Shown here: positions 1 through 64,000 of the stretch, piece by piece
Layout of the letters: each line of letters opens with the position of its first letter
Position numbering within the stretch: position 1 is the first letter of the stretch
Source of the DNA: Rubricoccus marinus
GTDB taxonomy: Bacteria; Bacteroidota; Rhodothermia; Rhodothermales; Rubricoccaceae
DNA length: 64,000 bases
Reading direction: 5' to 3'
Assembly: GCF_002257665.1 (NCBI RefSeq)
Contig: NZ_MQWB01000001.1
Span: 3,607,119 to 3,671,118, forward strand
Translations under genes and position numbers: made by a program
The notes under the pieces: model-generated
The model's input: the letters and a program-made list of their open reading frames with translations, nothing else
What the model was told of the DNA's origin: nothing
The model's database searches: none

Positions 1-2
1 CG

Positions 3-110
3 ATCGCAGGCGAGACCTCGTCCTCGGACATCCAGTCCGTTACGCCCAGCGCCATCGACCTCCGCGAGCAGGAGTCGCAGATCAACCTCACGCTCCGTCG
101 CAACGGCTGA
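3..110 (+). CDS. C-terminal fragment of an unidentified protein
   Basis: An open frame enters from the left edge and ends in TGA at 108-110, encoding 35 residues that end SQINLTLRRNG. The alternating polar and hydrophobic pattern would suit a terminal beta strand, but the fragment is too short to assign a family. A motif copy follows 9 bases after the stop. Confidence 0.5.
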   Translation: MAGETSSSDIQSVTPSAIDLREQESQINLTLRRNG

Positions 111-165
111 CCGCGGCCCCGCCAGAGGCCGCGCGTAGGGCCCATCCGAGCGGTAGGTTCGCAGG

Positions 166-1632
166 GTGACGACCGACAACGCCCGCCTCGCCTTCCGCCT
201 CCTCGGCCTCGCCGACGCGCCGCTCACGCCGCGCGCGATGGCCGCGCGCCTGCGCATCACCTTTGCGCCACCCCACGAGCGCGATCCCGAACTCGACGCG
301 TTCGCGCAGCGGCTACGGCGCGCCCTCGCGGCCGCTGGCGCCGAGATCATCCCCTACCCGGACGCGCTAAACGCAGAAGGCAAGATCCGCGAGGACATCG
401 TGACCGTAGAGCAGGGCGAGGGGCCGGACGACGCGCTCGCGATCCGCCGCGTCAGCAGCCTCTACCGCAACCCGCTCGTCGCGCTTCTCAACCGCCCTTC
501 CCCCATCGCGCCAGAGGCCGAGTTGCAGGAGACGCTGGACGAAATCGTGGGCGTGCTGGCGTGGAACCTCATCCACACGCCGATCTTCGTGGAGCCGGAG
601 CGCTGGACGGTCTGCACGATGAACGGCGCTGTGATCCGGTGCAGCACCGGGGAGGACTTCGAGCGCGACGTGCGCGAGTCGCTGATCCCCAAGCTTGCTG
701 CGCAGGTCCGCCCGCCGGACCCCGCTTCCATCACGTTCCGCGAGGGCACGCTGGACCTCCAGCCTCTGGCGGATCAGGTGGCGCAGTTCACCGAGGGCTC
801 GCACGCGTGGGCGGATAGCGGGCTGATGCTGGCTCACACGTCGCTGGACGCGCTGACGTACCGCAACCGCTTCTACCGTCGCATCGTGGCGGCGTACCTG
901 GACCAGAGGACGGGGATGAGCTACGGCTTCCTCGCCCGCCAACTCCCAGTCGATGTGCCGCCAGCGGTGCCGCTACCCGATGCGCCAGAGGCCCTCCGGG
1001 CGCTGGACTGGCGCGCGAACCCATTGCGCGAGACCGGCGGCCTCTGGCGCGCCTGCGTGCGCGTGGACGGCACGGACTGGCTCGTGGACGTGCCCGAAGT
1101 CTCCGTGCTCTGCACCCGCTCTGGGTGCGAGAAGACGCGCATCACCCCGGATCGCGACCTGGTCCGCCTCACGCTCTCCGAGGGACGGATTCTGTTCGAC
1201 ACGCCGCCCAAAGCCTCTGGCGAGAGCCCGCGCCCGAGCTACGACACGCTCGCCATCTTGGCGCACGCCGTCGGCAACGCGCTGGCCGCATCTGTCCTCC
1301 GCGCACAGGACGCCGCGGCCCCCTTTGCCCACGCGCTCGCTCACGACGGCCTCTCACTCGCGCACTGGCACGGCTACCCCGAGGCAGGCGCTACTCCTCC
1401 AGCCTTTGCGCTCCACGGCGAGGCCAACCCGCCGGTCTCGTGCTCCACGCCGCAATCGGCGGCGTTCGCGCTCGTGGGCAAGCTGGAAGCGCTGGGCCAC
1501 GCGATCGCCGAGGGGGCGCCCTACCTGGGCGATTTGCACGTGGAGCCGCACCACGGCACCAACCTCTCCGGTCGGATCTCGCTGGCCGAGGCTGCGGCCT
1601 GGGCCGAGTCTCAGCAGGCCGTCGCGGCCTAG
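166..1632 (+). CDS. Conserved-looking hypothetical protein, 488 aa
   Basis: Soluble-looking protein from a GTG start, with no signal peptide or membrane segment. I do not recognise the family. Visible landmarks are a Cys pair in CTRSGCEKT (about residues 320-326), and a His-rich C-terminal part with AHWHGYPEAG and GDLHVEPHHGTNLSG, a spacing that could bind metal; that is only a suggestion. Proline and alanine are abundant, and many ASG, PEA and GLWR peptides come from embedded copies of the iterated 10-mer. It is followed after 30 bases by a membrane-protein gene on the same strand, with an 18-bp palindrome between them. Confidence 0.75.
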   Translation: MTTDNARLAFRLLGLADAPLTPRAMAARLRITFAPPHERDPELDAFAQRLRRALAAAGAEIIPYPDALNAEGKIREDIVTVEQGEGPDDALAIRRVSSLYRNPLVALLNRPSPIAPEAELQETLDEIVGVLAWNLIHTPIFVEPERWTVCTMNGAVIRCSTGEDFERDVRESLIPKLAAQVRPPDPASITFREGTLDLQPLADQVAQFTEGSHAWADSGLMLAHTSLDALTYRNRFYRRIVAAYLDQRTGMSYGFLARQLPVDVPPAVPLPDAPEALRALDWRANPLRETGGLWRACVRVDGTDWLVDVPEVSVLCTRSGCEKTRITPDRDLVRLTLSEGRILFDTPPKASGESPRPSYDTLAILAHAVGNALAASVLRAQDAAAPFAHALAHDGLSLAHWHGYPEAGATPPAFALHGEANPPVSCSTPQSAAFALVGKLEALGHAIAEGAPYLGDLHVEPHHGTNLSGRISLAEAAAWAESQQAVAA

Positions 1633-1662
1633 CGCGCCTCTGGCGCCAGAGGCGTCTGCGTT

Positions 1663-2409
1663 ATGAACCCGGTCACGCTCCTTGAGGCGTTTATGGCGCC
1701 GCCCTTCCTGCTCGGGGCGGTCCTGGGCCTGGCCGCCAGCCTTCTCGCCTGGGCGCACCGCCGGACCGACGTGTGGCTCGCGAGCCTAGGTGCGGCGGCT
1801 ATAGCCGCGCTGTGGGTCAACGGCCGCATTCTAGGCCTGCCGATGCCGCCTCTGGCGCTGGGCGCGGTCGGTGCAGGAACGGTTCTCCTCGCTGCGATTG
1901 GTGTGTGGCGGGTGGCGCAAGAGGCCGGGCCCGTGACTGTGGGTGCCTGCCTGGCGCTGACCGCGTTGGGCGTCTGGGGAACGGTGCCAGATACCGAGAA
2001 CGCAATCGTGCTGCTCGGAGCGGCCTCTGGCGGCACGCTCGGCGCGCTGCGCGTAACGGGCGCCAGAGGCTCGGTCGCGGTGGCTGCGGTAGGCGTCCTC
2101 GCGGCGGCGGCATTCATCTCCCTCACGGACGGTCTGGGCCGCTCGTCGGCACCCATCGGATCGCTCGCCACGTTCGGCATCTTCCTCATCGCGCCCCTGG
2201 GATACCGCCTCTGGCGGGAAGTGCCATCCTGGGCCTGGGTCGCGGTCCACGTCGCGCTCGTGATCTTCTGCGGGCGCGTGGCCGGACAGGCGTCGAGCGC
2301 CGAAGCCTCGGCCGCGATGGCAGGCGCGGCGCTCGTTGCCGCCGCTGCCGCTCTCGCCGTGTTTAGCCACTGGCGGCCTGATCTGGCGGTGCTGCGCCAG
2401 AGGCCGTGA
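1663..2409 (+). CDS. Multi-pass integral membrane protein of unknown function
   Basis: The 248-residue product is mostly hydrophobic, with about eight segments rich in Ala, Val, Leu and Gly, separated by short loops such as WAHRRTD and LWREVPSW. No transporter signature, catalytic motif or known fold is recognisable. The start is ATG, ten bases after a perfect 18-bp palindrome. The 3' end overlaps the convergent P-loop kinase gene by 47 bases, and its last residues (LRQRP) are encoded by a copy of the iterated 10-mer. It may be cotranscribed with the preceding hypothetical gene. Confidence 0.7.
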   Translation: MNPVTLLEAFMAPPFLLGAVLGLAASLLAWAHRRTDVWLASLGAAAIAALWVNGRILGLPMPPLALGAVGAGTVLLAAIGVWRVAQEAGPVTVGACLALTALGVWGTVPDTENAIVLLGAASGGTLGALRVTGARGSVAVAAVGVLAAAAFISLTDGLGRSSAPIGSLATFGIFLIAPLGYRLWREVPSWAWVAVHVALVIFCGRVAGQASSAEASAAMAGAALVAAAAALAVFSHWRPDLAVLRQRP

Positions 2410-2860
2410 CCTCGCGCTTGGAGCCGCCGAAACGCTCGAACAGCGCGCGATGCGCCGCGAGTCCGTATTCGTCCTCGCGCGTGTCGTAGCTGCGCACCCA
2501 GTTCAGCAGAAACGCGAGGCGCTCGTCCTGCGCCTCTGGCGAGTCGTACTTCTCAGGCTCCCACGGCCTCTGGCGGCAATGCGCGAGGCAGGCGTCGACG
2601 CCGGGGTTGAGAAACCAGAACTCGGTGCAGAGCGGTGTCGCCATTTCTGCCAGGCCCGCGTAGCTGCCATCCATCACCCACGACGGGTGCGTGCTGTGGA
2701 AGTCCTGGATGGCTTCGTGGCTTTCCGCCAGAGGCGCGCGCACGCCGGGCTCGGTCCACGCGACCGTGTCGAGGCCCAGGTGCGGGAGGCCGAGCGTACG
2801 CGCGGCCGTCGTCTTGCCGGATCCGGAGTTGCCCAGGATCAACACGCGCCTCTCGTCCAC
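2363..2860 (-). CDS. P-loop kinase-like NTPase (adenylate/shikimate kinase or FlaR-like)
   Basis: Small 165-residue nucleotide-binding protein beginning with a Walker A loop, LILGNSGSGKTT (residues 7-18), at the very N-terminus as in adenylate kinase, shikimate kinase and FlaR-type topology-modulation relatives. The following LPHLGLDTVAWTEPG resembles the conserved LD-x(3)-W region of FlaR-like proteins, and CRQRPWEPEKYDS suits a lid arginine cluster. The substrate cannot be read from sequence. The start is GTG. It lies 12 bases downstream of the histidine phosphatase gene and may be cotranscribed with it. The C-terminal tail (TASGAAPPDQAASG) looks added and is rich in iterated-motif peptides. 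Confidence 0.75.
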   Translation of the reverse strand: MDERRVLILGNSGSGKTTAARTLGLPHLGLDTVAWTEPGVRAPLAESHEAIQDFHSTHPSWVMDGSYAGLAEMATPLCTEFWFLNPGVDACLAHCRQRPWEPEKYDSPEAQDERLAFLLNWVRSYDTREDEYGLAAHRALFERFGGSKREVTASGAAPPDQAASG

Positions 2861-2872
2861 AGCGCCAGAGGC

Positions 2873-3544
2873 TCAGGTGGGCGAGGCTGCCTCACTCGGG
2901 GCCTCTGGAGCGGGACGGTCCGTGGCCGCGTCCTCACTCGCAGCGCCAGAGGCCTCTGGCGCCGGCTTGGGTGCCGGCGTGACGATCTCGGCCGCCTTCT
3001 CGGCCGCCTCCCTGGCGTCTTTCATCGCGTCCTGGAGCTTGCGGTAGCGGTTGGGCTTAAGGTCGCCCGGCGAGAGCAGCGTGGTGAGCTCTCCCTTCCC
3101 GGCTGCCACATCGGACCACGAGGACACATCCACGTTGATCACCGCGACGGTCGCGGTTTTGATCTGGATGCGCCCGCCACCAATCAGGTGCGTGACTGTT
3201 TGCGAGAACGTGGGCTCGTGGCCTACCACGATGACCGTCTCAGCGTCCTGTGGTGCGCCTCGGACTTCGCGCACAACGGCCTCTGGCGTCGCGCCATAGA
3301 GCGCGTCGCTGACTGTGGCGTCGCCTGTCCATCCGCCGTGCTCGGCGGCGATGGCGAGGGTCTGGCGAGCGCGTACCGCCGACGAGCTCAGCGCGTGGTC
3401 GGGCTGGATCCCCGCCGTGGAGAGGAAGCGGCCCATCTTGCGGGCGCCCTTTTTGCCCCGGTCCGCCAGCGGTCGGTCGTGGTCAGGGCCGTAGTCGGCG
3501 TCCCAATCGGACTTGCCGTGGCGGAGGAGGACGATCGTTTTCAA
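2873..3544 (-). CDS. sixA: SixA-type phosphohistidine phosphatase (histidine phosphatase superfamily)
   Basis: The protein opens with MKTIVLLRHGKSDW, the RHG catalytic signature containing the phosphorylated His, followed by HDRPLADRGKKGA, SSAVRARQT (second catalytic Arg) and VVGHEPTFSQ (second catalytic His). This order and the short catalytic domain of about 165 residues match SixA, which removes phosphate from histidine in phosphorelay proteins. An extra C-terminal region of about 50 residues is Ala/Pro/Glu rich, probably disordered, and contains an 18-bp palindrome at 2944. The start codon is TTG, chosen because it sits exactly at the conserved N-terminal strand. The physiological target is unknown. 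Confidence 0.88.
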   Translation of the reverse strand: MKTIVLLRHGKSDWDADYGPDHDRPLADRGKKGARKMGRFLSTAGIQPDHALSSSAVRARQTLAIAAEHGGWTGDATVSDALYGATPEAVVREVRGAPQDAETVIVVGHEPTFSQTVTHLIGGGRIQIKTATVAVINVDVSSWSDVAAGKGELTTLLSPGDLKPNRYRKLQDAMKDAREAAEKAAEIVTPAPKPAPEASGAASEDAATDRPAPEAPSEAASPT

Positions 3545-3581
3545 GGCGGTGTGGGCTAGAGGGAGACGCCAGAGGCCGGGG

Positions 3582-4397
3582 TCAGCCGCCGATGATCGGG
3601 AGGCCGCTGTCGAGGCCTGGAGCCGGCGTGGCGGGCGTGTACACGCCGGCGCCGGGGTCGCCAGAGGCGTAGACCATCACCGCAATAAAGCCGATGACGC
3701 CGAGCACGAGCGCGATCATGAACAGCGTGTACGCCCACCGCAGCAGCGTGTACTTCTTCTGGAGGACCGAGCCCACGCCGTAGACGTCCAGCATCATGCT
3801 CTCGTAGAGCGCGCGGGAGTCCACCATCAGCTCTCGCATCCCGGTCACGAACTCGTCTCGCGAGAGATGAGCGAAGTTTCCGAAGAACAGCAGGTTAGCC
3901 TTTCGGTTTCGAACCTGATTCAACGTGACGCGCTCCGACTGCACGCGGGGCCGCGCGGCTAGAACGGCGAAGATGATGGAGGCCAGACAACCGACGAGGA
4001 AGATCGTGACCGGCGCCAGGAGCCACGGGTTCGCGTCCAGCTTGGACGAGATACCGCCGATCAGGATCGAGATGATCAGGCCGTTGATCGAGATCATGAT
4101 GTTGGCCTTCGCATCGGCGAGCGACGTGAGGTCCATGTTCACGCGGTACGCCGTGCGAAACATCGTTTCGACACCGCGCTTGGTGCCGAGGTCGTCGTAG
4201 GTGGCCTGGAGATCCTTCTCCGTCGCCGCCTTTTTCTTCTTGGTCGCCTTCTGGACGGCCTCCGTCCGCGCCGCATCCACAACGGCCGGCGCGACCTGCG
4301 TCATGGGGACCGTCTCGGGCGTGGCGCCGTCCCCTTCGGAAGCGGCGCCCTCAGAGGCGAGGCCTCTGGCGCGTTCGGGAGTCTTGGAATCAGGCAT
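3582..4397 (-). CDS. Pycsar-effector-like membrane protein (DUF5706-type)
   Basis: The 271-residue protein has a disordered N-terminal 80 residues, then ETMFRTAYRVNMDLTSLADAKANIMISING. That region matches my memory of the DUF5706 family, which includes PycTM effectors of the Pycsar anti-phage system, where a membrane protein responds to cCMP or cUMP. Two hydrophobic segments follow (about residues 120-165), then a soluble helical region and a last transmembrane helix near WAYTLFMIALVLGVIGFIAV. No uridylate or cytidylate cyclase lies beside it; the neighbours are a histidine phosphatase and an outer-membrane protein. Many Bacteroidota carry such proteins outside defence loci, so a housekeeping role is possible. 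Confidence 0.72.
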   Translation of the reverse strand: MPDSKTPERARGLASEGAASEGDGATPETVPMTQVAPAVVDAARTEAVQKATKKKKAATEKDLQATYDDLGTKRGVETMFRTAYRVNMDLTSLADAKANIMISINGLIISILIGGISSKLDANPWLLAPVTIFLVGCLASIIFAVLAARPRVQSERVTLNQVRNRKANLLFFGNFAHLSRDEFVTGMRELMVDSRALYESMMLDVYGVGSVLQKKYTLLRWAYTLFMIALVLGVIGFIAVMVYASGDPGAGVYTPATPAPGLDSGLPIIGG

Positions 4398-4444
4398 CGT
4401 GTACGGCCGGGGGCCGCGGCGCCAGAGGCGCGAGAGAGAAAGGC

Positions 4445-7400
4445 TTAATACTGGAACCCGCCGCCAAACGTAACGAGCGTTTCGTCGTCATCGCCTCTGG
4501 CGACGGTCAGGTTGATGATGGCGTAGTCCAGAACGCCGAACCACAGCCCGCCGCCGAAGCCGGTGTGGAGGTCGTCGAAGACGCCGCCAGAGGCCCCGAT
4601 GTCCCACGCCCGGCCCGCATCCGCGAAGCCGAGCACGCCCACCTTGACGGGCGCGAGGTAGGTGCTAAGGTCGAACAGCTTGGCCCTCACCTCGGCGTTG
4701 CCATAGGCAATGGTCTCGCCGGTGAACCGCTCGCGGCGGTAGCCGCGGAGCGTGGTCGCGCCGCCCAGGATCGCGCTGTCGAAGAACGGCGCGTCGCCAA
4801 AGCGGTGATCGGCGCCCGCGCGGAGCGCGAGCGTGCTGCCGGCCAGGAACGGAACGTAGGTGATGGCTTCGCCGCCAAGGCGGGAGTACTCGCTGGCGGC
4901 TCCCGTCAGGCCCAGATAGCTCGCGCCGCGGACGCTGAGCTTGACGCCCCGCTTGGGGTTGATCCCGCCAGAGGCCAGGTCCAACGTCAGGCTTCCGGCG
5001 CCTCCCGCGTGCACCTGAGGCTCGAAGGCCTCTGGCGAGAGCTGCATGGAAGCGACCGTCGGCGTGTCGCCTATCTGGGCATCGGCGTAGCGGACCGAGG
5101 GGCCGAGGCGGAGCCGGAGGCCCTGGCCGAGCTCGCCGCCGAGGAGGGCTTCGCCGCGGATCTGCGCGAGGTTGACACGTGCCAGGTCCACGTCCTCCAA
5201 GAGGGGCGTGTCGTTGCCGAAGCCGTAGAAGTTGCGGACGTACCGCGGCGTGGAGGCCACTGCGTCCACGTCGAGATCGAAGTTGCCAAAGGCCTCCCGC
5301 ATGCGGCCACTGTAGCCCCCCTGCACGCCGAGCGTGGAGGTGGCGAAGTTGGCGTAGAGGAGGTGCGTGGCGGCAGGCTGGAGACGGAAACCGGAGACGG
5401 TGTACATCACGCCGGCCCCCAGGATCAGCCCATCGGTCGCGTTTGCGGACACGAACGGGACCTTGGAGAAGTCCGTCGGGGTGTACTCGCCCGGGTCGTA
5501 GCGGTTGACGTCGGGGTCATCAGACCGGCGGTCATGCGCCCGGCCGTCGATCTCCATGCCCAGGGGGGTGTCGTAGACAAATACGCCGCCGAAGTCGCTC
5601 TCGACTTCGTCCTCGCCTCCCCCGCCGATCACGCGGATACGCGTCGAGCCCTCGCCGTTGATCACGAAGCGGTCGCGGCCAGAGAAGCCGTAGAGGCGGA
5701 TTTCGTCCGTGTCCTCTTGGCTCAGCGTACGGCGGTAGAGTTCGCCCCCCTTCTCGCTCTTCTTGTAGGACGAGACCACGACCTCTACCATCCGGTCTGA
5801 CCCGAAGGTCACCTCGAACAGCTCGCGCTCATTGCTCCCGACAACGTCCACGACCGGCGCGTGCAGGCGGTAGAGCCGGTTCGCGTACTCCACCAGATCG
5901 TCGCGACGGGACTTGAGGGAGGAGCCCCAGAAGGTGCCCTCTTGCGCTCGGATAGGAGGCGGAAGCTGACCGATCGCGTCATCGATCACGGGGTCTGGCA
6001 ACAGGCCCTGAAGCTCGCGGGCAACGGCCTCGAAATCCTCACGCGTGAGCTCGTTGTAGAACCGGCGATCCTGCTTGAAGCCGTTGAATGACAGGCCGTA
6101 GGTGTCCGTGAAGTCCTCCCCGTACGGCTCGAAGCGGTCGTCACTGTAGCTGAGGAAGAAGCCCATGATGCCGCCAGGGCGGAAAAACGCGAAGTCGCGG
6201 TCTCTCGGGATGGGCAAGTACACCTTGCCTTTTGTGGCCGCGTCGCCGGTCAGCGAGGGGTCCAGTTCGCCCGGCTCGTAGGCGCTCCAGCGCCACTGGT
6301 CTTGGTGGCGATCCCAGTCGCCGAGCAAGGCGTCCAGGAGGCGCGCGCGGAGGTACGTCCGCTGGTCCACGCGGTGGTCCTGATCCTCGGCCATCTCCTC
6401 GCGGAGCTTCTGAGCCGAGATGACATCGTACGCGCCGAGAAGTCCGGGCACGTCGGAGACGTCATCGTCCGCGCGGACTTCGAACAGCGCGAGGCGGCCC
6501 GCGAAGGTCTCGCGGTAGCGGCCCAGGCGAGGGTCGTCCGGTACGTACACGATCCGCGGCTCCTGGTAGAGGATGCCCGCGGCGTCCGCCAGAGGCGCAG
6601 CGACGAGGGCGCCGAACGGGCTGGCCGCCGCGCGCTGGTCGCGGACGACGTCCGCGACGACGCCGTCGCGGAGTTCGACGGGGACTTGAGCGAGACCGCT
6701 CTTCTCCAGAAGGCGCAGGCCATACTGGTTGCCGTCCTCGCCCTGCAGACGCAGCGAGGTGGTCTGCAGGCCCCCGCCCCGCTTTACAGGCGAGAGGCCA
6801 CCGGCCTCGGTCCCGAGGTCCAGAACCGGAACCTCAAACGGCGTGGCCCAGAGGTCACGGTAGCCTCCGCCAAAGGCGAGGCGCGTAAACGCGCTGTTCT
6901 TGAACGGGCCGCTGGCGAAGTCGTCCTGCGCCGCCATCGTGACGGGCTGGCTCGTGTCGGGGAGATCCGCCGGGTCTACATCCGGGACCTCGTTGTCGAG
7001 GAGTTCGGCGTTCACGCCGGAGATTTCGGTGCGGTAGGCGACCGTAGGCCCGCCAGAGGCGAGTTCGATAACCTCAAGCCAGGTCCGGCCGTCCTCGTAG
7101 TACCGGATGCGCATGTAGCCCGGCGCGGGGTGCGCGTAGGCGGCGCCCCGGCCGCTGGCGGTGGGGCGCGTTTCACCGGCGGCGCCGCTGACGAGGTACA
7201 TCTGCGTGCTCAGCGGCGAGCGCTCCACGGGGATGACCTGCAGGCTGTGGTCGTGCGCGGCGGCGTAGACGAGTCCGTTGGTGAGCTTGGCGTCCCCCGC
7301 GAACGCGCGGTCCAGGGCGCTCCGCATGGAGCGGTACGTCGGAGACGCGAGGTCCTGGCCAGAGATGCCGATGGTCTGGCGCAGGAGCGGCCCCACACCG

Positions 7401-8128
7401 AGCCCTGCAAGCGTGCCGCCAACCGTCCGGTAGCCCGCATGCTCTCCGTTGGAGCGGATGGGGTGGTGCCCAACGGCGATGATCTGGGCATCCTCCCGGT
7501 CGCGCAAGAGTGCCTCTAGCGCGATCGTGAGGTCAGCGGGGCTGGCAATGTCGAAGTCCTCGACCTCGCCTTCGGGGCGGTCCTCTGGGTTCTGGAGCCA
7601 CCATGCGGTATCGATCGCGAACAGGCGCAGGCCCTCGGCGAGTTCGAACTCGCGCACGCCGCCCAGCGCGTCGCCTGGCAGCAGCACGTCCTCGCGGCCC
7701 ATCGCGAGATCCAGCGCCTCTCCAAGCGCGATCACGCCCCCTGCGCCTGTGGCCCAGTCTCGGTCCCCAGGGACCGCATAGACCTCTCCGTCATAGCCAT
7801 CGACCACGTCCACGAGGCGCTGGATGGCCTCCGGCGCTACGAATGATGCGGAGTCCACGCCGCCAGAAGGAAGGCCGCTGGCGGTAAGGTCACCGAGAAA
7901 GACGACGGCGCTGTTCTCCCCCGCACGGAGGGCGTCGGCGCGGAGGGCACCGAGAACGTCAGCGCCCGGGACCACATCGGCGGTGTTGCCGAGGAGAAAG
8001 ACCTCGTACGCGAGATCGGCAGCGGGCAGCGGCATCGTGGCCTCTCCGTCGACGTAGCGGCCGGAGGTGGCGCAGCCTGCGAGGAGAGCGAGGGCCGCGA
8101 GCACGGCCAGAGGTCGGGTGGGTCGCAA
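4445..8128 (-). CDS. Calcineurin-like phosphoesterase fused to an Omp85/BamA-type outer-membrane barrel
   Basis: A 1227-residue exported protein. The N-terminus is a lipoprotein-type signal ending LLAGC. Residues about 40-360 carry metallophosphoesterase motifs: GDLTASG, PGDRDWATG, VGHHPIRSNG and AHDHSLQV. Residues about 600-650 contain LLGDWDRHQDQWRW and LPIPRDRDFAFF, a pattern recalling the DRH and metal-binding motifs of HipA/FAM20-like kinases. From about residue 895 to the end, alternating strands with LRGYRRERF and a terminal aromatic (GGFQY) indicate a bacterial surface antigen (D15/BamA) barrel. The start is TTG, two bases after the stop of the upstream lipoprotein gene. Substrates are unknown. 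Phosphoesterase-barrel fusions are known in Bacteroidota; the kinase-like middle is my inference. Confidence 0.82.
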   Translation of the reverse strand: MRPTRPLAVLAALALLAGCATSGRYVDGEATMPLPAADLAYEVFLLGNTADVVPGADVLGALRADALRAGENSAVVFLGDLTASGLPSGGVDSASFVAPEAIQRLVDVVDGYDGEVYAVPGDRDWATGAGGVIALGEALDLAMGREDVLLPGDALGGVREFELAEGLRLFAIDTAWWLQNPEDRPEGEVEDFDIASPADLTIALEALLRDREDAQIIAVGHHPIRSNGEHAGYRTVGGTLAGLGVGPLLRQTIGISGQDLASPTYRSMRSALDRAFAGDAKLTNGLVYAAAHDHSLQVIPVERSPLSTQMYLVSGAAGETRPTASGRGAAYAHPAPGYMRIRYYEDGRTWLEVIELASGGPTVAYRTEISGVNAELLDNEVPDVDPADLPDTSQPVTMAAQDDFASGPFKNSAFTRLAFGGGYRDLWATPFEVPVLDLGTEAGGLSPVKRGGGLQTTSLRLQGEDGNQYGLRLLEKSGLAQVPVELRDGVVADVVRDQRAAASPFGALVAAPLADAAGILYQEPRIVYVPDDPRLGRYRETFAGRLALFEVRADDDVSDVPGLLGAYDVISAQKLREEMAEDQDHRVDQRTYLRARLLDALLGDWDRHQDQWRWSAYEPGELDPSLTGDAATKGKVYLPIPRDRDFAFFRPGGIMGFFLSYSDDRFEPYGEDFTDTYGLSFNGFKQDRRFYNELTREDFEAVARELQGLLPDPVIDDAIGQLPPPIRAQEGTFWGSSLKSRRDDLVEYANRLYRLHAPVVDVVGSNERELFEVTFGSDRMVEVVVSSYKKSEKGGELYRRTLSQEDTDEIRLYGFSGRDRFVINGEGSTRIRVIGGGGEDEVESDFGGVFVYDTPLGMEIDGRAHDRRSDDPDVNRYDPGEYTPTDFSKVPFVSANATDGLILGAGVMYTVSGFRLQPAATHLLYANFATSTLGVQGGYSGRMREAFGNFDLDVDAVASTPRYVRNFYGFGNDTPLLEDVDLARVNLAQIRGEALLGGELGQGLRLRLGPSVRYADAQIGDTPTVASMQLSPEAFEPQVHAGGAGSLTLDLASGGINPKRGVKLSVRGASYLGLTGAASEYSRLGGEAITYVPFLAGSTLALRAGADHRFGDAPFFDSAILGGATTLRGYRRERFTGETIAYGNAEVRAKLFDLSTYLAPVKVGVLGFADAGRAWDIGASGGVFDDLHTGFGGGLWFGVLDYAIINLTVARGDDDETLVTFGGGFQY

Positions 8129-8130
8129 CG

Positions 8131-9036
8131 TTACGGGAGGGGCTGAGGAGAGAATCGGAGAAGGGTGGCAGAACCGCCGCCGCCCTCGTTGGAAACAAAG
8201 AGCGTACCGTCGCGGGCAAAGGCGATGCCCTCAGGCTGAGGATAGAGCCTAGGCGGCAACGAGACGGCAGCGGTGAGGTCGCCCTCGGGGCTGAGCACGA
8301 CGAGCGCCTTGCGCACGCCGGAGATGATGTAGATCTCGCCCGTGCTCGGGTGGACGGCGAGTCCGGACGGTTTAAACGGAGCGCCGCCCTCGTCTAGCAC
8401 CTCGCGGTCGAGCGTGAACACGGGGTCGGGGTCGAGCCGCTCTGCGGCGAGATCGTAGGCGTAGATGGTGCGGACGCCTTTGCGCCCACCGCCGGGATCG
8501 CCTTTGCACGCGAGCAGGAGGCGGTTGCCTCTGGCGTCGTAGGCCAGGCCTTCCACGTCATTGCTGCGGCTAAGGCCGGTCTCGCGCTTTTCCGCTTCCT
8601 CGGAGCCGGTAAAGCGGTACAGGTCGCCATCGCTCTCGACGATCCACGTCACGTCGCCAACGGGCTCGACGCCTTCGTAGTCGCCGCTGTTGTAGAACGC
8701 GCGGGTCGACGTGGTGGCGCCAGAGGCGGGGTCGATCTCGAACAGATCACCGTCCTCGTCCTGGACCGCGAGAAGCCGCCCGTCGTCGGTCATGCCGAGG
8801 CCGCTGATCTCGCGCAGGCGCGAGGGCAGCATCCAGCGCGCGTCGGGCTGGGAGAGCGCGTACGGGACCGTGCCGACGCGCATATCGGCCTCTGGCGCGG
8901 TCTCCGTGCGTGCGAGAACGGAATCGAGACCGTCGGCGCCAGAGGCGCGGTCGGTGCAGGCGCCGAAAGCGACGAGCGCCAGCGGCAAGAGAAAGCGAGA
9001 GAGGTCAGGCATGAACCGTGTGGTACGCTGGGCCAT
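8131..9036 (-). CDS. SdiA-regulated-type beta-propeller lipoprotein
   Basis: The product begins with a lipoprotein signal (LLPLALVAFGAC). It continues with propeller-like repeats such as LREISGLGMTDDGRLLAVQDEDG, NDVEGLAYDARGNRLLLACKG and PEGIAFARDGTLFVSNEGGGG, typical of the SdiA-regulated (PF06977) family, whose enzymatic role is not settled. It is probably anchored at the cell envelope. It ends two bases before the start of the phosphoesterase-barrel gene, so the two are very likely one transcript. An alternative ATG at 9012 would give a shorter signal peptide; the longer form has a more basic N-region. Confidence 0.8.
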   Translation of the reverse strand: MAQRTTRFMPDLSRFLLPLALVAFGACTDRASGADGLDSVLARTETAPEADMRVGTVPYALSQPDARWMLPSRLREISGLGMTDDGRLLAVQDEDGDLFEIDPASGATTSTRAFYNSGDYEGVEPVGDVTWIVESDGDLYRFTGSEEAEKRETGLSRSNDVEGLAYDARGNRLLLACKGDPGGGRKGVRTIYAYDLAAERLDPDPVFTLDREVLDEGGAPFKPSGLAVHPSTGEIYIISGVRKALVVLSPEGDLTAAVSLPPRLYPQPEGIAFARDGTLFVSNEGGGGSATLLRFSPQPLP

Positions 9037-9083
9037 GCCGTCGGTTCGTTTCCCCGGGGCGCCCTACGGCGCCAGAGGCGACG

Positions 9084-11717
9084 CTAACGGAAAATATCTC
9101 GTGCGGCCTCGCGGAGGGCCCGCGCGCCTTCGCGCTCGATCTCGCGGGCAGCGCGCTCGGCATCGCGCGCCAAACGGTCGGCCTCGCGCTCAAGCTGGCG
9201 GGCCGCATCGTCGATGGCGCGCCGGGCCTCGGGGTCGATATCTCGTAGCGCCTCCTCCACGGCGTCCGCGACCGCGTCGGCCTCTGGCGAGGAGCGTTCG
9301 GGGGCCCGGTCTGGCCGCGCCGGGCGACGGGGGCGTTCCTGGCGCCGCGCCTCTGGCGCCGGTTCCTCGTCACCGCCGAAGATGCCGTCGAACCAGTCTC
9401 GGATCCCGCCAGAGGAGGGCTCAGGCGTTTCGGGGAAGCGCGGCCGGGCGCTGAGCAAGCCGGAGCGGAGAGCGGTGCGCGAGAAATCCCCGACGACGCG
9501 GAGCGCGTTGTGGCCGCCCTGCTGCCAGTAGGCGCTTCGGAAGGTCACGCGCGGATCGTCGAAGCCGACCCAGGCGCCCATCGCGAGGTCTGGGTGGATG
9601 GCCATAAACCAGCCGTCCACGCCGTCCTGCGTGGTGCCGGTCTTGCCAGCCACGTCGGCCCGCACGCCGAACTCGGAGCGGAGCTGCCGACCGGTCCCGC
9701 GGTCCACGACGCCGCGAAGCATGTCCACGAGCGTGTGCGCGACTTCGGGCTTGAGGGCCTGCCGGGCCTCTGGCGCGAAGTCCTCGAGCACGTTGCCGTC
9801 GCGGTCCTCGATGCGCGTGATCGCCAGAGGCCGGTGGTAGAGGCCCGCGGCTGCGAACGTCGCGTAGGCCGAGGTCATCTCCAGAAGGGACACCTCCTCG
9901 GTTCCAAGCGCAATGGAGGGCACAGCCTCCAGCTTGCTGCGGTTGACGCCCGCCCGCCGCGCGAGGCGGGCCACGTCGCGGGCGCCAACGCGCTGGCCGA
10001 GTTGGGCCGAGATGCGGTTCCGGGACAGCGCGAGGCCGTCGCGCAGCGTCACGAGTTCGCCAGAGGCGGCGTCGGGGTCGGTCGGCTCCCAGAGCTCGTC
10101 GCGGTCGATCTGGATACGGACGGAGTCGTCGCGGAGCGTGTCGTCGGGGTCCCAGCCTTCTTCCAGCGCGCGGGCGTACACGAACGGCTTGAACGTGCTG
10201 CCGGGCTGCCGGCGGGCGCGCAGGACGTGGTCGAACGGCGCCTCGCGGTAGCCACGGCTACCCACCCACACGCGGATCGCGCCCGAGTGCGGGTCGATGG
10301 CCGAGAAGCCGACTTGCAGCTTCGTCTTAGCGTTTTTGAGGTTCGCCATAAACGTGGCGTCGCCCCGAAGTGAGGCGATGGCGGCCTCTGGCGTGGCGCC
10401 GCCCGCGGTCTCGCGCTCGAACTCGGCGCTCTCGCGGATAAACTGGTCCACGACGGCCGTTTTGCTTTCCCAGTAGTGCCCGAAGGCCGTGACGCCAGAG
10501 GCCGCGCGGTAGTAGGGCGACGTGGTGGAGCCGAGGCGGCTCGCGCTCGTGCGGCCCCACTCCACGTCGGCAACGGTCTGGAGCGCGTCGCCGAACTTGC
10601 GGACGGACTCCGTCGCGGCGCGCTGCAGGCGCCAGTCCAGCGTGGTGTAGACCCGGAGGCCGTCGCCGTAGAGGTTATATCCGTTCTTGTCGGCCCAGGC
10701 CTCCATCTCGCGGCGTACGTGTTCGGTGAAGTGCGGCGCGAGGCTGGCCTGGATCGTCTGGCGCTCGAAGCGCAACGCCAGAGGCTGCTGGCTTAGACGC
10801 TCGGCCTCTGGCGCCTCCAGGCGCCCATCGTCCACCATCAGGCGGAGCACGAGGTTGCGGCGGCGCAGCGCGCGCTCGGGGTTGCGGCGGGGGTTGTAGT
10901 AGCTCGTGCCTTTGAGCATGGCGACAAGCGTGGCGGACTCGACGAGCGTGAGGTCGTCCGCGCCCTTGGAGAAGTAGGTCCGCGCCGCGCGCTCAATCCC
11001 GATGGCGTTGTAGAGGAACGGGACCGAGTTGAGGTAGATCTCCAGGATCTGGTCCTTCTCGTACACCCGCTCGATCTTGATGGCGGTAATGGCCTCCTTG
11101 AGCTTCCGCTTGAGCGAGGCGTCGTTGCCGATCGCTTGCGGGAAGAGGTTCTTCGCAAGTTGCTGCGTGATCGAGGAGCCGCCCTCGCGGTCCCCACTCA
11201 GCGTCCGCACAACGGCGCCCGCGGTCCGCCGCAGGTCGATGCCGCCGTGGGAGTAGAACCGCCGGTCCTCGGTCGCCAAGAGCGCGTCGATCACGTGCGG
11301 CGAGATGTCCTCCAATTCCACCCACTCGCGTCCGCCTCTGGCGTACTCCGTGAGCTCGGTCCCGTCGGCTGAGATGGCGACGGACGGGTGGATCTCCAGC
11401 GCCTGTTCTAGAGTCGCCACGCGCGGCGTGAACGGGATCAGGAACAGCGCGTAGAGCAACACGAGGGTGAACACGGCGCCGCCGAGCGCCGCGCCCCAGC
11501 CGGCGAGAAGGGCTGCGAGGTTGAACAAGCGCGCCGAGCGCTGCGCCTCGGCATCGCGCACGCGCTCCCACCGCGTGCCGCTCCAGCGCCAGAAGCCGCC
11601 GCCGGCGCGCGCGGCGCCGCGGCCCAGGCCTCTGGCGGCGCCAGAAGCCGTGCGGCGCGCCCATCCCGCCATGCGGCGGGTTGGTGTGGGCGAGGGTTCA
11701 GTGGCAGTAGTGCTCAT
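9084..11717 (-). CDS. Penicillin-binding protein 1A, bifunctional transglycosylase/transpeptidase
   Basis: Class A PBP that polymerises and cross-links peptidoglycan. After one N-terminal membrane helix (LGGAVFTLVLLYALFLIPF) come GT51 motifs, ATEDRRFYSHGGID and GGSSITQQLAKNLFP. The transpeptidase motifs then follow in order: PGSTFKPF (SxxK), SRNRISAQL (SxN) and AGKTGTTQDG (KTG). I chose the ATG at 11717 because the open frame upstream is low-complexity and runs into the promoter region of the next gene. The C-terminus carries about 90 extra residues: a Pro/Arg linker, then a highly charged amphipathic helix (DAARQLEREADRLARDAERA). An upstream small membrane protein gene ends 52 bases before it. 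Confidence 0.93.
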   Translation of the reverse strand: MSTTATEPSPTPTRRMAGWARRTASGAARGLGRGAARAGGGFWRWSGTRWERVRDAEAQRSARLFNLAALLAGWGAALGGAVFTLVLLYALFLIPFTPRVATLEQALEIHPSVAISADGTELTEYARGGREWVELEDISPHVIDALLATEDRRFYSHGGIDLRRTAGAVVRTLSGDREGGSSITQQLAKNLFPQAIGNDASLKRKLKEAITAIKIERVYEKDQILEIYLNSVPFLYNAIGIERAARTYFSKGADDLTLVESATLVAMLKGTSYYNPRRNPERALRRRNLVLRLMVDDGRLEAPEAERLSQQPLALRFERQTIQASLAPHFTEHVRREMEAWADKNGYNLYGDGLRVYTTLDWRLQRAATESVRKFGDALQTVADVEWGRTSASRLGSTTSPYYRAASGVTAFGHYWESKTAVVDQFIRESAEFERETAGGATPEAAIASLRGDATFMANLKNAKTKLQVGFSAIDPHSGAIRVWVGSRGYREAPFDHVLRARRQPGSTFKPFVYARALEEGWDPDDTLRDDSVRIQIDRDELWEPTDPDAASGELVTLRDGLALSRNRISAQLGQRVGARDVARLARRAGVNRSKLEAVPSIALGTEEVSLLEMTSAYATFAAAGLYHRPLAITRIEDRDGNVLEDFAPEARQALKPEVAHTLVDMLRGVVDRGTGRQLRSEFGVRADVAGKTGTTQDGVDGWFMAIHPDLAMGAWVGFDDPRVTFRSAYWQQGGHNALRVVGDFSRTALRSGLLSARPRFPETPEPSSGGIRDWFDGIFGGDEEPAPEARRQERPRRPARPDRAPERSSPEADAVADAVEEALRDIDPEARRAIDDAARQLEREADRLARDAERAAREIEREGARALREAARDIFR

Positions 11718-11769
11718 ATCGGGTCCACCGCTGGCGCCAGAGGCGCGGACGGGGCGGCGCGACAGGGGA

Positions 11770-12042
11770 TCAGGAGAAGTAGGCGAGGACGGGATCCTCG
11801 GCCTCGGCGGCGGTCTTGCGCTTCTTCTCCTCCACACGGACGTACCGCGCGATGCGGGCGGTGTCGGAGCAGATCCGCCCAATCGCGGCCAGGCCGACGC
11901 TCATCGCGAGGGTCACCAACACGATCACGCCGACGGCGAACGGCCCGAAGCCATCGGCCACGGCCGCGACGATGCTGAGCGCGAACCCGCCGATCAACAC
12001 GACGAGCGAGAGGAGGCGGGAAAGGAGCGCGATCAAGGGCAT
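11770..12042 (-). CDS. Small two-helix membrane protein
   Basis: Encodes about 90 residues: two predicted membrane helices (LIALLSRLLSLVVLIGGFAL and the segment around FAVGVIVLVTLAMSVGLAAIG), then a charged tail, RVEEKKRKTAAEAEDPVLAYFS. The family is not recognised. The ATG at 12042 directly precedes the first helix; the longer open frame upstream to 12192 is arginine-rich and improbable. It precedes the PBP1A gene on the same strand, so a cell-envelope role is possible but only by association. Confidence 0.6.
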   Translation of the reverse strand: MPLIALLSRLLSLVVLIGGFALSIVAAVADGFGPFAVGVIVLVTLAMSVGLAAIGRICSDTARIARYVRVEEKKRKTAAEAEDPVLAYFS

Positions 12043-12176
12043 AATCCAGAGGGAGGAGCGAGATGCCGTACGCAGGCCACGCCGCGAGGATGCGAAACGG
12101 TTGAATCCTCGCCTTCGCGCCCCCGGCGCCAGAGGCCTCTGGCGGAGCCGCCGCGCCAGAGGCGCGTTCCACCGGC

Positions 12177-13025
12177 ATGAACACCTCTGCACCTGCCTCT
12201 GGCGTTGCGCGCGGCGTGGACGAGCTGGCGGCGCTGCTTCGCGGCAAGCGGCTGACCGTCCTCACCGGCGCCGGGATCTCCACCGATAGCGGGATCCCGG
12301 ATTACAGGTCCCCCCGCTCCACGCCGCGCACGCACAAGCCGATGCAGCACGACGTGTTCGTGAACAGCGCTGACGCGCGCCAGAGGTACTGGGCGCGGAG
12401 CGCGGTCGGCTACGGGCGCGTGGCGCAGGCGGCGCCCAACGCTGGCCACCGCGCCCTCGCAGCGCTGGAAGGCTCTGGCGCCGTTGCAGGCATCATCACG
12501 CAGAACGTGGACGGGCTCCACCACCAAGCCGGGAGCCAGAACGTGGTAGAGTTACACGGCGCGCTCCGGCGCGTGCGCTGCCTCTCGTGTGGGACGGTGA
12601 CCTCGCGCGACGATGTGCAGGCCGAGATCCTGCGGCTCAACCCCGGCCACCCGACGGCCTCCGGCGCGCTGCGCCCCGACGGCGACGCGGTCCTGGCGCC
12701 AGAGGATATCGCGGGCTTCGCAGTCCCGGACTGCTCGTTCTGTAACGGCATTTTGATGCCGGACGTGGTGTTTTTCGGCGGCAGCGTGCCCAAGCCGACG
12801 GTCGCGGCGGCGTGGGATCTCTACGCCAGAGGCGATGCGCTTCTCGTCGTCGGGTCCAGCCTCGCGGTGTACTCGGGCTTCCGGTTCGTCGTCCGGGCGG
12901 AGAAGGAGGGCAAGCCTGCGGCGTTGCTCACGCTCGGCGCCACCCGCGCGGACTCCCGCGTGACGCTCAAGGTGGAGGCGCCTCTCAGCCACGCGCTGCC
13001 CGATCTAGCGGCCCGGCTGGCTTGA
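12177..13025 (+). CDS. Sir2-family NAD-dependent protein deacylase (sirtuin)
   Basis: Removes acyl groups from protein lysines using NAD+, releasing nicotinamide and O-acyl-ADP-ribose. The Rossmann signature TVLTGAGISTDSGIPDYRS lies near residue 30, TQNVDGLHHQAG holds the catalytic His region, and VELHGALRRVRCLSCG and CSFCNGILMPDVVFFG provide the four zinc-ligand cysteines. VVGSSLAVYSGF is the NAD-binding strand near the C-terminus. At 282 residues it is a typical single-domain bacterial sirtuin. The zinc loop is long and includes motif-encoded TASGALRP and APEDI peptides. It is divergent from the small membrane gene and convergent with tRNA-Gln. Confidence 0.93.
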   Translation: MNTSAPASGVARGVDELAALLRGKRLTVLTGAGISTDSGIPDYRSPRSTPRTHKPMQHDVFVNSADARQRYWARSAVGYGRVAQAAPNAGHRALAALEGSGAVAGIITQNVDGLHHQAGSQNVVELHGALRRVRCLSCGTVTSRDDVQAEILRLNPGHPTASGALRPDGDAVLAPEDIAGFAVPDCSFCNGILMPDVVFFGGSVPKPTVAAAWDLYARGDALLVVGSSLAVYSGFRFVVRAEKEGKPAALLTLGATRADSRVTLKVEAPLSHALPDLAARLA

Positions 13026-13069
13026 GCCGGCGCCTGCCCCACATGCCGATCCGGGGCGCCCGCACCCAC

Positions 13070-13102
13070 AAAAAAACGCCACCCAGCCGAAGCGGGGTGG
13101 CG
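13070..13102 (-). terminator. Rho-independent terminator after tRNA-Gln
   Basis: On the minus strand an 8-bp perfect stem (CGCCACCC / GGGTGGCG) closes a 10-base loop and is followed by seven T residues, starting 8 bases beyond the tRNA 3' end. Confidence 0.88.
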
Positions 13103-13110
13103 TGTTGGGC

Positions 13111-13182
13111 TGCCCGACAAGGAATCGAACCTTGAACCTCCAGATCCAGAAACTGGCGCTCTGCCAATTGAGCTATCGGGCA
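13111..13182 (-). tRNA. tRNA-Gln, anticodon CUG
   Basis: The 72-nt minus-strand sequence folds as a cloverleaf: acceptor TGCCCGA/TCGGGCA, D stem GCTC/GAGC, anticodon loop TTCTGGA, and a T arm containing GGTTCGATTCC. The loop reads CTG after the invariant T33, giving tRNA-Gln for CAG codons. A U1-A72 terminal pair, as seen here, is usual for bacterial tRNA-Gln. The 3' CCA is not encoded. The anticodon stem has a T-T pair at its loop end. Confidence 0.93.
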
Positions 13183-13242
13183 AACGGTCCCGCGGACGGG
13201 ACGGCGCCAAGGTAGGGCGCGCGCCCGGCGCGATACAAGCCG

Positions 13243-14085
13243 CTAGCCGCGAGAGGCCGTCGTCTTTGCCCTCTCTTCGCCGCCGAAGGTGATCTCACTC
13301 CCCGCCTCGGGCGCTGCGAGTGCGGCGCGCTGCTCCGGCGCCGCGTCCACGGCCTCTGGCGCCACGCCGCGCCACGTCGCGATCTGCTCGATCGTCGCCT
13401 GTCGCACGCGCTCTCGTAGCGCGGGCACGTCGGCGGCAGTGAGGTCGGCGGTAGGGATGGGCGCGAACACGTGGACCTTCACGTCGGCCTTGCCAAATCG
13501 CCAGCCGTGCTTGGGGAGCGCCTCGGCGGTTCCGTCGATCGCCAGAGGCAGAATGGGCAGGCCCAGGTCCACGGCCAGGCGGAAGGCGCCGTCCTGGTAG
13601 CGAAGCACGCGGCCATCGCGCGAGCGTGTGCCCTCGGGCATAAACATGACGGAGACGCGGTGGCGCAGCGCGTACTTGGCGCGAAGGATGACGTTCGCGC
13701 GGCTGTCCGGGTCTTTACGGTCTACCGGGATGTCCCGAGACATCTTGACGAGCCACCCCACGACCGGGAGATCGAATAGCGACTTTTTCGCCACCCACTT
13801 CATCTCCCACGGCAGGCGCGAGATCGCCGGAATGTCCGCCATCGACTGGTGATTGGCGACAACGACGTACGGGTTGCGGGGATCGCGAGGGAGGTCACCC
13901 GTAATAGCGACGCGCCACCGGGGGTTCACGCGCGTGATCCAGCCGCCCATCGTGCGGAACGTGCGGCCGGTCGCGTACAGCCCCTTCCCGCGGTCGAACA
14001 GCCGCACGAGGGCGACCGTGGGCACCATCAGAAGGATCAACAGGATGATGCCGACCCAGGCGAGGGCGGACTGAAGCGAGCGCAT
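13243..14085 (-). CDS. plsC: 1-acyl-sn-glycerol-3-phosphate acyltransferase (PlsC family)
   Basis: Membrane-bound acyltransferase converting lysophosphatidic acid to phosphatidic acid in phospholipid synthesis. One N-terminal membrane helix (VGIILLILLMVPTVALVRLF) precedes the catalytic NHQSMAD (HX4D) motif near residue 98. The substrate-binding PEGTRSRDG and a downstream LPILPLAIDGTAEALP block follow in family order. At 280 residues it is slightly long because of a C-terminal low-complexity tail (PEQRAALAAPEAGSE). The ATG at 14085 fits the N-terminal helix. It stands alone, downstream of a divergent promoter region shared with the riboflavin-cluster genes. Confidence 0.92.
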   Translation of the reverse strand: MRSLQSALAWVGIILLILLMVPTVALVRLFDRGKGLYATGRTFRTMGGWITRVNPRWRVAITGDLPRDPRNPYVVVANHQSMADIPAISRLPWEMKWVAKKSLFDLPVVGWLVKMSRDIPVDRKDPDSRANVILRAKYALRHRVSVMFMPEGTRSRDGRVLRYQDGAFRLAVDLGLPILPLAIDGTAEALPKHGWRFGKADVKVHVFAPIPTADLTAADVPALRERVRQATIEQIATWRGVAPEAVDAAPEQRAALAAPEAGSEITFGGEERAKTTASRG

Positions 14086-14156
14086 AGCGAACGAGGAAAG
14101 CGCGGAGACGGGGGCTGTGCAGGAACGCCAGAGGCCGCGTGAGGATACAGGAGCCC

Positions 14157-14795
14157 ATGGACGTGCTCAAGGTTTTCACCGACGAACCCCTCGCGCTCGA
14201 CGCGGCTGCGGACGAGCCCGTTCCGCGAGGCGCCCCTCGCGAGATGGCCTCGCTGGAAAGTCTCTTGCGTCGCCCGACCTACGCCCGCGCCTACCTCGCT
14301 GGCACCCACCTCGGAGACGAAACGCGTACCGGCCTGACGGCTCTGGCCGACCCGAGCCTCTGGCGAGAGCCGCTTTCTGATCTGTGGGCGGGTTTCGAGT
14401 GGAGCACGCACCCCGAAGGGCTCGGCCCCGGCCGGTCACTTCTGGCGCCCGCCCCGGGCGTCGCGCTCGCCGCCGCGCCAGAGGCCGTGGACCCAGCGCT
14501 GCTGGCGCGCGTCGGTCAGGCCGAGGACCGCGCCGGGTGGTCGGCGCTCCGCGCGATCCTGGACCAGCAACCGAGTGCGCTCGTGTTTACTCCAGAGCCC
14601 GCGCACGACGGGTGGGACTGGGTGGTGTACACCGGCCAGCCGTTACGCCAGAGGCTTCTCGCGGCGCTACAGGCTCACGAGGCCCCAGGCGCGAGGCGGC
14701 TCGTGATGCCGTACCAGAAGGCACGTGGCGAGCACAAGTTCTACTTGGAGCGCTGGGCGCTGGACGACCTCCCGGAGTGGGCCATGGAGGTATGA
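14157..14795 (+). CDS. Hypothetical protein preceding ribD
   Basis: Soluble protein of 212 residues, family not recognised. The ATG at 14157 is preferred over an upstream in-frame GTG at 14139 because a purine-rich CAGGAG lies 5 bases before it. The C-terminal half, DGWDWVVYTGQPLRQRLLAALQAHEAPG and ARRLVMPYQKARGEHKFYLE (split here for length), looks like a compact alpha/beta domain. Its stop overlaps the ribD start (ATGA), so it is probably translated in coupling with ribD. Whether it acts in riboflavin synthesis is unknown. Confidence 0.72.
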   Translation: MDVLKVFTDEPLALDAAADEPVPRGAPREMASLESLLRRPTYARAYLAGTHLGDETRTGLTALADPSLWREPLSDLWAGFEWSTHPEGLGPGRSLLAPAPGVALAAAPEAVDPALLARVGQAEDRAGWSALRAILDQQPSALVFTPEPAHDGWDWVVYTGQPLRQRLLAALQAHEAPGARRLVMPYQKARGEHKFYLERWALDDLPEWAMEV

Positions 14796-15958
14796 CGCCC
14801 GAGCAGCAGGCCCGACACATGGACCGCGCGCTCACGCTCGCCGCCAGAGGCGCAGGGGCGGTAAGCCCCAACCCGATGGTGGGCGCGGTGATCGTCGCTG
14901 CAGACGGCGAGACGGTTCTGGGCGAGGGCTGGCACCGCGCGTACGGTGGCCCCCACGCCGAGGTCTGGGCCGTGCGCGACGCCGACGAGCGGGCCTCTGT
15001 AAGCGGAAGCATGGCCTCTGGCGCGGACCTCACCGATGCCACCATCGTGGTCACGCTGGAGCCGTGCAGTCACTTCGGAAAAACGCCGCCGTGCGCGGAT
15101 TTGATTGTCGCCAGAGGCTTCCGGCGCGTGATCGTGGCGCACGAGGACCCGTTCCCCGAGGTCGCGGGCCGCGGCATCGCCCGCATCCGAGAAGCGGGCG
15201 CGGACGTGACGGTGGGCGTGCGCGAGACCGAGGCGCGGCGTCTCAACGAGGCGTTCCTCACGCACGTCCGAACCGGCCGCCCGCTCGTGACGCTGAAATG
15301 GGCCCTCACGCTGGACGGGCAGGTCGCGACGGCCTCTGGCGACTCTCGCTGGATCACCTCACCCCAGGCCCGCGCGCTCGTGCACCGCTGGCGCGCCGAG
15401 GCCGATGCTGTCCTCGTCGGCGCCGGGACGGCCCGCACGGACGACCCGAGCCTGACCGTCCGCGACTGGCCGCTGGCGGAGGGCCAGACGCAACCCCTCC
15501 GCATTGTGCTCGACCGCACGGGGTCCCTTGCCTCGGATCTAAAGCTGTTTACCGACGCCCACGCCTCTCGCACCGTCGCCGTCACGGCTCCTGCCGCCAC
15601 ACCAGCCTACGCCGACGCCCTCCGCGCCAGAGGCGGAACGGTTCTCACGGCGCCAGAGGCAGACGGGCACTTGGACCTCGGGGCGGTTCTGGACATGCTG
15701 GGCTCTGGCGAGGGCCTCGCGCGGCGGGTGCAGTCCGTCCTCGTTGAACCCGGTCCCGGCCTCGCAGCGGCCTTTCTCCGCCAGAGACTGACGGACCGCC
15801 TGTTCGCTTTTGTGGCGCCCAAACTGGCAGGTGTCGGCATCGGCATCGCGGGCGCGCTCGACGTGGAGCGCATGGCCGACGCGCTGACCTTTTTCGAGAG
15901 CGCATGGGAAACCGTCGGTCTGGACGTTCTGCTACGCGGCTACTTCCACGCTCCATGA
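14792..15958 (+). CDS. ribD: Bifunctional riboflavin biosynthesis deaminase/reductase RibD
   Basis: Catalyses deamination of the pyrimidine intermediate and then reduction of its ribosyl side chain, steps two and three of riboflavin synthesis. The N-terminal deaminase domain has SPNPMVGAVIV, the zinc ligands of GGPHAEVWAV and EPCSHFGKTPPC. The C-terminal reductase domain shows TLKWALTLDGQVA, DSRWITSP and DAVLVGAGTARTDDPSLTVR. The 388 residues match the usual fused enzyme. The start overlaps the preceding gene by 4 bases, and the stop overlaps the next gene's ATG, so three genes are coupled. Several motif-derived ARG and ASG peptides sit at domain surfaces. Confidence 0.95.
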   Translation: MTPEQQARHMDRALTLAARGAGAVSPNPMVGAVIVAADGETVLGEGWHRAYGGPHAEVWAVRDADERASVSGSMASGADLTDATIVVTLEPCSHFGKTPPCADLIVARGFRRVIVAHEDPFPEVAGRGIARIREAGADVTVGVRETEARRLNEAFLTHVRTGRPLVTLKWALTLDGQVATASGDSRWITSPQARALVHRWRAEADAVLVGAGTARTDDPSLTVRDWPLAEGQTQPLRIVLDRTGSLASDLKLFTDAHASRTVAVTAPAATPAYADALRARGGTVLTAPEADGHLDLGAVLDMLGSGEGLARRVQSVLVEPGPGLAAAFLRQRLTDRLFAFVAPKLAGVGIGIAGALDVERMADALTFFESAWETVGLDVLLRGYFHAP

Positions 15959-16524
15959 TGCGAACCGCCCTGCTGCTCTTTCTTCTCGCTGGCTGCGCGA
16001 CCGAGCCGGTCCCCTCCCCTCAGCCTCTGGCGCCAGAGGCCCCGCAACCGATCGCGGCGGACGTCCCGGACGATACAGAGTGGACATCAGAGCCAATCGT
16101 CTTGCCAGGCGAGGCCTCCGACGTGGTGGTCACCGAAATGAGGGTGGCGGCGCACCTGGACGCGGCGCCCGGCTATGACCGCGTCGTCTTTGAGTTCGAG
16201 GGCGGTCAGCCTGGGGTCGATGTGCGAACGGTCGACGCCGCTACCGCCTGCGGCTCGGGAGAGCCTCTGGCGGTTCCGGGCGCGTCCATCCTCTACGTGT
16301 CTCTGATCGGCGCCAGAGGCTTCACCGAAGACGGAACAGAAACCATCCGTCACTCGCCGGGCTCGCCACGCCTGCCCGCCCTCATAGGGACGGTCCCCGC
16401 CTGTGATTTTGAAGGGCGTCTTGAATGGGCGCTCGGCCTCGCATCGCCAGAGGCCTACCGCATCACGCGGCTCCACAACCCGGAGCGGCTGGCCGTGGAC
16501 ATCCGGCACCCGCTCCCCGACTGA
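15955..16524 (+). CDS. Lipoprotein with an AMIN-like domain
   Basis: The 189-residue product starts MMRTALLLFLLAGCATEP, a clear lipobox (LAGC). The rest, including YDRVVFEFEGGQPGVDVRTV and the ending YRITRLHNPERLAVDIRHP, resembles the AMIN-like beta domain found in periplasmic proteins. A proline-rich linker, PQPLAPEAPQP, is encoded exactly by an 18-bp palindrome at 16023. The ATG overlaps the ribD stop (ATGA), placing it inside the riboflavin cluster, although nothing in it suggests a riboflavin role. Confidence 0.8.
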   Translation: MMRTALLLFLLAGCATEPVPSPQPLAPEAPQPIAADVPDDTEWTSEPIVLPGEASDVVVTEMRVAAHLDAAPGYDRVVFEFEGGQPGVDVRTVDAATACGSGEPLAVPGASILYVSLIGARGFTEDGTETIRHSPGSPRLPALIGTVPACDFEGRLEWALGLASPEAYRITRLHNPERLAVDIRHPLPD

Positions 16525-16556
16525 CCCTTTAGCGCGGCCCATCGCGCCCACACCCC

Positions 16557-17168
16557 ATGTTTACAGGCATCGTTGAAGAGATCGGCCGCATCGCGCGCGT
16601 TGACGAGTTGGATGGAGGTCGCCGCGTTCGCGTCGAGTGCTCTTTTTCGGACGCCTTGCGCGTGGACGAGAGCGTCGCGGTGGATGGCGCGTGCCTGACC
16701 GTTGTGGTGCAGGACGCCAGCGGCTTCGAGGCCGTCGCGGTCGAGGAGACGCTGCGCAAGACTACGCTCGGCGACCGGGCCTCTGGCGACGGCGTCAACC
16801 TGGAGCGCGCGCTCGTGCTGGGTTCACGCTTGGATGGCCACTTGGTGCAAGGGCACGTGGACGCCAGAGGCGAGATCGCAGAGATCGTGACGCTGGCAGA
16901 CTCCCACGAAGTGGTGGTGCGGTACCCCGGGGCCTTCGCGCCATACCTCATCCCGAAGGGGAGCGTGACCGTAGACGGGATCTCGCTGACGGTCGCCGCG
17001 CTGGACGAGCCGGCGGGAACGTTCCGGCTCGCGATCATCCCGCACACGTGGGAAAAGACCACGGCGGGCCGCTGGCGCGTGGGACAGGCCGTCAACCTGG
17101 AGTTCGACCTCGTCGGCAAATATGTCGTGCGAGGCCAGGGGCACAGCGCCATTTCGGCGCCCATCTGA
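16557..17168 (+). CDS. ribE: Riboflavin synthase, alpha chain
   Basis: Forms riboflavin by dismutation of two 6,7-dimethyl-8-ribityllumazine molecules. The protein starts with the hallmark MFTGIVEEIGRI, has the repeated lumazine-binding halves (VDESVAVDGACLTVV and PKGSVTVDGISLTV), and the inter-domain LDGHLVQGHVDARGEI. At 203 residues it has the usual length. It lies 32 bases downstream of the lipoprotein gene and probably ends the cluster begun by the hypothetical protein and ribD. No FMN riboswitch was recognised upstream of the cluster. Confidence 0.95.
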   Translation: MFTGIVEEIGRIARVDELDGGRRVRVECSFSDALRVDESVAVDGACLTVVVQDASGFEAVAVEETLRKTTLGDRASGDGVNLERALVLGSRLDGHLVQGHVDARGEIAEIVTLADSHEVVVRYPGAFAPYLIPKGSVTVDGISLTVAALDEPAGTFRLAIIPHTWEKTTAGRWRVGQAVNLEFDLVGKYVVRGQGHSAISAPI

Positions 17169-17301
17169 CATTCCGTCGCGTTCACGGACCGTTGATAAAC
17201 CACGGGAGGTGTGGATAACCCTCGGTTAGGTGTGTCTTCCCCCAAACGGGGCTAAGGGGAAAACCTGAGAACCGGCCCCATTCACGCTGCAAGAGTGGCA
17301 A

Positions 17302-17317
17302 TGGCACCTTGCATGCA
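17302..17317 (+). promoter_or_regulatory. Sigma-54-like promoter element inside a dyad
   Basis: TGGCACCTTGCATGCA has GG and GC separated by ten bases, as required for -24/-12 elements, and matches all but one of the informative consensus positions. It overlaps the perfect palindrome CCTTGCATGCAAGG (17307-17320), which could instead be an operator. Predicted transcription would start near 17328, toward miaB. Confidence 0.35.
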
Positions 17318-17327
17318 AGGGTGGCCA

Positions 17328-17580
17328 ATCCCATCTGGTCCCAACGTCATGTTGACCGTACGCCTCCTCTCTCGCTCCCGTCTCATCACGCCTTTCTCAA
17401 TCGCGGTTCGCCTTTCGGCTATCGCAGCGGCTCTAGGCCTCATGATGGCCTAGGCTCGCACCCCGGCCCGCCCTTCCCTTCTGTTTACAAGGGCCGGATG
17501 TTTCGCTTGATGGAGACCCACCACTCCATCAGCCAATTCGCCCCCGCTTGCGTCCCTCCGGCGCAGGTGGGGGCGTTTTC
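17328..17580 (+). ncRNA. Candidate structured RNA or leader in the ribE-miaB gap
   Basis: The 538-base gap from 17169 to 17706 has no convincing gene. From its middle it carries successive hairpins: CTAGGCC/GGCCTAG at 17433-17453, CCGGCCC/GGGCCGG at about 17463-17497, and TGATGGAG/CTCCATCA at 17508-17531, then a strong terminator. This looks like a small RNA of about 250 nt or a miaB leader. It does not match tmRNA, RNase P, SRP or FMN-riboswitch landmarks that I know. A perfect DnaA-box sequence, TGTGGATAA, lies upstream at 17210-17218. Confidence 0.35.
17539..17580 (+). terminator. Strong hairpin terminator upstream of miaB
   Basis: A 14-bp stem (arms 17539-17552 and 17562-17575, two G-U pairs) with a 9-base loop is followed by TTTTCGTTT. 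It would end any transcript crossing the ribE-miaB gap, or act as an attenuator. An 18-bp motif palindrome follows at 17585. Confidence 0.75.
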
Positions 17581-17706
17581 GTTTCGCCAGAGGCCTCTGG
17601 CGAGCCCCGAACCCCATCAAGAGGGGCGCGCCGTCTCCACCCAAGCCTAGCCCGGTCCCGCAGCCTCCTGCCGTAGCTTCGCCGCCCGCACAGCACACGC
17701 CCGGAG

Positions 17707-19209
17707 ATGCAGATCCTGCCCGACCTCGACATCCTCGCCCCCGTCTCCTCTGCACCCGACGCCAGAGGCATCGACCAGCCGCACACCGTGGCGGCAGCGC
17801 CCGCAGCCTCTGGCGAGAAGCGCGTCCTCATCGAGACGTACGGGTGCCAGATGAACGTGGCGGATTCCGAGCTCGTGGCGTCCATCCTCGGCGCCAGAGG
17901 CTACGGGCTGACCGAGGACGAGGCTGACGCGGACGTTGTCTTGATCAACACGTGCGCCATCCGCGAAAAGGCCGAGGACCGCGTGCGGGGGCGCTTGGCG
18001 CGTTTCCGCGCGCAGAAAAAGGACCGGCTAGCCTCTGGCGAGGGCGATCTCACCATCGGCGTGCTGGGCTGCATGGCGGAGCGGCTCAGGACCAAGCTGC
18101 TCGATCAGGAAAAGCTGGTGGACCTGGTCGTGGGCCCGGATGCCTACCGCGATCTGCCGCGGCTCTTGGAGGAAACCGGCGAGACCGGGCAGGCCGCCGT
18201 CAACGTGCAGCTCTCGCGCGAGGAGACCTACGCCGACCTCACGCCGGTCCGCTACGACACGAATGGCGTGAGCGCATTTGTGAGCATCATGCGCGGCTGC
18301 GACAACATGTGCGCCTTCTGCGTGGTGCCGTTTACACGCGGACGCGAGCGGAGCCGCCCGGTCACGAGCATCCTCGCTGAGTGCGCGCAGCTCGTGGACG
18401 CGGGGTACAAGGAGATCACGGTCCTGGGCCAGAACGTCAACTCGTACCACGACGAGGCCTCTGGCGCGAGCGTGTCGTTCGCGGAGTTGCTCTACCGGAT
18501 CTCGCGGCTCTCGCCCGAGTTGCGCGTGCGCTACTCCACGAGCCACCCCAAGGACTGCTCGGACGAGTTGCTACACGTCCACCGCGAAGTCGCCAACGTC
18601 TGCGACTTTATCCACCTCCCGGTCCAGCACGGCAACACCGACGTACTGCGGCGGATGCGCCGGACGTACACGCGCGAGCACTACCTCGACCTCATCGACC
18701 GCGCCCGCGCCATCGTGCCCGGCGTCACGTTCTCGACCGACATCATCGCGGGCTTCTGCGGCGAGACGCCAGAGGAGCACGCCGACACGCTCAGCCTTAT
18801 GGAGCGCGTGCAGTACGACCACGCGTTCATGTTTTTCTACTCCGAGCGGCCCGACACCTTCGCGGCGCGGAAGTACGAGGACGACGTGCCGGAGGAGGTT
18901 AAAAAGGCCCGCCTGAGCCAGATCATCGCGCTGCAGAACAGCATCTCGGCGGTCAAGAACGACGCGATGATCGGCCGCCGCGAGGTGGTCCTCGTGGAGG
19001 GCACGAGCAAGCGCAGCGACGACCAACTCAAGGGACGCACGGACGGCAACCACATGGTCGTCTTCGACCGCGCCAGAGGCTTGCAGAAGGGCGACTACGC
19101 CGAGGTCCTCATCACCGGCTCCACGAGCGCGACGCTCTTCGGTGACGTGACGCGCGCGACAACGCTGGAAGCTGCGAACGCGGCCTCTGGCGAGGTTGTC
19201 GCCATCTAA
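17707..19209 (+). CDS. miaB: tRNA-2-methylthio-N6-dimethylallyladenosine synthase MiaB
   Basis: Radical-SAM methylthiotransferase modifying A37 of tRNAs that read UNN codons. The UPF0004 domain supplies three cluster cysteines (YGCQMN, NTCAIR, LGCMAE). The radical-SAM domain has [20 protein letters not shown] (CxxxCxxC). A C-terminal TRAM-like domain covers about residues 415-480 ([20 protein letters not shown] onward). The roughly 500-residue length is usual, apart from a Pro/Ala-rich N-terminal extension of about 35 residues containing ARG and ASG motif peptides. Preceded by the hairpin-rich gap. Confidence 0.95.
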
Positions 19210-19221
19210 TCATTTCCTCTG

Positions 19222-20028
19222 ATGCGCCTCTATCTCATCCTCGCGTTGGCGAGCCTCTGGGCGGCCGCGCCCGCCCTCGCGCAAGAGTCCGCCATATTAG
19301 GTGGGTGGACCCTACCCGAGGGCGCAGCGGTGATCACGACGTCACGAACGCAGTCCAGTGGCATCGCGAAAAGCGCGACGGGGCAAGCCAAGTTTGTGTC
19401 CCAGACCTACGACTCCACGCTCACGGTCATGGCGGAGGTGGAAGGCGGGCAACTGACGCAGGCGCTCCAAACCGAGAAGGCGTCCGAAAGCCGGTTTCTG
19501 GTCAACGGCAGGCCTACCGGCCCTCCGCGTGCTAGCGTGATGCACGGCCTCCCCGTCGCTATCGCGCGAGACGACAGAGGGTGGCAGAAAGTGCCCGTTG
19601 GCTGGCAGCCCGACGCGAAGCAACAAGCGGCGCTGGACGACAAAATCTCGCTAGACGACGCGGATTACCCGGCGACGCCAATGGCGGTCGGCCAGACCTA
19701 CGTGGTCCCCGATTCGCTCTTGAGACAGGTGTACGTCTCCGCAACGGACAGGCCGCACCGGCTAACGGTCCGCCTAGACAGCCTGGGTACGTACGGCGGA
19801 GCGCCCGCCGCCTTCATCACGCAAGAGGTGCAGGTCGAGGTTGGGGAGCCGGACGCTCTCATGACGATGGACATGACCGCTCGCATTGTGCGCCGGCTGG
19901 ACTGGATGCTGGACGTGCGCACAGAATGGTCAGGCGAGACGACGGGCACGTACCCGGGCTACACGACCTCTGGCGGAATGCGCTACACGTCCGAGCAGAA
20001 GGTCCTGATGCCACCGGACGCTCCGTAG
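19222..20028 (+). CDS. Secreted hypothetical protein
   Basis: The 268-residue product has a signal peptide (MRLYLILALASLWAAAPALAQ). The remainder is rich in beta-type stretches such as YDSTLTVMAEVEGGQ and HRLTVRLDSLGTYGGAPAAF, ending in DMTARIVRRLDWMLDVRTE. No cysteines or catalytic pattern stand out and I do not recognise the family; a periplasmic or surface beta-sheet protein is likely. Located 12 bases after miaB, possibly cotranscribed. The iterated 10-mer is nearly absent here, unlike in its neighbours. Confidence 0.72.
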   Translation: MRLYLILALASLWAAAPALAQESAILGGWTLPEGAAVITTSRTQSSGIAKSATGQAKFVSQTYDSTLTVMAEVEGGQLTQALQTEKASESRFLVNGRPTGPPRASVMHGLPVAIARDDRGWQKVPVGWQPDAKQQAALDDKISLDDADYPATPMAVGQTYVVPDSLLRQVYVSATDRPHRLTVRLDSLGTYGGAPAAFITQEVQVEVGEPDALMTMDMTARIVRRLDWMLDVRTEWSGETTGTYPGYTTSGGMRYTSEQKVLMPPDAP

Positions 20029-20103
20029 GCGACGCCGCGCATCTACCAGGGGGAACCTCTGGCGCCAGAGGCCGCCGCCCTCTTTGCTGCCCCCCACAAA
20101 TGG

Positions 20104-20175
20104 GTTATCGCGACGCAGCGATCTGGTACGCTCACGCTCGGCGTCACGAGATCGCCGCTCTTCGCTCGCGATGAC
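20104..20175. repeat. Imperfect inverted repeat resembling a dispersed palindromic element
   Basis: Outer arms GTTATCGCGA and TCGCGATGAC (9 of 10 paired) and inner arms GCAGCGATCT and AGATCGCCGC (one mismatch) enclose a 24-base loop. The wording (GATCTGG...CACGAGATCGCCGC...CGCGATGAC) recalls palindromic repeats scattered between genes in several bacterial phyla. It overlaps the 3' end of the 2Fe-2S gene. Confidence 0.6.
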
Positions 20176-20611
20176 AGCGCTGGGGGAGTCTGTTTGCGAG
20201 AAGGAAGCCTCTGGCGCCAGTGGCTACTCCGCCAGAGGCCGCTCGTGGATCAGCAGGTCGTGCCACGACCTCCCCGCCGATGAGGTGCTCCTGGATGATC
20301 CGCTCCAGAGCCTCTGGCGTGCACGAGTGGTACCACGCGCCCTCCGGATAGACAACCGCGATAGGCCCCTGCAAGCACACGCGCAAGCAGTTCGCCTTTG
20401 TACGGTACACGCCGCCCGCACCGGTCAAGTCGAGTTCGGCCAGGCGCGATTTGAGGAACGCCCACGATTCCAGGCCGAGTTCAGTCGCGCAGCATTTCGG
20501 TTTCGTCGGCTCGGCGCAGAGAAAGATGTGGCGCTGAATCTTGTCGATCCCCAGCGTGGCGACCTGTTTCTGGATGGCCGCGTCGGTGCGGGCCTCTGGC
20601 GTGGTGGGCAT
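20144..20611 (-). CDS. Thioredoxin-like 2Fe-2S ferredoxin
   Basis: Electron-transfer protein of 155 residues. [15 protein letters not shown], then [19 protein letters not shown], give the four-cysteine pattern of thioredoxin-fold 2Fe-2S ferredoxins, and [20 protein letters not shown] matches the conserved C-terminal helix. The natural domain ends near residue 118 (GGEVV). The remaining tail, ending [12 protein letters not shown], is encoded by the inverted repeat at 20104-20175, which also supplies the stop codon, so the C-terminus appears to have been replaced or extended by the repeat. The redox partner is unknown. Confidence 0.82.
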
Positions 20612-20637
20612 ACGGGGGGAGGCGGCGGCGCCAGAGG

Positions 20638-21714
20638 CTAGCCGAGCAGAGCGGGCGCTTCGATGGTGTAGGTGACGCCGCCCACGACGGGCGTGCGGGC
20701 ACGGATCCCGCCGGCAGGCTCAGGAGCGCCCTCGGGAAGCGTGACGACGTAGACGAAGCCGGGCTGGAGCGCCCAAGCGCCAGAGGCTCCGTCGGGCGTG
20801 AGCGCGAGAAAGCCCGCCTGGATCTCGCGCGTGTCGGATGGCGTGACGCGGGCCAGCCGCTCCACCGCCGACTGGCAGGCGGCCTCTGGCGAGAGCCCGA
20901 AGCGCATGGCCTCCACGACCGAGTGCGCCGCCGCGATGCGGATCATCTCCTCCCCGTGGCCTGTGGCCGTGGCAGCGCCCACGCTGCCGTCCACGTACAG
21001 CCCGGCGCCGATGATGGGCGAGTCGCCCACGCGGCCCGGCAGTTTGTAGCCCCAGCCGCTCGTGGTGCAGGCGCCCGCGAGGCGCGCGCGGCGGTCCAGC
21101 GCTAGGAGTCCGATGGTGTCGTGGTCGTCTGCCGAGACCGGCCGCCGGCGCTCCACGTTGATGGGCGGGCGGACCTGCGCCTCTGGCGTCTCGCGCCACG
21201 CCTCCCACGCCCGTCGCGAGGCGTCAGTGAGCAGATCGGTCGGTTCAAAACCCTGCTGGAGTGCGAACTCGCGGGCGCCGTCACCGACGAGCATGACGTG
21301 CGGCGTCGCCTCCATCACGCGCCGCGCGACCGAAACAGGGTGCAGGATGTCTTGCAGCGCCGCGACGGCACCGCAGCGGTGTTGGTGGTCCATCACGCAC
21401 GCGTCCAGCGTCACCTTGCCGTCGCGGTCCGGCCGTCCGCCCAGGCCGACGCTCGTGTCGCTGGGGTCTGCCTCGGGGATCCAGACGCCTTGCTCAGCGG
21501 CGTCGAGCGCCCCTTCGCCAGCGGTCAGGCGGTTCCAGGCGGCCTCAGCGGCCGCGCGGTTGTCCCACGTGGCGATAACGGCCTGCGCCAGAGGCACGCG
21601 CGGAGCCTCTGGCGGAGCGACGGAACGCGCGAGGGCGCTAGAGGCCGGCAGGGCGGAGAGCGCGCCAACGGCGGCGCTGCGGCGCAGAAACTCGCGGCGG
21701 CTAGACAGAGACAT
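20638..21714 (-). CDS. Glycosylasparaginase (N4-(beta-N-acetylglucosaminyl)-L-asparaginase)
   Basis: Ntn-hydrolase that cleaves the GlcNAc-asparagine bond of N-linked glycopeptides. [19 protein letters not shown] is a twin-arginine-like signal, so export is expected; the ATG at 21714 begins it. The autoprocessing site is [14 protein letters not shown], with the nucleophilic Thr after Asp, followed by [20 protein letters not shown] and [15 protein letters not shown], which line the substrate pocket. The 358 residues match the family. It lies downstream of the GH92 mannosidase on the same strand, and together they could strip and release N-glycans. Confidence 0.92.
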
Positions 21715-21814
21715 AGGCGGGGGCGCGGTGGAGCCGCAAGCTATGAGAGAGCGAGGGAGAGACCAGGCCTCTGGCGCCAGAGGCTGCCCTTGGCTCTGCA
21801 CGCTCCCACATCCC

Positions 21815-24751
21815 CTATCCCTCTACGTCCGCCCAGATCTCGTCCGCGAAGATCCACGCCGCGTTGCCCGCGCCGAGGTGCCAGTCGGGCAGGCGCTCGA
21901 CCGGGAGCGCGCGAACGCGGAGGAAACGCGCCGCCTCTGGCGCGGCGAGCGCGCCGCCGAGGCTGGTCGTTTGCGGGGTCTCGTCGCGCGGCGTGACCTC
22001 GGGCGTCACGCGCAGGATCTCGCGGAAGGTGACGCCGTCGCCAGAGGCCTCGAAGATGACCTCGCGAGGGAAGAGGATCCACGGGCGCGAGTCCTGCAGG
22101 AAGCTCGCGTGGACGCCGCGCAACGTGCGCATCGCACCGAAGTCGATGGTGGCGACGAGGTCCTGCTCATAGAACCCCTGCCAGTCGCCTTTGCGCCATT
22201 CCACGTCGCCGCGGATGCCGTCGATGAGCGCGTCCTCGGTTGCGCCGGCGTAGTGCGGCGCAAAGGTGGAACCGAGAGCAAGCGTCCAATCATTGGGCCG
22301 CTCGATAAGCGTGCCTCTGGCGGGAGCGCTGTGGTTGCCGTCGGCGTCCACGGCCCAGGCGGTCACGGTCGCCGTCGTGTCGATCGTAAGAGCCCCCTGA
22401 GAGCGTACCTGCCGCAGGATGGGGCCGTCGTCGACGCGAACGAGCAGATCCGTGGTGGGCCGGGTGCGCGGCGGCGCAGGCCGGCGGTCTGTCGTGTAGA
22501 CACGCATCGTAGCCTCTGGCGCGAGGCTCTGGACCGTGAGCGGCTGCGAACCGCGGAACGAGCGCTTCGCGTGGATGACGGGCGCCGGGACGAAGCCCGC
22601 GTCGTCCACGCGCGTGAGTGGCATGGGCGTGCCCCAGTCGGAGGGCTCGGATCCCAGCGTGAAGGCGAGCGTGCCCCCATCGCGGAGGTCGGCGTGGTCG
22701 ATCGCCAGAGGCTGGTGCTCCATTCCGTGGAGCGCGACGCGCTGCACGTACGGGCCGACCGCGGGGTCGCCGGTGATGGTGAACGTGCCGCCGTCCGGGG
22801 TCTTCAGCTTGACGGTCTCGAAAAGAGGCGTGCCCAGCGCGTAGGTCGTCGTGCCGGGCGTGACGGGATAGAAGCCCATCGCGGAGAAGACGAACCAGGC
22901 GCTCATCTGGCCGCAGTCCTCATTTCCAGGGAGGCCGTCAGGGGCGGGCACGTAGAGGTCGTCCAGGATCTGGCGGACACGGCGCTGGGTCTTCCAGCCC
23001 GAGCCTGTGGCCGCGTAGAGGTACGCGAAGCTGTGGCTGGGCTCGTTGCCGTGCGCGTACTGGCCGATGAGGCCTGTGATGTCGGCTTGGTCGCGCCCGG
23101 TCGTGGACTGTGGCGCAGTGAAGAGCGAATCCAGGTGCGCCTCCACCGCAAGAGGCCCGCCGCGCCAGTCGATCCAGCCCGCGAGGTCGTGCGGGACGAA
23201 GAACGAGTACTGCCAGCTGTTGGCCTCGGTAAAGTGGCTGTTGACCTCGCGTGGCTCGAAGGGCGTGAGCCAGCCGCCGTTCTGGCGCGGCCGGGCAAAA
23301 CCTCTGGCGTCGAGCATGGAGCGGTAGCCGAGGGAGCGTTTGTCGAACTCTCGCGCCAGAGGCGCGTCGCCCTCGCTCTCGGCCATGCGCGCCACGACCC
23401 AGCTGTTGTAGGCGTACTCCAGCGAGCGCGAGACCGACTCGGCCTCATCCTCCACACTGAGGAAGCCTCTGGCGTTGAACTCGTGCAATCCTTCGATGTC
23501 GGTCGTGGCCGTCTCCACCATCGCGCGGAGGGCCTGAGCGGTATCGAAACCGCCGATGCCCTTGACGTGCGCGTCCAGAATGACCGGCACGGCGTGGTAG
23601 CCGATCATCGTGTTGGTTTCGTCGGCGGCCAGTTCCCAGACCGGCAGGCGCCCGCTCTGCTCGTGGTGGAGCAGCATCGTGCGGACGAAATCGCGCGTGC
23701 GGTCCTCGTCGATCAGCGTGAGGAGCGGGTGCAGCGCGCGGAACGTGTCCCAGAGGGAGAACACGGTGTAGACCGTGTGGTCGGCGGTGTGGATATCGCC
23801 GTCCATGCCGCGGTAGCGGCCGTCCACGTCGTTCCACGTGTTGGGCGCGATCATCGTGTGGTAGAGCGCCGTGTAGAAGTTGGTCGTGGCCTCTGGCGTG
23901 CCGCCAGAGGCGTCGATCTTGCCCAACTCGGCGTTCCAGGCAGCATCGGCGGCGGCGCGCGTGGCATCGAAGTCCCAGCCGGGAAGCTCCGCCGCGAGGT
24001 TGCCTCTGGCGCCCACTCTGTCCGTTCCGGCGATGCCAGTTTTGACGAGGATCGCCTCGCCCGCGCGCACGCGGAAGCGGGCGACGGCGGTGCGCTCGCC
24101 CTCTGAACCCTCTCCGACCGTGATGGCCTCTGGCGCGCGTGAGAACTCGGTCGCGAAGAACACGCGCTGGTCCTCCGCCCATCCCTTCGAGAAGCGGTGG
24201 CCGCTGAGCGTTGCGCCAGAGGCCTGGATCTTGCCGCTCGTCAGCTTGTCACGATGCGTGAGGTCCAGCACGACGTTGGCCCAGCCGTCGCGCGGGAACG
24301 TGTAGCGCTGGAGGCCGACGCGGGTCGTGGAGGTCAACTCCACGCGGATGCCGCTGTCCAGCGTGACGGTGTAATAGCCGGGCGAGGCCTCTTCAGTCGA
24401 GTGGTCCAGCGCGGATTTGTACCGTTCGCGGTCGGTCGTCGGCTCGCCCATCGTGGGCATGAACATGATGTCGCCGTAGTCCGAGATGCCGGTCCCCGAC
24501 AGGTGCGTGTGCGAGAAGCCGTAGAGGTGCGGATCGTCGTAGTAGTAGCCCGCGCAGCCCTCCCACGAGTCGTCGATGCGCGTGTCAGGGCTGAGCTGCA
24601 CCATGCCGAATGGTGTCGTCGCGCCCGGAAACGTGTGGCCCGTTCCTCCGGTCCCGATAAACGGGTCCACGTGCTGCGTCCACTGGGCCGCGGGTGCGGG
24701 CGAGACGAGCGCCAGAGGCGCGAGGACGAGGAGGGCGAGAAGCGTGCGCAT
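21815..24751 (-). CDS. GH92 family alpha-mannosidase with extra C-terminal domains
   Basis: Exported glycosidase that removes alpha-linked mannose from N-glycans or mannans. A signal peptide (MRTLLALLVLAPLALVSPAPA) leads into the GH92 opening VDPFIGTGGTGHTFPGATTP. Later come LYGFSHTHLSGTG, LYHTMIAPNTWNDVDGRYRG, VFSLWDTFRALHPLL and PGNEDCGQMSAWFVFSAMGF, all typical of the catalytic (alpha/alpha)6 domain. After about residue 720 a chitobiase-C-like segment and a discoidin-like beta domain (DLVATIDFGAMRTLRGVHA) add likely carbohydrate binding. ATG at 24751; an 18-bp palindrome lies just upstream. Pairs with the downstream glycosylasparaginase. Confidence 0.93.
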   Translation of the reverse strand: MRTLLALLVLAPLALVSPAPAAQWTQHVDPFIGTGGTGHTFPGATTPFGMVQLSPDTRIDDSWEGCAGYYYDDPHLYGFSHTHLSGTGISDYGDIMFMPTMGEPTTDRERYKSALDHSTEEASPGYYTVTLDSGIRVELTSTTRVGLQRYTFPRDGWANVVLDLTHRDKLTSGKIQASGATLSGHRFSKGWAEDQRVFFATEFSRAPEAITVGEGSEGERTAVARFRVRAGEAILVKTGIAGTDRVGARGNLAAELPGWDFDATRAAADAAWNAELGKIDASGGTPEATTNFYTALYHTMIAPNTWNDVDGRYRGMDGDIHTADHTVYTVFSLWDTFRALHPLLTLIDEDRTRDFVRTMLLHHEQSGRLPVWELAADETNTMIGYHAVPVILDAHVKGIGGFDTAQALRAMVETATTDIEGLHEFNARGFLSVEDEAESVSRSLEYAYNSWVVARMAESEGDAPLAREFDKRSLGYRSMLDARGFARPRQNGGWLTPFEPREVNSHFTEANSWQYSFFVPHDLAGWIDWRGGPLAVEAHLDSLFTAPQSTTGRDQADITGLIGQYAHGNEPSHSFAYLYAATGSGWKTQRRVRQILDDLYVPAPDGLPGNEDCGQMSAWFVFSAMGFYPVTPGTTTYALGTPLFETVKLKTPDGGTFTITGDPAVGPYVQRVALHGMEHQPLAIDHADLRDGGTLAFTLGSEPSDWGTPMPLTRVDDAGFVPAPVIHAKRSFRGSQPLTVQSLAPEATMRVYTTDRRPAPPRTRPTTDLLVRVDDGPILRQVRSQGALTIDTTATVTAWAVDADGNHSAPARGTLIERPNDWTLALGSTFAPHYAGATEDALIDGIRGDVEWRKGDWQGFYEQDLVATIDFGAMRTLRGVHASFLQDSRPWILFPREVIFEASGDGVTFREILRVTPEVTPRDETPQTTSLGGALAAPEAARFLRVRALPVERLPDWHLGAGNAAWIFADEIWADVEG

Positions 24752-24930
24752 GGAGAGCAAGGGCCGGCCTCTGGCGCCAGAGGCGAGCACGGCTGTGGAA
24801 GGCAGAACGTAGCCACCGCCCCGGCCGCAGCGCGCCAGAGGCCACGCGCGCGATCCCGGCGGCTCCCTATGCCGGGGGGCGCGGCGCGGCGGTTACCTTT
24901 CGCGACCCTCTCACTCCCCGCTCAACCACG

Positions 24931-26226
24931 ATGGATCGACGCGCGGTCCAGGAACGATTCGGCATCCTCGGCGACAGCCCCGCGCTGCGCGGCGCGCTGG
25001 ACCGCATCCGGCAGGTGGCCCCGGTCGATATCACGGTTCTGCTCGAAGGCGAGAGCGGCGTCGGCAAGGAGGTGTTCGCGACCGCGCTGCACGGCCTCTC
25101 GCAGCGGCGGCACAAGAAGTTTGTCGTCGTCAACTGCGGCGCGATCCCGGAGGGGCTGATCGAGAGCGAGCTGTTCGGGTCCGAGAAAGGGGCGTACACC
25201 GGCAGCGTGGAGCGGCGCATCGGCTTTTTTGAGGAGGCCCACGATGGGACGCTGTTCCTGGACGAGATCGGCGAGATGCCGATCCAGGCCCAAGTCCGTC
25301 TCTTGCGCGTGCTCGAAACCGGCGAGTTCAGCCGCGTGGGCTCCAGCACGGTCCAGAAAACCGACGCGCGCATTGTCGCGGCGACGAACAAAGACCTGGG
25401 CAAGGAGGTCGCCGAAGGGCGCTTCCGCGAGGACCTCTACTACCGCCTGAGCCCGGTCATCATCCAGATCCCGCCGCTGCGCCATAGGCCGTCGGATATT
25501 GGGCCGCTGTTCGAGGCGTTTATGCGCGACATCGCGCGCCGCTACGACGCGCCGGTCCCGCAGATCGACCCGGAGGCACGGCAGCTCCTCTTGCGCTATG
25601 GCTGGCCCGGCAACGTCCGCGAGCTCCGCAACGTCGCCGAGCAGAGCGTGGTCCTGACGCAAGGGCGCGTGCTCACTCCGGACGCCCTCCGCCCCTACCT
25701 CCGTGGCATCTCGGCAGGTGCCGGGACCGTCCCGGTCAAAAGCACCGCGACGCCGCCGCCACGCTCCGAACCCGCCGATACCGGCGAGATCGGCGTTCTG
25801 TACCGGTCGATCCTGGAGATGCGCGCCGAACTGCGCGAGATCCGCGACCTGCTCACCAACGGCGAGCGCGCCTTCGACGGACCGGCCCGGCAGATCGCTC
25901 AGACCTCGGGCATTCCAACCACCTCGCCGTTCGGTGAGGACATGGACGTCGCCTACGATCCTCCAACGCCCGCGATCACCTACGAGGCGTCGGACACCGA
26001 CTTCGAGGTCGAGGACGACTACGGACCCGCGGTGACCCTGCCCGATTCGCTGGACGAGGCGCTCTCGCAGGGCCTTCCCCTTCCGACCATCGAGGAGGCC
26101 GAGATGGCGCTTCTCCGCGAAGCGCTCCGCCGCTACGACGGCAACCGCCGCGAAACCGCCGACGCGCTCGGCATCTCGGAGCGGACGCTCTACCGCAAGG
26201 TCAAGGACCTCGACGGGGATGAGTAG
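24931..26226 (+). CDS. Sigma-54-interacting transcriptional activator (AAA+ plus Fis-type HTH)
   Basis: Bacterial enhancer-binding protein without a receiver domain. The AAA+ module begins near residue 10 with Walker A LLEGESGVGKEVFA, followed by ESELFGSEKGAYTGSVERR (the sigma-54 contact loop, GAYTGS instead of the common GAFTGA), GTLFLDEIGEMP (Walker B) and YGWPGNVRELRN. A poorly conserved acidic linker of about 130 residues leads to a C-terminal Fis-like helix-turn-helix (REALRRYDGNRRETADALGISERTLYRKVK, split in two motifs). It overlaps lptE by 8 bases. No copy of the iterated 10-mer lies in this gene, in contrast to its surroundings. Confidence 0.93.
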   Translation: MDRRAVQERFGILGDSPALRGALDRIRQVAPVDITVLLEGESGVGKEVFATALHGLSQRRHKKFVVVNCGAIPEGLIESELFGSEKGAYTGSVERRIGFFEEAHDGTLFLDEIGEMPIQAQVRLLRVLETGEFSRVGSSTVQKTDARIVAATNKDLGKEVAEGRFREDLYYRLSPVIIQIPPLRHRPSDIGPLFEAFMRDIARRYDAPVPQIDPEARQLLLRYGWPGNVRELRNVAEQSVVLTQGRVLTPDALRPYLRGISAGAGTVPVKSTATPPPRSEPADTGEIGVLYRSILEMRAELREIRDLLTNGERAFDGPARQIAQTSGIPTTSPFGEDMDVAYDPPTPAITYEASDTDFEVEDDYGPAVTLPDSLDEALSQGLPLPTIEEAEMALLREALRRYDGNRRETADALGISERTLYRKVKDLDGDE

Positions 26227-26797
26227 CCCTCGGCGGGCCTCTGGCGGCGCGCGCCCCGCCCGGATTCCATCGCGCCGACGCCAGAGGCGGCCTCTGGCTC
26301 TCATGGCGTGGGGCGTTGCGGCGTGCACGCTCCTGGCGGGCTGCTACACGTTCTCGGGCGCGTCGCTCCCGGCGGATCTCCGGACGGTCGCTGTCCCTCC
26401 AGTCGAGAGCCGCGCCTCTGGCGGGCCGGCGGACCTGGACCAGCAGCTCACGACGGCCCTGATCGAGCGGTTCGCGGACCGGACGCGCCTCAATCTCGAA
26501 TCCGACGAGGCCGAGGCCGATCTCGTCGTCCGCGCGACCGTAGAGCGCTACACCATCGCGCCAGCGGCCATCACGGGCGGCGAGGGCGACGAGGTGGCCG
26601 CGCTCAACCGCGTCACGCTGGGCGTCCGCGTAGTCGCGACGAACCAGATGGACGGGACGGAGCTCATGGCGCGCTCCTTTACCGCCACCGCCGACTACAC
26701 GCCCGCCGAAGGCCTGGCGGGCGAGGCCGACGCGGCCAACCGCGCGTTGGAGCAGGTGGCGCAAGACGCCTTTACCGCCGCGACCTCGGACTGGTAA
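26219..26797 (+). CDS. lptE: LptE-like LPS-assembly lipoprotein
   Basis: Probably the outer-membrane lipoprotein partner of LptD in lipopolysaccharide insertion. After a basic N-region, the signal ends CTLLAGCYTFSGASLPADLR, and the body contains RTVAVPPVES, EADLVVRATVERYTI and a C-terminal amphipathic helix, as in the Bacteroidota LptE family, which often lies beside this type of sigma-54 activator. The ATG at 26219 overlaps the activator's stop. A second ATG at 26303 would begin immediately before the signal core. The disputed N-terminus is built largely from three motif copies. Confidence 0.8.
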   Translation: MSSPRRASGGARPARIPSRRRQRRPLALMAWGVAACTLLAGCYTFSGASLPADLRTVAVPPVESRASGGPADLDQQLTTALIERFADRTRLNLESDEAEADLVVRATVERYTIAPAAITGGEGDEVAALNRVTLGVRVVATNQMDGTELMARSFTATADYTPAEGLAGEADAANRALEQVAQDAFTAATSDW

Positions 26798-26801
26798 TGC
26801 C

Positions 26802-26840
26802 CGTTCGCCAGAGGCTCGGCTCTCGGCCTCTGGCGGAACG
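26802..26840. terminator. Hairpin from inverted motif copies after lptE
   Basis: Two facing motif copies form a 14-bp stem with one bulged C and a 10-base loop, five bases after the lptE stop. No T tract follows, so termination is uncertain. Confidence 0.45.
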
Positions 26841-26852
26841 CTGCCGCGGGCG

Positions 26853-28334
26853 GTGCCGTCGGTGGGGGCCGTTGCTCGTCTGTCTTGCGTGATCGTTCTC
26901 GCCGCCCTCTACGCCCTCGCCACCGCTGTCCTCGTCGCGCACGGTCTGCGCCTGCTCGGGCTCTCCTTCGCGCGGCTGACGACCTCGCCCGAGCCTCTGG
27001 CGCCAGAGGCCGGCATCGCGTGGCCACGTGTGTGCGTGCAGCTTCCGGTCTACAACGAGCCGGCCGTCGTGGAACGGGCCGTCGCCGCGCTGGGCGCGCT
27101 GGACTATCCCGACCTGGAGATCCAGGTGCTGGACGACTCCACCGACTCCACGCCGCAGCGCGCCGCCCGCGCCGTTCGAGATCTGAACGCCTCTGGCGTG
27201 CGCGCCACGCACATCCGGCGGGACAACCGGGAGGGGTTCAAGGCCGGCGCCCTCGCGAACGGCATGACGCACACGGACGCCGACCTCTTCGCCATCTTCG
27301 ACGCCGACTTCCTGCCCGAGCCCGGCACGCTCCGCCAACTCGTCTCGGCGCTGGTTGCGGCGCCAGAGGCGGCGTTTGCCCAAGCGCGCTGGGCGCACCT
27401 CAACCGCGACGCCTCGCCGCTGACGCGCGCGCAGGGCGCTCTCTTGGACCTCCACTTCGGCGTGGAACAGACCGGGCGCCAGAGGACCGGACGCTTCCTT
27501 CCCTTTAACGGGACGGCCGGCGTGTGGCGCCGCGAGGCCATCGAGGCCGCAGGCGGCTGGCGCGGCGACACGCTCGCAGAAGACCTCGACCTCTCGCTCC
27601 GTGCCTGGATGGGAGGCGCCAGAGGCGTATTCGTGGAGCCGCTTGCGGTCCCGGCCGAGCTCCCCGCCGACCTAGCCGCGTGGCGCACGCAGCAGGCGCG
27701 CTGGGCCGAGGGTATGGCCGCGGTCACGCTCCTCCACGCCAGAGGCGTGCTGCGCGCGCGCCAGCCTCTGGCGCTCCGGCTACGGGCGCTTCTCGCGATC
27801 TCGGCCTCGTTCTCGTTTCCGGCCCTGTTGGCGGTGATCGTGCTCCACCCGGTTCTGGCCGTTGCCCAGGCGCTCGGGACGGGGCCCGGCGAGACGTTCT
27901 TCACCGCGCTCGGCGCGGGGTGGTTGGGGTTGATCGGCGCCGTTGTGGCGCACGTTGTGGCGCAGCGGGCGATTGGTCCGGCGCCTCAAACGAGCAGCCT
28001 CTGGCGCCGGATCGGTGACCTGGGTCTCGGGCTCGCAGCCCCGGTCGCACTTGCGATGACGGGCACGCGGGCCGTCGGACGCGCGGTTCTGGGGAAGCAG
28101 ACGGCGTTTGTCCGTACGCCCAAAGGAGGGGCGCGCCGGGAAGCATCGGTCAGCCGCGCCGAGGTGGCGCTCGCGGCGTACGCCCTGGGCGCCGCCGCTG
28201 TCCTCGTCGCCGTCGGCGCGTGGGTGGCGCTCGCGTTCCAGATCGTCTTCGCGGCAACACTCGCCGTCTCGGCGTGGAGGGAGGGAAATGAGCGTGGAGA
28301 CCCGCTCCCGAGACCGATTCCGGCCTCACGTTGA
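26853..28334 (+). CDS. Membrane glycosyltransferase family 2
   Basis: Processive-type GT2 enzyme, likely making an envelope glycan or glycolipid. An N-terminal helix (VIVLAALYALATAVLVAHGL) precedes the GT-A domain with PVYNEPAVVERAV, VLDDSTD, FDADFLPEPG (DxD), TLAEDLDLSLRAW (acidic motif) and QQARWAEGM (QxxRW), the full set of the cellulose/mannan-synthase-like group. Three or four C-terminal membrane helices follow. The start is GTG; the first residues are weakly supported and a later GTG at 26889 is possible. It begins 12 bases after the motif hairpin and overlaps the next open frame by 4 bases. The sugar donor is unknown. Confidence 0.88.
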   Translation: MPSVGAVARLSCVIVLAALYALATAVLVAHGLRLLGLSFARLTTSPEPLAPEAGIAWPRVCVQLPVYNEPAVVERAVAALGALDYPDLEIQVLDDSTDSTPQRAARAVRDLNASGVRATHIRRDNREGFKAGALANGMTHTDADLFAIFDADFLPEPGTLRQLVSALVAAPEAAFAQARWAHLNRDASPLTRAQGALLDLHFGVEQTGRQRTGRFLPFNGTAGVWRREAIEAAGGWRGDTLAEDLDLSLRAWMGGARGVFVEPLAVPAELPADLAAWRTQQARWAEGMAAVTLLHARGVLRARQPLALRLRALLAISASFSFPALLAVIVLHPVLAVAQALGTGPGETFFTALGAGWLGLIGAVVAHVVAQRAIGPAPQTSSLWRRIGDLGLGLAAPVALAMTGTRAVGRAVLGKQTAFVRTPKGGARREASVSRAEVALAAYALGAAAVLVAVGAWVALAFQIVFAATLAVSAWREGNERGDPLPRPIPASR

Positions 28335-28384
28335 ACAAAGCGGCGCCAGAGGCGGTTTACCTTCCCGCAACACGCGCCCCGCCC

Positions 28385-29251
28385 ATGCCGACCGATCCCA
28401 CCTCGCTTCCCACCGCCCTTCAGGTCGCCGCGGGCCTGATCGCGGCCGGGCGCGCGACGGAGGCGGCGCGGGAACTCAACGCCCTCGTCCGCGCTGCGCC
28501 GACGTACGCCGCGGCCTACGTCTTGCTGGCCAAAGCGCGCGAGGCCACCGGCGACCGCGTGCGCGCGCTGGACGCGTGGCACCGCGCCTACTTCCTCGTG
28601 CCGAGCAGCCCGCTCGTGACGCGCGAGCGCCAGAGGCTGCTGGACACGCTTGTCCCGCCACCGGCGCGGACCGAGGAGATCGCGCAGCCGCACCCCGACG
28701 CGCCTCTGGCGGAGGCGCCGGCACCCGAGCCATCTGAACCCATCGTTCCAGATGAGGATTCTGAGGCCTCTGGCGAGCTTCCAGAGCCGAGTGCGTCGGT
28801 CCTGCCTCCGTTCGTGGACTCGGAGACTGACGAGCGCGCGGACGCGCCGGAGGACAGCACGAGCGGGTGGACACGCGCGAAAGGCAGCGACGATGACTTC
28901 CTCCCCTCTCTCGATCCCATCGAGGCGAGCCCGGTGGAGTTCGACGACCTCCCCAACGCCGCGCCGCTTCCGGGCGCAGACGGACTCGACAGCGATCTCG
29001 ACGCGCTGATCCGCGATCTCGAGGACGCTCCGCGCATCCGTCCCGACCCCAACTTCAACGGGCCAGACATACTCGCGAACGACGACGATGGAGAGGAGAT
29101 CGCATCCGAAACCCTGGCGCAGATCTACGCGGCGCAGAAGCAGTACGAGCGCGCGGCAAGCGTGTACGAGAAGCTCGCGCGCCAGAGGCCGGACCGAGCC
29201 TCGGAGATGCAGCAGCGCGCCGACGAGATGCGCCAACGCGCCTCGCAGTGA
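28385..29251 (+). CDS. Tetratricopeptide-repeat protein with an acidic linker
   Basis: The 288-residue soluble protein starts with TPR-type helices (ALQVAAGLIAAGRATEAARE and YAAAYVLLAKAREATGDRVR). A long acidic, proline-rich region follows (about residues 90-235, e.g. PEPSEPIVPDEDSEASGELP), and then a last TPR-like pair, TLAQIYAAQKQYERAASVYE. This arrangement suggests a scaffold; the partner is unknown. ATG at 28385 is preferred over an in-frame TTG at 28331 that overlaps the previous stop. The end overlaps the anmK GTG by four bases (GTGA). Confidence 0.8.
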   Translation: MPTDPTSLPTALQVAAGLIAAGRATEAARELNALVRAAPTYAAAYVLLAKAREATGDRVRALDAWHRAYFLVPSSPLVTRERQRLLDTLVPPPARTEEIAQPHPDAPLAEAPAPEPSEPIVPDEDSEASGELPEPSASVLPPFVDSETDERADAPEDSTSGWTRAKGSDDDFLPSLDPIEASPVEFDDLPNAAPLPGADGLDSDLDALIRDLEDAPRIRPDPNFNGPDILANDDDGEEIASETLAQIYAAQKQYERAASVYEKLARQRPDRASEMQQRADEMRQRASQ

Positions 29252-30420
29252 GTCACCCCGCTTCTGACCTGCTCGGGCCACGGGAGCGCGTCGTCGCCGG
29301 ATTGATGAGCGGCACGTCGATGGACGGGATCGACGCGGCTGTCGTCCGTCTCTCGGGGTCGGGGCGCGACGTGCAGATCCAAACTCTCGGCTTCGCGTGC
29401 ACCTCCTACTCCGACGACCTCCGCCAGAGGCTCGCGGCCCAGGTGGAAGCCGGCACGTCGGATGTGCGCGGCCTCGCGCTGCTCCACGCCGCGCTTGCCG
29501 AGTCCTTCGCCGCTGTCGTCCATGACGCGCTTGATGACGCCGGCCTAGCCTCTGGCGACCTCGACCTCGTGGGTAGTCACGGTCAAACGGTCCAACACGT
29601 TCCAGAACCCGTTTCCATCGACGGGAGGCCGATTCAGGCTACGCTTCAGATTGGAGACCCCGCGCGGCTCGCGGTTCGGCTGGGCGTTCCCGTCATCGCC
29701 GACTTCCGCTCCGCCGATGTCGCCAGAGGCGGTCAGGGGGCGCCTCTGGCGCCGTACCTAGACGACTGCGTGTTCGCGCACGAAACAGAGACGCGTGGAC
29801 TGCTCAACCTCGGCGGCATCGCCAACATCACGATCCTGCCCGCCGGCGAAGGCCCGGAGGCCGCGCGCGCTTTCGATACGGGCCCGGCCAACATGCTCGC
29901 GGACGCCCTCACGCTCCGCCTCACGGGCCAGCCCTACGACCGCGATGGCGCCCTCGCTGCATCCGGCACGCCGGACCTCGCGCTCGTGCGCGAACTGCTA
30001 GAGACGCTCGTTTTCCGCCAGGAACCGCCCAAATCTACCGGCCGCGAGGCCTTCGGCGCGGACTACGTGGGCATGCTCGTCACTAGAGGTCCATCGGAGC
30101 CTAAAGACATGATTGCCACAGCCGTCGCGCTCACGGCACTCTCCATCGCGGACGCCGTAGATCGGTTCGTGCCGCACCACCTCGACCGCGTGCTGGCCTC
30201 TGGCGGCGGCGTCCACAACCGAGCGTTGATGCAGATGCTGGAGGACGCTCTTCCCTGCCCCGTCGAGACGACGGAAGCCTCTGGCGTCGATCCCGATGCG
30301 AAGGAGGCCATCCTGTTCGCGCTTCTCGCGCATGAGTGGGCCAACGGCGTGCGCACGGGTTTGCCCGCCGTGACCGGCGCCAGCGGCCCAGCGATGCAGG
30401 GCGCGCTGTATCTGCCGTAG
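29248..30420 (+). CDS. anmK: Anhydro-N-acetylmuramic acid kinase AnmK
   Basis: Phosphorylates and opens 1,6-anhydro-MurNAc recovered from cell-wall turnover, returning it to amino-sugar metabolism. Signature motifs appear in order: VAGLMSGTSMDGIDAAVV (ATP-binding loop), GSHGQTVQHVPE, LNLGGIANITIL, FDTGPANMLADALT and ASGGGVHNRALMQML. The length of 390 residues is standard. The GTG start overlaps the preceding TPR gene's TGA, implying translational coupling. Several surface loops carry motif-derived ASG and ARG peptides. Confidence 0.95.
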   Translation: MSHPASDLLGPRERVVAGLMSGTSMDGIDAAVVRLSGSGRDVQIQTLGFACTSYSDDLRQRLAAQVEAGTSDVRGLALLHAALAESFAAVVHDALDDAGLASGDLDLVGSHGQTVQHVPEPVSIDGRPIQATLQIGDPARLAVRLGVPVIADFRSADVARGGQGAPLAPYLDDCVFAHETETRGLLNLGGIANITILPAGEGPEAARAFDTGPANMLADALTLRLTGQPYDRDGALAASGTPDLALVRELLETLVFRQEPPKSTGREAFGADYVGMLVTRGPSEPKDMIATAVALTALSIADAVDRFVPHHLDRVLASGGGVHNRALMQMLEDALPCPVETTEASGVDPDAKEAILFALLAHEWANGVRTGLPAVTGASGPAMQGALYLP

Positions 30421-30425
30421 CGCCG

Positions 30426-30893
30426 ATGTCCTTGGAAGCGCCAGAGCCCGCACCGCAGAAGAAACGCTGCTGGCGGGTAGCGTTAGGTGCCGCGGCTCTC
30501 ATCGCTGCGGCCGTGTTTGTCACGTGGGACCGGACTCCTGAGCCTCCTCAGTTGAAGGAGATGCAGGCCGTTGTGGGTGCGCCTTTGGTGCAAACGGCAT
30601 CTCCCCCTTCCTCTAGTCTGCTCTCCAGATGGACGCGCACAGCGCGCGTGTGGTGGCGGTATTGGACGTTGCCCATTCCCAACCAGATGGGCATGCGGTC
30701 CCAGGATGGGATGTGGAGCTATTCGTTCAGCGCGGCGCCCACATATGAGCCGCCTCCTAGTAGTCCGCTGGCGTGTCAGCGCGATCCGTACACCTTGAGG
30801 TGCGGAGGCGAGAGCGGCGGCGTGTGGACCTACCACCTCGTCTTCGATACCGGCTCAGGGCAAGGAGTGTTCACGGCTCTCCGATCGCCCTAG
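30426..30893 (+). CDS. Hypothetical single-pass membrane protein
   Basis: The 155-residue product has a short Pro/Lys-rich N-terminus and one helix (VALGAAALIAAAVFVTW), then an exported-looking region. That region contains four or more Trp residues, a Cys pair (ACQRDPYTLRCGGES) that could form a disulfide, and the ending YHLVFDTGSGQGVFTALRSP. The family is not recognised. ATG at 30426 lies five bases after the anmK stop, so it is probably cotranscribed. It contains almost no copies of the iterated 10-mer and looks less GC-extreme than its neighbours. Confidence 0.6.
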   Translation: MSLEAPEPAPQKKRCWRVALGAAALIAAAVFVTWDRTPEPPQLKEMQAVVGAPLVQTASPPSSSLLSRWTRTARVWWRYWTLPIPNQMGMRSQDGMWSYSFSAAPTYEPPPSSPLACQRDPYTLRCGGESGGVWTYHLVFDTGSGQGVFTALRSP

Positions 30894-30909
30894 CCTCTGG
30901 CGTCCGTAG

Positions 30910-31419
30910 CTACAGCGCCTCTCTCAGCGCATCCAGCCAGTCGGCGGCACGCTCGGCGAGGTCCAGCCATTCTGGGGACGCGGGCGCGTCGCCAGAGGCC
31001 GGGAGGGCGTCGGGCTCGGTGGCGAGGCGCGTCGCGCTCTGCGCCACAATGCGGGCCTCCTCAATCGTCGCCAGAGGCATCTCGGCGTGCAGGCTGAGCA
31101 GCTTCTGATGCGCCCGGCGGGCGTCGCGCGCCAGGTCGTCCAAGAGCAGTCGGTCCTCGAACGCTTGCGCGAGGGAGGCGGCACGGCTCAACTCCTCCCC
31201 CACGATGATGCTCCGCAACCGCAGCCGCGCCACGTGCGAGCCGATCTCTCCCGCGAGAACGGTCAAGTCCTCGCGTGCGGCCTCTGGCGCTTCGAGCGTC
31301 GTGGGGTCCGAGCCTGCGCGGCGCTCCGTGATGGAGCGGGCGGCTGCAAGCGCCGTGCGGGCCGCCGCGACGAGCGCGAGGGCGTGGAGGGCGACGGCGG
31401 GGTGCGTGTGATCGCGCAT
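30910..31419 (-). CDS. Hypothetical alpha-helical protein
   Basis: The 169-residue, Ala/Leu/Arg-rich product appears fully helical (for example LRLRSIIVGEELSRAASLAQ and RDARRAHQKLLSLHAEMPLA), with no signal peptide. It may form a helical bundle; the family is unrecognised. ATG at 31419 is chosen because the longer frame to 31467 runs through an inverted repeat. It is downstream of the CBS-domain gene on the same strand and converges on the anmK group, ending 17 bases from it. Confidence 0.6.
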   Translation of the reverse strand: MRDHTHPAVALHALALVAAARTALAAARSITERRAGSDPTTLEAPEAAREDLTVLAGEIGSHVARLRLRSIIVGEELSRAASLAQAFEDRLLLDDLARDARRAHQKLLSLHAEMPLATIEEARIVAQSATRLATEPDALPASGDAPASPEWLDLAERAADWLDALREAL

Positions 31420-31421
31420 GG

Positions 31422-31477
31422 TTCGTGATGCGGAAGAGGTGATCCGTGAGGCGACCTCACGCATCACGGATCACGAA
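31422..31477. repeat. Interrupted inverted repeat between two minus-strand genes
   Basis: TGATCCGTGA at 31440-31449 pairs perfectly with TCACGGATCA at 31464-31473. An outer TTCGTGAT (31422-31429) matches the end of ATCACGGATCACGAA (31463-31477), with ten bases interposed, and GTGAGG/CCTCAC forms an inner alternative. It fills the gap almost exactly and could be a terminator or a dispersed element. Confidence 0.6.
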
Positions 31478-32134
31478 TCAGACCTCCAGGTAGCGAAGGA
31501 ACTCGGCGGCGCGGGATTCGAGGTCGCTGTCGGCCTCGTCGAACACGCCGACCACTCCGATGCCGTGGTGCGTGAGCAGGTGCCGCACGCGCGAGGTATC
31601 GGTCACGTTCAACTTGAGCGTGATGCGGACGTGGCCTGTGGCCGCGTCGTCCTCGGTCGAGATAGAGAGGATGCGGACGCCGCTGCCCTCGATGAGGTGC
31701 GCGAGCTGCGCCAGCGACACGTCGTGGCGGCCCACCTCGGCAACGATGATGGCGCCGTCCTCCTCGGTCGCGAGCATGTGCGCGAGTTGGCCGAACACGT
31801 CGCGACGTGTGACCAGGCCGCGGTACGTGCCGTCGGCGTCCGCAATGGGAAGCGAGACCAGGTCGTGCTCGCGCATCAGGTGCGCGGCGTCGAACACGTG
31901 CGTGTCCGGTTCAGAGGAAAGGGGCGCGCCGTACTGGCCCAGCGTGCTCAGAAGCGCGCGCGGGTCCGGGTGGTCCTGCAGCGCGATTTCGCTCACGACT
32001 GCGACCAGTTTGCCGCTTTCATCCGCGACGGGCATCGCCGCGAGGCCTTCCTCTTCCAGGCGCAGAAGCGCGTCCCCGATAGAATCGGTGGAGAGGAGAG
32101 CAGGCTCGGGGCTGTAGAGTGTCTGAACAGTCAT
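31478..32134 (-). CDS. CBS-domain pair protein
   Basis: The 218-residue soluble protein carries two CBS motifs, with ALLRLEEEGLAAMPVADESGK near the start and LMREHDLVSLPIADADGTYR near residue 95, which usually bind adenosine nucleotides. The C-terminal part (HDVSLAQLAHLIEGSGVRIL and VRITLKLNVTDTSRVRHLLT) resembles an ACT-like regulatory domain. This fits an energy- or ligand-sensing regulator; its target is unknown. The ATG at 32134 starts exactly before the first CBS strand; the longer upstream frame is low-complexity. Confidence 0.82.
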   Translation of the reverse strand: MTVQTLYSPEPALLSTDSIGDALLRLEEEGLAAMPVADESGKLVAVVSEIALQDHPDPRALLSTLGQYGAPLSSEPDTHVFDAAHLMREHDLVSLPIADADGTYRGLVTRRDVFGQLAHMLATEEDGAIIVAEVGRHDVSLAQLAHLIEGSGVRILSISTEDDAATGHVRITLKLNVTDTSRVRHLLTHHGIGVVGVFDEADSDLESRAAEFLRYLEV

Positions 32135-32311
32135 GGGCGTGAGGGTCACCCGGCGAGGCAAGCTAGCGCCGGAGTCACGTGCTAGACGTGCAAGAGGCGT
32201 ACCGGGTATCGCGGATGGCGCAGAACGGCGGACCGTTCGGCACCCGCTGTGAACCGTTCGCGGAGGACAACGCCAGAGGCCGCCCCCGGCACGCACTCTG
32301 ACAGGTCGAAA

Positions 32312-32333
32312 CGGGCCCGCGCTGGCAGGCCCG
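32312..32333 (-). terminator. Weak hairpin after hflX
   Basis: CGGGCC/GGCCCG with a 10-base loop lies 8 bases past the hflX stop and is followed on the minus strand by GTTTCG. Short stem and poor T tract. Confidence 0.35.
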
Positions 32334-32340
32334 GAGGCGA

Positions 32341-33735
32341 TTACGCCATGCTGTCGCCAGAGGCGGTCTCGGCCTCTGGCGCGAGGCCCGGAGGCGTTTC
32401 GCCCTGCCACGTCAGGTAGTCGAAGTGGAGCAGCATCCGGGCGAGTTCCGGGGCGTTTTTCGGCGATGCGCGGTAATGGATGCGCATCACGGGCTTGGTG
32501 ACGCCATCGTCGCCAGAGGCGTACCCCACGGACTCGTCGAGGATCTCGGCGGTCCGGTGCAGGTGCGCGAGGGCTTTGGCCTCGGTCATCGGCAAAAGTG
32601 CCGTCCGCTCGGAGTAGTCGGACTCGACGAGTTCGAGCGTTTTCTCGCGGAGCGTGTCCAGTCCGATCCCGCGAAGCGCGGAGACAAACACGGCGTTGTC
32701 GCCGTGCTCAGCGCGCAGCGCGGTGAGGAGGCCGCGCTCCTCCAGAGCGTCCACTTTGTTGAACACGAGGAGCGTCGGCTTGTCCTCGGCGCCCAGTTCC
32801 TTGAGCGTCTCGCGGACGACGGCGATGTGGTCCTCGAAGTACTCGTGCGTGGCGTCTACGACGTGGAGCAGCACGTCGGCCTCTCGCGTCTCGTCCAGCG
32901 TGCTCTTAAAGCTCTCCACAAGCGCGTGGGGCAGCTTGCGGATGAACCCGACCGTATCGGAGAGCAGAATGGGCTTGTTGGGTGCGAAGAACACCTGCCG
33001 CGTCGTCGCGTCGAGCGTGGCGAAGAGACGGTCCTCAGCCAGCACCTCAGCGTCCGAAAGCGCGTTCATGAGCGTGCTCTTGCCCGCATTGGTGTAGCCC
33101 ACAAGCGCAACACGCGTCTGATCCGCGCGGCCCTTGCGCTGCGTCGTCCTCTGGCGGTCGATGCGGTCGAGTTGGTCTTTGAGGACCGCGATCCGCTTGC
33201 CGATGAGGCGCCGGTCGGTCTCGATCTGCGTCTCACCCGGACCGCGCATGCCGATACCACCCTTCTGGCGCTCCAGGTGGGTCCAGGCGCGCGTCAGGCG
33301 CGAGCGGAGGTACTGCAACTGCGCGAGTTCCACCTGCGCCTTGCTTTGCGACGAACGCGCGCGGCGGGCGAAGATGTCCAGGATCAGCCCGGAGCGGTCC
33401 ACCAGCTTGACGTTGTTGTCCTGACTGGAGATCGCCTTTTCGATGTTGCGGATCTGGACGGGCGTGAGGTCGTCATCGAAGACGACGAGATCGGCACCGT
33501 GGCGCTTCACGGTGTCCTCCAGTTCCTCCACCTTGCCCTTGCCGATGTACGTCGTCGTCTTGATCCGCGGGAGGTTCTGCGTCACAATGGCGACGGTATC
33601 GGCGCCGGCAGTATCGGTCAGCAGTTCGAGTTCTTCCAGCCCTTCGGCGAACTCTTCGGTCGTGATGTCCGGGGTGCTCACGCCGACAAGGACGGCGGTC
33701 TCGCGCGTGGTACGGGTGGTCGGTCGGTCGGTCAA
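32341..33735 (-). CDS. hflX: Ribosome-associated GTPase HflX
   Basis: GTPase that splits stalled or stressed 70S ribosomes. The N-terminal HflX domain includes ITTEEFAEGLEELELLTDTA, a glycine-rich RQKGGIGMRGPGETQIETDR linker and a coiled stretch. The G domain has GYTNAGKSTLMN (G1), DTVGFIRKLPHAL (G3) and VFNKVDALEE (G4). The 464-residue length is normal, with a short C-terminal region ending TASGDSMA that contains two motif copies. The start is ATG. The 93-base upstream gap holds an 18-bp motif palindrome at 33787. Confidence 0.95.
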   Translation of the reverse strand: MTDRPTTRTTRETAVLVGVSTPDITTEEFAEGLEELELLTDTAGADTVAIVTQNLPRIKTTTYIGKGKVEELEDTVKRHGADLVVFDDDLTPVQIRNIEKAISSQDNNVKLVDRSGLILDIFARRARSSQSKAQVELAQLQYLRSRLTRAWTHLERQKGGIGMRGPGETQIETDRRLIGKRIAVLKDQLDRIDRQRTTQRKGRADQTRVALVGYTNAGKSTLMNALSDAEVLAEDRLFATLDATTRQVFFAPNKPILLSDTVGFIRKLPHALVESFKSTLDETREADVLLHVVDATHEYFEDHIAVVRETLKELGAEDKPTLLVFNKVDALEERGLLTALRAEHGDNAVFVSALRGIGLDTLREKTLELVESDYSERTALLPMTEAKALAHLHRTAEILDESVGYASGDDGVTKPVMRIHYRASPKNAPELARMLLHFDYLTWQGETPPGLAPEAETASGDSMA

Positions 33736-33829
33736 GCGGTCGCGTTGTGTCTGTATGCCCCTAGAACGCGCCGCGCGCCGGGGGGTTGCCTCTGGCGCCA
33801 GAGGCGGGGTGCGCCCTCTCCGTAGAACG

Positions 33830-34382
33830 TCAGGAAAGGCGCTCCCGGACCTCCATCAGCGCGAACCCGAGCAGGTTGGGTCCCCGCCAGAGGCTGGGCT
33901 GCCGTGCGCGTTCGTCCTCTCCAGCGAGTCCGATCCCCCACACACGGTCTAGCGGGCTGGCTTCTACCAGGACGCGCTGGTGACTCCCCAACAGGAAATT
34001 GCGGAGCGAGTCAGCGGCAGAGAACTTGGCCAGGTTGCCGCGTACGACGATGCCGTACCGAGCGGCTGACCACGTCGCCTCGTCGAACGCGCGGACTTCG
34101 CGGCCGATGGCTTTCGCGGCACCCGGATGAGGTGTGGCAAGGATGCGCCGTAACGCCTCAGCATCTCCAAAGAGACGTGCCTTTTCCGCCATCATCCAGT
34201 GCTCGGCGGTGGGATTACGACACGCCGTCTACCTCGAACACCGAGGAGTACCACTGGCTCAGACACGCCTTCGTGACAACCCCGGCCGGCGACTCGTGCC
34301 CCCAGAAGAAGAGCCATTTGATCTTCTGGCGCGACTCGACCGCCGCGCAAAGCTCCTCAAGCCGGAGAGCTGGATCTCGCAT
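33830..34382 (-). pseudogene. NADAR-family (YbiA-like) N-glycosidase gene broken by a frameshift
   Basis: The two halves of one protein lie in different frames. The 5' part (from ATG at 34382) reads IKWLFFWGHESPAGV and LSQWYSSVFEVDGVS, then stops at TAA near 34216-34218. The 3' part, one frame over, continues PTAEHWMMAEKARLFGDAEALRRIL and ends with LVEASPLDRVWGIGLA. These are the consecutive conserved blocks of the NADAR family, which hydrolyses the N-glycosidic bond of early riboflavin intermediates. An intact version would need about two more bases (or one fewer) between GTGTCG and CCCACC. A true pseudogene or a sequencing error are both possible. The remaining sequence is well conserved, so any break is recent. 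Confidence 0.85.
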
Positions 34383-34387
34383 CGGGG

Positions 34388-36493
34388 CTACGCCGCCACG
34401 GGCTCCCGCTCGGGGCGCCAGCGGCTCGCCACGAGGGTTTCCGCGACAAGAGCCGCCAGCGCGATGCCGAGCAGGACGGTCCACAGCGGCACGCCGCCCG
34501 TCTCCTCGCGTGTCGCGAGGGCTTCTAGGCCCGCGCCGCCAGAGGCGTCCAACACGCGGACCGGTCGGCCGCTGGCGGTCTCCAGAATCTCGGCCGCGGC
34601 CTCTGGCGAGAGAGGCGTCGGGTCGGACTCGCGGGCGTCGCCGTTGACGGCGACGGTCCTCAGCTTACGCTCTCCCTGCATAACGCGGTAGAGACCGGGC
34701 TGCGCTGCCTCGGCGCCCACTTCCAAGAGCACGGCGCCTGGAACGGTCCGCTGCGCGGGCGTGAGCGCCACGCCAGAGGCGGAGACAAGGCGCAGCGGCG
34801 CGCCCGCCGTCGCGTTCTCCACCCGGACCGTCCCGCCCTCGCGCGCGTCCAAGCTGGCGCGCTCGGCGACCTCGGAGCCTGCGGCGAGGTAGGACGCCGA
34901 GCGAAACAGCAGCGGCACAAACAAGCCGCGCTCCGGCAGTTCGCTCCACGAGGGGTCTGGCGGCACGCTGAGAACGAGCAGCGCGCCGTCTCCCACGCGC
35001 GTTTCGTGGAGGAGCGGCACGCCAGAGGTTGTGCCCAGCAGCGTCTGGCCGCCTCTAGCGCGGAACGCGGCGAGGCGCTGGATCGCGACCTCTTCCAAAC
35101 GCGGCCGGGCATCCTCGAAGACGCCCGCGAAGATGGGGTGGTCCAGGCTGGAGTCCGAGAGCCGTGCGACGACCTCGCCGCCGACCTGGCCTCTGGCGCC
35201 CTCGAAACGGCCCGCGCCGAGGGCGTCCAATAAGGTGTTCGCGCCGCCCTCGGCCACGCCGTCGCCTGCGAAGAGGAGGATGCCGCCGCCGCCAGAGGCG
35301 AACCGCTGGAGGGCTTGCGCCTCGCCAGAGGAGATCTCGCGCGGGGCGACGAGGAAGACCGCGTCGAGCGCGTCCAGGTCGGCGCCGGAGAGCCCGGCTT
35401 CATCGACCTCGGTCACGGTCAGGGCGCCGGATTCAGCGGCCACTTCGAGCGCGAGGCGCGCCATGTCGGCGCGGGCGTCGCCGCCGCTGACGAGGAGCAC
35501 GCGCGGAGGCGGCGGCACGCGGAGCGTGAAGTAGCGCGCGTCGTCCCACTCGGCGCCGTCGGGCTCGATGCGGACCTCGCCACCGAGCCAGCCTCTGGCG
35601 GGCGGGGTGACGGTAAACGGGACCGTGACGGCGCGGCCGGGGACGACGTCGGCGGCGCTCTCGGCCACAGGCCGGCCATCTAGGATCAGGCGGACAGCGA
35701 TGGTTTCGGCCCTCCCGCCCCAGCGCTGGATCGTGGCCTCGACCTGCACGGGGCGCCCGGGCTCCACGATCTGGCTTTTCACCTGTACGTCGGTCACCGC
35801 CGTGTTCGTGATCGTCTGGCCACCGACGGGGATCAGCGTCACGCCGACGCTTTCGGGCAGCCGCGCGCTCGCGGAATCGGTCAGGGTGGAGGCCTGGAGG
35901 TCGGAGAAGACGACGATCTCACGCCGCGGATGCGTGGCGTCTTCCAGCAGCGACGCGGCCCGTGCCAGCGTCGCGGTGAGCGCTGCGGCGCCAGAGGCCG
36001 GGGCGAGTTCGGTGAGCGCGTCCAGCGCAGGCTCGGGCGTGAGGAAGCGCGTGGACGTGAGCCCCGGCTGCGGCGCCGTCGGCACGATCATGCGCTCGTC
36101 GCCGCGGCCGCTGGCGTCGATGAGCGCCTCCGCGATCTCGCGCTCTTGGTCCAGCAGGGCGCCTCTGGCGTCGCGCAGGCCGGTTGAGAGGCTGTTGTCC
36201 ACGACGAGGGCGAGCGAGCGAGCTGAGGTCTCGCCAAAAACGCCGTCCCAGGCGCTCTGGCGCGTCGGCTGCGCAAAGGCGAGCACGAGGCACACGATCG
36301 CGAGCGTGCGAAGGGCGAGCAGCAGCCACTGCCGGATGCGCACGCGGCGCATCGACTGGCGCTCCACCTCGCGCAGAAAGCGCAGCGTCGAGAAGTCCAC
36401 CTCCCGCGGCCGGCGGAAGTTGAAGAGGTGGATCAGGATCGGGATGGCGGCGGCGGCCAGCCCGAAAAGGACGAGGGGATTGAGAAACGTCAC
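34388..36493 (-). CDS. BatA-type membrane protein with a VWA-like domain
   Basis: The 701-residue protein begins MTFLNPLVLFGLAAAAIPIL, the double-transmembrane BatA N-terminal domain, with RRPREVDFSTLRFLREVER between its two helices. A VWA-like segment carries VVDNSLSTG (MIDAS-like D-x-S-x-S). The periplasmic portion has beta domains, and a class I amidotransferase-like region near FASGGGGILLFAGDGVAEGG. A last helix (LWTVLLGIALAALVAETLV) anchors the C-terminus. Such proteins are typical of Bacteroidota aerotolerance-type envelope clusters, though no MoxR or other Bat gene lies here. It ends 5 bases before the NADAR pseudogene. Confidence 0.85.
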   Translation of the reverse strand: MTFLNPLVLFGLAAAAIPILIHLFNFRRPREVDFSTLRFLREVERQSMRRVRIRQWLLLALRTLAIVCLVLAFAQPTRQSAWDGVFGETSARSLALVVDNSLSTGLRDARGALLDQEREIAEALIDASGRGDERMIVPTAPQPGLTSTRFLTPEPALDALTELAPASGAAALTATLARAASLLEDATHPRREIVVFSDLQASTLTDSASARLPESVGVTLIPVGGQTITNTAVTDVQVKSQIVEPGRPVQVEATIQRWGGRAETIAVRLILDGRPVAESAADVVPGRAVTVPFTVTPPARGWLGGEVRIEPDGAEWDDARYFTLRVPPPPRVLLVSGGDARADMARLALEVAAESGALTVTEVDEAGLSGADLDALDAVFLVAPREISSGEAQALQRFASGGGGILLFAGDGVAEGGANTLLDALGAGRFEGARGQVGGEVVARLSDSSLDHPIFAGVFEDARPRLEEVAIQRLAAFRARGGQTLLGTTSGVPLLHETRVGDGALLVLSVPPDPSWSELPERGLFVPLLFRSASYLAAGSEVAERASLDAREGGTVRVENATAGAPLRLVSASGVALTPAQRTVPGAVLLEVGAEAAQPGLYRVMQGERKLRTVAVNGDARESDPTPLSPEAAAEILETASGRPVRVLDASGGAGLEALATREETGGVPLWTVLLGIALAALVAETLVASRWRPEREPVAA

Positions 36494-36621
36494 GCGCGCA
36501 TGCTACCGACGGGCGAGGTGCAACGGCGAAGCGGTGCGGTTCGCGTTCCGGCGAGGGGATGGAGATGCGGCTCTCGCCAGAGGCCTCTGGCGGTGCCGCC
36601 CGCGCGTCCGCTAAACGCAAG

Positions 36622-36653
36622 CGCGCCCCGCCGGACAGATCCGGCGGGGCGCG
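36622..36653 (-). terminator. GC-rich hairpin downstream of the first beta-helix gene
   Basis: A 14-bp perfect stem (arms 36622-36635 and 36640-36653) with a CAGA loop lies 49 bases after the stop. The minus strand continues TTGCGTTTAG, a weak T tract. An 18-bp motif palindrome is nearby at 36575. Confidence 0.6.
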
Positions 36654-36702
36654 TCCCGGGGAAGGGCGAGGCCTCCGGCGTGGCGCCAGAGGCCGAGCGG
36701 TG

Positions 36703-39700
36703 CTAGCGGACGACCGTCATGCGACGGGTCGCCTGCTGGTCGCCGCTCTGAAGACGCACGATGTAGGTGCCGGGCGCGAGGCGCGAGGCGTCCACCGAGA
36801 TCGTCTGCTCAGAGCCCGCTTCGCCCATGCCGTCGTAGACGGTCTGGACAAGCTGGCCGAGCACGTTGTACATCTCCACGCGGACCGGAGCCGATTCGGC
36901 AACGGTGTACGCGATCGTCGCCTGTCCGCGCGCCGGGTTTGGGCGCGTAGGCAGAAGGGAGAAGTCCGTCGCAAGCGCGATCGGGCCTTCCTCGCCTGCG
37001 ACCGGCATCGAGCCGCGCTCGACAGAGCCGATATCGGTCTGGCCAACGCTGCGCATGAAGCCGCGCTGATCCACGTCGAATGAGCTGCTGCCCGCGTTCA
37101 CGGCTGGGCTGCCCTCCATCGGAAGGTGCGTCATCGTGAACCCGCCGTTGTCCGCGAGGTCACCGAGCATCGGGCTCATGCCCGTCACGTTGGTGTCCGT
37201 CTCGCCGTTGATGGTGCAGCCGGAGGTGTTCTGGATCAGGTTGTAGCCACCCGACTCGAACATGCCAAAGCAGTCCGCGCCAGAGGCCGCCGTGTTGGCG
37301 CCGATGATGCTGTTGGCGAACGTGTAGCTCGCGCCGTCGGTGCTCTCGGAGAGGAGCCCGCCGCCGTTACCACCGGCGGTGTTGAGCGCGACCGTGACGT
37401 CCTGAAGCATAATTTCCGCGCTGGAGTCGCCTCCGTTGTCGTAGAGACCACCTCCGTCCTCGGTCGCCGCGTTGCCGCTGACGGTCGAGAGCGCGATATC
37501 AAGCGCGCCTGCGCCTGCAACCCAGACGCCAGCGCCCTCGCGGGCCGTGTTGCCAGAGATCGTCGAGCTACGGATCGTCGCGACGCCGGAGCCTCCGATG
37601 TGGATGCCGCCGCCGTTGCCGGGGGCCGCCGTCGCAATGCTGTTGTCGCTCACGGTCACGTTGGTGAGCACGAGCGCCGTTTTAGCGGTCGAGTTGCCGT
37701 CATCGGCCACCTCGATCCCGGCACCGGCCCGGTTGGCGCGGTTGCCGCTGACGGTCCCGCGGTTCATGACCACGATGCTCTCGTCGGCGACGAAGATGCC
37801 GCCGCCGGAGCCGCTGGCGCCAGAGGCCACGTTATCCGTGATCATCGCGTCGTAGAGGCGGATGTCGCCGCCGGTCTCGGCGTAGACGCCACCGCCACCG
37901 TTCGTGGCGTCGTCGCCACGGCCGATGTTCTGCGTGATCATCGTCGTAGCGGCGTCGTCGTCCTCGTCACCGACGACGAGCGTGCCGTTGCTCCAGAGCC
38001 CACCCCCTTCGGTGGCCTCGTTGGCCGTGAAGTCACCGCCGCGGATCGTGATCATGCCACCACCACTGTGCAAGCCGCCGCCGTTGCCGGGGGCCGCCGT
38101 CGCAGCGGGAATGACGTTCTCGCGCACGCTGACGTTGACCATCTGCATGGTGCCGCCCGCGTTCTCGACGCCGGCGCCCGCACGGTTGGCCGTGTTCTGG
38201 CGGATGCTGCCGCCGGTCACGGTCGCCGAGGCGCCGCTGGCGACGAGGATGCCGCCGCCGGAGCCGCTGGCGCCAGAGGCCCGGTTCATCTCGATGACCG
38301 CGCTCGTGATGGAGGCCTCGCCTCCGCTCTCGACGTAGACACCGCCGCCGCCGTTGTCGGCTGCGGGGCCGCGCCCGATGTTGGACGCGATCACCGTCTG
38401 GTCCCCGGAGTCGCCGCCGGTGAGTTCGATGACGAGCGTGCCGTTGCTCCACAGGCCGCCGCCTTCGGTGGCCTCGTTGCTGCGGAACACGCCGCCTCGG
38501 ATGGTGACCGAGCCGCCACCCGCGTGGAGACCGCCACCGTTGCCGGGGGCCGCGCTCGCGGCGGGGATGATGTTGCTCAGAACCGTCACGCCGGTGATGA
38601 TCATGTCACCGCCTGCGTTCTCGATGCCAGCGCCAGCGCGGTTGGCCCGGTTGTCGGCGATGGTGCCTCCGTTGATGTCCATAGAGGCGCCGCTGGCGAC
38701 GAACACGCCGCCACCGGAGCCGCTGGCGCCAGAGGCCTGGTTGGCGGAGATCGTCGCGCCGTCGATCGTCGCGTCGGCGCCGGTCTCGGCGTACACGCCG
38801 CCGCCGCCGTTGGTCGCGTCGTCGCCGCGGCCGATGTTGCCTGAGATCGTCGTCGCCGTGCCGCCAGAGGAGCGGATGACGAGCCCGCCGCTGGCCCACA
38901 CGCCACCGCCTTCGGTGGCCTGGTTGCCGGAGAGCGTCGCGCCCTCAATCGTGAGCGTACCCCCGCCTGCGTGGATGCCGCCGCCGTTGCCGGGGGCTGC
39001 GCTCGCGGCGGGAATCACGTTGCCGTTGATCATGCCGCCGGTGACCGTGGTGGTCGCGCCTGCGCTTTCGATGCCGGCGCCTGCGCGGTTGGCCACGTTG
39101 CCGAGAAGGGTTGACGCGCGGACGTTCAGCGTGCCGCCGAGCGTCATCAGACCGCCACCGGAGCCGCTGGCGCCGTTGGCCACGTTGCCTTCGGCGGTGA
39201 TGCCCTCTACGTTCATCGTACCGCCGTTGTTGAACAGCGCGCCGCCGCCGTCGTCACCGGCTGCGCCAGAGGCCACATTGCCCACGAAGCGCGTGCCGGT
39301 GATGGTCATCGTGCCGGTGTTGTTCCAGAAGCCGCCGCCCTCGCGGGTGGCGACGTTGTTGTTCACCACGCCGCCGGTGATCGTTGCCGATCCGGTCGCG
39401 GAGATGTGGAAGGCGCCGCCGTTTCCGGGGTTGGAGCCCGCAGAGTTGCTGGCAAAGTTCGTATCGGTGATCGTTGTCCTGCTTGCACCTGCGGCCTCGA
39501 TAGCGCCACCAGCACGGCTGGCCGAGTTGTCTCTAAAAGCGCTTTCAGTGATGGTCAGCGTGCCTGCGTTGTTGAGTACAGCACCGCCTGAACCGCTCAT
39601 GCCAGAGGCAGCGTTGCCGGTGAGGGAGACGCCAACCAGCGTGACGTCTCCGCCATCGTTGTATACAGCTGCTCCTCCATCGGTTGCCTCAACACCCGTG

Positions 39701-40185
39701 GCGACATTGTCGCGGAATACGCAGTCGTCTGCGGAAAATTCGGCTCCAGAGGCGATGTAGATGCCTGCTCCGCGTTCGGCGCGAGCGTTTTGGATAACGG
39801 TGTTCTGGAGAACGAACCGCCCACCCGTTACAGCGAAGATCCGGTAGGTGTCCGCACCATCGATGACGACCGTGACCCCTCCGCCCAATCCAGAGTTGAT
39901 TGTTAGATCCTCCGTCACCTCCATCGCCTGCTGCGTCAGCATCAGAAGTGCAGGCGTGGGCGTGGACGTAATCGAGAACGAGATGTTGTCCCGGCCGCTG
40001 GCGCCAGAGGCGCAGGCGTCCACAGAGGCATTGGTGTTGGCAGAGACGATGGCCTCACGAAGGGAGCAATCACCGTCGTTGTTCAACTCATCGTTGAGCG
40101 TGTTGACGGTGATCGTGGCCGCGGTCGCCAGAGGCGCGGTAAGGAGAAACGCTAAGGCGCCGAAGAGTCTGTAGAATGGTCGCAT
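36703..40185 (-). CDS. Giant secreted beta-helix protein with T9SS sorting domain (paralogue 1)
   Basis: The 1160-residue exported protein has a signal peptide (MRPFYRLFGALAFLLTAPLA), then the CSLREA-type segment NDELNNDGDCSLREAIVSAN, then a long right-handed parallel beta-helix. The helix is built from repeated NGGGGVYAETG, SGASGSGGGVFVASGA, NRANRAGAGIENAGG and PGNGGGLHAGGG blocks, three larger modules of about 150 residues. The C-terminal 85 residues (LLPTRPNPARGQATIAYTVA through GTYIVRLQSG to RRMTVVR) form a type A sorting domain for type IX secretion. Likely displayed on or released from the surface, possibly for adhesion or polysaccharide binding. ATG at 40185 begins the signal. Closest relative: the gene at 40904-44383. 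Confidence 0.9.
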   Translation of the reverse strand: MRPFYRLFGALAFLLTAPLATAATITVNTLNDELNNDGDCSLREAIVSANTNASVDACASGASGRDNISFSITSTPTPALLMLTQQAMEVTEDLTINSGLGGGVTVVIDGADTYRIFAVTGGRFVLQNTVIQNARAERGAGIYIASGAEFSADDCVFRDNVATGVEATDGGAAVYNDGGDVTLVGVSLTGNAASGMSGSGGAVLNNAGTLTITESAFRDNSASRAGGAIEAAGASRTTITDTNFASNSAGSNPGNGGAFHISATGSATITGGVVNNNVATREGGGFWNNTGTMTITGTRFVGNVASGAAGDDGGGALFNNGGTMNVEGITAEGNVANGASGSGGGLMTLGGTLNVRASTLLGNVANRAGAGIESAGATTTVTGGMINGNVIPAASAAPGNGGGIHAGGGTLTIEGATLSGNQATEGGGVWASGGLVIRSSGGTATTISGNIGRGDDATNGGGGVYAETGADATIDGATISANQASGASGSGGGVFVASGASMDINGGTIADNRANRAGAGIENAGGDMIITGVTVLSNIIPAASAAPGNGGGLHAGGGSVTIRGGVFRSNEATEGGGLWSNGTLVIELTGGDSGDQTVIASNIGRGPAADNGGGGVYVESGGEASITSAVIEMNRASGASGSGGGILVASGASATVTGGSIRQNTANRAGAGVENAGGTMQMVNVSVRENVIPAATAAPGNGGGLHSGGGMITIRGGDFTANEATEGGGLWSNGTLVVGDEDDDAATTMITQNIGRGDDATNGGGGVYAETGGDIRLYDAMITDNVASGASGSGGGIFVADESIVVMNRGTVSGNRANRAGAGIEVADDGNSTAKTALVLTNVTVSDNSIATAAPGNGGGIHIGGSGVATIRSSTISGNTAREGAGVWVAGAGALDIALSTVSGNAATEDGGGLYDNGGDSSAEIMLQDVTVALNTAGGNGGGLLSESTDGASYTFANSIIGANTAASGADCFGMFESGGYNLIQNTSGCTINGETDTNVTGMSPMLGDLADNGGFTMTHLPMEGSPAVNAGSSSFDVDQRGFMRSVGQTDIGSVERGSMPVAGEEGPIALATDFSLLPTRPNPARGQATIAYTVAESAPVRVEMYNVLGQLVQTVYDGMGEAGSEQTISVDASRLAPGTYIVRLQSGDQQATRRMTVVR

Positions 40186-40370
40186 GAGAGCGGGAAGAGA
40201 GAGAGGGGAGTTGGCAAGATGAAGGGCGAGGCCTTCTATCTGGAAGACCATCATATGCTCATTACGTGCCCGAACGTGTCCGAGTCCGTCTGATAGCACC
40301 GTCAGGAAGAGCGAGGTCTAGATATATCCGGCATTCCCCTATGCGAGTCCTCAACAGGCTCGCACGCTCC

Positions 40371-40730
40371 CTACGCGCCAGCGGCCTCTGACGAGAGAGA
40401 CGGCTCCAAGTGAGACGGAAAGGTATCTACGTCAACGCGCGTACGCGGAAGTGCCCCGGGGTGAGCCTCACATAGCCAAGTGAGAAGGGCCTCTCGCACC
40501 TCGCACCGCAGATCCCATAGGTTGCCCGCGTTGGCGGCGGACATCATGGCCCGCATCTCGACGGTGCTCTCCGTTAGTTCGGTGACCTGCAAGGCCCACG
40601 AGCCGCCGTGCTAGTGAGGCGACGCTTCGACGATACGCCCTAGCTCAGTGCAGACCTCATCTACAGGTATCGTGTAGTCCATCCGATCAGTAATCTGGAT
40701 CAAGATCACTTCCGGCCATCGTGCTTTCAC
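40371..40730 (-). pseudogene. Remnant of a mechanosensitive (MscS-type) channel gene
   Basis: Only the C-terminal cytoplasmic part survives. Reading on the minus strand gives DYTIPVDEVCTELGRIVEASPH, an in-frame TAG at 40611-40613, then WALQVTELTESTVEMRAMMSA and LRCEVREALLTWL ending LPRTRVDV. In intact relatives the stop falls where a Leu-Trp-Asp-Gly stretch is expected, so the codons have decayed by point changes. The membrane domain is absent. Sequence from 40731 to 40903 and 40186 to 40370 shows no gene. The fragment sits between two paralogous beta-helix genes, suggesting insertion or duplication of those genes disrupted the channel locus. Confidence 0.75.
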
Positions 40731-40903
40731 GCATGATCAGGACCTACAGCGCCCCGTCACTTTCCACGGCACCCTCGGCGCTCTCACCCCCTTGCTGAAG
40801 CCCATGTCTTCAACGAAACACGACCCATCGAACAAATCCGACCAAGCGCTTTTCAGGGAAGAGTAAAGGTTCCTGGCGCAGCCGGCCGCTAGAGGCCGAT
40901 CCC

Positions 40904-43900
40904 TTAGCGGATGATCGTGATCCGCTGCGTCGCCTGCTGATCCTGGCTCTGCAGACGGATCACATACACGCCAGGAGCGAGGCGCGACGTGTTGAGCGGA
41001 ACGGTCTGCTCCGTGCCAGCCTCACCTATTCCGTCGTAGACGGTCTGGACGAGTTGGCCGAGCACGTTGTAGAGCTCCACACGGACCGACGCCGCCGTGG
41101 CAACGGTGTACGCGATGGTCGCTTGGCTGCGCACCGGGTTCGGGCGCGTCGGCAGTAGCGCGAAGTCCGTCTCAATGAAAGCAGGGACTTCCTCGTTAGG
41201 AACGGCCTGCGCGCCGCGCTCGACTGAGCCGATATCGGCCTGGCCGACGTTTCGGAGGAAGCCACGCTGGTCCAGACTGAACACACTCCGTCCTGAGTCA
41301 ATGGCCGGGCTGCCGTCCATTGGAAGATGCGTACGCGTTGGCCCGCCATTGTCCGCGAGGTTCTCGAGCATCGGGTCGAGATCCGTCACGTCGGTGCTTA
41401 TCGCGCCTACAATGCTGCACTCACCCCTCGCCCCGATAAGGTTGAACCCGCCAGAGGCGAACGTACCGAAGCAATCTCCGCCTGAAACGGCTCCGTTGCT
41501 TGCGATGATGCTGTTCGCGAACGTGAAGCTGGCCCCGTCATCGCTCTGCGAGTACAGGCCGCCGCCGTTGCCGCCCGATGTGTTCGTTACGACCGTCACG
41601 CTTTGCAACGAGATGTCGGCACTGGATGCGCCCCCGTTGTCATAGATGCCGCCACCATTCTCGGTCGCGTCGTTGCCACTGACGGTCGCTAGCGCGATAT
41701 CGAGTGCGCCGGTGCCCGCAACCCACACACCCGCACCCTCGCGGGCGGTGTTGCCAGAGATCGTTGAGGTGCGGATCGTCGCCACACCGGAGCCGCCGAC
41801 GTGGATCCCTCCGCCGTTTCCAGGGGCTGCATCATCGATAAGGTTGTCGCTTACTGTCACGTCCGTGAGCACGAGGGCCGTTTTACCTGCGAGCGCGCCG
41901 TCGTCGGCGACCTCAATGCCACCACCGGCGCGGTTGGCACGATTGTCCGAGACGGTGACGCGTTGTAGTTGGACCACGCTCTCATCGGCTACGAAGATGC
42001 CGCCGCCGGAGCCGCCGGCGCCAGAGGCCCGGTTGTTCGTGATCAGCGCATTCCTGATGAGCACATCGGCGCCCGTCTCGGCGTAGATGCCGCCACCGCC
42101 GTTTGTGGCGTCGTCGCCCCGGCCGTAGTTCGTGTTGATGACCGTTGGGAACGGCTCATCATCTGGGTTGAGGATGCGAAGCACGCCGCTGGTCCACAGG
42201 CCGCCGCCTTCGGTGGCGTGGTTGTTGGCGAAGAACCCGGCACGGACGGTGACCGTGCCGCCTCCGCTGTGCAGCCCTCCTCCGTTGCCGGGTGCCGCGC
42301 TCTCCTCAGGAATCACGTTCGAGACCACGCTCGTGTTGATGAGATGGACCGTCCCGCCTGCGTTCTCGATGCCTGCACCCGCGCGGTTGGCCTGGTTTTC
42401 TCGGAGTTCGGTGTCGGTCACCGTGAGCGTCGCGCCCTTGGCGACGAAGAGGGCGCCGCCAGAGCCGCTGGCGCCCAAAGCGCGGTTGGTGAGAAGGACT
42501 GCGCCTGTGATGAAGCCCTCGCCGCCGCTCTCCATGTACACACCGCCACCTCCGTTGTCCGCCGCAGCACCCCGAGCGTCGTTCGCGGAAATATCCGGCT
42601 GCGTGATGGAGGGACCACTACCGCTCAGTTCGACCACGAGCACGCCACTGCTCCACAGGCCACCGCCTTCTGTCGCCTGGTTAGCAACAATCTCACCTCC
42701 GCGGATCGTCACCGTCCCACCGCCGCTGTGAAGCCCTCCACCATTGCCGGGGTTGGCCGTCGCAGCAGGAATGGCGTTCGAGGTGAGCATCGTTTGAATG
42801 AGGAGCACCTCGCCCCCCGCATTCTCGATGCCCGCGCCCGCGCGATTAGCCGCGTTGTTGTCAACAAAAACGTTGTCGAGGGTGGCCACGGCGCCTCTGG
42901 CGACAAAGAGGCCGCCGCCCGAGCCGCTAGCGCCAGAGGCCGCGTTGCTGAAAATCTCCGAGCGGGCGATTAGCGCGTCGCCGCCCGTCTCGACGTAGAC
43001 ACCCCCGCCGCCATTCGTAGCCTCGTCGCCGCGTCCCACGTTTCCGGAGATGATGGAGCTGGTGCCACCAGACGCGCGGATAATGAGGTCACCATTAGAC
43101 CACACGCCGCCCCCTTCAGTGGCCTGATTATCTGCGATGGTAGTGCCTTCGATTGTGAGCGTGCCTCCGCCCGCGTGGATGCCACCGCCGTTGCCAGGCG
43201 ACGCCGTCTCAGCAGGGATCACGTTCTCAGAGATCGTGCCGCGCACGATTGTGATCATTCCGCCCGCACTTTCAATGCCAGCTCCGGCGCGGTTGGCACG
43301 GTTGCCCGTGATCGTCGGCGAGAAGACGGTCATGGTCCCACCGACCGACATCAAAGCGCCGCCGGAGCCGCTAGCGCCAGAGGCGGTGTTGCCTGTGGCA
43401 GTGACGCCTGAGATCGACAGCGTACCGCCGTTGTTGAAAATGGCACCGCCGCCGTCATCCGCTTCATCTCCCCGAGCCTCGTTGTTCTCGAACCGGGTGT
43501 CGTCGATCTCCATCGTGCCGGTGCCGTTCCAGAAGCCGCCTCCCTCCCGTGAGGCGATGTTTCCCGAAACAACGCCCTCGCGGATGGTAGCCGACCCATT
43601 CGACGAGATGTGAAACGCCCCACCATTGCCGGGATTCGATTGCGCCTCGTTCCGGACGAAATCCGCGAACCTCATCGTCGTCGTGCTCGCGCCTGCGGAC
43701 TCGATCGCGCCTCCCGCGCGCATCGCGGTGTTGCGGATGAAGTCAGACGACTCCACGGTCAACGTTCCACCGTTGTTGAATACAGCGCCGCCAGAACCGC
43801 TCTCGCCAGAGGCCGCGTTCTGCTCCAGCGTCGAATTGGCGACGATGACGTCACCGCCGTCGTTGTAAATGGCACCGCCACCGTCCGTGGACGATGTGCC

Positions 43901-44383
43901 TGTGGCCTCGTTGTTGCGAACAATGGACCTGTTACAAACGAAGCGAGCACCCGGTGAGACATACACCGCTGCGCCGCGTACTGCTCGACCGTCGCGAAGG
44001 GTGAGATCCGAGATCGCCAGACGACCTGATGTGATGTAAAAGATGCGTCGGGTGCCGTCGGAACGAAGGGTGACGGTCGAGTCATCCTGCTGCCCCCCAT
44101 GGATGACAACGTCCGTCGTTATTTCTAGCGGTCCCAAAGTGAGGGCGATGGTGAGAGGGGCCGGTTGATCGAACCGGATGGCGTCGAAGTTGCCACTTCC
44201 CGCCGTGCAGTCATCAACAAGGGCATCGGTATTGGCTGCCGCGATCGCCTCGCGCAGAGAGCAGTCCCCGTCGCTATTGAGTTCGTCATCTAGCGTGGTG
44301 ACGATGATCGTCGCGGCAGACGCTAGAGGCGTGATGACGAGTAGAAGGACGAGGACGCCCAGGAAAGAGTAGAGAGGCCTCAT
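40904..44383 (-). CDS. Giant secreted beta-helix protein with T9SS sorting domain (paralogue 2)
   Basis: The 1159-residue paralogue of the gene at 36703-40185. Its signal is MRPLYSFLGVLVLLLVITPL, then LDDELNSDGDCSLREAIAAA, the same beta-helix module order (for example ATNGGGGVYVETGGDALIAR and NRANRAGAGIENAGGEVLLI) and a type A sorting domain ending QQATQRITIIR. The two products keep nearly the same length but differ across most surface positions, indicating an old duplication under divergence. In this copy, fewer of the ASGASG turns are encoded by perfect copies of the iterated 10-mer. Probably exported through the type IX system. Confidence 0.9.
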   Translation of the reverse strand: MRPLYSFLGVLVLLLVITPLASAATIIVTTLDDELNSDGDCSLREAIAAANTDALVDDCTAGSGNFDAIRFDQPAPLTIALTLGPLEITTDVVIHGGQQDDSTVTLRSDGTRRIFYITSGRLAISDLTLRDGRAVRGAAVYVSPGARFVCNRSIVRNNEATGTSSTDGGGAIYNDGGDVIVANSTLEQNAASGESGSGGAVFNNGGTLTVESSDFIRNTAMRAGGAIESAGASTTTMRFADFVRNEAQSNPGNGGAFHISSNGSATIREGVVSGNIASREGGGFWNGTGTMEIDDTRFENNEARGDEADDGGGAIFNNGGTLSISGVTATGNTASGASGSGGALMSVGGTMTVFSPTITGNRANRAGAGIESAGGMITIVRGTISENVIPAETASPGNGGGIHAGGGTLTIEGTTIADNQATEGGGVWSNGDLIIRASGGTSSIISGNVGRGDEATNGGGGVYVETGGDALIARSEIFSNAASGASGSGGGLFVARGAVATLDNVFVDNNAANRAGAGIENAGGEVLLIQTMLTSNAIPAATANPGNGGGLHSGGGTVTIRGGEIVANQATEGGGLWSSGVLVVELSGSGPSITQPDISANDARGAAADNGGGGVYMESGGEGFITGAVLLTNRALGASGSGGALFVAKGATLTVTDTELRENQANRAGAGIENAGGTVHLINTSVVSNVIPEESAAPGNGGGLHSGGGTVTVRAGFFANNHATEGGGLWTSGVLRILNPDDEPFPTVINTNYGRGDDATNGGGGIYAETGADVLIRNALITNNRASGAGGSGGGIFVADESVVQLQRVTVSDNRANRAGGGIEVADDGALAGKTALVLTDVTVSDNLIDDAAPGNGGGIHVGGSGVATIRTSTISGNTAREGAGVWVAGTGALDIALATVSGNDATENGGGIYDNGGASSADISLQSVTVVTNTSGGNGGGLYSQSDDGASFTFANSIIASNGAVSGGDCFGTFASGGFNLIGARGECSIVGAISTDVTDLDPMLENLADNGGPTRTHLPMDGSPAIDSGRSVFSLDQRGFLRNVGQADIGSVERGAQAVPNEEVPAFIETDFALLPTRPNPVRSQATIAYTVATAASVRVELYNVLGQLVQTVYDGIGEAGTEQTVPLNTSRLAPGVYVIRLQSQDQQATQRITIIR

Positions 44384-44619
44384 GGGGAAGCGTGGAAGCG
44401 GGATCGATACGTGCGTCTGCCATCGTACGCCTATTCGCGCCCCAATACCATCCAGCCCTCGTCCCTATTCATCTGCAGAGCAGCCAAGGGGACCGGAGCC
44501 GCCAGCGACTCAGCCTTTGGCGGTGACACCACGCTTTCACACCCCTCCGGCATCTTCGCCGCCTGCGCGGCGTTCGCGCACGTCTGGCGAGCATCCGCCA
44601 GAGGCACCCCCGATACCTG

Positions 44620-47600
44620 ATGGCGACGAAGAAAGCGGCTCCCAAACCCAAGACCACGAAGGCAGCCTCTGGCGCGAAGGCGGCCAAGAAGAAGCCCGCG
44701 AAGGCAAGCGCGGCCTCTGGCGCCAAGACGAAAGCCGCTGCGGCGACGTCAGCCAAGGCCTCTGCCACGACGAAGAAAGCGGCGTCCAGGAAGGCCGCAC
44801 CCAAAAAGGCCACCGCTGCTAAAGGTGCGAAGTCCAAGAGCGCGGCCAAGACCACAGCGCCCGCCTCTCCCACCCGTAGCCGTGACCGCAAAGTCAGCGG
44901 CTCGGCCTCTGGCGCCGCCAAGCGCTTCGTGGGGCGGGACCTCGTGGTCAAAGGCGCGCGGCAGCACAACCTGAAGGGCTTCGACCTCACGATCCCCAAG
45001 AAGCAGCTCGTCGTGGTCACCGGGCCGTCGGGGTCCGGCAAGTCCTCGCTCGTCTTCGACACCATCTACGCCGAGGGGCAGCGGCGCTACGTCGAGTCTT
45101 TGAGCGCGTACGCGCGGCAGTTCCTGGACCGGATGGACAAGCCGGACGTGGAGATGATCACGGGCCTCGCGCCCGCCATCGCGATCGAGCAGCAGAACGG
45201 GACCAAGAACCCGCGCTCGACGGTCGCGACCCAGACCGAGGTCTACGACTACCTCCGGCTCCTCTACGCCCGCATCGGGACCACGTTTTCGCCCGCCTCT
45301 GGCGAGGTGGTCACCAAAGACAGCCCGCGCTCGGTCGCCGACGAAGTGCAGGCGGCGCTAGAGTCCGGGACGCGGTTCTATCTCGCCTTTTCCGTTCCGC
45401 AGCACAAAGGCGCGAAAAAGGCCCAGGAGCTGGCGGCGCTTCTCGCCAGAGGCTTCGCCCGCCTCGTCGCGCTGCCGACCGAGACGCAGGCGAAAAAGGG
45501 CGCGGCGCCAGAGGTCATCGACATGCTGGAAACGCCGCCAGAGGAGGTGAAGACGCCTCTGGCGCGGCTGCTCGTGCTCGTGGACCGGCTGGTCGCGAAG
45601 CCCGGCGACGAATCGGTCACGAACCGCATCGCGGACAGCGTGGAGCAGGCGTTCCGCGAGGGCGAGGAGCGCACGGTCGTGATCACGGTGCCCAAAGAGG
45701 GGCGCTACGAGCGGCTCGACTTCTCGGCTCTGTTCGAGCGCGACGGCCTCACGTTCGAGGAGCCCACGCCGCAGCTCTTCTCGTTCAACTCCCCGCTCGG
45801 CGCGTGCCCCACGTGCCAGGGCTTCGGGCGCGTCCCCGGCCTCTCGCCGGAGCTCATCATCCCCAACCCGGACCTCACGTTGCGCCAGGGTGCGCTCGCG
45901 CCGTTCAGGACCGAGGCGTGGGGCAAGCACCAGAAAGAGCTCGTCCGCATCGCGCGGAAAGAAGGCATCGACCTGGACCTCCCCTACCAACTGCTTCCGC
46001 AGGCGCACAAGGATCTCGTCTGGGCCGGAAAAGGCGACTACATCGGGCTCACGGGCTTTTTCCGCTTTCTGGAACGGAAGAGCTACAAGATGCACTACCG
46101 CATCTACGCCGCCCGCTTCCGCGGCTACACCCGCTGCCCGGAGTGCAACGGCTACCGCGTGCGCCCCGCCGGGCTCAACGTCAAGATCGAAGGCCCGAAG
46201 ATCGGCGCGGCGCCAGAGGCCTCTGGCGGGACCGAGTGGATGCACATCGGCGAGGCGTGCGAGCTGACGACCGCCGACGCGCGGCTGTTCTTCGACGGGC
46301 TCGTGCTGAGCGAGCACCAGAAGGAGGTCGCGGGCCGCGTGCTGGAAGAGGTGCAGAAGCGGCTGGGCTACTTGGTGGAAGTCGGCCTGGACTACCTCTC
46401 GCTGGACCGGCTCGCCATGACGCTCTCGGGCGGCGAGACGCAGCGCATCAACCTCGCGACGAGTCTCGGCTCCTCGCTCGTCGGCAGCCTCTACGTGCTG
46501 GACGAGCCGACCATTGGTCTGCACCCGCGCGACAACGACCGGCTCATCGCCATCCTCGAAGGCCTGCGTGACATTGGCAACACGGTTCTCGTGGTGGAGC
46601 ACGACGAGCAGATGATGCGCCGCGCCGATCAGATCGTGGACATCGGTCCAGGAAGCGGCGTCCACGGGGGCAACGTGATCTTCCAGGGCACCTTTGAAGA
46701 GGCGCTGGAGGACGAGGGCTCGCTGACCGGCGCGTACCTCTCGGGACGGAAGAGCATCCCCGTTCCAGAACAGCGCCGCGAGGCCGACGACGAGCGCCAG
46801 ATCACGGTCCGCGGCGCGCGTTCGCACAACCTAAAGCGTCTGGACGTCTCGTTCCCGCTCGACATGATCACGGTCGTGACCGGCGTCTCGGGGTCCGGGA
46901 AGAGCACGCTCGTGCACGACACGCTCTACACCGGCCTCGCCCGGCTCAAGGGCTCCGAGGCCTCTGGCGTCGGCTCCCACGATTCCATCGAGGGCGCGGC
47001 GCTCGTGGACTCGGTCGAGATGATCGACCAGTCGCCGATCGGCAAGAGCCCGCGGTCCAACCCCGTCACCTACGTCAAGGCGTTCGACGCCATCCGTGAC
47101 CTGCTCGCGAGCACGCACCAGGCCAAGATCCGCGGCTACCGCGCCGGCACGTTCTCGTTCAACGTGCCCGGCGGGCGCTGCGAGGTCTGCCAGGGCGACG
47201 GCGTGGTGCAGGTGGAGATGCAGTTCCTGGCCGACCTCTACCTGGAGTGCGAGGCGTGCCACGGCAAGCGCTTCAAGCAGGACGTGCTGGAGATCCGGTT
47301 CCAGGGCAAGAACATCGCGGACATGCTGGACATGACCATCGATGAGGCCGTGGACTTTTTCGCGGGCCAGAAGCGGATCGAGAAAAAGCTGGCGGTCCTC
47401 CAAGAGGTCGGGCTGGGCTACCTCACGTTGGGGCAGCCTGCCAACACGCTTTCGGGCGGCGAGGCGCAGCGCGTCAAGCTGGCAGCGCACCTCGGCAAGC
47501 GGCACTTCGGGCACACGCTCTACGTGTTCGACGAGCCCACGACCGGGCTGCACTTCGACGACATCGCCAAGCTGCTCCGCGCGTTCAACGCGCTCGTGGA

Positions 47601-47784
47601 GGCGGGCCACTCGGTCATCCTTATCGAACACAACCTGGACGTGATCAAAGCGGCCGACTGGGTGATCGACATCGGCCCCGAAGGCGGGCGCCGCGGCGGC
47701 TTCGTCGTCGCCGAGGGCACGCCAGAGGCCGTCGCCAAGCACGACACGAGCCACACGGCCCGCTTCCTGCGCGACATTCTGTAG
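44620..47784 (+). CDS. uvrA: UvrA excinuclease subunit with a histone H1-like N-terminal tail
   Basis: DNA-damage recognition ATPase of nucleotide excision repair. Residues about 103-1054 are a full UvrA: VTGPSGSGKSSLVFDTIYAE and VTGVSGSGKSTLVHDTLYTG (two Walker A), LSGGETQRINLATSLGS and LSGGEAQRVKLAAHLG (two ABC signatures), and zinc-binding CPECNGYR and CEVCQGDG...CEACHGKRF. The usual first CxxC before LFSFNSPLGACPTCQGFG is absent (FSALFERDGLTFEEP there), as I recall for Bacteroidota UvrA. The first 100 residues are almost only Lys, Ala, Ser, Pro and Thr (such as KKPAKASAASGAKTKAAAAT), resembling histone H1 tails; three motif copies encode parts of it. Divergent from the second beta-helix gene across 236 bases. 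Confidence 0.95.
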   Translation: MATKKAAPKPKTTKAASGAKAAKKKPAKASAASGAKTKAAAATSAKASATTKKAASRKAAPKKATAAKGAKSKSAAKTTAPASPTRSRDRKVSGSASGAAKRFVGRDLVVKGARQHNLKGFDLTIPKKQLVVVTGPSGSGKSSLVFDTIYAEGQRRYVESLSAYARQFLDRMDKPDVEMITGLAPAIAIEQQNGTKNPRSTVATQTEVYDYLRLLYARIGTTFSPASGEVVTKDSPRSVADEVQAALESGTRFYLAFSVPQHKGAKKAQELAALLARGFARLVALPTETQAKKGAAPEVIDMLETPPEEVKTPLARLLVLVDRLVAKPGDESVTNRIADSVEQAFREGEERTVVITVPKEGRYERLDFSALFERDGLTFEEPTPQLFSFNSPLGACPTCQGFGRVPGLSPELIIPNPDLTLRQGALAPFRTEAWGKHQKELVRIARKEGIDLDLPYQLLPQAHKDLVWAGKGDYIGLTGFFRFLERKSYKMHYRIYAARFRGYTRCPECNGYRVRPAGLNVKIEGPKIGAAPEASGGTEWMHIGEACELTTADARLFFDGLVLSEHQKEVAGRVLEEVQKRLGYLVEVGLDYLSLDRLAMTLSGGETQRINLATSLGSSLVGSLYVLDEPTIGLHPRDNDRLIAILEGLRDIGNTVLVVEHDEQMMRRADQIVDIGPGSGVHGGNVIFQGTFEEALEDEGSLTGAYLSGRKSIPVPEQRREADDERQITVRGARSHNLKRLDVSFPLDMITVVTGVSGSGKSTLVHDTLYTGLARLKGSEASGVGSHDSIEGAALVDSVEMIDQSPIGKSPRSNPVTYVKAFDAIRDLLASTHQAKIRGYRAGTFSFNVPGGRCEVCQGDGVVQVEMQFLADLYLECEACHGKRFKQDVLEIRFQGKNIADMLDMTIDEAVDFFAGQKRIEKKLAVLQEVGLGYLTLGQPANTLSGGEAQRVKLAAHLGKRHFGHTLYVFDEPTTGLHFDDIAKLLRAFNALVEAGHSVILIEHNLDVIKAADWVIDIGPEGGRRGGFVVAEGTPEAVAKHDTSHTARFLRDIL

Positions 47785-47818
47785 CCTCTGGCGGGACACC
47801 TGATGTTCCGCCTAGAGG
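47785..47818. terminator. Hairpin between convergent uvrA and kinase genes
   Basis: CCTCTGGCGG pairs with CCGCCTAGAGG, leaving one bulged base, right after the uvrA stop. It could serve both convergent transcripts, but no T tract is evident. Confidence 0.4.
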
Positions 47819-47861
47819 TATAGCGCCCCTTCGTCCAGAGGGAGCGGGCGCCAGAGGCCGA

Positions 47862-50474
47862 TCAGAGGGCCGCGACCACCGTCTCGGCCTGGGAGGCGGG
47901 GGCGGGCACGCCTGAACCGAGGTCCTGAGCGGCCCGCTTGACCACGTCCTCGATCGCGAGGAGGAAGGGGAACAGAGCCACCGCTGCGGATTCGATCCGC
48001 TCATCGTCGCAGGCGAGTTGGAGCGCGTGCGCGCTGTCCCCGAGGTCTTCCATGCCGAACATCTCCCCGAGAGATTTCGCCGTGTGCGCAGCGCGGGCCG
48101 CACGCGCGAAGTCCTGAGCTTGGAGGGACTCCCGCGCCGCGGCGCCTTCCTCGTGGAGGGAGTCCACCGTGTCTTGCAGAAGCGAGCGGTAGAGATCCAA
48201 GTCAAGCGCCTGCTCCATGAGAAGCGGGAAGACGACATCGGCGGGCGGCGCCAGGGGCGCTCCGGGCACTTCCGTCGTGAGGGACACCTGGGCGAGGACC
48301 TCGCTGAGCGCGCCCACGTCGAGCGGTTTGCCCAGAAAGCCGTCCATCCCGGCAGCGAAGCACGCCTCGCGTTTGTCGTGCGTCACGTCGGCCGTCATCG
48401 CGACCACGCGCGGCTGCTGGATTCCCGCCTCGTCCCGGAGGCGGCGCGTGGCCTCGATCCCGTCCATGAGCGGCATCCGGATGTCCATCAGCACGAGATC
48501 GTAGTCGCTCCGGTGGAGGGCCTCCAAGACCTCGGTCCCATCGGCGACGATGTCGGCGCGGTAGCCCAACCGCTTCAGCGTGAGCGCGACGACGCGCTGG
48601 TTCACGGGGTTGTCCTCGGCGACGAGGATGCGCAGCGGGTTGGCCGTCTCGCCAGAGGCCGAAGCGGGCGCGTTCGCCGGGGCCTCTGGCGCCGGAGTGG
48701 GGGCGCTCGCCTTGCTGAGAGCTTCTACCACCACCTGGCAGAGATGCGCCGGCTTGATGGGCTTGGAGAGGCACGCAGACAACATCCCTGGCGGGAGGTC
48801 AGGCTTCTGGTGCATCGACGTCAGCATGATTAGCGACAGAGACGGCGCCAGCGCGTGGAGCGCGCGGGCCACCGTGGCACCGTCCATGTCCGGCATCTGG
48901 AGGTCCAGAATGGCGAAATCGAAGGGGGGACTCTGGGAGACCGCGATAAGGGCCTCGGCGCCAGAGGCGCAGACGACGGCCTCGGCGCCCCACTTGTCCG
49001 CCTGCACCTGGAGGATGCGGCGGTTGGCTTCCGTGTCATCGACGATGAGGACCCGGCTGCCCCGGACGCGGTCGATGCCTTCGCAGAGAGTGCGGGGACC
49101 TTCGGTGGAGAGCGGCACGATGGGGATGACGACGTGAAAGGTGGTTCCGACGTTGAGTTCGCTCTCTGCCCAGACGGTGCCCCCGAGGGCGTCGCAGATA
49201 CTTTTCGTGATGGCAAGCCCGAGGCCCGTGCCACCGTACTTGCGCGTCGTGGAGGTGTCGGCCTGCACGAACCCCTCGAAAAGGGCGTCCAGACGGGCTT
49301 CGGGAATCCCGATCCCCGTATCGGCGACCTGGATGTACAACGCGGGGGCGTCAGGGAGGCCTCTGGCACCGAGCAGGTCGGCAGAGGCGAGGCGCGCGTC
49401 GATGACGACCTCGCCGTGATCGGTGAACTTGACGGCGTTGGAAAGCAGGTTGAGGATGACCTGGCGCAGCCGCGTCGCATCGCCAGAGGCCATGAACGGG
49501 ACGCCCTCGTCCACGACGGCGGCCACTTCGACGCCCTTTTCCGCCGCGTGGAACGCCACGAGGTCCAGCGCATCCTCGATGCACGAGCGGACCTCGAACG
49601 GGTGGTCCTCTAGCTCCATCATCCCCGCCTCGATCTTGGAGAAGTCCAAGATGTCGTTGATGACCGCGAGGAGGTTCTCGCCGCTGGAGCGGATGATGCT
49701 GGCGTACTCCTGCTGCTCGGGCGTGAGGTCGGTGTCCAGGAGGTGCCCGGTCATCCCGATCACGCCGTTAAGCGGGGTCCGGATCTCGTGGCTCATGTTG
49801 GCCAGGAACTCGCTCTTGGCCTGCGTGGCGGATTCGGCGGCCTCTTTTGCCGCTCGCAACGCGCGCTCGTGGGCGTGCTGCTCCGTTACGTCCATGATGA
49901 GCCCGGAAAGCGCCGCGGCGTGCCCCTCCGCGTCCCGCTCCACCTTTCCGACGACGCGCAGGACGCGCTGCTTTCCGTCGGCGCGGCGGATGCGGAAGTG
50001 GACGGGGTCGGCGCGGCGGCTCGCAGTCTCCTGGATCGCCTGGGTGAGTTGCTCCACGTCATCGGGGTGGACGTGCTGGAGAAACAGCATCGCCGTCGGC
50101 TCCACGGAGCCGGGCTCGTAGCCGAAGATGTGGAACGTCTCGTCTGCCCAGTGAGCGGCGCCAGAGGCCACGTTCCACTCCCAATGTCCGATGTGGGCGA
50201 TTCTCTGGGCCTCTTCGAGGCGGTCGAGCGTTTCGCGCAAGGCGGCCTCGGCCTGCTCGCGCTCCCTGAGCTCGTGGTGGATCTGATCGTACCGCTCGGT
50301 GAGCTCTCGGGAGGAGACGCCCAGAGACCGCTCTAGCAGCTCCTGGTCCTTGTCCGCCTGCCGGTAGGCCGCGTCCACGCGCGCGATGAAGTGTCCGAAG
50401 CGGGGGTCCTCAGGCGCCTCGTCGCCGTAGGTGCGGGCGATCTGGCGCTGGAGCAGGCGATGAAGAGACGACAA
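47862..50474 (-). CDS. Hybrid sensor histidine kinase (PAS, HisKA, HATPase, two receivers, HPt)
   Basis: The 870-residue cytoplasmic sensor starts with a helical segment and coiled coil, then a PAS domain ([20 protein letters not shown]). The kinase core follows with [19 protein letters not shown] (phosphorylated His) and [18 protein letters not shown] (ATP lid), then two receivers ([14 protein letters not shown] with [13 protein letters not shown], and [13 protein letters not shown] with [13 protein letters not shown]). A C-terminal HPt module shows [12 protein letters not shown] with the transfer His. All relay residues appear intact. No membrane helix is seen, so sensing is cytoplasmic. 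The FIST-domain gene 46 bases upstream is probably its sensory partner. No response regulator is adjacent. Confidence 0.93.
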
Positions 50475-50520
50475 GAGATCAGGCGGGGGCCGGGGCGCCA
50501 GAGGCGCGGCCGGGGTGGGT

Positions 50521-51654
50521 TCAGGCCTCGGCGAGCGCCGTGACCGTCATGGTCTGGTTGTGGAGTTCGCAGAGCGAGTTGCCCTGCACGGGCGCGAGCT
50601 CTCCGTAGGAGTAGAAGCCCACGCACGCCGCTGCGCCGAACACAGAGGACGCTTCCTCCACTTCCTCTTCAATGCGTGGTCCCATGGCCCACCGGCGGCC
50701 CACGCAGCTCACGATCAAGGCGAGCTCGGCGGGTTGCCCGAGCATGTCGGCGGCGAGCTCCGTTGCCGAAGCGGCGCCGTCCACGAGCCGGTCGTGGCTG
50801 GTGCGCATGAGTTGGGCCGTGGCCCCGTGCGGGATGTCGCCAGCAAACGTGATGGTGCCCGCCTCCCGGTCCACGTTGAGAACCGTCCGGACGAGCACGT
50901 AATCAGATCCGGGGACCTGGATGGAGAGCGGGAAGAGCAGGCCGCTGGCGGGGAGGTCGGCAGCGTAAGGGCCGAGGTACTCGCAGTAGAGGTCGAAGGC
51001 AGAGCGGCCATCCAGTTCGTAGAGGACGTTACCTTCCGAGCGCGTGACGACGCGGCGCGGGCCAAAGGTGTCCCACCCCCCGACCGCGCTGGACCCGACG
51101 CGCAGGTTCTCGCCATAGAGCGCGAGCGCGGCAGCGCCGGGGCCTTCAAGCGGCGTGTCGGCCCAGATAGGCGTGCGCTCGAACCGCTCGCCGTCGGCGG
51201 CCAGTCCTCCCGTCACTTTAGTCCCACTCGGAAGCGCACTTTCGAGGCCTCTGGCGAGAGCGCTCCCGTTGAGGGCGATCCCGTCCGCGAGGACGAACAC
51301 GTGCGCCAGAGGCTGGCCGTCGGGGTCGCGGGGCGCCACGAGGGCTCCCAGGCGGCGCCCCGTTTCGTCGGCCGTCTCGCCGGGGACCAGAGGGACCGAG
51401 ACGACCTCCGCCGTTGAGGTGCCGAACGTGACGGCGGCCGTCACGAGAGAGCCGTCGGACACGCGGTCGCCGGAGATCTCTCCGCCCGAGGCAGCGCCCA
51501 GAATCCGTGCGTGGGGATACCGGGCCCGCACGGCAGCAAAGGCCCGCGGGTCGGAGATCAGCTCGGTCGAACCGAATGCGAAGACCAGATCGGCGGGCTC
51601 GCTCTCGGGGGCGACCGGGGTGCCGGGAATCCAGGACCAGCGGGTCGTGTGCAT
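50521..51654 (-). CDS. FIST-domain sensory protein
   Basis: The 377-residue soluble protein matches the FIST N and C domains, proposed small-ligand (possibly amino-acid) sensors in signalling operons. Marks include [58 protein letters not shown], and a C-terminal block, [20 protein letters not shown], followed by [14 protein letters not shown] at 51654 is preferred; another at 51717 would add 21 residues of unlikely sequence. It lies just upstream of the hybrid kinase, in the same orientation, a common pairing for FIST proteins. Confidence 0.9.
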
Positions 51655-51840
51655 GGGCGGTGATGGCGTAACGGGGAAAGCATCGGCGTAGTGGAACCGT
51701 TTGTTAAACGAGCCCATGGGATGTGCACTTCGGCATCTCCATCGGTCTTCTGCACGCTCCCGCGCGGTCACCCCGCAGCCTCTGGCGCCAGAGGCGAGCC
51801 GTGCGTGGTACGTTTCGGGCCAGCCCCCCTCCCCTCTCCC

Positions 51841-52995
51841 GTGCCCGACGCCAGAGGCCCTCTCCGCATTGCCCTGTTCACGGGCAACTACCACCACGTC
51901 GAGGACGGCGTCTCGCGCACACTGAACCGCCTTGTGCGGTATTTGCTCGCGCAGAGCCATGAGGTGCTGATCATTGGGCCGACTGTCCCAGACCCGCCGA
52001 TGGAGCACGCCGGGACGCTCGTGCCGGTCCCCAGCGTGTCCATCCCCACGCGACCGGAGTACCAGTTCACGACCGGCTTTCCGAGCGACGTGAAGTGGAA
52101 GGTGCGGCACTGGAAGCCCGACGTGGTCCACATCGCGACGCCCGATCGGCTGGGCTTCGCCGCGCTGAAATGGGCCGAGCGCGAGGGGCTGCCCATCGTC
52201 TCGTCCTACCACACGCACTTTCCGTCGTACCTGGGCTACTACCACGCGGGCGCGCTGGAACCCCTCCTCTGGCGCCTGGCGCGGCGGTTCTACAACCGCG
52301 TCGGGGAGGTCTTCGTCCCGACGCCGTCCATGGCGGACGTGCTGCGCGAGCACGGCATCACGGCGCCCATCGAGCTGTGGCCGCGCGGCGTCGAGACCGA
52401 CCGGTTCACGCCAGAGGCCCGCTCCAGCCTCTGGCGCGAGGCCAAAGGCTTCTCGGAGGACGAGATCGTCATCACGTTCGTGAGCCGGCTGGTCAAGGAG
52501 AAAAGCGTCGACGTGTACGCCGACGTGGTCAACCGCCTGCGCGCCAGAGGCCTGCCGGTGCGGGGGCTCGTGGTGGGCTCTGGCCCAGAGCGTGAGGCGA
52601 TGGAAGCGCGCGCGCCCGACGCCGTCTTTACCGGGCACCTCGGCGGGGAAGAGATCGCGGCGGCCTACGCGTCGTCCGACATATTCCTGTTCCCCAGCGA
52701 GACCGAGACGTTCGGCAACGTCACGCTGGAGGCGATGGCGAGCGGGCTGCCCGCCGTCTGCGCCGACGCGGTCGGCAGCAGCAGCCTCGTCGTGGACGGC
52801 GAGACCGGCTTTCTCTGCCCGCCCCGCGACGTGGACGCCTTTACAAACGCGACCGCACGCCTGGTAGAGGACCCCGCACTCCGCCAGCGGCTGGGTGCCG
52901 CCGCCCGTGAACGCGCGCTGACCTACGACTGGGACGCCATCCTGGGGCGCCTCGCCGACCGGTACCGCGCCGCGGCCTCTGGCGAGGCGCGGTGA
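51841..52995 (+). CDS. Glycosyltransferase family 4 (GT-B fold)
   Basis: Retaining sugar transferase of 384 residues, probably acting on a lipid or envelope glycan. It starts PLRIALFTGNYHHVEDGVSR, has ASSYHTHFPSYLGYY-type text (VSSYHTHFPSYLGYYHAGAL), FVPTPSMADVLREHG, and the donor-site block FLFPSETETFGNVTLEAMAS followed by GLPAVCADAVGSSSLV. The closest types I recall are alpha-mannosyl- or sulfoquinovosyl-transferases of the MgtA/SqdX group, but the donor cannot be fixed. Start GTG at 51841 is exactly at the first beta strand. A second glycosyltransferase gene follows 111 bases later. Confidence 0.88.
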   Translation: MPDARGPLRIALFTGNYHHVEDGVSRTLNRLVRYLLAQSHEVLIIGPTVPDPPMEHAGTLVPVPSVSIPTRPEYQFTTGFPSDVKWKVRHWKPDVVHIATPDRLGFAALKWAEREGLPIVSSYHTHFPSYLGYYHAGALEPLLWRLARRFYNRVGEVFVPTPSMADVLREHGITAPIELWPRGVETDRFTPEARSSLWREAKGFSEDEIVITFVSRLVKEKSVDVYADVVNRLRARGLPVRGLVVGSGPEREAMEARAPDAVFTGHLGGEEIAAAYASSDIFLFPSETETFGNVTLEAMASGLPAVCADAVGSSSLVVDGETGFLCPPRDVDAFTNATARLVEDPALRQRLGAAARERALTYDWDAILGRLADRYRAAASGEAR

Positions 52996-53106
52996 GCCAC
53001 GGGCCTCTGGCGCCGGAGACTCAGGGAAAGCCTCAGTTTCGAGAGGTCTGAGCTTGCCCGCGCGCGCCAGCGGCGGCACCTTGCGGCCCTCCTCACGACC
53101 GACCGC

Positions 53107-54285
53107 ATGACCGTCTGCGACCTCACGCACGCCTACCACGAGACCAGCGGGGGCATCCGCACCTACATCGACGCGAAGCGGCGCTACATCCTGGAGGAAA
53201 CGGAGCACTCGCACGCGCTCGTCATTCCGGGAGAAACGGACCGCGTGACGCGCGACGGGCGGGCAGTCACCGTAGAAGTGGCGGCGCCGTTTATCGCGGG
53301 CGCCGAACCGTACCGGTGGTTCCGCAACCCCCGCAGCGCGCGTAGAGCGCTGGAATACGTCGCGCCAGAGGTGATCGAGCTGGGCACCTACTTCATGCCG
53401 ACTGAGTGGCAGCCCGCGTTCGCGGTCCGCAACGCGAGGCGCCGCGCAGGGAAAGCGGGCATCGTCTCCATCTTTACCCACACCGACTTTGCGGACTCCT
53501 ACGCCGAGGGCTACGTCTCGCAGGTGCTCGGCGACCGGGTGGGAAAGCTGACCGGCAAAGCGGCGCACGTCTACGTCAAGCAGCTCATCAACCGCGCCGA
53601 TTGCGCGGCGGCGCCCTCCCCTGCTCAGGCCCAGGACTTCCACAAGCGCGGCCTAGATGTGCTCCTGGCCAGCTACGGCGTGGATGTCAAGACGTTCACG
53701 CCCCAGGCCGCCTCTGGCGCCGAGGTCCGCGCCGAACTCGGCATCCCGCCAGAGGCCCTCTTCCTCGTCTACGCCGGCCGGCTGGACTCGGAAAAGCGTA
53801 CGGACACGATGGTGAGCGCGGTTCGGCGCGTCAATGAGACGCGCCCGGCCGTTCTGGTGATGGTGGGCGAAGGCCCGCACCGCGATGGCCTCAAAGAGGA
53901 ACAGGAAGCGGGCGCGCCTATCCGTGTCCTCCCCTATCTCACGAGCAAAGAAGCGCTGGCTCGCCTGTTCGCCTCGGCCGACCTCTATCTCACCGCCGGG
54001 CCGTACGAGACGTTCGGCCTCTCGGTCGCCGAGGCGCAGGCCTGTGGCCTCCCGGTCGTCGGCGTCGCCGGCGGCGCGCTGATCGAGCGCGTGCCCGACG
54101 GCCTCGGCCTCCTCGGCCCCGTTGACGACGACGAGGCGATGGCCACCAACATCCTCCAGGTCGCCGAGTGCCGCGACGAGATGGGCCGCGCCGGACGCGA
54201 GGAGGTCGTCGCGCGTTTCGCGTGGGAGATCACCTTCCGCAAGATGTTCGGCCTCTACGACGCCGCGCTCGCCCGCACGGCGTAG
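53107..54285 (+). CDS. Glycosyltransferase family 4 (second copy)
   Basis: The 392-residue GT-B enzyme starts MTVCDLTHAYHETSGGIRTY, an acceptor-domain opening like those of phosphatidylinositol or diacylglycerol glycosyltransferases. Later it has LVYAGRLDSEKRTDTMVSAV and LYLTAGPYETFGLSVAEAQA, then CGLPVVGVAGGALIERVPDG, the nucleotide-sugar site with the EX7E-type acidic pair. Its sequence differs strongly from the preceding glycosyltransferase, so the two likely add different sugars in one pathway. An 18-bp motif palindrome starts right at the stop codon (54286). Confidence 0.88.
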   Translation: MTVCDLTHAYHETSGGIRTYIDAKRRYILEETEHSHALVIPGETDRVTRDGRAVTVEVAAPFIAGAEPYRWFRNPRSARRALEYVAPEVIELGTYFMPTEWQPAFAVRNARRRAGKAGIVSIFTHTDFADSYAEGYVSQVLGDRVGKLTGKAAHVYVKQLINRADCAAAPSPAQAQDFHKRGLDVLLASYGVDVKTFTPQAASGAEVRAELGIPPEALFLVYAGRLDSEKRTDTMVSAVRRVNETRPAVLVMVGEGPHRDGLKEEQEAGAPIRVLPYLTSKEALARLFASADLYLTAGPYETFGLSVAEAQACGLPVVGVAGGALIERVPDGLGLLGPVDDDEAMATNILQVAECRDEMGRAGREEVVARFAWEITFRKMFGLYDAALARTA

Positions 54286-54399
54286 GCCTCTGGCGCCAGA
54301 GGCTGGCCTCGCGTCCCTCGCCAAACCACAAGCGCGGGTGGAATCAAGCGCGTGGTCTCGTCGTCTACCTCCTGTCTTCCTCCCCTACCCCGACTCACG

Positions 54400-55011
54400 A
54401 TGACCAAACTGACACTCCTCTTCGCGCTCCTCTTCGCGGCTTCGGCCGTCCAGGCTCAGGACCATGACATGGCCGGAGGCCACGATGGCGCCGAGCACGC
54501 GATGCACCAGAACATGCCGCCCATGCGCGCCAACGATTCGGCGCGCCCGAGCCCCAACGCTGGCGTCATGCAGACCATCGGCACCACGACCGTGATGGTG
54601 CATTACAGCCGCCCATCCGCCAAGGGCCGCACCATCTTCGCGAGCAGCGACGACGCGCTCGTCCCGCTTGGCAAGGTCTGGCGGACCGGAGCCAACGAGG
54701 CGACGGCGGTTTCCTTCTCTGGTGACGTGATGATCGGCGGCGAAACGCTCCCAGCCGGCACCTACGGCCTGTTCACCATCCCCGGCGAAAGCGAGTGGAC
54801 CATCATCTTCAACAACGTCGCCGAGCAGTGGGGCTCGATGGGCTACGATGAGGCTGAGGACGCGCTCCGCGTGATGGCAGCGCCCATCTCCGGCGGACCG
54901 GCGCAGGAGCAGTTCGAGATCTCCTTCGAGAACGTCACCGCAGAAGGCGGCGTGATGGTCCTCGCATGGGACGATGTCCGCGTGCCCGTTTCCATCTCCG
55001 TCGCAGGCTAG
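54400..55011 (+). CDS. Secreted DUF2911 protein
   Basis: The 203-residue product has a signal peptide (MTKLTLLFALLFAASAVQA), a His/Met-rich stretch (DHDMAGGHDGAEHAMHQNMP), and then the DUF2911 domain: VMVHYSRPSAKGRTIFA, LVPLGKVWRTGANEATAVSF, LPAGTYGLFTIPGESEW. The family is common in Bacteroidota and its function is unknown; the Met/His segment could bind copper. ATG at 54400 begins the signal. A motif-based terminator follows 20 bases after the stop. Confidence 0.9.
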   Translation: MTKLTLLFALLFAASAVQAQDHDMAGGHDGAEHAMHQNMPPMRANDSARPSPNAGVMQTIGTTTVMVHYSRPSAKGRTIFASSDDALVPLGKVWRTGANEATAVSFSGDVMIGGETLPAGTYGLFTIPGESEWTIIFNNVAEQWGSMGYDEAEDALRVMAAPISGGPAQEQFEISFENVTAEGGVMVLAWDDVRVPVSISVAG

Positions 55012-55031
55012 TACCCTCCGGCGAACAGTTT

Positions 55032-55080
55032 CCGAGCCTCTGGCGCAGACGTGGTCTCGCCAGAGGCTCGGTTCGTTTGG
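55032..55080 (+). terminator. Terminator built from two facing motif copies
   Basis: A 14-bp perfect stem (arms 55032-55045 and 55058-55071) with a 12-base loop, each arm holding one 10-mer copy, is followed by TTCGTTTGG. It ends the DUF2911 gene. Confidence 0.78.
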
Positions 55081-55120
55081 GGCCACCGGCGAGGCGCCGC
55101 GCGGCCCGCTAGTTAAGCGT

Positions 55121-55942
55121 TCAGGCGTCCCAGTCTGGCGCGAACCCGGGCTGCACGAGCCGCTGCGAACGAGCGAGCGCATCGATCTGCGCGACTTCGT
55201 CGGCCGAGAGCGTGAGGTCCAACGCGGCGAAGTTGGCCTCGATGTGCGCGCGAGAGGTGGCCTTGGGCACCGCCGCCACGCGGTCCTGCTGGATCAGCCA
55301 CGCGAGCGTGACCTGCACCGGCGTCGCGCCGTGCGCGTCCCCGATGGCCTGGAGCGTCGCGTCTTCCACGACGGCTCCCTGCGCGATGGGGCTGTACGCC
55401 GTCAGGAACAGGCCTCTGGCGCGGACGGCCTCTAAAAGCGTGTCCTGGGACAGGAAGGGGTGATACTCCACTTGGTCACACGCCAGCGTCGGCTCGATCT
55501 CCAGCGCGCGTTCCAGCATCTCGCTGGGTGTGTTGCTCACACCGATCAGCCGTGCTTTCCCCGCGTCGCGCACGTCGGCAAGCGCGCGGATCGTTTCCTC
55601 CAGTGGGATGTCGGCGTTCGGCCAGTGCATAAGGAGCAGGTCCACGTAGTCCGTGTCCAGCTTGCGGAGGCTTTCGTCCGCCACGCGGTGCACGCCGGCC
55701 GCATCTAGGTCGTCGCGCCACACCTTCGTCGTGACGAACACGTCATCGCGCGCGACGCCAGAGGCCTTCAGCCCGCGCCCGACCTCTTCCTCGTTGCCGT
55801 ACATCTGCGCGGTATCGATGTGACGGTAGCCGATATCGAGGGCATTGCGGACGGCGGTTTCGGCATCGCTGCCGCGGAGCTTGTACGTGCCGAGTCCGAG
55901 CGTGGGGACGACGACGCCGTGGATGGAAAGGTGGCGAGGCAT
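55121..55942 (-). CDS. Aldo/keto reductase
   Basis: NADPH-dependent reductase of 273 residues with the AKR barrel signatures GLGTYKLRGSDAETAVRNAL, DIGYRHIDTAQMYGNEEEVG (catalytic Asp and Tyr), VFVTTKVWRDDL (Lys), DYVDLLLMHWPN (His) and RLIGVSNTPSEM. This matches the small-molecule AKR group that reduces methylglyoxal or other aldehydes. ATG at 55942 fits the family start; the upstream frame to 56122 is not protein-like. It is divergent from pgi, with which it might share a regulatory region. Confidence 0.93.
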   Translation of the reverse strand: MPRHLSIHGVVVPTLGLGTYKLRGSDAETAVRNALDIGYRHIDTAQMYGNEEEVGRGLKASGVARDDVFVTTKVWRDDLDAAGVHRVADESLRKLDTDYVDLLLMHWPNADIPLEETIRALADVRDAGKARLIGVSNTPSEMLERALEIEPTLACDQVEYHPFLSQDTLLEAVRARGLFLTAYSPIAQGAVVEDATLQAIGDAHGATPVQVTLAWLIQQDRVAAVPKATSRAHIEANFAALDLTLSADEVAQIDALARSQRLVQPGFAPDWDA

Positions 55943-56171
55943 ACGGGTAGGGGCTATTTCCGCATGCACGCCCCCGCGCCCACGCCGGTTCGCCACAGGC
56001 CTCTGGCGCGGCGGCTGTTCGCGGAAACCGCGAGACGGCTGTTCGCTATCTGAGTGGTGCCGAAAGCGCCCCGTTACGCACGGCGCCGATCTGCCTCTCT
56101 CCACAGTCATCGCCAGAGGCACCGCACGCCTCTGGCGGCGTACAGCCCGCGTCCTCCTCTTTCCCTACGCC

Positions 56172-57440
56172 ATGCGCCTTTCCCTCGACCGCTCCCGCGC
56201 CCTCCCCTTTCTCACCGACCGCGACGCGCTCGACGGCGCCGTGCTGGACGCCCACGGCAAGGTGCTCACCGGCGGCACGCGCAGCCCCGAGATGCTCGGC
56301 TGGCGCCAGATGCTCCTTGAGCCCGACGACGCGCTGATCGAATCCGTGCAGAACGTCGCGAGCGAGATCCGCGAGCGCGCGGACGTGCTCGTGTGCGTCG
56401 GCATCGGCGGCTCGTACCTCGGCGCCGAGGCCGTGAACCAGGCCCTCGCGCCGTACTTCGGAGCAGATAGTCCCGAGGTCATCTTCGCCGGCCACCACCT
56501 CTCGCCCGCCTACCACGAGCAGCTTCTGGCGTACTTGGAGGGCAAGAGCGTGTACGTCAACGTGATCTCGAAGTCCGGGACCACGCTGGAGCCCGCGATG
56601 GCTTTCCGCTTCCTCCGCCGCTTTCTCGAAGAGCGCTTCGACGACGCCGACCGCCGCGTGATCGCGACGACCGACAAGTCCTCTGGCGTCCTCCGTGGGC
56701 TCGCCGACGAGAAAGGCTACCGGACTTACGTCGTGCCGGATGACGTCGGCGGCCGGTTCTCGGTCCTCACGCCCGTCGGCTTGCTCCCCATCGCCGCGGC
56801 CGGTCACGACATCCGCTCGCTGTTTTACGGCGCCGTCGGTGCCGCCAGAGGCCTGACGGATGCGGGCGCGGACCACCCGGCGCTGGCGTACGCGGGCGAC
56901 CGGTTCGCTTTCCACGAGGCCGGCTACAGCGTCGAGCTCATGTCCGTCATGGAAGCCAAGTTGCGCGGGCTGGGCTACTGGTGGCAGCAGCTCTACGGCG
57001 AGAGCGAGGGCAAGGAAGGCAAAGGCCTCTTCCCCGTTACGCTCCAGTACACGACCGACCTCCACTCAGTCGGCCAGTACGTGCAAGAAGGCAAGCGCCT
57101 GTTCGTGGAAAGCTTCTTGCGCCTGGACGACGAGAAGGCAGGCCTGACGCTGGACGAGGAGCCCGATAACCCAGACCAACTCAACGACCTCGCCGGCACG
57201 CCTTACGGCGCTGCGAACAAAGCCGCCTGGGAAGGCACCGCCGAAGCCCACCGCGAGGGCGACGTGCCCAGCTGGACGTGGACACTCCCCCGCATCGACG
57301 CCGACGCTCTCGGCGAAGCGATCTACACCTTCGAGCACGCCGTCGCCGTCAGCGGCACGATGCTGGGCGTCGATCCCTTCAACCAGCCGGGCGTAGAGGC
57401 GTACAAGAAGAAGATGTTTCGCTTGCTCGGGCGCGATTAG
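56172..57440 (+). CDS. pgi: Glucose-6-phosphate isomerase
   Basis: Interconverts glucose-6-phosphate and fructose-6-phosphate in glycolysis. VLVCVGIGGSYLGAEAVNQA and VYVNVISKSGTTLEPAMAFR are the substrate phosphate-binding signatures, GLGYWWQQLYGESEGKEGKG holds the catalytic Glu region, and GVDPFNQPGVEAYKKKMF ends the protein. The 422 residues fit the short (Bacillus/Bacteroidota) class. ATG at 56172. Followed by a motif-based hairpin and the oriC-like region. Confidence 0.95.
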   Translation: MRLSLDRSRALPFLTDRDALDGAVLDAHGKVLTGGTRSPEMLGWRQMLLEPDDALIESVQNVASEIRERADVLVCVGIGGSYLGAEAVNQALAPYFGADSPEVIFAGHHLSPAYHEQLLAYLEGKSVYVNVISKSGTTLEPAMAFRFLRRFLEERFDDADRRVIATTDKSSGVLRGLADEKGYRTYVVPDDVGGRFSVLTPVGLLPIAAAGHDIRSLFYGAVGAARGLTDAGADHPALAYAGDRFAFHEAGYSVELMSVMEAKLRGLGYWWQQLYGESEGKEGKGLFPVTLQYTTDLHSVGQYVQEGKRLFVESFLRLDDEKAGLTLDEEPDNPDQLNDLAGTPYGAANKAAWEGTAEAHREGDVPSWTWTLPRIDADALGEAIYTFEHAVAVSGTMLGVDPFNQPGVEAYKKKMFRLLGRD

Positions 57441-57460
57441 GACCCATCACCCCCTTCTCT

Positions 57461-57494
57461 GCGGCCTCTGGCGTTCGATTTCGCCAGAGGCCGC
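57461..57494 (+). terminator. Hairpin terminator after pgi made from inverted motif copies
   Basis: Arms 57461-57473 and 57482-57494 pair over 13 bp around a TTCGATTT loop, 20 bases past the pgi stop. The sequence after it (GTTGCGTTC) is only weakly T-rich. Confidence 0.65.
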
Positions 57495-57639
57495 GTTGCG
57501 TTCACACGGCCTGCAAGTTTCTGGACCCTTTGGCAGACCTCCGGCGCAACCGATACACAGGCCATAGGAGGCCAGAATCGCCGGTCGTGGAAACCGCTTC
57601 TGTCCTAAATCGCCGAATGGAGCGGCTCAGGGCCTCTGG

Positions 57640-58045
57640 CGCCAAACACTTCTCCACATCGTGGAGAACCCTGTGGAGAACAGGGCGCAAGTGGGCTCCG
57701 GTCCACACGCGTTCCAACAATGGGGTACCGCGAGCCGAAAGCAACCACAGTCGGCGCACGCCGCGCCCCACGGTTACCCACGGAGCCCGCGCGTGGACAA
57801 CCCGAGCGGGCTAGGTGCGAGGCTCTGGTGTGGACACCCGTGGAGAAGTGGACAACGTGCTCGCGATCTCACCAGAGGCCTGCGCTCGCGGCGTTCAGCC
57901 CTCCGCCACATGTGGACGGCGCCGGGGAGAACCTCTGCACTTCTGCACGGCGCTCCACAATCGACGGCGCCAAATCGGTTATCCACGTATCCACAGCCCC
58001 TACTATACCCTCTGCTTTACTTTTTTAAGTCTACATGACATAGGC
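57640..58045. other. Candidate chromosomal replication origin (oriC)
   Basis: The 714-base gap between pgi and the stress-protein gene holds no gene but many DnaA-box-like 9-mers. TTCTCCACA is at 57650, and its complements lie at 57660 (one mismatch), 57672 and 57839. CGTGGACAA is at 57792, AGTGGACAA at 57847, TGTGGACAC at 57829, TGTGGACGG at 57911, TTATCCACG at 57979 and GTATCCACA at 57987. Immediately after the last pair is the only strongly AT-rich tract around (about 57998-58037, CTTTACTTTTTTAAG), as expected of a DNA-unwinding element. No dnaA or dnaN lies nearby. Confidence 0.75.
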
Positions 58046-58154
58046 CGGATTGTGAACGGACCTCCGGACTCTGCCCGATATATCGGCGTGTACCACGTGG
58101 AGCACGGCCCCCTCAGGCCCGTATGTTGGCATCCGCTCCTCACGGCCCCCCTTC

Positions 58155-59009
58155 ATGACCAAGCGCATACTCGTCGTCCTCGATACCGATGACGACACGC
58201 CCGTCGCTCTCGACACCGCCATCGACATCGCTCGCCGCTACGACGGCGAGATCACCTGCGTCGCCCTCGTCGACACCGACGCCATCAACGCCGATTCGGC
58301 GGGAGGTGGCATCGGCTCCATGTACTACGCCGAGAAATTACGGGGTCAGCTCAAGGAAGAGACCCGCGCAACGGCTAAGACTCTGTTGGATCAGTTCACC
58401 CAGAAGCTGGACCAGGCCGGTGTGCGCCACACGGGAGACCACGTCGCGGAAGGCGCCCGGGTTCAGAGCCTCGTGGAGGACATGAAAACCCACGACCTGC
58501 TGGTGGCAGGCCGCGAAAGCCATTTCTACTACGCCGAGCCCCAGAAGAGAACGCACACCCTCGCGAAAGTGGTGGAGCAATCCGCCGCCGCCACGCTCGT
58601 CATCGAGAAGGTTATCCCCAATGTGCGTAAGGTGTTGATCGCCTACGACGGCGAGACCGCTGCAGCACGGACGCTCCAGAAGTTTGCTCACCTCTCCCCG
58701 TTCGGGACGGACCTCGCGGTGGAGATCGTCCACCTCCGCGCCGACACGGCAGAGGCCCGCCGCGCGAGCGACGCGATGATGACCCACGCCGCGGACTTCC
58801 TCCGCGCCTACGGCTACACGGACCTCACGACGACCGGTCTGGAAGGCGGCTCCCCATCCGAGCGTATCGGCGCCTACGCCGAGGCCTCTGGCGCAGACCT
58901 GCTGGTGGCCGGTGCGTACTCCACCAAGGGCATCAAGAGCTTCTTTTTCGGCACCACGGCCGTCAAGCTGCTCAACGAGACCACGATCCCGCTCTTCCTC
59001 TACAGCTAG
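58155..59009 (+). CDS. Tandem-domain universal stress protein
   Basis: The 284-residue cytoplasmic protein has two UspA-like halves. The first opens RILVVLDTDDDTPVALDTAI with LLVAGRESHFYY later; the second opens RKVLIAYDGETAAARTLQKF and carries GADLLVAGAYSTKGIKSFFF, a GxxG(9x)G-like loop that is only partly canonical. ATP binding is therefore possible but not certain. ATG at 58155 lies about 110 bases beyond the AT-rich end of the putative origin. It overlaps the convergent oxygenase gene by 4 bases, the two stops sharing the palindrome CTAG. Confidence 0.9.
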   Translation: MTKRILVVLDTDDDTPVALDTAIDIARRYDGEITCVALVDTDAINADSAGGGIGSMYYAEKLRGQLKEETRATAKTLLDQFTQKLDQAGVRHTGDHVAEGARVQSLVEDMKTHDLLVAGRESHFYYAEPQKRTHTLAKVVEQSAAATLVIEKVIPNVRKVLIAYDGETAAARTLQKFAHLSPFGTDLAVEIVHLRADTAEARRASDAMMTHAADFLRAYGYTDLTTTGLEGGSPSERIGAYAEASGADLLVAGAYSTKGIKSFFFGTTAVKLLNETTIPLFLYS

Positions 59010-60130
59010 CCGCTGGCGCCAGAAGCCGCCGCTGGGCTCGCGAGAGCCGCCGAATACGCCCGCTTGAGAAGTCCCTGGAAGTGGTGGACGCCCACTTCTT
59101 GAGCGGGCGAGAACACGCCCTGATCGTAGCCGCGAGAGGCGAGCCCGCGTTGGACGTGCTCGCATACCTCGATGTCCTCGGCCTGCACGCGATCACTGAA
59201 GGCGAGGTCGTCCGCGATGCGCTGCCGGGCCCCTGGCGACTCGATATCCACATAGTGGAAGTCGAAGACGACGCGGCAGCGCCCGGGGCCAAGCGGGAGG
59301 ACGGTGTTGGTTTGGAGGCGCCCCGGCAGGATGTTGAGCATCGTGTTGGGGAAGATCCAGTAGTAGAACGCGGCGTCGCTGGCGTCTCCGTAGACGTTGG
59401 CTTCACCCTCGCGGAGCGGGCTGTGCTGGAGGTTGTAGTGCTCAGACGTCTCCGTGGCGTACGCCGCCGCGTCCAGCACGTCACACAGTTCGGGGTGGAC
59501 GATGGGGAGGTGGTACCCCTCCAGGTAGTTGTCCACATACACCTTCCAGTCGCACGCCACGTCATAGACGACACGCTCGTGGAAGCGCATCGCGGCGATA
59601 TCCACAGGCGCGATGCGCTCGCGGATGCCGCCCAGAACCGTCGCCAGAGGCGGGCCGCTGGCGCGAAGCCGCACGAACACGAGCCCCTCCCACTCGGCGA
59701 CCTCGATGGGGACGAGGCCGAAGTCTCGCTTGTCGAACAACTCCGAGTGGCCGAAGCGCGGGACGCCGCGGAGCGATCCATCCAGCCGGTACGTCCAGCC
59801 GTGGTACTTGCACTGGAGCATCCGCGCGCAGCCGCTGGCGTCGGTCGCCAGAGGCCCGCCGCGGTGGCGGCACACGTTGTAGAAGGCGCGGAGGGCGCCA
59901 TCCCCATCGCGCAGGACCATCACGGGGTCCTCGGCGACGGTTGCCGTCACGAAGTCGCCAGAGGCCTGAACCCGCGAGGTGTGCGTCACGAACTGCCACG
60001 AGGATGCGAACACGGCCTCGGACTCGAAGGCGAGCACGCGCGGATCCGTGTACCACGCCGACGGGATGGTCTGGGCGCGCTCGATCGGGGCGTGGTGGAG
60101 AGCCTCTGGCGAGAAAACAGGCAGGTCCAT
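59006..60130 (-). CDS. Rieske-type aromatic ring-hydroxylating oxygenase, alpha subunit
   Basis: The 374-residue oxygenase has a Rieske 2Fe-2S centre (NVCRHRGGPLA and CKYHGWTYRLDG) and a catalytic domain with VDNYLEGYHLPIVHPELCD, whose Glu, His and His pattern binds mononuclear iron, and HYVDIESPG near the end. It resembles choline monooxygenase/glycine-betaine-type members. No electron-transfer partner is adjacent, and the substrate is unknown. ATG at 60130 fits the family; the longer frame is not conserved in character. It shares its final CTAG with the convergent stress-protein gene. Confidence 0.88.
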   Translation of the reverse strand: MDLPVFSPEALHHAPIERAQTIPSAWYTDPRVLAFESEAVFASSWQFVTHTSRVQASGDFVTATVAEDPVMVLRDGDGALRAFYNVCRHRGGPLATDASGCARMLQCKYHGWTYRLDGSLRGVPRFGHSELFDKRDFGLVPIEVAEWEGLVFVRLRASGPPLATVLGGIRERIAPVDIAAMRFHERVVYDVACDWKVYVDNYLEGYHLPIVHPELCDVLDAAAYATETSEHYNLQHSPLREGEANVYGDASDAAFYYWIFPNTMLNILPGRLQTNTVLPLGPGRCRVVFDFHYVDIESPGARQRIADDLAFSDRVQAEDIEVCEHVQRGLASRGYDQGVFSPAQEVGVHHFQGLLKRAYSAALASPAAASGASG

Positions 60131-60235
60131 GGACAGAGAGCAGGCGAGAGCGGAAGATGCCCACACGTATGGATATCTCCAGCGCCTCTGGCGCGATTCC
60201 GTCCCTGAAACCAGCGACTCGCGCCCGAAGCCCAC

Positions 60236-60271
60236 AAAAACGCCGCCGTCCACGCGGAGCGGACGGCGGCG
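60236..60271 (-). terminator. Terminator of the alpha/beta hydrolase gene
   Basis: On the minus strand an 11-bp perfect stem (arms 60241-60251 and 60261-60271) is followed by five T residues, 27 bases after the hydrolase stop. Confidence 0.85.
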
Positions 60272-60297
60272 CGAGACAGCGAGCGCTGCGCCAGAGG

Positions 60298-61134
60298 CTA
60301 GGACTTGAGGAAGTCTAGCAGCAGGCTGTTGAGCTTCTCGGTGTGCGTGTCGTTCAGGCCGTGCGGCGCGTCCTTGAGCACTTCGAGACGGCTACCGCTG
60401 ACCATCTTGTGGCCCTGCTCGGCCGAGACCTTGAGCGGCACGATCTGGTCGGCGTCGCCGTGGACGAACATCGTCGGCACGTCGATTTTCGCCATGTCGG
60501 GGCGGAAGTCCGTTGTTCCAAAGGCGGGGATGCACTGCTGCGTGGCGTACGGCTGCGCCATCCGCGCGATCTGCCCGTTGTAGTGCAGGATCGCCTCGCT
60601 GACTTTGTCGCTCAGCTTATCGTAGTTGACGAAGTCCTTGCCGAAGCCGTCGAGAAAGGCGGGGCGGTCTTTTTTGACGTTCGCGAGCATGTCGTCGAAC
60701 ACCTCTTGCGGGACGCCATCGGGGTTGTCCGCGGTCTTGAGCATGAACGGCGCAACGGACGACACGAACACGGCCTTGCCGACGCGCTCCGAGCCATACC
60801 GGCCGAAGTAGCGCGCGACCTCGCCGCCGCCCATGGAAAAGCCGACGATGGTCGCGTTCTGAACGTCGACCTCAGCCAGCAGGTCGTAGAGATCGGCTGC
60901 GAGGGTGTCGTAGTCGTACCCGCCCCACGGGAACGCGGAAGAGCCGAAGCCGCGGCGGTCGTACGCGATCACGCGGTACCCCGCCTCGGTAAGAGCGTTG
61001 ACTTGGTACTCCCACATCCGATGACTCAGCGGCCAGCCGTGGATCAGCACGACCGTTTCAGTGCCGGTGGGGTTGCAGTCTTGGTAGTAGATCTCGGCCT
61101 CTGGCGAGGACGAGGACGTTTTGAAATGTGGCAT
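60298..61134 (-). CDS. Alpha/beta hydrolase, non-heme chloroperoxidase-like
   Basis: The 278-residue hydrolase has LIHGWPLSHRMWEYQ (oxyanion hole), YDRRGFGSSAFP, the nucleophile elbow IVGFSMGGGEVARYFG (Ser), MFVHGDADQIVPL (Asp) and DAPHGLNDTH (His). This order and the GFSMGG elbow match the cofactor-free perhydrolase/chloroperoxidase group; an esterase role is equally possible. ATG at 61134. It is the only gene of a short unit closed by a strong terminator, with the glutaredoxin-like gene 93 bases upstream. Confidence 0.9.
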   Translation of the reverse strand: MPHFKTSSSSPEAEIYYQDCNPTGTETVVLIHGWPLSHRMWEYQVNALTEAGYRVIAYDRRGFGSSAFPWGGYDYDTLAADLYDLLAEVDVQNATIVGFSMGGGEVARYFGRYGSERVGKAVFVSSVAPFMLKTADNPDGVPQEVFDDMLANVKKDRPAFLDGFGKDFVNYDKLSDKVSEAILHYNGQIARMAQPYATQQCIPAFGTTDFRPDMAKIDVPTMFVHGDADQIVPLKVSAEQGHKMVSGSRLEVLKDAPHGLNDTHTEKLNSLLLDFLKS

Positions 61135-61227
61135 GGAGAGAGGAGGATGGAAAGGACCTCTCTTACATGCCGCTGCCGCCGAGGTTGGCACCGCTAGGTG
61201 GATTTCATGCGCGGGGCGCCAGAGGCC

Positions 61228-61569
61228 TCACGCGCCGGCCGCGCGCAACCGGACATCGACGCTTTCCGGGTTGAACCCCATCAGGGCCTCGTCGCCGATC
61301 ACGATCAGCGGCACGCCGCCCGAACCGCCTCTGGCGCGGTACGCGTCGTACGCCTCCGGGCTCTTCTCGATATCGCGCGCGACGTACTCCACGCCTTTGC
61401 TCTCGAGGTGCGCACGTGCCTGGGCGCAGACCTCGCACCACGAGGTGACGTACACGACGACCTCCGCGCTGGCGGCCATTTGCTCCGCCTCGGCGCGCTG
61501 CGCGAGGTGGATCTGGCGGACCCCGAGCCAGCCGGAGACCGCGATCAAAACGACGAGTAGGACGCGCAT
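61228..61569 (-). CDS. Membrane-anchored glutaredoxin-like protein
   Basis: The 113-residue product has an N-terminal hydrophobic helix (VLLVVLIAVSGWLGV) followed by a glutaredoxin/thioredoxin fold with VVVYVTSWCEVCAQARAHLE (CxxC active site), GVEYVARDIEKSPEA and GGVPLIVIGDEALMGFNPES (cis-Pro loop). It would face the periplasm as a thiol-disulfide exchanger. ATG at 61569. The ending RLRAAGA is motif-poor but a motif copy overlaps the downstream gap. Confidence 0.85.
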   Translation of the reverse strand: MRVLLVVLIAVSGWLGVRQIHLAQRAEAEQMAASAEVVVYVTSWCEVCAQARAHLESKGVEYVARDIEKSPEAYDAYRARGGSGGVPLIVIGDEALMGFNPESVDVRLRAAGA

Positions 61570-61670
61570 GGCAAAGGCCTGTCGTGTGGTGTCGGGTATC
61601 GGCCGCCAGAGGCCTCCCCTGAAATCCTGCCAAGGGAAGCCGATGGGAGGCAGGAGTGCGAGCTTTAGGG

Positions 61671-64000
61671 ATGGATCTCCCCGTGCCTCAGCTTCCCGTT
61701 ACCGACCCCGTCCTCATCGTTGCGATCACGATGGGGATCCTGCTCCTGGGCCCGCTCCTGTTCGAGCGGTTCCGGATTCCAGGGCTTGTAGGCCTGATCG
61801 CGCTGGGCGCCGTGGCGGGCCCCAGCATGACCGGTCTCTTGGAGCGCGACGCCACGTTCCAACTCCTCGGCACGCTGGGGTTGCTCTACCTCATGTTCAT
61901 TGCGGGCGTGACGCTGGACCTGGGCGAGTTCTCGCGCCAGAGGCGCCGGGCCATCGGCTTCGGGCTGCTCTCGTTCGCGATCCCCATGGCGCTCGCGTTC
62001 ACCGTCGGCACGAGCGTTTTGGGCTACTCGCCTCTGGCGTCGGCGCTGTTGGGGAGCATTGTGGGGAGCCACACGCTGCTGGCGCTGCCTCTGGCGGGCA
62101 AGCTCGGGATCTCCAAAAACACCTCGATCGTGGTGGCAACGGGGGCAACGCTGGTGACGGACCTGGCCTCGCTGCTGGTTCTCGCGATCGTGCAGGGGAT
62201 GCAAAGCGGGGAGGCTGGCGTGGGGTTCTGGCTGAAGTTTGAGGGGCTGACGCTCTTGTGGGCGGTGTTCGTGTTGTGGATGCTGCCGCGCGTCGCGCGG
62301 GCGTTTTTCCGCCGCGTGCGGCGCGAGGACGACCAGGCGTTCGCGTTTTTGCTCGCGGCCGTGTTCCTGACCGCGTGGCTGGCATCGCTCGTAGGGCTGG
62401 CGCCCATTATCGGCGCGTTCGTGGCGGGCATCGCGCTCAACCGGATGGTGCCCAAGCAGAGCCCGCTGATGACGCGGCTGCGGTTCGTGGGCGACGCCAT
62501 CCTGATCCCGTTCTTCCTCGTCTCGGTGGGGCTGCTCGTGGACGTGAGCGTGCTGGGCTCGCCAGAGGTGTGGGGTCTGGCGCTCGTCTTCTCGGGCCTC
62601 GTCGTGGTGGGCAAGGGCAGCGCGGCGCTGCTGGGGCGCCCCCTGTTTGGCTTCACGCGGGAAGAGAGCTTGACCGTGGCGGGGCTCACGTTCCCGCAAG
62701 CGGCTGCGACGTTGGCCGTGACGCTGATCGGCTTCGAGATCGGCTTGTTCTCGCAGACCGCCGTCAACGCCGTCGTGGTGCTGATCGTGATCACATGCCT
62801 GTTGGGGCCGCTCCTCGTGCGGCGCTTCGGTGCGAAGCTGGCCCTCGCGGAAGCCGAGCGCCCCTACGAGCCCGCGCGCGCGCCCGAGCGCATCTTGGTG
62901 CCTCTGGCGAACCCGGAGACGGCGACCGAACTCATGGAACTGGCGCTACTCGTGCGCAGCGACCAGAGCGAGGAGCCCGTGTACCCGCTCACCATCGCCA
63001 GAGGCGGGTTCGACGAAGCGTCGCACGTGGCGGACGCGGAGCGCGTGATGGAGCGCGCGGTGCTGCACTGCACCTCGGCGGACGTGCCGGTCTCGCCAAC
63101 GGTGCGCATCGACGACAACGCGACGGCGGGCATCTTGAGGGCCGCGCGTGAGATCCGCGCGTCGGAGATCATCGCGGGATGGTCCGGGGCGCCCTCGGCG
63201 GGGGACCGGGCGTTTGGCGGCGTGCTGGATAGCGTGCTGGAGGGCAGCCGCGCGATGATGGTGGTCGCGCGGCTCGTGCGGCCTCTGGCGGCGGCGAAGC
63301 GGCTGGTGATCCTGATCCCGCCGCTGGCGTGGCGCGAGGCCGGCTTTGCCCGTGCCGTCCGTGTGCTGAGCGTACTGGCCGCCCACAAGGGGATGAGCGT
63401 GGTGGTGCTCGCGGTGGAGAGCGACCGCGAGGTTCTGGAGGTGCGTCTGGGCCAGACGCGGCCCGAACTTGACGCCGACATCCAGGCGCTCGGGGACTGG
63501 AAGGACGTCATGGGCGCGATGGACGTGCTGGCCGAAGAGGGCGACGTGATCGCGCTGCTCAACGTGCGCCAGGGGACGGTCGCGTGGCGCCCGGCGCTGA
63601 CGCGCCTGCCGCGCGTGTTGGCGCGGCGGTTCGACACGCTGGACCTGCTCACGATCTACCTCTCGGAGTCGGAGGTGGCGGCGCAAGCGGCCGCAGCGGT
63701 AGACGGGGTGGGCGACGACGATCTGTACCTGCCCGCCGAGAACATCCACCTGGGGCTGGAGCCTGCGGAGACGGAAGCGCTGCTGCGCCGGCTGTTCTAT
63801 GGTGGCTTCCCAGACCACCCCGGGCTCGCCGCCCGCCTCGCGGAGCACGTCGCGCGGGTCCACGCGGAAAGCGCGCCGGAGATCATGCCGGGTGTCGTGT
63901 TCTACCACGCGCACGTGGCCGATGTGGACGAGCCCGCCACGTTTGTGGGCGTCTGCGCCAGAGGTGCCACCCTTCCAGACACAGGCAGCCCCGCTCGGGT
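61671..64000 (+). CDS. Cation/proton antiporter (CPA2-like) fused to stress-protein-like and PTS EIIA-like regions, partial
   Basis: The open frame starts at ATG 61671 (MDLPVPQLPVTDPVLIVAIT) and runs off the window after 776 codons. Residues about 10-385 form a 12-helix monovalent cation:proton antiporter core, with LLGSIVGSHTLLALPLAG, GATLVTDLASLLVLAIVQG and LAPIIGAFVAGIALNRMVP. Two stress-protein-like regions follow (ERILVPLANPETATELMELA and KRLVILIPPLAWREAGFARA). Near the end, LRRLFYGGFPDHPGLAARLA and MPGVVFYHAHVADVDEPATF resemble a PTS EIIA-type domain with its His. Likely cytoplasmic-membrane located, exchanging Na+ or K+ for H+. The stop is outside the window. Confidence 0.9.
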   Translation, partial: MDLPVPQLPVTDPVLIVAITMGILLLGPLLFERFRIPGLVGLIALGAVAGPSMTGLLERDATFQLLGTLGLLYLMFIAGVTLDLGEFSRQRRRAIGFGLLSFAIPMALAFTVGTSVLGYSPLASALLGSIVGSHTLLALPLAGKLGISKNTSIVVATGATLVTDLASLLVLAIVQGMQSGEAGVGFWLKFEGLTLLWAVFVLWMLPRVARAFFRRVRREDDQAFAFLLAAVFLTAWLASLVGLAPIIGAFVAGIALNRMVPKQSPLMTRLRFVGDAILIPFFLVSVGLLVDVSVLGSPEVWGLALVFSGLVVVGKGSAALLGRPLFGFTREESLTVAGLTFPQAAATLAVTLIGFEIGLFSQTAVNAVVVLIVITCLLGPLLVRRFGAKLALAEAERPYEPARAPERILVPLANPETATELMELALLVRSDQSEEPVYPLTIARGGFDEASHVADAERVMERAVLHCTSADVPVSPTVRIDDNATAGILRAAREIRASEIIAGWSGAPSAGDRAFGGVLDSVLEGSRAMMVVARLVRPLAAAKRLVILIPPLAWREAGFARAVRVLSVLAAHKGMSVVVLAVESDREVLEVRLGQTRPELDADIQALGDWKDVMGAMDVLAEEGDVIALLNVRQGTVAWRPALTRLPRVLARRFDTLDLLTIYLSESEVAAQAAAAVDGVGDDDLYLPAENIHLGLEPAETEALLRRLFYGGFPDHPGLAARLAEHVARVHAESAPEIMPGVVFYHAHVADVDEPATFVGVCARGATLPDTGSPAR

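What the first reader, a model, noticed from the sequence alone, without database searches (positions are those of the whole stretch)
55032..57494. Facing motif copies double as transcription terminators
After the DUF2911 gene (55032-55071), after pgi (57461-57494) and after lptE (26802-26840), two inverted copies of the 10-mer form 13- or 14-bp stems. A perfect 18-bp palindrome lies at or within a few bases of the stops at 1632 and 54285. In Neisseria and Haemophilus, inverted uptake sequences are also used as terminators, so the arrangement supports an uptake-sequence interpretation.
Basis: partly seen in the sequence, partly recalled or inferred. Interest (0 to 1): 0.7.

Follow-up and report, generated by a model that had tools for sequence, protein, structure and literature searches.

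The report
Paired repeat words as gene-end hairpins
A marine bacterium (probably Rubricoccus marinus) carries one 10-letter DNA word about 14,000 times; two copies facing opposite ways often sit just behind a gene and fold into a hairpin that could mark the end of the RNA, but only a minority look like classical stop signals, and the word behaves like the uptake words known from Neisseria and Haemophilus.

Summary
GCCTCTGGCG occurs 14,176 times in the 4.43-Mb genome (reversed-word control 61). In 1.26 Mb that I gene-called, inverted pairs pile up behind stop codons: 54% of the 18-bp facing palindromes lie 0-60 nt past a stop, against 9% of single copies and 5% of random positions. They are densest between convergent genes. 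The terminator reading holds only in part. The lptE pair is tail-to-tail with no U-tract, and many pairs lie inside genes. Inverted orientation is favoured everywhere, including inside genes, so termination cannot be its only cause. Hairpins recur at the same orthologous gene ends in relatives that use different words (13 seen, 6.6 expected), which suggests an RNA 3'-end role; Rho is present. Relatives carry their own words (CCGCTGGCGG; CCGAGGCGG), chromosomal competence and pilus genes exist, and plasmid-like contigs nearly lack the word. This favours an uptake-word system with dialects, co-opted at gene ends. Uptake itself is untested.

The parts
55032..55071 (.). Facing pair, 14-bp stem, loop 12, then TTCGTTTGGG; best intrinsic-terminator candidate, reads for DUF2911 (54400-55011 +); lies in a convergent gap
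   Evidence: (predicted -34.6 kcal/mol)
57461..57494 (+). Facing pair, 13-bp stem, loop 8, then GTTGCGTTCA; second terminator candidate, 20 nt after the pgi stop (56172-57440 +)
   Evidence: (-29.7 kcal/mol)
26802..26840 (+). Tail-to-tail inverted pair 8 nt after the lptE stop (26303-26797 +); strong hairpin, no T-tract (next CTGCCGCGGG)
   Evidence: (-26.3 kcal/mol)
1635..1654 (.). Facing palindrome CGCCTCTGGCGCCAGAGGCG 2 nt after the stop at 1632; no T-tract
54286..54303 (.). Facing palindrome directly abutting the stop at 54285 (glycosyltransferase gene 53107-54285 +); no T-tract
21767..21784 (.).
33788..33805 (.).
16023..16040 (.). Facing palindrome inside a coding sequence (15958-16524 +): counter-example to a terminator role
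24767..24784 (.). Facing palindrome inside the GH92 coding sequence: counter-example
26993..27010 (.). Facing palindrome inside a coding sequence (26889-28334 +): counter-example
51778..51795 (.). Facing palindrome between divergent genes (starts at 51717 - and 51841 +): counter-example
56111..56137 (.).

Best explanation
The word GCCTCTGGCG is the species' dialect of a family-wide DNA uptake-type word, spread through the chromosome by substitution and recombination of taken-up kin DNA (inferred). Because so many copies exist in both orientations, close inverted pairs arise often. At gene 3' ends such pairs are kept because the transcript folds into a stable GC-rich hairpin (placement shown; function inferred). 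A minority, mainly spaced facing pairs with a T-rich tail such as those after DUF2911 and pgi, are ordinary intrinsic terminators. The majority lack a U-tract and more likely act as RNA 3'-end barriers, stopping 3'-5' exonucleases after Rho-dependent termination downstream (inferred; Rho is encoded). So the words double as gene-end hairpins, and only some double as terminators.
For: Copy number 14,176 vs 61 for the reversed control, both strands equal (7,049/7,127). Sharp 10-bp core: commonest one-mismatch word 143 against 1,343. Density 2.7/kb in CDS, 10.0/kb between genes. Pairs concentrate 0-60 nt past stops, and the share of copies in pairs is highest between convergent genes. T-rich tails in 16 of 85 stop-side spaced facing pairs, baseline 3%; 21 of 57 canonical terminators contain the word. 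Paired hairpins recur at orthologous 3' ends built from a different word: 13 vs 6.6 expected, z 3.3; gaps >=50 only, 7 vs 3.1, z 2.9; mere presence of the word shows no such link, 17 vs 16.7. Dialects in relatives: CCGCTGGCGG 1,680 and 1,990 copies in G046 and G050; CCGAGGCGGG 1,778, 1,369 and 1,030 in G047-49; none in G043-45. In relatives, homologous positions usually lack the word and differ mostly at its two T positions. ComEC, DprA, ComEA, PilB-, PilT- and secretin-type genes on the main chromosome. Plasmid-like contigs: 4 copies where about 55 are expected in 17.3 kb (my sum). Rho present.
Against: No transformation or 3'-end mapping data exist here. No DNA-binding minor pilin (ComP-type) was identified. 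Palindromes and tail-to-tail pairs show no T enrichment. Inverted preference holds inside genes as well, so part of the 3'-end signal may be general pairing plus relaxed constraint. Orthologue counts are small, G050 alone is not significant, and conserved gap length could contribute. I found no report of natural transformation in this clade in the papers searched.
Confidence: 0.6

Rival explanations
1. Neutral by-product: the word accumulates wherever constraint is weak; pairs accumulate in short 3' gaps simply because promoters and starts exclude hairpins, with no RNA function.
For: Intergenic density is 3.7x that of genes. All close-pair classes, direct ones included, are enriched past stops. 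Most pairs lack U-tracts. Stems are not extended beyond the word on average.
Against: Within co-directional gaps facing palindromes lie nearer the stop than single copies (p = 0.0007). Pairing, not presence of the word, is shared at orthologous 3' ends. A subset has real T-tails.
Confidence: 0.25
2. HIP1-like highly iterated word kept by a DNA-modification or repair bias rather than by uptake; hairpins at gene ends are secondary.
For: Density of about 1 per 312 bp is of the order I recall for HIP1 in cyanobacteria (memory). HIP words also differ between genomes and have been tied to methyltransferases (PMC4390886).
Against: The word is not palindromic, unlike HIP1. Plasmid-like contigs nearly lack it. 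Competence genes are present.
Confidence: 0.2
3. All stop-side pairs are true intrinsic terminators, U-tract or not.
For: Placement behind stops and between convergent genes; very stable predicted stems for the spaced pairs.
Against: Palindromes behind stops have the same T content as the baseline (1.30 vs 1.30 in 8), and their stems fold to only about -11 kcal/mol. Rho is encoded. 133 palindromes sit inside genes in 1.13 Mb of CDS.
Confidence: 0.12

Closest known systems
Neisseriaceae DNA uptake sequence (DUS) and its dialects (PMC3630211, PMC2397512)
   Same: 10-12 bp word in thousands of copies on both strands, related words in related species, intergenic excess, inverted pairs behind genes.
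   Different: Different phylum (Bacteroidota/Rhodothermota). About 1 per 312 bp, denser than the densest dialect in that paper (kingDUS, 5,918 in 2.4 Mb). Pairs overlap by 2 bp, whereas that paper says DUS pairs do not overlap. Many pairs inside genes. No demonstrated uptake, no ComP found.
Haemophilus/Pasteurellaceae uptake signal sequence (USS) terminators (PMC1852404)
   Same: Both pair orders occur; a minority of words form terminators; 17-29% of predicted terminators contain the word there, 37% (21 of 57) of my canonical set here.
   Different: Extended USS motifs are AT-rich and supply A/T tails; here the flanks are GC-rich and most pairs have no T-tail. The method and threshold for terminators differ.
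HIP1 of cyanobacteria (PMC4390886)
   Same: Extreme chromosomal iteration, lineage variants.
   Different: HIP1 is an 8-bp palindrome tied to methyltransferases; this word is a non-palindromic 10-mer that nearly spares plasmid-like contigs.
Rho-independent (intrinsic) terminators
   Same: GC-rich stem-loop shortly after a stop codon.
   Different: T-tract lacking in about 92% of stop-side pairs.

Membership tests
DNA uptake sequence (DUS/USS) | Short word enormously over-represented on both strands of the chromosome | tested here: met
   14,176 vs 61 control; 7,049/7,127 by strand
DNA uptake sequence (DUS/USS) | Related words (dialects) in related species | tested here: met
   CCGCTGGCGG in G046/G050, CCGAGGCGG(G) in G047-49
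DNA uptake sequence (DUS/USS) | Natural-transformation machinery (T4P, ComEA, ComEC, DprA) | tested here: met
   presence of genes only, and such genes also occur in bacteria without uptake words
DNA uptake sequence (DUS/USS) | Word raises uptake or transformation of DNA | not testable with these tools
   needs a transformation assay
DNA uptake sequence (DUS/USS) | Dedicated receptor pilin (ComP-type) | tested here: inconclusive
   PF07963 hits only on accessory contig C11
Intrinsic terminator | GC-rich stem-loop close behind a stop codon | tested here: met
Intrinsic terminator | U-tract directly after the stem | tested here: not met
   Not met for the class: 30 of 400 stop-side pairs, baseline 3%. 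Met for 16 of 85 spaced facing pairs by the fixed threshold; 55032-55071 and 57461-57494 are T-rich
Intrinsic terminator | RNA 3' end at the site | not testable with these tools
   needs Term-seq
HIP1 | Palindromic word | tested here: not met
   GCCTCTGGCG is not its own reverse complement
HIP1 | Cognate DNA methyltransferases | not tested
   no methyltransferase search or methylome was used
Chi / KOPS-type polar words | Strand skew along the replichores | tested here: not met
   strands nearly balanced in all 20 sampled stretches
REP/REPIN elements | Conserved sequence beyond the word; mostly intergenic | tested here: not met
   flanks carry almost no information; about two thirds of copies are in CDS

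The most novel reading that the evidence does not exclude
The word spreads by a process that itself favours inverted neighbours: opposite orientation makes up 97% of same-gene pairs under 20 bp apart, 66% at 100-150 bp and 50% beyond about 400 bp. The same trend is seen with the different words of relatives inside genes. That would mean a pairing- or direction-dependent uptake or copying mechanism, with gene-end hairpins as one outcome.
Probability: 0.25. Interest if true: 0.85.

Novelty: new variant of a known kind. Interest (0 to 1): 0.68.

Why it matters
Uptake words with dialects are firmly described in Neisseriaceae and Pasteurellaceae. A third, independent system in the Rubricoccaceae, denser than the densest DUS dialect in the paper consulted and with at least three dialects in one family, would allow separate tests of how such words spread, change and get reused. 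The gene-end hairpins give a natural experiment: the same gene end, the same hairpin role, a different word. The orientation coupling inside genes is not explained by termination and puts a constraint on any model of how uptake works.

Tried and rejected
Stem extension by template switching: flanks of inverted pairs are no more alike than those of distant pairs. Helical phasing of pair spacing: no 10.5-bp signal in inverted pairs, at most the codon period. Strand polarity: none. Viral contigs bearing the palindrome: none found. Literature on uptake words in this clade: none found in the library searched. First pgi reference was out of frame, repeated correctly.

Full report
WHAT WAS CHECKED. 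The window is G000:C1:3607119-3671118 of a 4,430,441-base genome. Best-named relatives are Rubrivirga and other Rubricoccaceae. The size equals the 4.43 Mbp published for Rubricoccus marinus SG-29 (PMC5877348), so I infer that species; G047 and G048 likewise match the published sizes of Rubrivirga marina and R. profundi.

OBSERVATION. Two corrections apply: the lptE pair is tail-to-tail, not facing, and the palindrome near 1632 is 20 bp. Gene identities hold: DUF2911, PGI, LptE. The window has 31 inverted pairs with starts <=40 bp apart, many in genes or upstream of starts. Only the DUF2911 and pgi pairs have stems extended by 3 or more bases beyond the word without interruption, and these two also have T-rich tails (TTCGTTTGGG, GTTGCGTTCA).

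SCALE. I gene-called 1.264 Mb of the genome with a dicodon model (1,039 genes). It places pgi at 56172-57440. The sample holds 4,384 copies: 2.7 per kb in CDS, 10.0 per kb between genes. Pairs at start distance 8 are overlapping palindromes: 244 facing (GCCTCTGGCGCCAGAGGC) and 167 tail-to-tail (CGCCAGAGGCCTCTGGCG), against about 4 per other distance. Whole genome: 873 facing palindromes, none in 242 of 243 other genomes of the class; the exception, G048, has four.

RELATION TO STOP CODONS. Shares lying 0-60 nt past a stop: facing palindromes 53.7%, tail palindromes 34.7%, spaced facing 34.3%, spaced tail 28.1%, single copies 9.0%, random positions 4.7%. Facing palindromes per kb: convergent gaps 2.58, co-directional 1.42, divergent 0.64, CDS 0.055. 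Of intergenic copies, 70%, 62% and 50% are in inverted pairs in convergent, co-directional and divergent gaps (convergent vs divergent p = 1.5e-5). Within co-directional gaps, facing palindromes lie nearer the stop than single copies (p = 0.0007).

ARE THEY TERMINATORS? After extending each stem outward, stop-side pairs with >=4 T in the next 8 bases are 9/174 (facing palindromes), 2/79 (tail palindromes), 3/62 (spaced tail) and 16/85 (spaced facing), against 3.0% at +25 to +33 after stops. So a T-tract is enriched only in spaced facing pairs. A separate scan for hairpin plus >=5 T finds 57 of 1,024 stops (antisense control 18); 21 of the 57 contain the word. By my fixed threshold this is a small set. 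Rho is encoded, so most ends may be Rho-made. The predicted palindrome stem is modest, about -11 kcal/mol; the DUF2911 and pgi stems are -34.6 and -29.7.

CONSERVATION OF THE ROLE. Among reciprocal-best orthologues with G046, G050 and G047, a word-built pair behind the stop occurs in both species 13 times where 6.6 are expected (z 3.3); with gaps >=50 nt in both, 7 vs 3.1 (z 2.9); presence of any copy of the word shows no association, 17 vs 16.7. Because the words differ between species, the hairpin and not the letters is what is shared. Strong hairpins of any sequence give 10 vs 5.4 (z 2.4). Counts are small, G050 alone is not significant, and conserved operon layout is not fully excluded.

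THE INVERTED PREFERENCE IS WIDER THAN GENE ENDS. Within the same gene, opposite orientation is 96.5% of pairs under 20 bp apart, 81% at 20-40, 66% at 100-150, 56% at 200-300 and 50% beyond about 400 bp. The other words show the same inside genes (101-200 bp, pooled 148 inverted vs 81 direct, my sum over G046, G050 and G047). Termination cannot explain this. In N. meningitidis only 3 such hairpins were intragenic among 635 intragenic copies (PMC1852404), so this is a difference from the model system.

WHAT THE WORD IS. The core is sharp. It is found at this level in no other genome of the order, not even in the same genus. Relatives have their own words: CCGCTGGCGG in G046 and G050, CCGAGGCGG in G047, G048, G049. 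By eye the first differs from GCCTCTGGCG by one internal base and the frame of the ends. At the positions of the word, relatives mostly have unrelated GC-rich letters, with the two T positions the least matched; homologous positions carry the relative's own word 3-9 times more often than my chance estimate. About a third of these positions are gapped in the alignment, so small insertions are not excluded for those. ComEC, DprA, ComEA and PilB-, PilT- and secretin-type genes are on the main chromosome. Contigs C11, C14 and C15, two of which carry conjugation ATPases, have 4 copies in 17.3 kb (about 55 expected). These features match DUS/USS systems; uptake itself was not tested.

VERDICT. Observation confirmed; terminator reading partly supported; uptake reading plausible and best supported by evidence other than the pairs.

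Noticed in passing
G048:C3:1090500-1093889 and G048:C7:37303-37320: Four exact copies of the G000 palindrome in G048, three within 3.4 kb: looks like imported Rubricoccus-type DNA.
   Followed up: no
G000 contigs C11, C14, C15 (loci L238, L240, L241, L243, L244): Plasmid-like contigs with TrbB-type ATPases (C14, C15) or a secretin, pilins and a secretion-type ATPase (C11) nearly lack the word.
   Followed up: partly
G050 versus G046: G050 shares the CCGCTGGCGG word with G046 although it is grouped with G047-49, which use CCGAGGCGG.
   Followed up: no
L023 (G000:C1:2520001-2540000): Word density falls to 25 per 20 kb with lower GC (0.613): probably a recently acquired region.
   Followed up: no
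window 36703-44383: Two large minus-strand genes repeat GCCTCTGGCGCCAGCGGCTCCG-like contexts, so some word copies there are part of protein repeats.
   Followed up: no
L043, L044 (Longimonas and a Rhodothermaceae MAG): TATCCACA / GTGGATAA is over-represented in these 21-kb loci; resembles DnaA-box-like words.
   Followed up: no

Follow-up and report, generated by a model that had tools for sequence, protein, structure and literature searches.

The intergenic region at positions 57640-58060 of the analyzed DNA is very probably the chromosomal replication origin (oriC), as judged from sequence and comparison. We base this reading on a conserved core that is lacking at the rival cluster of DnaA boxes, conserved gene neighbors, a strand skew switch at the orthologous site of a relative, and the proximity of parS. 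The same lines of evidence support a sequence-only reading that had proposed an oriC from the arrangement of boxes followed by an unwinding element. The region has a significant cluster of DnaA boxes, an AT-rich element beside the boxes, and parS at a distance of 70 kb. The mark of a dnaA-adjacent oriC, a neighboring dnaA or dnaN, was not found, as dnaA is 111 kb distant.

Locus and Flanking Genes

The draft genome comprises 4.43 Mb in 15 contigs, of which contig C1 has 3.95 Mb. The window, i.e., the whole stretch of 64 kb that was analyzed, corresponds to C1:3607119-3671118. The candidate origin fills the gap between pgi on its left and a universal stress protein gene (usp) on its right. The pgi gene for phosphoglucose isomerase (55845-57440, plus strand) matched PF00342 with an E value of 8e-19, and its true start codon is probably located further downstream. 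The usp gene (58155-59009, plus strand) matched PF00582 with an E value of 2e-20. The sequence-only reading had stated that no replication-initiation gene is nearby. This is true within the 64-kb window; dnaA and dnaN are adjacent to each other outside of it, 111 kb upstream of the candidate. The setting in Bacteroidota that it had assumed was not supported, since related genomes place the DNA in Rhodothermota (Rhodothermia, Rhodothermales) and not in Bacteroidota in the narrow sense.

A 10-mer, GCCTCTGGCG, was present in 229 copies in the window (e.g., at 1636-1653 and 57464-57490), compared to 0.6 copies expected from shuffled sequences. Across 2.05 Mb of C1 it had 7200 copies, which frequently form inverted pairs with an offset of 8 nt and show no replichore bias. 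The 8-mer GCCTCTGG was missing from 14 kb of a relative of the same genus (G001), and further relatives that were examined had few copies. The GCCTCTGGCG/GCCTCTGG motif resembles highly iterated or DNA-uptake-type motifs.

The DnaA-Box Cluster

DnaA boxes were counted as matches to TTWTCCACA with ≤2 or ≤1 mismatches in windows of 400 bp. Ten DnaA-box-like 9-mers with ≤2 mismatches are present at 57650-57995, and four of these have ≤1 mismatch; at least nine within 350 bases had been noticed before. Eight boxes with ≤2 mismatches form a left array on both strands (57650+, 57660-, 57672-, 57774+, 57792-, 57829-, 57839-, and 57847-; span 57650-57855). The section of this array at roughly 57829-57855, TGTGGACACCCGTGGAGAAGTGGACAAC, is kept in relatives of the same genus, of the same family, and of family f10. 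On the right, two boxes in tandem, TTATCCACG (57979-57987) and GTATCCACA (57987-57995), are on the plus strand. They overlap by one base and thus have a period of 8 nt. These are exactly the adjacent near-consensus boxes that had been described at 57979 and 57987.

The density scan covered 2.05 Mb (about half) of C1, one of the 15 contigs, sampled as stretches of 20 kb. In this sample the candidate was the densest 400-bp window at ≤2 mismatches, with 10 boxes compared to 8 for the runner-up and a mean of 0.64. When ≤1 mismatch was allowed, the four boxes of the pgi-usp cluster were equaled by four boxes upstream of dnaA, and these two clusters shared the top position (mean 0.04). That the boxes gathered between two genes by chance is extremely improbable. 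The boxes outside the core are individually loose, with two mismatches, as would be expected under this explanation, but neither the density of the cluster nor the class-wide conservation of the core described below agrees with it, and the conservation alone already refutes it.

The Core Resembles the Basal Unwinding System

The tandem boxes are followed by the spacer GCCC (57996-57999, plus strand), which has 4 nt in most relatives as well, and by two repeats of the DnaA-trio type, CTACTA (58000-58005, plus strand; 3'-GATGAT-5' on the other strand). The adjoining AT-rich stretch at 58002-58051, the proposed DNA unwinding element, is richer in AT than any other 50-mer of the window (62% AT versus a window mean of 32%). 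The description of boxes adjoining an AT-rich tract with CTTTACTTTTTTAAG was confirmed, with this sequence at 58015-58029.

This layout was compared to the basal unwinding system (BUS) of bacterial origins, which was defined in Bacillus subtilis (PMC6669920) and is predicted in 85% of 2070 origins (PMC8287927). As in B. subtilis, tandem DnaA boxes, a short GC-rich spacer, 3'-GAT-5' trios, and an AT-rich element are present, and their order and orientation are identical. The site differs from the B. subtilis BUS in having just two consecutive trios and tandem boxes that overlap by one base. By the rules of the published BUS program (PMC8287927), a DnaA box with ≤2 mismatches is found within 16 bp of the trios, together with a second tandem box. 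The program further demands at least three consecutive trios (NAN; PMC8287927), and CTACTA provides only two. At least three consecutive trios were seen in 27 of 46 Rhodothermales and, outside this order, in 15 of 30 genomes (42 of the 76 aligned). The tandem-box arrangement is common to 71 of the 76 aligned members of the class.

The core sequence pattern is also shared with dnaA-linked origins, as they occur in Bacillota and numerous further bacteria. As a positive control we inspected 120 loci from public genomes with the core pattern, mostly from Bacillota and Chloroflexota; 70 of these have a DnaA homolog within the roughly 8 kb fetched. In contrast to the dnaA-linked origins, the neighbors in the genome studied here are pgi and usp, and dnaA is 111 kb away.

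Conservation of the Site in Rhodothermia

Direct DNA similarity sufficed to recover the site from just 6 of 60 relatives. Therefore, a pattern and later a sequence model of the core were used. When ≤1 mismatch was allowed, 27 of 114 Rhodothermales genomes contained a single copy of the core pattern TCCACRTRTCCACAGNNNCTAYNA, and the reversed control gave no match. Of these 27 matches, L109 appears to be spurious and L113 is open to doubt. The model of the core was built on 25 loci. It was applied to 40 genomes, comprising the genome studied here and 39 picked because they lack the strict pattern, and detected the site in 34 of these. Among 146 Rhodothermia genomes, 124 had the site. Nearly all of the genomes with a match have it at one locus only; the rare second matches are on the opposite strand and overlap the first.

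When the Pgi and Usp proteins of the window were used as tblastn queries, pgi and/or usp adjoined the site in 45 of the 53 Rhodothermales relatives that were read. In many Rhodothermales pgi stays upstream of the BUS and usp downstream. Thirty loci were also read from other orders of the class; these have an intact core, but neither Pgi nor Usp was detected next to it. The orthologous origins of other Rhodothermales and of the other orders (f17-f21) agree with the candidate in the core, in spacing, and in the occurrence of one locus per genome. They differ in that the relatives often have at least three trios and an intact right-hand box, both of which are missing here. In one genome of family f2 (G034, L319) the BUS-type site directly adjoins one of two dnaA genes, as opposed to the pgi-usp setting of most relatives.

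Strand Skew

For the relative G041, a single contig of 2.82 Mb, 14% of the sequence was sampled for skew. All 2-kb bins from 226 to 236 kb showed negative GC skew and all later bins were positive, with the BUS at position 236281. From the BUS as far as about 1.55 Mb the 20-kb samples were mostly positive, and those between 1.68 and 2.54 Mb were negative; one sample at the contig start was positive. The second reversal near 1.68 Mb is about half a chromosome away from the BUS. Like GC skew, AT skew changes sign at the orthologous site and again across the chromosome.

In the genome studied here skew was faint. Neither plain GC skew nor fourfold-site skew was strong enough to pinpoint the origin, and at 4-kb resolution no clean local switch was seen at the candidate. 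The strand-corrected fit for fourfold sites was better than all of 100 permutations of gene order. The best combined fit was at 3.34-3.36 Mb of C1, about 0.3 Mb off the candidate (3.665 Mb); the bootstrap 95% range of 2.94-3.71 Mb includes the candidate, and 36 of 100 bootstraps fell within 100 kb of it. Cumulative GC skew had its peak at 1.63 Mb and the best fitted terminus was at 1.76 Mb, about half of C1 away from the candidate. A search for a dif site at the terminus gave only matches at chance level. The skew of the genome itself thus agrees with the candidate without being able to place the origin. The skew switch suggested earlier as confirmation was seen clearly at the orthologous site of G041, whereas the genome itself showed a broad minimum covering the candidate and no clean switch. 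The counter-evidence named earlier, a skew minimum at another place together with a box cluster of equal quality, was not encountered: the fit about 0.3 Mb off is weak and its bootstrap spans the candidate, and no comparable box cluster was present near the best fit in the sequence examined there (about half of that region).

These data also bear on a function of the cluster in titrating or recharging DnaA, as for sites of the datA or DARS type, instead of replication initiation. Such sites are likewise non-coding clusters of DnaA boxes, but they are expected neither to hold a module of tandem boxes, spacer, trios, and AT-rich element nor to be located at the skew switch of a relative, and we consider a site of this type highly improbable.

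Distances to parS and dnaA

We searched for parS with TGTTTCACGTGAAACA, allowing ≤2 mismatches, in eight genomes (the genome studied here and seven relatives); the reversed control matched in one genome only. Two sites, C1:3594879 and C1:3595475, are 70 kb from the BUS in the genome studied here. Both parS-like sites are close to a RecF-like open reading frame (L093:10074-11417 and 7879-8490; C1 about 3595-3598 kb), roughly 9-12 kb left of the window start. The distance of parS to the BUS was 27-110 kb in all eight genomes. In G004 and G006, dnaA is about 400 kb from the BUS and parS just 27-28 kb. Many Rhodothermales genomes have two full-length DnaA genes (e.g., G020:C1:554 and G020:C1:1718581), whereas one is present in the genome studied here. 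In G041 the BUS is 30 kb and 164 kb away from the two dnaA genes (G041:C1:206270 and 400211).

The four-box cluster just upstream of dnaA (C1 about 3552.8-3553.0 kb) could be the true origin, with the pgi-usp cluster being secondary. It has the same number of boxes with ≤1 mismatch, dnaA and dnaN are side by side there, and the skew of the genome is unable to separate sites 111 kb apart. However, the BUS model had no match at this dnaA locus or at the dnaA loci of 30 relatives, while the pgi-usp-type site is found throughout the class. Moreover, parS keeps its distance of 27-110 kb to the BUS whereas dnaA strays to about 400 kb, and the skew of G041 switches at the BUS and not at either of its dnaA genes. 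We therefore regard an origin upstream of dnaA as very unlikely; the boxes at this position are likely to serve the self-regulation of dnaA.

An Inward-Facing DnaA Box Beyond the AT-Rich Stretch

A feature that distinguishes the class from the BUS is an inward-facing DnaA box that closes the far side in most members, though not clearly in the genome studied here. A minus-strand box with ≤1 mismatch beyond the AT-rich stretch was present in 60 of the 76 aligned origins, compared to about 2 in total in shuffled sequences. It was found in 30 of 46 Rhodothermales and in all 30 genomes of other orders. It is absent from the genome studied here, in which TGTGAACGG (reverse complement CCGTTCACA) at 58051-58059 on the minus strand appears as a degenerate remnant. 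A CTA repeat beside the right-hand box was seen in 10 of 40 Rhodothermales, compared to 1.4 in shuffled sequences. We rejected a fully mirrored BUS on the right-hand side, as only the box is general and right-hand trios occur in a minority.

Discussion

The origin proposed here is ordinary in kind: its core has the layout of the known BUS type, and it is placed away from dnaA. During initiation DnaA would first fill the left array (57650-57855) and next occupy the tandem boxes (57979-57995). It would then load as a filament on the trio strand opposite CTACTA, and this filament is predicted to open the adjacent AT-rich stretch on the right so that helicase can be loaded.

We tentatively suggest, as a possibility rather less likely than its opposite, that the unwinding region of Rhodothermia is bracketed by inward-facing DnaA sites, namely tandem boxes with trios at its left end and, at its right end, a conserved inverted box that sometimes has a CTA repeat. 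The right site, decayed in the genome studied here, could help to position DnaA and helicase on the opposite strand. The placement of the second helicase at bacterial origins has been called unclear, and DnaD was proposed for this role in B. subtilis (PMC10201434). A second DnaA site that faces inward might be an alternative to DnaD. The literature search covered an open-access subset, in which nothing on point was found on the origins of Salinibacter, Rhodothermus, or any other member of Rhodothermia; because of this scope the right-hand box cannot be called undescribed.

The origin is now fixed for the class Rhodothermia, at the strength given above, and the sequence model locates the site in most genomes of the class. 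The position of dnaA is a poor guide to the origin in these bacteria. The class-wide inverted box offers a concrete, testable handle on the placement of the second helicase in bacteria.
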